From a virus: DNA of 20,785 bases. How positions within the stretch are numbered: position 1 is the first letter of the stretch; each line of letters starts with the position of its first letter. The notes below the pieces were generated by a model. That model was not told the DNA's origin, did no database searches, and saw only the letters and a program-made list of their open reading frames with translations. The position numbers and the translations under genes were made by a program. Where the stretch lies: the IMG/VR virus record IMGVR_UViG_3300020172_000709, positions 1 through 20,785 of that record; one strand, written 5' to 3'. Below are positions 1 through 20,785 of the stretch, piece by piece.

Positions 1-315
1 AAGAATACCAGTACTAACGATTTGAGCGATTTGTCCGCTGACAAAACTAATGGAAGTTCCAGAAGTTCCAGAGCTTACCGTATGGTCTACATCACGGTAA
101 TCATCATTACGGATAATAGTAATGGAATCGATTACGCCGCCACTATTGTTGTCTTCACTTAGATTGGCATCCATGTCCACCAGGATTGCTGGGGCTTGAC
201 CGCCTTGTACAAACAATGTATTTGCTGCACCAACGATTTGAGTGGTTACTCGTACCGAATCAAATAACGGTCGATCAATTAGAAGGGGTTGCTTGTTGGT
301 GGCTGTCGAGCTCAA
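1..315 (-). CDS. Partial unrecognised protein, C-terminus cut by window edge
   Basis: The frame is open from 315 to the left edge, giving 105 codons with no stop, so the gene continues outside the window. A TAG lies three codons upstream, which leaves TTG at 313-315 as the only reasonable start (protein begins M-S-S-T-A-T-N-K-Q-P). The product is rich in beta-branched residues and short polar loops, for example N-L-S-E-D-N-N-S-G-G around residues 60-70 and S-G-T-S-G-T-S near residue 90. That would suit a beta-structured virion protein. I recognise no family. It lies downstream of the small gene at 388-651 on the same strand. The ribosome binding site before the TTG is poor, so the start is uncertain. 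Confidence 0.6.
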   Translation of the reverse strand, partial: MSSTATNKQPLLIDRPLFDSVRVTTQIVGAANTLFVQGGQAPAILVDMDANLSEDNNSGGVIDSITIIRNDDYRDVDHTVSSGTSGTSISFVSGQIAQIVSTGIL

Positions 316-387
316 TGTTAACTAAACACCCTGTCTCTGGTAAATTGACAGAGGTCCCTGAAAAACTTCTTTTATTCTAGCAGAGTT

Positions 388-651
388 TTAACCACCCATG
401 AAACTCCCTAAATTCCCAAAGGGCGTATTAGGCATCCTGGCGGTATCCGTAAACAAAGCTTCTGGATTTGACTGGAGAGCAAGGAAACGTTGAAACAAGT
501 CACCTGTTTCTTTCGGTTTGAATTTAAACTTCTTGCCCATCATGTAATCCACTTTGCTTTGCGGATTAAATAACATATCTTCTCCAAACTTTGCCGCATA
601 TACCTCACTAGGTAACACGTCCGAATCTGCATACTCAGCGTAGTACTTCAT
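388..651 (-). CDS. Small unrecognised structural-type protein (87 aa)
   Basis: The ATG overlaps the TGA of the upstream gene (ATGA at 648-651), which indicates translational coupling to the hydrolase-like gene. A GGTGG about six bases before the ATG, inside the upstream gene, could act as ribosome binding site. The product is acidic and aromatic at the N-terminus (M-K-Y-Y-A-E-Y-A-D-S-D), has a basic K-F-K-F-K-P-K stretch near residue 42, and ends in P-F-G-N-L-G-S-F-M-G-G. This Gly/Phe tail resembles the ends of several other proteins in the window. No signal peptide or membrane segment is evident. Function unknown; the setting suggests a minor virion component. Confidence 0.75.
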   Translation of the reverse strand: MKYYAEYADSDVLPSEVYAAKFGEDMLFNPQSKVDYMMGKKFKFKPKETGDLFQRFLALQSNPEALFTDTARMPNTPFGNLGSFMGG

Positions 652-1373
652 GCGAATCCACCAAAAGGATTAAGAACATTCTGGAGAATGTTTTGTGTCA
701 TAGAGGCCTTAACTTCGTCCAACAAAGTGTTGGCAATACTTTTCCTTTCTTCCACATCAGAAGCGTTTGCTGCACCACCGAGGATAGGGGCAAGGATCTC
801 GGATACACTTAAACTACCACTAGGCACCTGACCCCCTTGAGTAATAGCCCCTGGTAAGGGCGCCCCGGGGACTGCTGCTTGTTTAAATAAACCAACACCT
901 TTATTGTATAAATCTCCGCTTAGCCCGTTGAAATAAAAATTACTTTTTCCAGGAACGGGCATGTAATCCCCTGGTTTCTTATTGCTATAAGCAGAAACGC
1001 CCCTGAAAGACTGTGCACCCTTTGATTTGTTAAACTGTTGCCCAACTAAATCAGGGTTGTTTACGATATCCCGCAAGCGCTTAAATTCTGATTCACCACC
1101 AAGTACTTTTGCACCGAACACGGGATCGGCTAACTGTGCCATGCTGTAGTTATCAACAGCCACATACTGACCGGGGGCTTTTGCAATGTTGCGGATGTCT
1201 TTACCGCCCCATTGGCCACTGAGACGCCTTGCAATAGCATTTGCAGCAACAGCAGCTACGTCAGGACTGTTAGGGCCACCACGGAAACCTTCCAATCCAG
1301 ACAATACGGCTAGCGCATTGACTTCTTCAGGTTTTAATCCAAAAATATCTTGGATGGTTTTGCGGGGCGCCAT
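648..1373 (-). CDS. Candidate SleB-like cell-wall hydrolase, virion-associated
   Basis: This 241-residue protein has an N-terminal region that resembles the SleB/Hydrolase_2 family of peptidoglycan hydrolases. It has a glutamate in L-E-G-F-R-G-G (E28, the place of the catalytic Glu in the family's FEARGE motif), a helix A-V-A-A-N-A-I-A-R-R (41-50), an A-P-G-Q-Y segment (66-70, compare PxQF) and S-N-F-Y-F (144-148) near the domain end. Residues 160-220 are Gly/Pro linker followed by helix. The C-terminus N-I-L-Q-N-V-L-N-P-F-G-G-F-A closely resembles a segment of the M15-like peptidase at 3183-3872. It probably degrades cell wall during entry or lysis. There is no good ribosome binding site: an AGGAG lies about 28 bases before the ATG. 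The family call rests on motif memory only. Confidence 0.55.
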   Translation of the reverse strand: MAPRKTIQDIFGLKPEEVNALAVLSGLEGFRGGPNSPDVAAVAANAIARRLSGQWGGKDIRNIAKAPGQYVAVDNYSMAQLADPVFGAKVLGGESEFKRLRDIVNNPDLVGQQFNKSKGAQSFRGVSAYSNKKPGDYMPVPGKSNFYFNGLSGDLYNKGVGLFKQAAVPGAPLPGAITQGGQVPSGSLSVSEILAPILGGAANASDVEERKSIANTLLDEVKASMTQNILQNVLNPFGGFA

Positions 1374-1617
1374 GGGAGTTATTTTATTTTTTTGATTATT
1401 CTCCTACCCAGTTTGACTCTGCCTTAAGACCGGGGACAAATACTGCTTGTAGAGCTACGACTAGACTCAGTTTGGCAGTGAGGCGACGGACGAAATTACG
1501 GCAGAGAATCATTGGTTTTTAGCGAGGACACTGGTTTCCGTAGACCTTGTGATCAGTTACCCAGTAGGTGGACTTACACACCGGGGTGCTGCCAAGTGAC
1601 TTTAGTCTAACAAAAGT
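1374..1617. other. 244-base gap, longest intergenic stretch
   Basis: All other gaps in the window are far shorter. On the minus strand the stretch holds the signal-peptide-like ORF at 1396-1512, the interrupted open frame before it, and an A/T-rich end (1379-1396) next to the hydrolase-like gene. I see no clear intrinsic terminator, tRNA or long repeat. The A/T-rich end contains TAAAATAA on the minus strand, one base short of the box seen before three other genes, but it lies much closer to the start codon here. Confidence 0.6.
1396..1512 (-). CDS. Possible 38-aa signal-peptide-like small ORF
   Basis: This is the only coding candidate in the 244-base gap between the genes ending at 1618 and starting at 1373. 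The product starts M-I-L-C-R-N-F-V-R-R-L-T-A-K, then has a hydrophobic stretch L-S-L-V-V-A-L-Q-A-V-F-V-P-G-L and a K-A-E-S that could be a signal-peptidase site, and stops seven residues later. The same frame is open upstream back to the preceding stop, broken by one TAA just before this ATG. That upstream part reads C-K-S-T-Y-W-V-T-D-H-K-V-Y-G-N-Q-C-P-R. No ribosome binding site precedes the ATG. It could be a tiny exported peptide, remains of a broken gene, or chance. Confidence 0.25.
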   Translation of the reverse strand: MILCRNFVRRLTAKLSLVVALQAVFVPGLKAESNWVGE

Positions 1618-2679
1618 TTATCTTCCTCTTGTTCCGACTCGGTTTAAAAGCTCTTGAAAGATAGCTTTCCTTTGTTCCAAGGGATTTGCAAATGTAGTTG
1701 TGCTCATTGGTGTAATATATTCACCCTGAGCACCACCGACTGCTTTTAACATTCCTGCTTCAGCTGGTGAACTTGGCGCAAAAGCAATATTTCCTGCACT
1801 GCTCATAGCGATGTTGGGATCGTAACTTTGCGCCGCAAGAATTTCTTGATCGGTCAATGCTTGATTCGGACGAAATTGACCTTGAATCTGTTGAGCCGTT
1901 GAAAGAGCAGTATTCGGATCAAAACTTTGCGTACCTAACACCTGCTCATTGTTTAAAAAGGATGCTGTTGCTGGATTAATGACGCCTTGAATTGCTTCAT
2001 AACCAGTAGAGCCGGGCTTTACTTTTGCTGCTAGGCCACCATGCTTTGCGGCCCAAATGCGCATACCTTCATCACGTACAGCATTCATCTCTTCTTGAAT
2101 TTTGGCCGTACTACGAGCTCTTTCATAACGTTGTAGCTCAGGATCTTGTGCAGTTAACTGAGCAGTACGCAATAGCTCCTGTCGATAAGCACGTTCTTCA
2201 GGGGTAGATGCAACCTCTTCGAAAGAAGAAGAAGCCAATTGATTTGGAACTCGAATGCTTCCGTATTGACCACCAATTTGCCCAGGAGCACGTTGATAAA
2301 CTAAGTCTTTACCTGACTGAGCCGGGAAAAAACGTTGGCCACCTACCGTGATTTCCCCGAGTCCAGCAGTATCTGCATTCCAGCCACCGGGAGCAATTAA
2401 AGCTTCCCTACCGCCAACCATTCCACCTCTTAAGGTAGGTATAGAAGACGTTGGTGGTTTAAGCTCAAGTAGTCTACGTGGATCAAAGAGTTGAGCAGCA
2501 TATGCCAACGGGTTGTTTGGTTGTGCTCCTTTGATAGTACCGCCTGCCCTCAAATTGTTAAGAACAGCTTGCTGAGCCACACTTTGGATTGGAGAGGGCT
2601 TTCTTTTGGGGGAACGTAACAATCCTCCAAACATGCCACGGAGCGTATTAAAAGATTCTGCAGTGGTAGGGGTAGACAT
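1618..2679 (-). CDS. Unrecognised structural-type protein with internal duplication (353 aa)
   Basis: The ATG lies two bases after the TAA of the upstream gene, whose last codons supply a ribosome binding site (GGAG, six-base spacing), so the two are coupled. Residues 1-25 contain a G-M-F-G-G-L-L segment followed by a basic R-S-P-K-R-K-P. The middle is charged and helical (around 165-215). Near residues 240-300 two similar stretches follow each other: E-Q-V-L-G-T-Q-S-F-D-P-N-T-A-L-S-T-A and Q-E-I-L-A-A-Q-S-Y-D-P-N-I-A-M-S-S-A. They share the core QS[FY]DPN.A. The protein ends in basic N-R-V-G-T-R-G-R. No enzymatic motif or export signal is seen. A virion or assembly role is inferred from position alone. 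Confidence 0.8.
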   Translation of the reverse strand: MSTPTTAESFNTLRGMFGGLLRSPKRKPSPIQSVAQQAVLNNLRAGGTIKGAQPNNPLAYAAQLFDPRRLLELKPPTSSIPTLRGGMVGGREALIAPGGWNADTAGLGEITVGGQRFFPAQSGKDLVYQRAPGQIGGQYGSIRVPNQLASSSFEEVASTPEERAYRQELLRTAQLTAQDPELQRYERARSTAKIQEEMNAVRDEGMRIWAAKHGGLAAKVKPGSTGYEAIQGVINPATASFLNNEQVLGTQSFDPNTALSTAQQIQGQFRPNQALTDQEILAAQSYDPNIAMSSAGNIAFAPSSPAEAGMLKAVGGAQGEYITPMSTTTFANPLEQRKAIFQELLNRVGTRGR

Positions 2680-2681
2680 AC

Positions 2682-3152
2682 TTATCTCCAGTTAAGGTTT
2701 AAAAAAATACTGGAACCAGTACTTACGTCTGCTGGCCCAGGAAGCGCCTGGATAAATTCAGCACCAGAGCGTTCGTAACGATACCTGGCCTGGAATGGAT
2801 CCTTGTAGTTAGGAACGTAAAGGATATTGGCAAGTCGATTTGTCTCATAGAGATAAATCTCATCCCATACCTTTAACGCTTCCTTGGCATTGCTAGATCT
2901 AATTGTACGATCAACGTCACCAGCAATGTTCTCAATCCGAGTAGAAGGCGAAGTAGCAACTTCGGTTTTCTTTTCGGCTGTGTCACAGCGACCGACTTGA
3001 ATGATGATCTTGTCGTAGAAGTAAGAGTCAGGTACTGTGTTTAGGGATTCTTCCAAACGGGAGTAATCACCCGCTGGCACAGAAACCACATAGTAACCAA
3101 GGTGGTATCTAACTCTACTTTTGTCGAAGTCAGACAGCCGCACTGCTTTCAC
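2682..3152 (-). CDS. Unrecognised protein, possibly head-tail adaptor (156 aa)
   Basis: This is a compact, mixed alpha/beta sequence without low-complexity regions, so it is likely a folded domain. It starts at GTG (3150-3152), M-K-A-V-R-L-S-D-F-D-K. It contains an aromatic run Y-H-L-G-Y-Y-V-V-S-V-P, a helical stretch around K-E-A-L-K-V-W-D-E-I-Y-L-Y-E-T-N-R-L, and ends in S-I-F-L-N-L-N-W-R. It follows the peptidase gene by 30 bases and is coupled to the gene at 1618-2679. Its size and place after the capsid genes would suit a neck or adaptor protein, but I cannot point to a diagnostic motif. The ribosome binding site is weak. Confidence 0.75.
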   Translation of the reverse strand: MKAVRLSDFDKSRVRYHLGYYVVSVPAGDYSRLEESLNTVPDSYFYDKIIIQVGRCDTAEKKTEVATSPSTRIENIAGDVDRTIRSSNAKEALKVWDEIYLYETNRLANILYVPNYKDPFQARYRYERSGAEFIQALPGPADVSTGSSIFLNLNWR

Positions 3153-3182
3153 TCACTGTGTTTTAATTATACGTTCAGCAAA

Positions 3183-3872
3183 TCAACCAAACATGCCCGA
3201 AAGAATATCTTGATTTGCAAGAGCATTACCTTGCATAAACGGATCATTTGTTTTGTAAGCATCCAGGAAGGACATTGGATTAAGAGCTTGACTTAATACC
3301 TGACCAACCAATTGTTTTTTTATGTTTGATGCGAGGGTTTCTTTTGGTGCCGCCTGCTCCCTGGGATCTAATTTATATTGTGTGCCGCGAAGGAAAGCTT
3401 CTAAGACATCTTGTGTACGCTGATCTACATTAGTCGGTACTGGTGTTGTTGCCGAAGATGTTGACAAAACACTTCCTGGCATTACGTCCGTTAACTTACC
3501 GCCTTGCGTGGTTCTACCAGTAGCAAGCCACTCAAACTGCTGGTCAGTAATAGGCTTTTTCCCCTCTAGTGCTAAGTGCACATGAGTATCGTGTCCTTTA
3601 TCACCAGGGCCTAATGCTTCGTTAAACAAACCAAGTTGCTTTGCGCGGTAAGAAAGCTCACCGGTACGTTCCTTCCAGTGTTTTGGCTTGCCCCCTGAGT
3701 ATGCAGGCGCCATGTCAGGGCGCCAATCCCTAACATCAATTGCCATGCCCCTTGGATGGTACCCAGTAGGAGAATGCCCTTTTCCAACGCCACCAAACGC
3801 AGGATGTTCTCCTATGTTTAATCCGTACTTTTCAAGGAATTTAGCAACGCCAACAATGTCACGTTCGGCCAT
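3183..3872 (-). CDS. M15-like zinc peptidase (peptidoglycan hydrolase), virion-associated
   Basis: This 229-residue protein has the metal-site pattern of the M15 D-Ala-D-Ala carboxypeptidase / L-Ala-D-Glu endopeptidase group. It has Y-H-P-R-G-M-A-I-D-V (H39-x6-D46) and H-D-T-H-V-H-L (H97-x-H99), with a helical insert between them. The enzyme would cleave the peptide part of peptidoglycan. The domain occupies about residues 1-125. The C-terminal 100 residues are a Thr/Ser/Pro linker then a helix ending in Q-V-L-S-Q-A-L-N-P-M-S-F-L and, at the terminus, D-I-L-S-G-M-F-G. Such a tail is not needed for a free endolysin and suggests attachment to the virion. There is no signal peptide. It is preceded by an intrinsic terminator (3891-3927), so it may have its own promoter. 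An endolysin role is the alternative. Confidence 0.7.
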   Translation of the reverse strand: MAERDIVGVAKFLEKYGLNIGEHPAFGGVGKGHSPTGYHPRGMAIDVRDWRPDMAPAYSGGKPKHWKERTGELSYRAKQLGLFNEALGPGDKGHDTHVHLALEGKKPITDQQFEWLATGRTTQGGKLTDVMPGSVLSTSSATTPVPTNVDQRTQDVLEAFLRGTQYKLDPREQAAPKETLASNIKKQLVGQVLSQALNPMSFLDAYKTNDPFMQGNALANQDILSGMFG

Positions 3873-3890
3873 TATCTTTTTATTTTTAAT

Positions 3891-3927
3891 TCTAAAACAA
3901 CAAAACCCCTGGTTTCCCAGAGGCCTT
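3891..3927 (-). terminator. Intrinsic terminator after the SH3/HhH gene
   Basis: On the minus strand CCUCUGG-GAAA-CCAGGGG forms a seven-pair stem (one G-U) closed by a GNRA tetraloop (arms at 3917-3923 and 3906-3912). It can be extended by A-U and G-U pairs. A U-rich tail UUUUGUUGUUUU follows. It lies 17 bases after the stop of the gene at 3945-4376, as expected for termination of the capsid-side transcript. Confidence 0.75.
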
Positions 3928-3944
3928 GCGTTTGGAGATGAGAA

Positions 3945-4376
3945 TCAAACTCTAATTAAATCAGCGGCGATCACAGCCTCCCAATCTACCCTTTTAATCT
4001 GTTTCAACTGATCGAGACTTGTAAATCTTTCACCCGACAAAGAGAGTTGAAGATCTTTTATTTCTCGAGCAGTCTTCAGACCAATTCCTTTGATGTGGTC
4101 TGCAATCATCTGGGCGGTTGCGCCGTTGATGTTAAGCCTGGTATCAGGAGGAAACACACGTGGCTCCTCCTTTGCTGCCTTGTCTTTTACCTGAAGAGTT
4201 TTGACCTTTTGTGTGGCCTGTTCATCGGGTAGTAACTCAGTCTTGTAAGCGGTGTAAAGGCGACCGTCCTGATCTTCGACCATGAACCAATCGCCTTCAT
4301 CCCATTCACTAACAATACGTACCCGTGCTCCAGTCTTTTTGTGACGATGGAGAATCTCTTCAGTGTTGGTAGACAT
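3945..4376 (-). CDS. SH3-like plus helix-hairpin-helix protein
   Basis: This 143-residue protein has two recognisable parts. Residues 10-52 (H-K-K-T-G-A-R-V-R-I-V through A-Y-K-T-E-L-L-P) look like a small SH3-like beta barrel. Residues 81-106 (L-N-I-N-G-A-T through G-I-G-L-K-T-A-R-E-I) are a ComEA-type helix-hairpin-helix with the G-I-G hairpin, followed by a second, weaker unit at 118-136 (F-T-S-L-D-Q-L-K-Q-I). HhH motifs of this kind bind DNA backbone without sequence preference. A Lys/Glu-rich linker joins the parts. The ATG directly abuts a stem-loop (4377-4405) and lacks a ribosome binding site. Downstream is an intrinsic terminator. A DNA-contacting virion or packaging protein is plausible; the role is inferred. 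Confidence 0.75.
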   Translation of the reverse strand: MSTNTEEILHRHKKTGARVRIVSEWDEGDWFMVEDQDGRLYTAYKTELLPDEQATQKVKTLQVKDKAAKEEPRVFPPDTRLNINGATAQMIADHIKGIGLKTAREIKDLQLSLSGERFTSLDQLKQIKRVDWEAVIAADLIRV

Positions 4377-4405
4377 AAAACCAGATCATTAATTAATCTG
4401 GTTTT
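4377..4405. terminator. Near-bidirectional terminator-like hairpin abutting a start codon
   Basis: A perfect ten-pair inverted repeat AAAACCAGAT / ATCTGGTTTT with a nine-base loop lies between the decoration-protein gene and the HhH gene. On the minus strand the final UUUU runs directly into the AUG of the HhH gene at 4376. On the plus strand it is followed by TTTTAGTTT. It could partly terminate transcription, so that the downstream gene is expressed at a lower level, or mark an RNA processing site. Confidence 0.6.
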
Positions 4406-4417
4406 AGTTTAGCCTAA

Positions 4418-5209
4418 TCAGCTAACAACGCGGCCAGTTAGATAGCCATCAATATCTTCGTAGCCAGGAGCTTCGTCAGGCTGGAAGTAACATACTTCAA
4501 CCACAACGTAGCCTACGCGACCAGCAGTAGAGTCGCCACTGGAGATGTAGAAGCCACCAGACGTAGAGGTGCCAGTTTGGTTACCACGTGCTTGAACCGT
4601 ATAGGTGGTAGCAGCAGTGATCTGCTTGTACACCTTAGGAATCAAGGTTGCGGCAACACCGGTTTCAGTGAGGAACGGCTGGGTTCCATAAGCTGCGGTG
4701 CCAGCGGTGAAGAAGATCTCACCAGCTTGAGTACCAGAAACAGTGGAAACCAAGTTTGCCTGGGCTACGGCTTCACTAACAGTACCCGTCGAAGTCAGGC
4801 CGGGGCCAAACGTAATGACGTTACCAGTTGCGGCGTAGATACCAGAGGCAACACGACCATCACCCCAACCGGAAGCAACGGATGCAGCGGCGCGATAGAT
4901 GTAAGCAGGGCGAGTTGCATCACCAGAAATTACCATACCGGTGATATCGGTACGTGTATCATCCTGCCGATAGGGCGAAGGAACGATAACAGAACCAGAT
5001 GCAACAGGACCTGAGCCAGACGTTGCCGTCACAGCAAGGTAGCCACGGGTTTGGAAATAACGATAGCCAGGGATGGCCAACACTGAAGTTGGGCCGCCCT
5101 TAGAAGCGTCGATTGTACCGGCGCCGTTATCATCAATGTTTTTATACCAGCCGTTTAGGGGACCAGCCCAGTTGCCGGGATAAATTTTCTTAGCTGAAAG
5201 ATAGGACAT
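4418..5209 (-). CDS. Probable capsid decoration or major structural protein (263 aa)
   Basis: This gene follows the capsid gene directly and has the best ribosome binding site in the window (AAGGAGG, five-base spacing), so it should be strongly translated. The product is rich in Gly, Thr, Ser, Ala and Val with few charged residues and almost no Lys, a composition typical of beta-rich particle surface proteins. It begins M-S-Y-L-S-A-K-K-I-Y-P-G-N-W and ends G-Y-E-D-I-D-G-Y-L-T-G-R-V-V-S. No catalytic motif, signal peptide or membrane segment is seen. The position and expected expression point to a decoration protein or second capsid protein; a tail protein is the alternative. Confidence 0.65.
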   Translation of the reverse strand: MSYLSAKKIYPGNWAGPLNGWYKNIDDNGAGTIDASKGGPTSVLAIPGYRYFQTRGYLAVTATSGSGPVASGSVIVPSPYRQDDTRTDITGMVISGDATRPAYIYRAAASVASGWGDGRVASGIYAATGNVITFGPGLTSTGTVSEAVAQANLVSTVSGTQAGEIFFTAGTAAYGTQPFLTETGVAATLIPKVYKQITAATTYTVQARGNQTGTSTSGGFYISSGDSTAGRVGYVVVEVCYFQPDEAPGYEDIDGYLTGRVVS

Positions 5210-5214
5210 TTATT

Positions 5215-5221
5215 CCTCCTT
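5215..5221 (-). promoter_or_regulatory. Strong ribosome binding site (AAGGAGG) of the decoration gene
   Basis: AAGGAGG on the minus strand lies five bases before the ATG at 5209. It marks the start with confidence and suggests high translation. Confidence 0.85.
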
Positions 5222-5239
5222 AATGTAATTTATTCTTTA

Positions 5240-6391
5240 TCAGACAGTGCCGTCATCACGCAGGAAACTGAATGCGGTGGTGATGAAGTCCTTGTTGAGG
5301 ATATCAAAACCGGCATACAGTTGCCAGATTAGGATGATGAAGCGGCTGAAGTCGTCGTTGTTGTTGATCAGGACCTGAGCGTTCGGGCCGCCAATACCAA
5401 CACCAACAGCTTGAGGACCGAAGAAGTAGCCTTGAGCAACTTCGTAGGTACCAGCACCAGGGGAAGAACCCAGGGTAGCAGCTTGTGTCTTGTTGGGGAA
5501 GTTGGTCGACTCGAAGAACTTCACACCTTCAAACTGAACGCCAGTAGGCATTACAGGTTCACCAGCCAGGAAGTAACCTTGACCAGCTTGGGGACCTTGG
5601 AAGAAGCTAGCGTTGTTAGGCATCATGGGGTTGCCCATGTACATGCCTTGGCCAGGATTACCTGAGTAACGAGCGATCTCGCGGAAGTCAGGGTCACGAC
5701 GCAGGTGCATCATGAACGTGGGGTCGCAGATGCAACGGTACAGACCATCAGCGAAGGTAGGAACGTTGCGCTTACGCAAGTCCTTAACAACGGTCAGAAG
5801 GTCGGTACGCACCTGGAACTGCTGAACATTAGCGGTGTACTCATCTGCGGAGTACACAGGGTTCTTTTCCTTACCACCGGGGAAGTAGTAACCACCCTGG
5901 GTAGAAGATGCAGGACCGTTAGCTTCGGCTTTGGACAGTTCGTCAAGGAAGACGCGGTCACGCCACCGGCGATAGTCGTCGAGCAGGGTCAGTGAACCGA
6001 TACTCTGGTGGAACATGTTCAGGTTACCGGTGTCCAGCAGCATGCGCTGGGCGGTAATCAGGGTTTCACGAGCAATCTTAAAGGTGCTGGGCTGGGTGGG
6101 ATCGCCGGGGTCCGCAGGACCGGTGTATTCCTTAAGCACCACCAGGACTTTCTCCTTGGTGATGTTACGGCTGTTGGCGGTACCAATGGTCTGGTCGGAA
6201 ATGCGCTCGCGGCTATCCTTAGTACCGGGGTTGCCCCAGAACTTGTAGCGGTCGAGTTGAACGGTCTGACCGGGTTGGCGAGTAAAGTCGTGGACGACCA
6301 CGGGCTCTACTGCCATCTCGCAGATGTAAGCAGGATGGGGACGGTAAAGTTCCGCGCCCAAAATCTTAGGAAAGTCGGTATCAATGAACAC
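5240..6391 (-). CDS. Probable major capsid protein (383 aa)
   Basis: The length, the place directly after a scaffold-like gene, a good ribosome binding site and richer G+C codon choice than the outer genes all fit a highly expressed capsid protein. It starts at GTG (6389-6391) ten bases after GGAGG. Sequence marks include C-D-P-T-F-M-M-H-L-R-R-D-P-D-F-R near residue 220, a Gly/Met/Gln-rich loop G-N-P-G-Q-G-M-Y-M-G-N-P near 245, Y-F-F-G-P-Q-A-V-G-V-G-I-G-G near 320, and a hydrophobic end F-I-I-L-I-W-Q-L-Y-A-G-F-D-I. The FGP.A.GV element and aromatic end recall HK97-fold capsid proteins such as the N4-gp56 type, but this is from memory. It is preceded by two stem-loops. Confidence 0.72.
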   Translation of the reverse strand: MFIDTDFPKILGAELYRPHPAYICEMAVEPVVVHDFTRQPGQTVQLDRYKFWGNPGTKDSRERISDQTIGTANSRNITKEKVLVVLKEYTGPADPGDPTQPSTFKIARETLITAQRMLLDTGNLNMFHQSIGSLTLLDDYRRWRDRVFLDELSKAEANGPASSTQGGYYFPGGKEKNPVYSADEYTANVQQFQVRTDLLTVVKDLRKRNVPTFADGLYRCICDPTFMMHLRRDPDFREIARYSGNPGQGMYMGNPMMPNNASFFQGPQAGQGYFLAGEPVMPTGVQFEGVKFFESTNFPNKTQAATLGSSPGAGTYEVAQGYFFGPQAVGVGIGGPNAQVLINNNDDFSRFIILIWQLYAGFDILNKDFITTAFSFLRDDGTV

Positions 6392-6401
6392 TTGTGTTTA
6401 T

Positions 6402-6406
6402 CCTCC
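6402..6406 (-). promoter_or_regulatory. Ribosome binding site (GGAGG) deciding the capsid GTG start
   Basis: GGAGG on the minus strand lies ten bases before the GTG at 6391. No in-frame ATG occurs near it, so the capsid gene very probably starts at GTG. Confidence 0.7.
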
Positions 6407-6438
6407 AGTGTCGCAGGACAGGGATGTCAGGTGAAAGA

Positions 6439-6463
6439 TTTAGACAAGATTGTCTTATCTAAA
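6439..6463 (-). promoter_or_regulatory. Stem-loop 2 in the capsid leader
   Basis: On the minus strand TTTAGA-T-AAGA-CAA-TCTT-G-TCTAAA folds into a six-pair plus four-pair stem with one internal mismatch and a three-base loop. It lies 48 bases before the capsid start and nine bases after stem-loop 1. There is no U-tract, so it is more likely an mRNA processing or stability element, or an operator, than a terminator. Confidence 0.55.
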
Positions 6464-6472
6464 CAAATTTTA

Positions 6473-6495
6473 GCAGTTGATAATTTATCAACCGC
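6473..6495 (-). promoter_or_regulatory. Stem-loop 1 in the capsid leader
   Basis: On the minus strand GCGGTTGATA-AAT-TATCAACTGC gives ten pairs (one G-U) around a three-base loop. It starts ten bases after the stop of the upstream gene. Its 3' flank is only moderately T-rich. With stem-loop 2 it fills much of the 113-base leader of the capsid gene. Confidence 0.6.
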
Positions 6496-6504
6496 ACATT
6501 ACAC

Positions 6505-6981
6505 TTAAACAGCGTAATTAATGTTGCTCGAACCATACGCCTGGGGGTTAATTACCGTGCCAGGTTGAGAGCCTTGTTGGAAACCAGGAACGCCAATTGC
6601 GTTGACTACGTTAGAAAGACCGCCTCCGATGAGGCCACCAATTCCTGCCGAAATAGGAATAGACGCAATTTGTGAGGCGGCAAGTAGACCAGATTGTTGG
6701 TTTATCTGTTGTCTAGCTTGTTGCCTAAGATCTTTTGATGCCCTAGGAATGGATTTAACAGCATTCTTTTGGGCGTAACGTATTCCTTGTGGTAAAGCAC
6801 CTAGCATGATACCGGCAGGTAATGCGTTAACACCTGCCATCAAAGCTTCGGTTGCAATACGCGCAGGGCCTTCACCTTGCTCTGTATCTTGTAGGTTACC
6901 GAGGATAGAACCCCCCGCACCCAACAAGCCTGCTGCACCTGCTCCCAGTAAGGGCGCATATTTACCAGCGAGAAGGCCCAT
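6505..6981 (-). CDS. Glycine-zipper protein between scaffold and capsid (158 aa)
   Basis: The ATG lies four bases after the TGA of the scaffold-like gene, whose last codons give GGAG at seven-base spacing. Residues 8-30 (Y-A-P-L-L-G-A-G-A-A-G-L-L-G-A-G-G) and 104-130 (containing I-S-A-G-I-G-G-L-I-G-G-G-L) are Gly/Ala-rich and hydrophobic, with small residues at helix-packing spacing. A third hydrophobic stretch lies at 49-65. A basic helix with R-Q-Q-A-R-Q-Q-I-N-Q-Q (86-96) separates them. The end is N-P-Q-A-Y-G-S-S-N-I-N-Y-A-V. Such segments occur in phage proteins that insert into or cross membranes. A role in capsid assembly is the alternative. No family recognised. Confidence 0.75.
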   Translation of the reverse strand: MGLLAGKYAPLLGAGAAGLLGAGGSILGNLQDTEQGEGPARIATEALMAGVNALPAGIMLGALPQGIRYAQKNAVKSIPRASKDLRQQARQQINQQSGLLAASQIASIPISAGIGGLIGGGLSNVVNAIGVPGFQQGSQPGTVINPQAYGSSNINYAV

Positions 6982-6985
6982 TACG

Positions 6986-7963
6986 TCACTCCATCACAAA
7001 CAATTTGTTTGCTAGAACTTGAGGCTGAGCTTGGTTGATGACGCGCCAGGCATTCTGAGGATCACGATCCATCATGTCCTTGAAGCTACCCCAGAAGTTT
7101 TCAGGCTGTTGCATAGCAGCAGCAGAAGGAGGAGCGGGGAATTGACCCTGTTCGTAAGCAACAGGTTGAGTGCGGTAACCAGGGGTTTCCAGTTGCTGCT
7201 CACTTTCGTACACAGGGTACGGACCTTCGGGGCCAAAGAACTTCAGCGTGTAATCGCTAAGTACGTCGGGGTTGGTAAGGATTTCGTTATAAGCAAGGTT
7301 CTCTTGATGCTCATTGACAGAGAACTGTGCATAACCCTGGATGGTATTAGCAGCTTGGTTGCCCCAGGCCACTGCACTATCCAGCATCCCTTCCAGGTTA
7401 AGGGCGTAGTTATTTAGGACGGCGGGTGCTTCGATTCCGAACGCGTCCATTACTTGGCGGCTTTCCTGGCTCATCCCCACGAAGTCCGCGATTTGCTCCA
7501 AGGACGGAGTCGAGGAGGTTTGGGAATAATTGGGCGAGTATTCCTGGCTGGGAGACCAGGTCTGCGGAGCCGATTGTTGCGTAGCTGGGCTGCTGACTTG
7601 TCCGTAGTTCGCCGGGGCGTACTGAGGAGTCGGTGCTGAGGGTTGACCCTGGAACGGGGATTGGACTGGTGCGCTCAGCAGGTTCACTACCTTGTTGAAC
7701 GCCGACTCCCAAGGATTGCCCGCCGAGGAGCTCTGCGATTGGTCCGCTTGTTGGTACTGGGGGGCGTACTGAGTAGGGGCTGATTGGTAGCTGGGGGCTG
7801 CCTGAGGTACCGCCTGGGGGTAGCTCATACCCACTTGATACGGCACCGGTGCTGTTTGGTAGCTGGGCGCCGGAGCCGACTGAGCCGGTACCACGTAGCT
7901 GCTTGGAGCTACTGCTGGTGCTTGGCTCATCTGTGGGATCGATTGGACGGTAGCGTCCTGCAT
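6986..7963 (-). CDS. Scaffold-like protein overlapping the portal gene (325 aa)
   Basis: The ATG has an excellent ribosome binding site (AAGGAG, seven-base spacing) that lies inside the portal reading frame. The first 554 bases are shared with the portal gene in another frame. Residues 1-155 are low-complexity Pro/Gln/Ser/Ala/Tyr with repeated P-S-Y-Q-[TS]-A-P and Q-Y-A-P units. From about residue 155 on, the sequence is helical and acidic (L-E-Q-I-A-D-F-V-G-M-S-Q-E-S-R and following). The C-terminal part contains E-N-F-W-G-S-F-K-D-M-M-D-R-D-P. The position directly before the capsid gene, the acidic helical composition and the disordered N-terminus suit a procapsid scaffold, though no catalytic or family motif proves it. 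Confidence 0.7.
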   Translation of the reverse strand: MQDATVQSIPQMSQAPAVAPSSYVVPAQSAPAPSYQTAPVPYQVGMSYPQAVPQAAPSYQSAPTQYAPQYQQADQSQSSSAGNPWESAFNKVVNLLSAPVQSPFQGQPSAPTPQYAPANYGQVSSPATQQSAPQTWSPSQEYSPNYSQTSSTPSLEQIADFVGMSQESRQVMDAFGIEAPAVLNNYALNLEGMLDSAVAWGNQAANTIQGYAQFSVNEHQENLAYNEILTNPDVLSDYTLKFFGPEGPYPVYESEQQLETPGYRTQPVAYEQGQFPAPPSAAAMQQPENFWGSFKDMMDRDPQNAWRVINQAQPQVLANKLFVME

Positions 7964-9713
7964 AACTCATCTCCTTTTGTAATGCTTCAAGAGTTCGATA
8001 CAGATACGGAGTAAGATCCAATCTGGGATCCGCAGCCATCGGTAAGTCCGGTGATTGCGGGTGGGGGGTCTGCATCATGCCACCCACTAAGCGAGAGAAA
8101 GAAGAATATGCATTCTGTAATTCTCCCACCATCCTGAACGGGAACCCAGATAACATCTCGGCTCGTTCCTCATCCGTTTTTGACGGGAAGAGGTATTTCA
8201 GTGCTTCAATGCTATCAACACCTAATTCTTGTAGGTTGCGTACCACGATGGAATTATTAAGTATATCCTGGGTGGAGTCTTCATAAACAGGGCCCAACCA
8301 ACGCCACTGCACAGTTAAATCGCCGTCAGGGATAAGACCTAATACACCGGGCGGTACTTGTTGTGTTTTAACACAAGCCATCATTAGCTGTTTGACACGC
8401 TCATCAAAACCAACTAAAGCATCGGCATACATATCTAATTGTTCTTGCGGCGCATCTTCTTTTGGCTCTACTGGTTTCTCCAGTCCGGCAGCAGCAGCTA
8501 GTGTCTCACGGAATAAACGCTCTTCCTGGTAAATGATTAACTCAAGGCAACGAGAGATGCCATACGTATAAATTGCGTTTGCTTTCTTCTTGGATGTGGC
8601 AGATACACGTCCAAATAGTGACTTGTATTCTGTTGCCGTAACGCCTGCTGAAATAGATAGTTCGTCTACACCACCAAGGGCAGTGCGAATTTCTTCTCGA
8701 TATTGACGTGCAAATGAATTTTGGTCTCCTGTAATTGCATCTGGAACAATGTAACCAACTCGGTCATTTGGCTCCAGGTTTGCAATGATCCTTGGCACAC
8801 GAATCTGTCCATCAACACCACGGCTGACGGGATCTGATTTAAATGTGGAACGGCTAAGGGCAGCTTGGCTGGTAAAACCTGAGTTGGCTGCAATAGATGG
8901 ACGCTGTACAACAGAGTCGCCACCGGCTTCAATCAGGTCTGTCTTGGGACGGGAAGATAGTAGGGTTGGGCTACCAAAGAACTGAATGTTCTTACGCATG
9001 GTACGCACCAATTCATCATGCGTAACAATGTGATTAGCAAGCCCATCAAACTCACCCACGCCTTCAGTAGAGAAGCCTTTGGGGTTGTTGAAGATTTCTA
9101 CACAGGGAATAAACCCGAGAGTGTTTTTAAATGTTTTAGTTTGACCAGATGCCACAGAATGTGGCTGATCAAATGAAAGCTCCCCTTCTGAATGCGTCTC
9201 TTCAATTGTTTTACGTTTGATTGACAGTTTAATAAAACGTCGGGCTCCTTGTCCACCAAGGGTTGCCGGGCCCATTAAGCTGCTTTGGTTCACATCTTGT
9301 GTGTAGCCAAAACCATTACGCACACGATAGCTGTAGATGATTACCACCTCATCCAGCTCACCGTCTATGTTGTAGTAAGTACGGTACTCATGCTTACGGA
9401 AATAATAGAGACGGTAATTGGCTTGTGTTGGACGTATGTAGAACAGGCCTTGCCCGTCACACATGCAATTATCCCAGATCGAATCCAGGCGTGTGTCTAG
9501 TTGGTTGTATTTAACTACGCGGTCAATAAAGTCTTTGCGTTGATTACCAAAGTTGTCTTGCGCTGGAAAAAATTCAACACCCTGACGGATGCCAAACATT
9601 TTCATTTGAGATAGATGAGAAGCAACAATGCCAGTGTCTACACCAGCCCCTCCGTCCTTGTCGAGGTAGGAATCAACAATTTCTTTAAGGCGACCCTTAG
9701 CATCGACAGCCAT
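7410..9713 (-). CDS. Portal-like protein with overprinted C-terminal tail (767 aa)
   Basis: The portal forms the ring at the capsid vertex through which DNA is packaged. Supporting segments include an N-terminal helix region, N-H-I-V-T-H-D-E-L-V-R-T-M-R-K-N near residue 232, D-L-T-V-Q-W-R-W-L-G-P near 465, and the helix D-I-L-N-N-S-I-V-V-R-N-L-Q-E-L-G-V near 484 followed by a conserved-looking hinge and A-L-K-Y-L-F-P. Residues 1-583 look like a normal folded portal. Residues 584-767 are Ser/Pro/Gly-rich, end in basic R-N-R-S-T-R-R-P-K, and lie wholly over the scaffold gene. The start ATG follows a weak GAGTTGAG. The call rests on length, gene order next to TerL and scaffold, and sequence character. 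Confidence 0.72.
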   Translation of the reverse strand: MAVDAKGRLKEIVDSYLDKDGGAGVDTGIVASHLSQMKMFGIRQGVEFFPAQDNFGNQRKDFIDRVVKYNQLDTRLDSIWDNCMCDGQGLFYIRPTQANYRLYYFRKHEYRTYYNIDGELDEVVIIYSYRVRNGFGYTQDVNQSSLMGPATLGGQGARRFIKLSIKRKTIEETHSEGELSFDQPHSVASGQTKTFKNTLGFIPCVEIFNNPKGFSTEGVGEFDGLANHIVTHDELVRTMRKNIQFFGSPTLLSSRPKTDLIEAGGDSVVQRPSIAANSGFTSQAALSRSTFKSDPVSRGVDGQIRVPRIIANLEPNDRVGYIVPDAITGDQNSFARQYREEIRTALGGVDELSISAGVTATEYKSLFGRVSATSKKKANAIYTYGISRCLELIIYQEERLFRETLAAAAGLEKPVEPKEDAPQEQLDMYADALVGFDERVKQLMMACVKTQQVPPGVLGLIPDGDLTVQWRWLGPVYEDSTQDILNNSIVVRNLQELGVDSIEALKYLFPSKTDEERAEMLSGFPFRMVGELQNAYSSFSRLVGGMMQTPHPQSPDLPMAADPRLDLTPYLYRTLEALQKEMSYAGRYRPIDPTDEPSTSSSSKQLRGTGSVGSGAQLPNSTGAVSSGYELPPGGTSGSPQLPISPYSVRPPVPTSGPIAELLGGQSLGVGVQQGSEPAERTSPIPVPGSTLSTDSSVRPGELRTSQQPSYATIGSADLVSQPGILAQLFPNLLDSVLGANRGLRGDEPGKPPSNGRVRNRSTRRPK
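7971..7976 (-). promoter_or_regulatory. Ribosome binding site of the scaffold gene inside the portal gene
   Basis: AAGGAG on the minus strand lies seven bases before the ATG at 7963. In the portal frame the same bases are part of the codons for Q-K-E-M. This decides the scaffold start and is the main sign that the overlap is used. Confidence 0.85.
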
Positions 9714-9754
9714 TAACTATTCTCAACTCTGCGTGTTTTTAGTTTAACAGATTT

Positions 9755-10120
9755 TTAGGAAATAGTTCTACGTACGAATCCAGGAGGAAGATCTTGGCTC
9801 ATCTGTGGTCCCATAAAGAAACCAGCATTACCCATTGGTGCCATCCCACCTAAAGCAGCTGCATTTGGATAGGCTTGCGCAATCATACCGCCCATATTCC
9901 CAACCATTGCTGAAGGCAGCTGGAAAGGCTTGGTAAGCGGACGCTCTTCAAATTCTTTTGTATCTTTACCTGGTAACAATGGTGTTGGATTCCAAGGTTG
10001 GCCGCCGGGTATTTTAAATCTTGGGTCCGTTAAAGGATTAGAAGCACTTAAATAATTTGCTTCTGGTGCAAACGCACCGGCGGCGCCAGGTACGTTTCGT
10101 TCGCCGCGCATCATAACCAT
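9755..10120 (-). CDS. Unrecognised Gly/Met/Pro-rich protein (121 aa)
   Basis: This is a short protein of mostly extended, Pro- and Gly-rich sequence: N-P-L-T-D-P-R-F-K-I-P-G-G near residue 28, then A-L-G-G-M-A-P-M-G-N-A-G-F-F-M-G-P-Q towards the end, closing with P-P-G-F-V-R-R-T-I-S. It lacks predicted helices of any length and any catalytic motif. It lies between the AbrB-like gene and the portal gene. A TAAAATAAA box precedes the ATG by 19 bases and there is no clear ribosome binding site. Two further in-frame ATG codons lie at residues 3 and 4, so the exact start is open. Confidence 0.7.
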   Translation of the reverse strand: MVMMRGERNVPGAAGAFAPEANYLSASNPLTDPRFKIPGGQPWNPTPLLPGKDTKEFEERPLTKPFQLPSAMVGNMGGMIAQAYPNAAALGGMAPMGNAGFFMGPQMSQDLPPGFVRRTIS

Positions 10121-10139
10121 GTTTCAAAAGCCTAGTGAT

Positions 10140-10148
10140 TTTATTTTA
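10140..10148 (-). promoter_or_regulatory. TAAAATAAA box before the gene at 9755-10120
   Basis: An exact TAAAATAAA on the minus strand overlaps the stop codon of the AbrB-like gene and ends 19 bases before the ATG at 10120. The same nine bases precede two other genes at similar distance (17099-17107 and 18679-18687). It may be a phage late-promoter element; A/T-rich chance is the alternative. Confidence 0.3.
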
Positions 10149-10331
10149 CTCTTCCTCTACTTGGTAACCAGAAGCATCGTGTACCTTGCTCAACACAATA
10201 CCTGCACCCTTCAAATCCCAGTTCAAAACATCTCCTTCTTGCCAGGACAATTCATCAATCAGTTCATCTGGAAACTCAATAAACAAATCTCCGGAATCAG
10301 CTTCTTGAATTTCTATGATGTAGCCAGTCAT
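10146..10331 (-). CDS. AbrB/MazE-like small protein (61 aa)
   Basis: The sequence I-E-F-P-D-E-L-I-D-E-L-S-W-Q-E-G-D-V-L-N-W (residues 18-38) matches the swapped-hairpin AbrB/MazE pattern, in which a short helix (elxxelgw) leads into a G-D-x-L/I-x-W strand. Family members are usually DNA-binding transcription regulators or antitoxins. Here the protein is strongly acidic (ends V-E-E-E), unusual for direct DNA binding. The ATG overlaps the stop of the upstream gene (ATGA at 10328-10331), so it is translationally coupled to the coiled-coil protein. No toxin partner is visible. Similar small proteins are, to my memory, common in aquatic phages. Confidence 0.65.
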   Translation of the reverse strand: MTGYIIEIQEADSGDLFIEFPDELIDELSWQEGDVLNWDLKGAGIVLSKVHDASGYQVEEE

Positions 10332-10621
10332 TTTGCTAAAAGCTTTTCTATTAGCTTATCAAGCTTAGTATTGATTTGCTTAAAGTTGTCATGCATTTCT
10401 TGAATTTCTCTTAAGAAGTCAACTTTAAGAACATACTCCAAGGGAAGGCGGTTTACTTGATTTTCCAACACGCTTAACCGGTTCTCTTGTGTATGTAACA
10501 TGTCATGCAGGGTTCGCACTCTTTCGTGTGCGCGGGCAAGAATTTTATTGGCTACCCAGCTACCACCTCCTATCGAAGAGATAAGAGCCGTCAGGCCAAG
10601 TGCTATATATTCTGGACCCAC
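10328..10621 (-). CDS. Membrane-anchored coiled-coil protein, possible spanin- or holin-like (97 aa)
   Basis: Residues 5-25 (Y-I-A-L-G-L-T-A-L-I-S-S-I-G-G-G-S-W-V-A) form one hydrophobic, Gly-containing segment followed by K-I-L-A-R-A-H-E-R-V-R. Residues 30-97 are a charged heptad-like coiled coil (L-S-V-L-E-N-Q-V-N-R-L and I-N-T-K-L-D-K-L-I-E-K-L-L). An N-terminal membrane anchor plus coiled coil next to TerL recalls inner-membrane spanins and small holins of T7-like phages, where lysis genes sit beside the terminase gene. No outer-membrane spanin was found. The start is GTG at 10619-10621 with a weak ribosome binding site. Confidence 0.65.
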   Translation of the reverse strand: MGPEYIALGLTALISSIGGGSWVANKILARAHERVRTLHDMLHTQENRLSVLENQVNRLPLEYVLKVDFLREIQEMHDNFKQINTKLDKLIEKLLAK

Positions 10622-10651
10622 GACCCAAATGCTTTTTTAATATTTTACTAT

Positions 10652-12181
10652 CTAAAAATCAATTTGAAGATTACCCTTACGCATTAAACCTGTAATGAGC
10701 CAGACCAAAGCGTCGACCGTATCGTCGTGGCTGCTGACACCAAAATTAGTCAACTCTTCAAACAGAGTTGTAAAGTTGCGATACCGATTAAATACCACTT
10801 TGCGATCTTCAAACATACCCATAATCCCCCTAAAGCGAGCCAACTTATCCGCCCGGAATGCTTTAACGGGATGCCAAATCAAGTTATACAGTCCTTCGTT
10901 GTTCAGGCAAACACGTTTAAAGTCTGACTCCAGGGATGCCTGGTATGCCACTGATTCAGACCAGATATCACAGGTCGAATATGTAGGGAAGTAAAGGCCG
11001 TTTTCCTCTTTTCCAATGATGGACCAGTCATTGAGTAGCTCTTTTAACTCATCTAGTTTTTCCAAATTTCCCATGACGCGAAGGCGTCTGTAATCAATAA
11101 TATGAATCTGATCACCAATACGTCCTCCAAGAATCATTACCGTGTAATCATTCTTTTCTTTGACACCAGCAGATAGATCAACCCCAATACCAAGCGCATC
11201 AAACTCAGTTGCAATTTCAGCTTTGACTAGTAGTTCAGGCGAAAGAGAAAGTTCGTTCTGCCTGACGATTTGATTCATGTACTGGAAAGAAAAAGCAATA
11301 GGTGCTTGCCGCTTCTTTTCTTTTAGGTATTCAAGTGACCACATTTCTGGCCAATAAGATTCTTCTTCTCCCGTTACAGGATCAGTGTTGATGGCAGAAA
11401 GAATAATCTGTCGCCAATTGTTTTGCTCATTGAAAGTAGTAGCGTGAATATCGTCATGCCTAAATCTGGTACCCAGGCAAATTGCACGTCCACCTTCGAA
11501 CATGGTAGGTGCAATAACTGCGTTCCAGTTATCTTGCATGGTACGCCTAATATCTGGGTTGGATATGTCAGCACTACTTTTGATAGGGTCATCTATACAA
11601 ACTAAGTGACTACGCTTGGAAGTAACGGAACCCTTTAGGCCCGCTGCACATAAAGTAAATTGTTCATCACCTGTATTTTCAATACCAGCAAAGCGATAAT
11701 CAATTGACCAATACTCGTTACTTGTTACATTTTTAAGAAGACGTACCGAGGGGAAAACATCTTGGTATCGCTTGCTTTCAATGATGCGCTTAATGGTTGC
11801 TGACTTAGAACGTGCAATATCAACCGTATAAGACAAGTAAAGAATCTGGAGAGGTTTTTTGGCGGTGGTATGAACGCCAATTGCCCATGCCGCAAGCAAA
11901 CCCAAGACTGTAGATTTAGCTGAACCCCTGCTGGCAAGTAAGTCTAGGTTGGGACCAGCGATCTTAAGAAGGCAGTCACTGTCTTGATTTGGGACAAGGT
12001 GATGATGCCACTCTAGATGGTGCTTAGCTGGTTTCTTTTTTTCGTCAATGTATTCACAAAAGAAAGCAAAATCTTCCCGTGCCTTCAGGAGTAGATCTTC
12101 GTCATCGCGTTTACGCACCTTGTGATTTTGCGCAGCAGCTTGTGCGTTACGCCGATAAGCAAGGTGTGTATGAGCTGGCAT
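10652..12181 (-). CDS. terL: Terminase large subunit
   Basis: This is the DNA-packaging motor ATPase and nuclease. The ATPase domain shows a Walker A variant A-S-R-G-S-A-K-S-T (83-91), Walker B L-V-C-I-D-D (193-198) and the coupling motif G-T-R-F-R-H-D-D (237-244). The nuclease domain has G-V-D-L-S-A-G with D335, an acidic centre near D405, and H-D-D-T-V-D-A-L-V-W (485-494) with D486/D487/D490. The length of 509 residues is normal for the family. It acts at the portal vertex and presumably works with a small subunit encoded upstream. The ATG follows a perfect eight-pair inverted repeat by one base and lacks a normal ribosome binding site. Identification is secure. Confidence 0.93.
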   Translation of the reverse strand: MPAHTHLAYRRNAQAAAQNHKVRKRDDEDLLLKAREDFAFFCEYIDEKKKPAKHHLEWHHHLVPNQDSDCLLKIAGPNLDLLASRGSAKSTVLGLLAAWAIGVHTTAKKPLQILYLSYTVDIARSKSATIKRIIESKRYQDVFPSVRLLKNVTSNEYWSIDYRFAGIENTGDEQFTLCAAGLKGSVTSKRSHLVCIDDPIKSSADISNPDIRRTMQDNWNAVIAPTMFEGGRAICLGTRFRHDDIHATTFNEQNNWRQIILSAINTDPVTGEEESYWPEMWSLEYLKEKKRQAPIAFSFQYMNQIVRQNELSLSPELLVKAEIATEFDALGIGVDLSAGVKEKNDYTVMILGGRIGDQIHIIDYRRLRVMGNLEKLDELKELLNDWSIIGKEENGLYFPTYSTCDIWSESVAYQASLESDFKRVCLNNEGLYNLIWHPVKAFRADKLARFRGIMGMFEDRKVVFNRYRNFTTLFEELTNFGVSSHDDTVDALVWLITGLMRKGNLQIDF

Positions 12182-12182
12182 C

Positions 12183-12205
12183 TTCAGTAATTAACCGTTA
12201 CTGAA
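12183..12205 (-). promoter_or_regulatory. Stem-loop abutting the terL start codon
   Basis: On the minus strand TTCAGTAA-CGGTTAA-TTACTGAA is a perfect eight-pair inverted repeat with a seven-base loop. Only one base separates it from the terL ATG. The only ribosome-binding-like bases (GAAG) are at its 3' edge, so folding would hide the start. No U-tract follows. Confidence 0.55.
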
Positions 12206-12212
12206 TACTAAC

Positions 12213-12374
12213 CTAATCTTCTTTCTTTTTACGTTTTGACTCTTGATATTTACGTGCCTTGTCTAATGCAGCTTTACGTTTTTCCTTGTCATTCATCTCT
12301 GAGCCATCTTCTTTCTTAGCATCTTTCTTTTTTAGATACTCAAGAAACTGAGGTGGCATTTTCTTTTTACTCAT
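12213..12374 (-). CDS. Lys-rich small protein upstream of terL (53 aa)
   Basis: This gene is below common length cut-offs. It has ATG at 12374, TAG at 12213, and overlaps the upstream stop by ATGA (12371-12374), which supports translation. The product is extremely basic and charged, starting M-S-K-K-K-M-P-P-Q-F-L-E-Y-L-K-K-K and ending E-S-K-R-K-K-K-E-D. It is expected to be helical and could bind nucleic acid. It has no hydrophobic core, so it may be disordered. It lies 31 bases before terL. I see no family motif. A packaging-related role is a guess from position. Confidence 0.65.
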   Translation of the reverse strand: MSKKKMPPQFLEYLKKKDAKKEDGSEMNDKEKRKAALDKARKYQESKRKKKED

Positions 12375-12697
12375 CGACGCATCTGCCCAAGACCACGGAC
12401 ACGTTGTAGCAACTGCTCATACTCAGGACTGCCTTGTTCTGGAAGCCTATCAGCGCGACCAGGGCCAAAGTTAATACCTGAGCGCATCTCTTGTCCACGA
12501 CCCATTGAAGGTTGCGGTGTAGCCTCAAGACCAAAGCCAGTCTGTGGAGTAGAGGTTTCAAATGGCGTTACTTGCTCTTGCGTCGGTGCGTACTGCTCTT
12601 GTTGTTGCAAAGCACGACGACGCATCGCCTGACCCTCCATTGCCTGCTGCTGTTGAGCGGCACCCATTTTATTCAAATTACCAGTGCCAGCACCCAT
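12371..12697 (-). CDS. Gln-rich unrecognised protein (108 aa)
   Basis: The sequence starts M-G-A-G-T-G-N-L-N-K-M-G-A-A-Q-Q-Q-Q and holds several Gln runs up to about residue 45. The middle is Pro/Gly/Thr-rich, and a helical end (S-P-E-Y-E-Q-L-L-Q-R-V-R-G-L-G-Q-M-R-R) is basic. It appears largely disordered, with a short C-terminal helix that could bind a partner. It begins 11 bases after the upstream gene and its stop overlaps the start of the Lys-rich gene. No ribosome binding site is clear. Function unknown; the setting is the packaging block. Confidence 0.7.
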   Translation of the reverse strand: MGAGTGNLNKMGAAQQQQAMEGQAMRRRALQQQEQYAPTQEQVTPFETSTPQTGFGLEATPQPSMGRGQEMRSGINFGPGRADRLPEQGSPEYEQLLQRVRGLGQMRR

Positions 12698-12708
12698 GTT
12701 ATCTAAGC

Positions 12709-13245
12709 TTATTCACTTAACTGCATTTTAGCCCATATACTCATTGACGCTTCATGCAGCGGACCCTCGATGGGATCATCTTTGAAGATAGTAAGTAACT
12801 CACGAATTGCCTGGTCAGCACCAGCCATTAGCAATCCTTTACGATCCTTGTTGGAAGTGTATGTTTCAACTTGCCCAATTGTCGAACGCAACTCTTTCTG
12901 CATTGCAGCAATACGTGCTACACCTGCGTCACGTTTGACGGCATAATTTTCAATGTCTTCACGTAACTTACGAAGATCTTCTTGCATCTCCAAGATTTCA
13001 TCTAGGAGTACCTTGCGGTGATCTGGTTTTGGATATCGATTATTTAGCCAAGCTTCACATGAAGATATGGAGCCCGAGTAACCAGAAAACCGTGCATAAA
13101 GATATGACTCAATCAATGAGTAACAATCTTTAGCAAAAGCGTGAAATGATTCTTGAGTTGGTATGTCCTGATTGTCGACCCAGCGGTCAAACAACTCAAT
13201 ATCGATAAGCTCGTTGAGACTGTCCGTAGTCCCTTTCTTCGTCAC
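12709..13245 (-). CDS. Helical protein, positional candidate for small terminase subunit (178 aa)
   Basis: I prefer the GTG at 13243-13245, which has AGGAG ten bases upstream, over the longer open frame reaching 13368, because the longer form overlaps the upstream gene by 173 bases and has no ribosome binding site. With the GTG start the overlap is 50 bases. The protein is helical, with an N-terminal part (L-I-E-S-Y-L-Y-A-R-F-S-G-Y-S-G), a long coiled coil (K-V-L-L-D-E-I-L-E-M-Q-E-D-L-R-K-L-R-E-D-I), and a compact C-terminus. Length and a coiled coil for ring formation would suit a small terminase, but there is no visible DNA-binding helix-turn-helix. The role is inferred from place only. Confidence 0.7.
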   Translation of the reverse strand: MTKKGTTDSLNELIDIELFDRWVDNQDIPTQESFHAFAKDCYSLIESYLYARFSGYSGSISSCEAWLNNRYPKPDHRKVLLDEILEMQEDLRKLREDIENYAVKRDAGVARIAAMQKELRSTIGQVETYTSNKDRKGLLMAGADQAIRELLTIFKDDPIEGPLHEASMSIWAKMQLSE

Positions 13246-13447
13246 GTTGCTTGAACTCCTGACCTTGCGCGGCAGAAGTCCTCTGCTCGGTTGCTCCTTT
13301 TCCGATTGTTTCACGTTCTTGAGCACCAGACTCCTCCATTTTCTTTTTGGAAAACTCATAAGCAACACCAGCGGCCTGGCGATACTTATCTAAATCAAAC
13401 CAATCGTCAGTATTGGCTGAAGCTCCTAAAGAATTATTATCAATCAT
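13196..13447 (-). CDS. Charged helical small protein (83 aa)
   Basis: The ATG overlaps the TGA of the upstream 53-residue gene (ATGA at 13444-13447), which supports its reality. The product has an acidic N-terminus (A-N-T-D-D-W-F-D-L-D-K-Y), then a long polar helix full of Glu, Lys, Arg and Gln (F-S-K-K-K-M-E-E-S-G-A-Q-E-R-E), and ends R-D-Y-G-Q-S-Q-R-A-Y-R-Y. Its 3' end overlaps the next gene by 50 bases (or more, if that gene starts earlier). No membrane segment or enzyme motif. Function unknown. Confidence 0.65.
   Translation of the reverse strand: MIDNNSLGASANTDDWFDLDKYRQAAGVAYEFSKKKMEESGAQERETIGKGATEQRTSAAQGQEFKQRDEERDYGQSQRAYRY
13256..13260 (-). promoter_or_regulatory. Ribosome binding site (AGGAG) for the GTG start at 13245
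   Basis: AGGAG on the minus strand lies ten bases before GTG at 13245, inside the upstream small gene. It is the best start signal for the helical protein at 12709-13245. Confidence 0.5.
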
Positions 13448-13605
13448 AATAACGCAGACAATTGAGGAGTGGGGTCTTGTCGACCTGTTATTTTAGTTTT
13501 TTTAATTTGACGATCTTTTGATTCCCTTAGACGATCAAGAAGTCCGGTAAAGCCATCCAGGCTAAAACCTTGATCAAGACCGTCTTGTTCTTCAGGAATC
13601 TGCAT
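13444..13605 (-). CDS. Small helical protein (53 aa), ATGA-coupled
   Basis: This gene is below common length cut-offs but fills what would otherwise be an empty 160-base gap. ATG lies at 13605, three bases after the upstream stop; TGA overlaps the next start as ATGA. The product starts M-Q-I-P-E-E-Q-D-G-L-D-Q-G-F-S and has F-T-G-L-L-D-R-L-R-E-S-K-D-R-Q (18-32). This resembles F-G-D-L-L-G-R-L-E-S-S-K-M-R-Q in the preceding gene, so the two may be related. It ends P-T-P-Q-L-S-A-L-L. No start signal other than coupling. Function unknown. Confidence 0.65.
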   Translation of the reverse strand: MQIPEEQDGLDQGFSLDGFTGLLDRLRESKDRQIKKTKITGRQDPTPQLSALL

Positions 13606-13608
13606 CTA

Positions 13609-13860
13609 CTAGAAATTGCTCATCATACCAGCGAGTCCTTGAGAGAAGATGTCACGACGACCTTCAACAGACTTTTGACGTTGTTGACGCATTTTAGAAC
13701 TTTCTAGCCTTCCCAGCAAATCACCGAATTGATTGATATCAAAAGAGGTTGCGCCATATTCCTGTTGCGAGGCTTGCTTCCTAAGCTCTGTTTTTTCTTC
13801 GGGAGACAAATTTGCATCTGCATTAATAGCAGAAACAGTGTCTAGGTAAGTACGAGCCAT
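13609..13860 (-). CDS. Small helical protein with L-G-R-L-E motif (83 aa)
   Basis: The product begins M-A-R-T-Y-L-D-T-V and has an N-terminal helix pair with L-S-P-E-E-K-T-E-L-R-K-Q. It then has F-G-D-L-L-G-R-L-E-S-S-K-M-R-Q-Q-R-Q, and ends I-F-S-Q-G-L-A-G-M-M-S-N-F. The L-L-G-R-L-E segment recurs in the following gene and, as T-L-G-R-L-E, near the N-terminus of the protein at 15829-16236. No ribosome binding site is visible; a short palindrome TTTTATAAAA abuts the ATG. It lies 41 bases after the DUF4214-like gene. Function unknown; virion component inferred from its company. Confidence 0.7.
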   Translation of the reverse strand: MARTYLDTVSAINADANLSPEEKTELRKQASQQEYGATSFDINQFGDLLGRLESSKMRQQRQKSVEGRRDIFSQGLAGMMSNF

Positions 13861-13901
13861 TTTTATAAAACCATAACTATCTAATCATAACAAATAAAAA
13901 C

Positions 13902-14789
13902 CTAACTCCAGAAACCTGAAACAAGGTTGGAATAAACATTGCCGGTCGAACCAATAGCAGCCACCTCTTTGGCGCTTTCTTTTTTTAGCTTTTGTATATT
14001 AGTGTCGATCTCACCTTGTAGGTTGGTGAGTCCGGCGCTGTACAGATACTGCCTGGTATCACGTACATTTTGTTGTTGCGCTTCCAGCTCTACTGGAGTG
14101 CCCTCAAAACCTTCACTAAAGTCAGGGGTAGTGATCTTGGTACGATCAGCTAAATTGCCACCGTAAGAAGGAAGAAGTTTGGAATCAAACTTAATTTTTC
14201 GAATGCCGGTCTTATCCCCTTTCTCGTCAACACTCTGCTTTCCAAACATCGTGTCATAGTAATTATCCAGGTAGCTTTGATTGAACTTCTTCTGGTATTC
14301 CGGACTTTTAGTTAGAGAACTTTTGAAGTCCTCCATTGATCCGTAGTAACCCTGCTGGAATCGCTCCTGAGCCTTGCTAAGCTCTTCTGCTGTAGCAGGG
14401 CGCCCATATAACTCTTCATGAGCCGCCTGGATCCCTGTAGCCCTCTTTCCAGGTAATGCTGCGGTATATTGCTGAGTTAGTTCAGCAATGTCAGCTTCTG
14501 GGGGAGTGAGGTCATATCTGGCTGCGTAATCACGTAATTGATTTGCAGCAGACTCGTATCCAATTAATCCTTGGGCGAGTTGCTGTTGAGTTGTTGTTTT
14601 TAACCCTCCGTAAGCTGACGCTCCCGCTGCTTTGCGGGCATTTTTTTCTGCGGCAGCCTCTGCTCTTTCTTGGTCAGCACGATCCTGTAGTCTTTTCTCA
14701 CTCGCCTGCTGATATTCTAATAACTTTGAAAAAGTATTATCAGGTGGTGGTGGGTTGTAGGTTACTTTACTGCCGCCGTATAATCCCAT
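13902..14789 (-). CDS. Internal virion-type protein with DUF4214-like segment (295 aa)
   Basis: The start is clear: ATG one base after the upstream stop with GGAG seven bases before it. Residues 1-20 are Gly/Pro-rich (Y-N-P-P-P-P-D-N). Residues 20-58 are a strong charged helix or coiled coil (E-K-R-L-Q-D-R-A-D-Q-E-R-A-E-A-A-A-E-K). Residues 119-170 match the DUF4214 pattern: E-L-Y-G-R-P-A-T-A-E-E-L (126-137), a G-Y-Y-G-S turn, and L-T-K-S-P-E-Y-Q-K-K-F (159-169). The C-terminus is N-L-V-S-G-F-W-S. DUF4214 appears in secreted and surface proteins, function unsettled. Here a virion role is inferred. Confidence 0.75.
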   Translation of the reverse strand: MGLYGGSKVTYNPPPPDNTFSKLLEYQQASEKRLQDRADQERAEAAAEKNARKAAGASAYGGLKTTTQQQLAQGLIGYESAANQLRDYAARYDLTPPEADIAELTQQYTAALPGKRATGIQAAHEELYGRPATAEELSKAQERFQQGYYGSMEDFKSSLTKSPEYQKKFNQSYLDNYYDTMFGKQSVDEKGDKTGIRKIKFDSKLLPSYGGNLADRTKITTPDFSEGFEGTPVELEAQQQNVRDTRQYLYSAGLTNLQGEIDTNIQKLKKESAKEVAAIGSTGNVYSNLVSGFWS

Positions 14790-14790
14790 T

Positions 14791-15243
14791 TTATTGCTCC
14801 AGTTCTTTTTTAAACAAGGGGCGAATTAAACTGTTAATCTCTTTCATCTTAGCGTGTCCTTGTGTTATCAAGGCAACGACTGGGAGTATTTCATTTACAT
14901 AATCTCGCAGTACGTGGGCATAAATTTTATCAAGATCGTCTCCCCGGTACAACACATTACTTATTTCCCAGGCGTTCCACATGCTTACGTGTTGAGAAAA
15001 TAAACACTCACGGTTTTCTTGGTAAAATTTATTAGAAGGTAATCTGACGAAAAGGATTTCAACTACTGCCAACAATTCATTTTGAGTGACTATTTCAACT
15101 TCGTCATATATATCATCAATAGTTCTTAGGGCTTGAGATAAAAGAGTTAAGTATTCAACAGCGTTTTCATCGGTACCAGCTGCCTGGCCGATAATAAAAT
15201 CAACCTTCAAATCGTTTTCTTTCCTCTCTTCTATTGAACTCAT
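14791..15243 (-). CDS. Acidic helical protein, well-translated (150 aa)
   Basis: The ATG has a strong ribosome binding site (AAGGAGG, four-base spacing) lying over the upstream stop. The product is a folded-looking, acidic, all-helical protein: I-D-D-I-Y-D-E-V-E-I-V near residue 42, hydrophobic helix L-L-A-V-V-E-I-L-F-V-R-L-P near 57, W-N-A-W-E-I-S-N-V-L-Y near 88, and C-terminal I-R-P-L-F-K-K-E-L-E-Q. Unlike its neighbours it has no low-complexity or Gly-rich part, so it is probably a soluble assembly factor or chaperone rather than a membrane-active protein. I recognise no family. Confidence 0.75.
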   Translation of the reverse strand: MSSIEERKENDLKVDFIIGQAAGTDENAVEYLTLLSQALRTIDDIYDEVEIVTQNELLAVVEILFVRLPSNKFYQENRECLFSQHVSMWNAWEISNVLYRGDDLDKIYAHVLRDYVNEILPVVALITQGHAKMKEINSLIRPLFKKELEQ

Positions 15244-15247
15244 CGTC

Positions 15248-15254
15248 CCTCCTT
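15248..15254 (-). promoter_or_regulatory. Strong ribosome binding site (AAGGAGG) of the acidic helical gene
   Basis: AAGGAGG on the minus strand lies four bases before the ATG at 15243 and overlaps the last bases of the upstream gene's stop codon. Confidence 0.75.
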
Positions 15255-15819
15255 ATCCAAAATAACTAGAAGAAACTGGACCAAACATAGCATTTGTTTG
15301 GGCAAGCCTTGCAGCGGTTTCACGTTCAATGGCAAGCCTGTTTTCAAATCGAGCCCGTTCTTTCGACTCAGGTGATATGGCTGCCAGGCGTTCTCGCTTG
15401 GATGCTTCTGAGCCAAGTGCCAAGTCAAAAGGAGCTAAGAATTGTCTTTTATATTTTTCTGCTTCTTTTTCACGTCCAAAAGCAAGATCTGCACCCGTAC
15501 CAGTCCCAAATATCTGGTTAAACATGGAGCCAGCAAGTGCTCCTTTATTTTGCTCACGTCCTTCCAGGATTGCCGCATTCTGTGCGTCTAGTTGAGCTTG
15601 TGCAATACGAGCAGACGTTTTTTGTTGGCCCATGCCAAACAAGCCACCGATTACGGAGCTTCCAAGACCAATGGCTAGACTCGTTGGATCAAACATACCA
15701 CCCGCTTTGTTACCACTATTGAAATCGGAAGCCTCACCACCACCCCAGCTTTTGGTTGTACCCCTTAGGGTAGGGTCTGCTGTTAAAGAGCCAGAGCCGG
15801 TTCCAAAGTAGGCAGGCAT
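15253..15819 (-). CDS. Glycine-zipper internal virion-type protein (188 aa)
   Basis: Residues 45-65 (P-T-S-L-A-I-G-L-G-S-S-V-I-G-G-L-F-G-M-G) form a Gly-rich hydrophobic helix, followed by a long Ala/Gln helix (A-R-I-A-Q-A-Q-L-D-A-Q-N-A-A-I, 70-84). This order recalls podovirus DNA-transfer proteins, which are packaged in the head and help DNA cross the envelope. Residues 115-175 are charged helix, and the C-terminus is M-F-G-P-V-S-S-S-Y-F-G. The N-terminus is Gly/Ser-rich and flexible. It starts nine bases after the upstream gene and just before the strongly initiated gene at 14791-15243. The family link is an impression of sequence style. Confidence 0.72.
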   Translation of the reverse strand: MPAYFGTGSGSLTADPTLRGTTKSWGGGEASDFNSGNKAGGMFDPTSLAIGLGSSVIGGLFGMGQQKTSARIAQAQLDAQNAAILEGREQNKGALAGSMFNQIFGTGTGADLAFGREKEAEKYKRQFLAPFDLALGSEASKRERLAAISPESKERARFENRLAIERETAARLAQTNAMFGPVSSSYFG

Positions 15820-15828
15820 GTTGTTATT

Positions 15829-16236
15829 CTAACTAAAGTATTTTTGAGGTCCTTGATAAGGAACGGAAGCGAAAGACATTCTGGGATATGCCTGTAATGT
15901 TTGATTCATTGCATCAACAGCGCTACGTGCACCAAGAACATTCATTGCTGCTTGATTGCCAAATCCCTGAGATATCTGTTCGGGAAGACCAAATAACAAC
16001 TTGTAAGGAGCAGCGGCTCTCATGCGTTCTTGATCAAATTCATTTTGAACTTTTAATTTTGCGCGTAAAGCATCGGGAGTATTTTCCGCTCGTACATAAT
16101 TTAAATAATCTTGGAAAAATTCACCATCATTGTCACCTGCTGGGTATATCTCACGCAGTGCAAATTGTTGTTGTTCTGGAGTGAGGCCTTCAAGCCTCCC
16201 AAGAGTTCCTTTATAGGTGTCTATGTCAAAACCCAT
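15829..16236 (-). CDS. Unrecognised virion-type protein (135 aa)
   Basis: I take the ATG at 16234-16236, two bases after the upstream TGA, rather than a TTG two codons earlier that overlaps the stop. The product starts M-G-F-D-I-D-T-Y-K-G-T-L-G-R-L-E-G-L-T-P. It is acidic and helical to about residue 80, then has L-L-F-G-L-P-E-Q-I-S-Q-G-F-G-N-Q-A-A-M and ends S-V-P-Y-Q-G-P-Q-K-Y-F-S. T-L-G-R-L-E resembles a segment in the gene at 13609-13860. No membrane segment or enzyme motif. It lies between two glycine-zipper genes and is probably part of the same assembly. Confidence 0.72.
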   Translation of the reverse strand: MGFDIDTYKGTLGRLEGLTPEQQQFALREIYPAGDNDGEFFQDYLNYVRAENTPDALRAKLKVQNEFDQERMRAAAPYKLLFGLPEQISQGFGNQAAMNVLGARSAVDAMNQTLQAYPRMSFASVPYQGPQKYFS

Positions 16237-16238
16237 GA

Positions 16239-17075
16239 TCAACCCCGATATTGGAAGGCAGAAGCGGCGTAAGGATTGGGAGCAGTCATCATGGTACGCA
16301 CAGTGTCACCAGCTTGTGCTTGAGCACCACCGGCAAGCTGAGCTGTATAGGCTTGACGATTCAACGCACCAGTAAGTTGACCCGTTTGTTGATTGAGTTG
16401 CATCTGCCGTTGCATTTGTGAATCTAAATACTGATTGGTAATCGGCAGCATTTCACGGGCGGTATCAACTTGTCCGCGCCTAGCCATCTCTAGTGCCTGC
16501 TGAAGGGTGGCCATGTCTTGAGCACTGTAACCAATGCCTGTTCCACCAGTTCCAGGGAGACCTGTAGGGCTCTTGCCTTCGGTCATCTGACGGCGATCAG
16601 AAGCACCTGCAGCATCCTGTACTGCCTGCCCACCAATACCAAGTACTTTGCCAATGCCACCGCCAATACTGGCGCCTACACTACTGCCGAGCAAGCTACC
16701 GCCTGCGTACAACGCACCCTTGGCGAGCATGCCGGGAAGACCAGCGGCAGGAATCGCACCAGCCAATCCTTTCATTGCTGCACCAGCAGCAAGCATGCCG
16801 CCTACGGAACCAGCAGCCCCTAGGTAATCTCCTTCGCCTAGTTCACTAACAGTGCGTCCAGCACCAGGGCCGTACCTGGCTGCTTTACCAAGAATACCCC
16901 TATTCGCATCTACAAGACCCGTAGCTTTAGTACCTGCACCACGGATTTGGTTTAAAAGAGCTTGAAAATAATCCGGTTCCTGCATGGTTGTCTTGGCGCT
17001 GATAACGCCTAGTGGACTAGATGGTCCCATCATCCCTTCCATCGGGAATTGACCTTGTCCCAAAGGTTGAACCAT
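16239..17075 (-). CDS. Large glycine-zipper protein, candidate DNA-ejection protein (278 aa)
   Basis: Residues 84-156 are an almost unbroken Gly/Ala/Leu stretch with small residues every three to four positions (for example G-S-V-G-G-M-L-A-A-G-A-A-M and G-G-S-L-L-G-S-S-V-G-A-S-I-G-G-G). This suits two to three closely packed membrane helices. The N-terminus (1-45) is Met/Pro/Gly-rich and the C-terminal part (185-260) is a Gln-rich helix (M-Q-R-Q-M-Q-L-N-Q-Q). The end is N-P-Y-A-A-S-A-F-Q-Y-R-G. It has no signal peptide, so it would enter membranes from the virion side. A TAAAATAAA box ends 23 bases before the ATG. Function inferred from composition and company. Confidence 0.75.
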   Translation of the reverse strand: MVQPLGQGQFPMEGMMGPSSPLGVISAKTTMQEPDYFQALLNQIRGAGTKATGLVDANRGILGKAARYGPGAGRTVSELGEGDYLGAAGSVGGMLAAGAAMKGLAGAIPAAGLPGMLAKGALYAGGSLLGSSVGASIGGGIGKVLGIGGQAVQDAAGASDRRQMTEGKSPTGLPGTGGTGIGYSAQDMATLQQALEMARRGQVDTAREMLPITNQYLDSQMQRQMQLNQQTGQLTGALNRQAYTAQLAGGAQAQAGDTVRTMMTAPNPYAASAFQYRG

Positions 17076-17098
17076 GATTTTACGCTTTACTTATTATG

Positions 17099-17107
17099 TT
17101 TATTTTA
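17099..17107 (-). promoter_or_regulatory. TAAAATAAA box before the gene at 16239-17075
   Basis: An exact TAAAATAAA on the minus strand lies 23 bases before the ATG at 17075, in the short gap after the stop of the gene at 17108-18034. Same element as at 10140-10148 and 18679-18687. Confidence 0.3.
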
Positions 17108-18034
17108 TCAGCCTAAGTTTTCTGTATACTCAGAAGCCGAAGGTAATTGCGGGCGATTGGCTGTGGCAATTGCAGAATTAAGCATATTACCCAAGGCAAT
17201 TCCTAGCAATGAACCTGCGGTTCCAGCGAGGGCAATCTTTCCTGCCTTTCCAGGACTTGGTTTAACATCTGACATTGCTTTGTTTGCGATAAGGGCGGTG
17301 GCAGTTCCAGCAGTAAAACCACCAGCCATTGGCAAACTTGCTGGAAAACCAAGGAGACGAATCTCCGGCTTACCCTCAAGGTTTTCCGTAGTTCCTTTTA
17401 AGATACCTAAGCCAAGTAAACCTTTGTCTTGATACATGTATTGCATGTAATTTCCATACCTTTCTGGGGTCAAGTTGGGAATATCTTGTTTTGCTGTTTC
17501 GTATTTCAACGGTTTACCTGTACGTCCCAGGAAAAAACGTTCAAACAATTCTTGAGTTGGTTGAGTACTTTCTCTGCGATCTTCTGAACCTTCTTCTGCA
17601 TATGACTGAGCAAATCCTTTAGGCCTGAACTGCTCTCCTGGGTTAGTAATATCATATGTACCAGCTGTAGCAATAGCTGGCACAGCAATACCTAAGGAAA
17701 TAGCTGCAGTTGCACTGGGGCTACCAAGAGCTTTTTGGTTTACACCAGCAAGTTCCATGCCCCTTTGTGCAATAGCTAATGGATGGTTGTATCGCCACCA
17801 GTAAGTACGTGTACCGTCATTGTTTACATCAATTAAAGTCCTAGAAGTATATGCCCCCAAAAACTGAGCAGGTGTTGTCTTGGAGCTAATACCCTTCTTT
17901 GCTACTTCAGTTTTAAAACGCGGATCCAAAACACTCTGCCCATATCCAACTCCATCGCGAATCATCCTCTGCTGGATTAAATCAGCTTTTTTAAAGCCGC
18001 GAGCAAATTGTTTAGCTTGATATCTTACGTCCAT
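17108..18034 (-). CDS. Unrecognised protein with Gly/Ala hydrophobic segments (308 aa)
   Basis: The N-terminal 100 residues look folded and basic (A-R-G-F-K-K-A-D-L-I-Q-Q-R-M-I-R and R-T-Y-W-W-R-Y-N-H-P). Hydrophobic Gly/Ala segments lie at 103-126 (A-A-I-S-L-G-I-A-V-P-A-I-A-T-A-G), 231-252 and 264-292 (L-A-G-T-A-G-S-L-L-G-I-A-L-G-N). A charged middle region (145-205) separates them. The end is S-E-Y-T-E-N-L-G. No signal peptide, no enzyme motif. The ATG lies two bases after the upstream stop. With its neighbours it forms a block of membrane-active-looking proteins, possibly head-internal. Function not recognised. Confidence 0.75.
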   Translation of the reverse strand: MDVRYQAKQFARGFKKADLIQQRMIRDGVGYGQSVLDPRFKTEVAKKGISSKTTPAQFLGAYTSRTLIDVNNDGTRTYWWRYNHPLAIAQRGMELAGVNQKALGSPSATAAISLGIAVPAIATAGTYDITNPGEQFRPKGFAQSYAEEGSEDRRESTQPTQELFERFFLGRTGKPLKYETAKQDIPNLTPERYGNYMQYMYQDKGLLGLGILKGTTENLEGKPEIRLLGFPASLPMAGGFTAGTATALIANKAMSDVKPSPGKAGKIALAGTAGSLLGIALGNMLNSAIATANRPQLPSASEYTENLG

Positions 18035-18036
18035 TC

Positions 18037-18657
18037 TTACTGCCGGTTTAAACCGTAAGGATCTAGAGAACCTGGTACTTGCATACCACGTACCAGAGAT
18101 GATTCAATACCTTGCAATTGGAACATTGTTCCTGGAGACAGGGACTGAGCTTGTAAATCATTAACCGTCTGACGCTGCATCAACTGCTGCTGCAGTGAAG
18201 CTGTCTGATCCATCACAGTAGGCTCCGCAGTTAACTGCTGCAGGAGTGCTGGATCTTGCATGGCAAGTTGGGTGGCAGGAGCAAAAGATGCCATGAGCAC
18301 TGGCGCTGCAACAGTGCCAACACCCATTGCAAGTTGTTGCATGCCAGAAGGTTTGAATTCTGGTACACGATCAATAGTCTTAACACCATTCTTGACGTTC
18401 TCACGCAAAACCGTTTGCCTTACTCCAGGGGCACCCATCTTACTTGCCAAACGAGCACCTCCAAGAGACAGTCCCATATCTAGTGCCGCAGTACCTACAG
18501 CCTCTGGGATACTGCCACCAGCAGCAAGCGTAAACAGACCACCGGTAATAGCACCGGGGATATTCTGAGCCAATATCTCCTTGCCTTCAGAACCTAAAAT
18601 CTTCTGGCCAATCTTAGAAGAGGCAATCTGTTGTGCTAAGCGACCGGCAAGCTGCAC
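18037..18657 (-). CDS. Glycine-zipper protein with Gln-rich C-terminus (206 aa)
   Basis: Residues 33-72 (I-P-G-A-I-T-G-G-L-F-T-L-A-A-G-G-S-I-P) and 109-131 (L-A-M-G-V-G-T-V-A-A-P-V-L-M-A-S-F) are Gly/Ala-rich hydrophobic segments. Residues 132-185 are Gln/Leu-rich helix (L-Q-Q-Q-L-M-Q-R-Q). It ends D-P-Y-G-L-N-R-Q. The start is GTG at 18655-18657 with no convincing ribosome binding site. The gap before it holds a TAAAATAAA box. The design (membrane-type segments plus Gln-rich helix) is like the protein at 16239-17075. Candidate ejection or internal protein; no family recognised. Confidence 0.72.
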   Translation of the reverse strand: MQLAGRLAQQIASSKIGQKILGSEGKEILAQNIPGAITGGLFTLAAGGSIPEAVGTAALDMGLSLGGARLASKMGAPGVRQTVLRENVKNGVKTIDRVPEFKPSGMQQLAMGVGTVAAPVLMASFAPATQLAMQDPALLQQLTAEPTVMDQTASLQQQLMQRQTVNDLQAQSLSPGTMFQLQGIESSLVRGMQVPGSLDPYGLNRQ

Positions 18658-18678
18658 TGTATTTCACTTATCTATATA

Positions 18679-18687
18679 TTTATTTTA
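18679..18687 (-). promoter_or_regulatory. TAAAATAAA box before the gene at 18037-18657
   Basis: An exact TAAAATAAA on the minus strand ends 21 bases before the GTG at 18657. A TTGACG lies directly upstream, but its spacing to any TATAAT-like hexamer is poor, so an ordinary sigma-70 promoter is not convincing. Confidence 0.3.
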
Positions 18688-18698
18688 ACGTCAACAAT

Positions 18699-19340
18699 TT
18701 ACGCAACGGTTTTACCAGGAGATATGTTTTGTTCATCTTCTGCTATTGTTTCACTTCCCTCAGCTTCTTCTTTACCTGCATACAAGTCTTTGCGTTTTAA
18801 CAATTGAGCAACTGACACTTTATCTTCCGCCTCATTCTCAACACGATTTTCAGCCATTGACATCAAGTAGCCATTGGGATCAGGATTCCGCATCCTTGGC
18901 ATTGGATTCTTAGCACGTTTACCAGGATTAACAGTAGGACTTACGTTGTAAGCATCAACCCATTCTTGGTTGAAGTCAGGCTGATTCTGTGGGCGATTAC
19001 GAGTGAGTGCACGGCCCTCCTCAAAGCTGTACGCTACGGGTCTATCAAACCTACCTAGTCCCTCAAAAAGCTCATAATCTTTGGGATCCAGTTGATTCTC
19101 ATCGTCAAAAAAAGGAGAATTACCCACAAACCTAAGACGTGGGTTAAGGGTTGTCTTTCTTGTTTGCAAGGCATTGGTTAGGTGCTCCGCTTTAAAGCGT
19201 GATGGCGTCCAGGGGGGTGCACCTGTTGATGGCTTGGAAGCAAACAAATCATTGAAGTTGAGTTGTCTGGCGACACGCCCACCTTCATTGAAAGGATTGT
19301 TTAGGTAGCGACCAAGCTCAAGGCGATCATCTCTTGCCAT
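18699..19340 (-). CDS. Unrecognised charged protein (213 aa)
   Basis: The ATG shares one base with the upstream stop (TAATG), so the gene is coupled to the KWIQKA-type gene. The product is polar, rich in Asn, Arg, Pro, Asp and Glu, and seems mostly extended or disordered. It has L-N-N-P-F-N-E-G-G-R-V-A-R near residue 13, F-D-D-E-N-Q-L-D-P-K-D-Y-E-L-F-E near 77, and an acidic C-terminal part (G-K-E-E-A-E-G-S-E-T-I-A-E-D-E). No membrane segment, export signal or catalytic motif. Function unknown. Confidence 0.75.
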   Translation of the reverse strand: MARDDRLELGRYLNNPFNEGGRVARQLNFNDLFASKPSTGAPPWTPSRFKAEHLTNALQTRKTTLNPRLRFVGNSPFFDDENQLDPKDYELFEGLGRFDRPVAYSFEEGRALTRNRPQNQPDFNQEWVDAYNVSPTVNPGKRAKNPMPRMRNPDPNGYLMSMAENRVENEAEDKVSVAQLLKRKDLYAGKEEAEGSETIAEDEQNISPGKTVA

Positions 19341-19558
19341 TATTCTTTATCCTTTTTCTTGTTATGCAATCCTACCAATGTTTGGCGTAACCGTGCTTGT
19401 TTCACTGTTTTGTCATCGTACTTAGTGGGCTCAGCAAGAACATTTTCTTGTAGCTGAGCAGAAGTAATACCCTTGCGTTTTGCCTTGGCAGTAAACGCAC
19501 CTTCCTTCATCTCAGCTTTTTGAATCCACTTGTTTGGCTTTTTCTTTTTATCGGCCAT
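19340..19558 (-). CDS. KWIQKA-type conserved small phage protein (72 aa)
   Basis: The N-terminus M-A-D-K-K-K-K-P-N-K-W-I-Q-K-A is a hallmark I associate with a very common family of small basic phage proteins of unknown function. It is followed by G-A-F-T-A-K-A-K-R-K-G (20-30) and a C-terminal T-V-K-Q-A-R-L-R-Q-T-L-V-G-L (51-64). It is Lys/Arg-rich, helical, and likely binds DNA or another acidic surface. The ATG lies two bases after the upstream TGA. Its appearance in a late structural block suggests a virion or packaging accessory. Confidence 0.75.
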   Translation of the reverse strand: MADKKKKPNKWIQKAEMKEGAFTAKAKRKGITSAQLQENVLAEPTKYDDKTVKQARLRQTLVGLHNKKKDKE

Positions 19559-19560
19559 GA

Positions 19561-20785
19561 TCAGATTCTTTTGGTACGTAGAGACTGCATATATTGATTA
19601 AGTTGTTCTTGAGCACCAGGGGCATTGCTTGATTGTAAACGACGGATGGTTTCAGACGCATCAACAGAAGCACGTGCTATATCAGGTGTCGAAGAAGGTC
19701 TTGTACCAAAAGACTTGGATAAAACAGCAGTTGGTTTGCGCATCGCTTCTTCAGTGTAAACAAAACCTTCTGGCGTACGCTGAGCTGGTGAATGTACAGA
19801 AGGATTCCAACGCACAGGGCTTGATACCATAGCCTCACGCCTTTGTGGATCCATTCCAATCTTGGGACCCATTGCCATCTCTTGTGCAGCAGTGGATGCA
19901 AGTTCTCTTTCCTCAGGAATATATGATTCCATTTCAACCGCCCCGGCTAGACCTCGGATACTGGAACCAGAAGCTGGTTTCTCTACGATGCCAGCAGGTA
20001 CGGCCCTTCTTCCTGTACGCACCTCTAGGGTTTCAGGAAGAATTTGACCTTCGGGTGTTTGTTGATAAAAAGCACGAACACCTTCTTGTAAATCGGCAAC
20101 TTTATATATAGACGGGAATTGCGCTATGTCGCTTTCTTTTGTTTGAATAATATTACGTGCTTCACCGCGAACGGACTCCGCTTCGTCTATTTGCCGAGAC
20201 AATTGTAAATACTCAGGATTAACAATCTCTCTTGGAGGAGCCTTGCCTTCTCTAAATATTTGACGATTTCTATTATAGATATTGGCAGCAGAGGCATTGC
20301 CCTGCTGCATACCATACATTGCCATATTGGTTTGTTCTTCTAAAGCAGCGTACGCTGGATTAATAATTGTTTTGGGTATACTTCCACGAGTGGCACCCAG
20401 CTCACTAATGCGGTTGGTCATTCGTATGTCAACATCTTCTTGTGTGTCAGTATCTGCTACTCGTCCTTTAAATGGAGAATAAAGAGAAGATGTTTTTAAC
20501 TCAGCAGGAGCATCTCCTTTTAAAGATTGTGCAGTAACTAATTGCTGTCCTTTTGGCTGAACAGTGATGGGTAAAGAAGGAGCTTCAGAAATTAACGATA
20601 AAACATTTGGATCTCCTGTGGCTGCGTACAATTCAGAAGCTTGTTTAAGACGAGTACCCTCTGCGCCCTGTAACATTTCACGCTCCACTCCTAAGCCACG
20701 ATACCCTTTTGCTTCTTGTGCTTCACGAATCTCTTGCATACGGTTCTGTGCAAAACTCAAAGCCCCTTCCGCTTGATCAACTGGA
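19561..20785 (-). CDS. Large unrecognised protein, 5' end cut by the right edge
   Basis: The frame stays open to the right edge (upstream codons give P-V-D-Q-A-E-G-A before L-S-F-A-Q-N-R), so the true start is probably outside the window. A TTG at 20758-20760 after GGAAGG is a weaker alternative, giving 399 residues. The product is polar and helical, with two similar segments, P-K-T-I-I-N-P-A-Y-A-A-L-E-E-Q and P-R-E-I-V-N-P-E-Y-L-Q-L-S-R-Q, about 47 residues apart. The end is Q-Y-M-Q-S-L-R-T-K-R-I. No membrane segment or enzyme motif is seen. It heads the visible part of the late transcript. Function unknown. Confidence 0.75.
   Translation of the reverse strand, partial: PVDQAEGALSFAQNRMQEIREAQEAKGYRGLGVEREMLQGAEGTRLKQASELYAATGDPNVLSLISEAPSLPITVQPKGQQLVTAQSLKGDAPAELKTSSLYSPFKGRVADTDTQEDVDIRMTNRISELGATRGSIPKTIINPAYAALEEQTNMAMYGMQQGNASAANIYNRNRQIFREGKAPPREIVNPEYLQLSRQIDEAESVRGEARNIIQTKESDIAQFPSIYKVADLQEGVRAFYQQTPEGQILPETLEVRTGRRAVPAGIVEKPASGSSIRGLAGAVEMESYIPEERELASTAAQEMAMGPKIGMDPQRREAMVSSPVRWNPSVHSPAQRTPEGFVYTEEAMRKPTAVLSKSFGTRPSSTPDIARASVDASETIRRLQSSNAPGAQEQLNQYMQSLRTKRI

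Follow-up and report, generated by a model that had tools for sequence, protein, structure and literature searches.

The phiX174/ID11 microviruses carry a capsid scaffolding protein coded out of frame in another gene, protein B being an internal scaffolding protein in an overlapping frame of gene A (PMC3922989). In the HIV-1 tat/rev and rev/env overlaps, either protein has its key residues at positions where its partner is disordered or tolerates change (PMC9119678), and overlapped proteins are generally enriched in Ser, Pro, Arg and disorder (PMC6195259). Overprinting, an overprinted scaffolding protein and the segregation of key residues are already known kinds of arrangement. The genomes of tailed dsDNA phages are not thought to be short of space, and long out-of-frame overlaps of two structural genes are, to our knowledge, unusual among them. 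The new element here is an unusually long and old overprinted portal/scaffold-like gene pair in a tailed phage; we found no report, in the literature searched, of a lineage-wide portal/scaffold-like overlap of ~550 bases in such a phage. The likeness to gene B in gene A lies in the presumed scaffolding protein being coded out of frame in another gene, but the present case belongs to a tailed dsDNA phage whose genome is large (79 kb in S-EIV1), pairs the scaffold-like gene with the portal gene, whose product is itself part of the procapsid, and joins the two genes at their ends instead of nesting one in the other. T7-like podoviruses have the same gene order of portal, scaffold-like and major capsid genes, from which the present order differs by a short extra gene at 6505-6981 ahead of the major capsid gene; we know of no comparable portal/scaffold overlap in the T7-like podoviruses. 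Synechococcus phage S-EIV1 (KJ410740) has the same genes and the same overlap, but in its GenBank record the scaffold N-terminus and the greater part of the major capsid gene are not annotated.

The window, that is, the whole 20,785-nucleotide stretch of DNA analysed here (IMG/VR record IMGVR_UViG_3300020172_000709), covers the head-gene region of an S-EIV1-like cyanophage, and its portal is 96.5% identical to that of S-EIV1. The features to which we refer are the following.

5240-6391, minus strand: major capsid protein gene, 383 aa (phrog_1357 major head protein, E 3.9e-19), which gives context for the scaffold assignment
6505-6981, minus strand: small glycine-rich gene, 158 aa, between the scaffold-like and major capsid genes
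7963-6986, minus strand: scaffold-like gene (ORF), 325 aa, with residues 1-184 overlapped and 185-325 outside the overlap
9713-7410, minus strand: predicted portal gene (ORF), 767 aa, with residues 1-583 as core and 584-767 as overlapped tail
7410-7963, minus strand: out-of-frame overlap of the two genes, 554 bases, in which the scaffold is read in the +1 frame of the portal
7413-7445, minus strand: basic portal C-terminus RVRNRSTRRPK
7515-7571, minus strand: portal tail motif GSADLVSQPGILAQLFPNL, residues 715-733, portal-dominated constraint, predicted helix at 723-738
7652-7717, minus strand: scaffold motif NPWESAFNKVVNLLSAPVQSPF, residues 83-104, scaffold-dominated constraint, predicted helix at 84-97
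7963-7961, minus strand: ATG of the scaffold-like gene
7976-7971, minus strand: Shine-Dalgarno AAGGAG of the scaffold gene, inside the portal ORF, with a 7-base spacer to the ATG
10652-12181, minus strand: terminase large subunit gene, 509 aa (phrog_38, E 6.7e-78; Pfam Terminase_6C)

Across 7410-7963, the minus strand is open in both the portal and the scaffold frame. The G+C content of the overlap is 0.60 versus 0.46 for the portal core; by 60-base lines, 7741-7800 within the overlap counts 38 G+C and 8161-8220 in the portal gene outside it counts 27. In this segment the scaffold frame encodes the repeats PSYQTAP, PSYQSAP and two QYAP, and the portal frame encodes a 184-residue tail (584-767) that is 43% Ser/Pro/Gly and ends in RVRNRSTRRPK. 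A first-pass annotation of this DNA had described a long out-of-frame overlap of portal and scaffold-like genes. Its coordinates, the AAGGAG at seven-base spacing, the repeats, the composition of the tail and the G+C counts were all correct on recheck, and the overlap itself proved to be real, coding and unusually long. We consider it highly likely that the head genes of S-EIV1-like phages contain a fixed overprinted segment of ~500-660 bases, which encodes two functional disordered extensions with separate initiation.

The 767-aa product is identified as a phage portal protein from its predicted fold, for which the model is of low confidence but the matches are uniform. Residues 1-748 match phrog_20475 (‘head and packaging, virion structural protein’) and a weak match to phrog_64 (portal) was also obtained. 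The AlphaFold model has a mean pLDDT of 49, and with this low-confidence model as the query, the best Foldseek matches of the predicted core were all solved phage portals (E down to 3.2e-7), the 29 matches at E<=0.001 being phage portals or portal-tail complexes. The fold matches the T7, P-SCSP1u and Pan3 portals at a sequence identity of about 9-14%. The tail is predicted to be disordered apart from short helices at 723-738, and its last 12 residues are basic across 149 non-redundant loci, with a mean of 5.3 K+R (minimum 2) and at most one D+E. This basic end and the helix motif are retained across ~54% portal identity.

The scaffold role of the 325-aa product is presumed from gene order and predicted fold. 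The gene lies between the portal and major capsid genes, and structure prediction gives a scaffold-like fold with a long helix at 179-230, which would form the helical rod, and C-terminal helices at 287-323, residues 1-152 being predicted as disordered apart from the helix at 84-97. No homolog of known function was found in PHROGs or in PDB sequence and fold searches, and we use the name scaffold-like because homology to a proven scaffold is lacking in these resources. A family search with the 158-aa product of 6505-6981 gave no match.

Relatives were collected by IMG/VR scans (portal, scaffold, the DNA pattern at the scaffold start and divergent relatives) and from GTDB genome contigs, yielding 503 loci, some of them stretches of one and the same contig; the overlap occurs among them in 294 distinct sequences. 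The loci were then recounted from an anchor, with no overlap demanded. Of these, 460 extend 700 bases or more beyond the scaffold ATG and were scorable, and every one retains an overlap in the portal frame, 497-662 bases long. Retention in 460 of 460 relatives rules out both a read-through accident and a sequencing error as the source of the open frame. The third same-strand frame was never open, with at least two stops (median six) in each of the 294 distinct overlaps. Both ORFs were recovered in all but 11 of the 460 loci, and in 10 of these the scaffold ORF runs into the contig end. L412, also among the 11, has a scaffold-frame stop beyond the overlap, after residue 231 (6721-7416 of that locus, ..EMSS*HQAYET..), which is either a sequencing error or a true truncation.

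The relatives form two clades, A with ~72-98% portal identity to the window and B with ~54%, and the overlap is present in clade B too, a clade first recognised from L272 and L273. These two contigs, at ~54% portal identity, are binned in the ‘Bacteroidetes’ MAG QQUU01, likely as free phage binned with it, and the portal core ORF of L273 is interrupted by a frameshift. From comparison of the sequences, the overlap is judged to be older than the split of clades A and B. The case that the first-pass annotation had named as telling against its proposal, a portal that stops near residue 585 beside a retained scaffold N-terminus, was sought among the relatives and not found. A portal-frame stop inside the overlap occurred only in L213, about 12 bases from the contig end, and L159 has several frameshifts already in the portal core; both were considered as truncated-portal relatives and judged to be errors. 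A tblastn search with the portals of both clades against 50,697 phages matched S-EIV1 only and gave no deeper outgroup. IMG/VR scans with divergent queries and the genome scan likewise yielded no outgroup without the overlap, all complete regions being overlap-bearing. A 443-aa viral protein, A0A110B6E0, matched by Foldseek on predicted structure, may be such an outgroup. Group G238, which contains S-EIV1, represents 3.3% of marine cyanophage content (PMC5332604). The overlap is fixed across this environmentally common lineage of picocyanobacterial viruses.

The portal frame might be open merely by chance above a scaffold N-terminus of high G+C and low complexity, with a tail that is translated but useless, and the G+C-rich, low-complexity composition of the overlap is in keeping with this. 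When the scaffold codons were resampled synonymously, the portal frame remained open in 4.7% of permutations and in 0.01% of samples drawn by genome codon usage; in the reverse test with portal codons resampled, the scaffold frame remained open in 0.08% and 0.45%, respectively. By itself, resampling is moderate evidence against chance, and the comparative evidence is decisive. With a script of our own modelled on OLGenie, and with two kappa values, each change was classed by what it does to the portal frame and to the scaffold frame. For the 13 closest independent pairs, portal dNN/dSN was 0.42-0.52 (95% CI 0.26-0.75 over the two kappa values) and scaffold dNN/dNS was 0.19-0.25 (95% CI 0.13-0.36), so that the per-frame comparison proposed in the first-pass annotation gave values below 1 for both frames; dN/dS was 0.03-0.06 in the non-overlapping parts of the same pairs. 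The corresponding values in clade B were 0.57 (0.45-0.71) for portal and 0.36 (0.28-0.46) for scaffold. At larger divergence the portal-frame ratio reached 0.7-0.9 (0.82-0.87 with CIs reaching 1), as expected from saturation or from weak constraint outside the motifs, and a ratio of this size therefore suggests that, away from its motifs, the portal is less constrained.

Changes that would create a portal stop and are silent in the scaffold were counted at most 16.5 times versus 200 expected in clade A (209 distinct overlaps) and 22 times versus 106 expected in clade B (93 distinct overlaps), a depletion of at least 12-fold and about 5-fold, respectively. The few that were counted probably stem from codons with several differing bases, and no portal ends early. 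As estimated from these substitutions, the overlap is under purifying selection on both frames in clades A and B, and both overlapped segments are taken to be functional because both frames are so constrained. The chance-open reading is contradicted by the frame being open in all 460 relatives, by portal-frame constraint in both clades with strong depletion of stop-making silent changes, and by a basic C-terminus and helix motif that persist at ~54% identity; we regard it as highly improbable. A conserved RNA structure or regulatory element, rather than coding, could also slow synonymous change, which is indeed suppressed in the overlap, but the folding z-score was only -1.43, no Rfam match was obtained and the pattern tracks the codon positions and amino-acid motifs of each frame; an explanation by such an element has very little probability.

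With hundreds of sequences available, the sharing of one DNA stretch by two proteins is therefore readable site by site. The scaffold-dominated block NPWESAFNKVVNLL and the portal-dominated block GSADLVSQPGILAQLFPNL form the same mosaic in both clades. In the scaffold helix block WESAFNKVVNLL, the substitution class that is silent in the scaffold and changes the portal was at 0.152 versus 0.006 for the reverse class, and the clade B block NPYKEAFNRVVG gave 0.300 versus 0.039. The pattern was inverted in the portal block ADLVSQPGILAQ, with 0.043 for the scaffold-silent, portal-changing class versus 0.171 for the reverse, and in its clade B counterpart GDADLYAWDQQQ, with 0.026 versus 0.174. The only helices predicted in the two overlapped segments fall on the selected blocks or directly beside them. 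Judged against the predicted structures, the key residues of each protein sit where the other protein is flexible, the same residue segregation as in the HIV-1 overlaps, here read from the comparison of substitution classes along the overlap.

In the first-pass annotation, the portal tail was proposed to have arisen later, through overprinting of the scaffold N-terminus; this is not supported, and codon usage leans the opposite way in 149 of 149 loci. Read in frame, ordinary genes of the window had a codon score of 0.10 +/- 0.06; their +1 and +2 frames scored -0.16 and -0.08, respectively. In the overlaps of 149 non-redundant loci, the score was -0.05 for the portal frame and -0.22 for the scaffold frame, the latter resembling a non-coding +1 frame, and the portal frame was closer to genome codon usage in every locus, although these loci share ancestry and are not independent. 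Since portal-frame codon usage is nearer to that of the genome, the scaffold N-terminus would, if anything, be the overprinted part. A history that begins with the scaffold N-terminus, and in which loss of the portal stop later let a tail grow across it, agrees with the stronger overall constraint on the scaffold frame, but the codon scores are against it and no short-portal relative was found; it is possible but doubtful. For the reversed history, in which the portal tail came first and an internal start, once gained, extended the scaffold gene upstream, we see about an even chance. This direction draws on the codon-usage asymmetry and on most of the predicted folded scaffold region lying downstream, outside the overlap, but the portal-frame score is itself below those of ordinary coding frames, all relatives carry both the portal tail and the scaffold N-terminus, and the codon usage of old overlaps re-equilibrates (Sabath et al., as cited in a passage of PMC8227390). 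Both frames are old enough for their codon usage to have been reshaped (compare PMC8227390). On codon usage, the evidence leans weakly to the portal tail having come first and the scaffold N-terminus having been overprinted on it.

The Shine-Dalgarno of the scaffold gene is predicted to pair with a mean dG of -8.4 kcal/mol over 147 loci, versus -3.2 for that of the portal, and the SD-like site is retained in register in both clades despite the variants AAAGGAGATGAGTT, AAAAGAGGTAACYT and GAAGGAAGTAACTT. No internal promoter was found ahead of the scaffold gene on the minus strand near 7970-8300, where promoter-like sites did not exceed those in shuffles. The portal would be translated from its own weak start, and the scaffold-like protein would be initiated within the portal ORF via its own strong Shine-Dalgarno. 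The strength of this site fits separate initiation at unequal rates, and the simplest reading is that independent internal initiation would give more scaffold than portal from the same mRNA; the idea in the first-pass annotation that the overlap ties the dose of two procapsid partners together is not supported as stated.

The overlapped part of the portal would be a disordered Ser/Pro/Gly-rich tail that carries a single helix motif, amphipathic in appearance, and ends in basic residues, and that of the scaffold-like protein a disordered Gln/Ala/Pro/Ser-rich N-terminus with one helix motif. The C-terminal end of phage portals faces the capsid interior. The portal tail would most likely point into the capsid, where its helix would contact an internal partner (scaffold or ejection protein) and its basic end would contact DNA; the finding predicts a functional portal tail. 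Docking of the tail helix motif on the scaffold N-terminal helix or on the growing scaffold core is a rather unlikely possibility, and, if true, one DNA segment would hold both halves of the portal-recruitment interface, and recombination could not separate the matched partners.

The S-EIV1 record implies a different reading, in which the portal alone is read in the overlap and the scaffold begins past the portal stop as a 134-aa protein, and the annotation of 59863-60264 alone in KJ410740 is what favours it. A strong Shine-Dalgarno and ATG stand at a fixed place in all relatives, the constraint on the scaffold frame exceeds that on the portal frame and the motif NPWESAFNKVVNLL is conserved at the protein level, all of which contradict a portal-only overlap, and we consider it very unlikely. 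The annotated product of KJ410740 59863-60264 (L151 11327-11728) comprises the last ~133 scaffold-like residues, and the overlapped N-terminus is absent; standard gene calling here misses half of a conserved protein of the structural region.

The major capsid gene of S-EIV1 is also mis-annotated (L151 12248-13474, KJ410740 60784-62010; the counterpart in the window is 5240-6391). Where the 383-aa capsid gene, which starts with GTG, should stand, the record has AHV82227.1, an ORF on the opposite strand, and AHV82228.1, a C-terminal fragment. In addition, the S-EIV1 terminase (846 aa; L151 5544-8084) contains an intein of ~330 aa between SKRSHL and CLIDDP (Pfam Intein_splicing, E 1.4e-11), and the same site is uninterrupted in the terminase of the window (10652-12181), where it reads SKRSHLVCIDDP.
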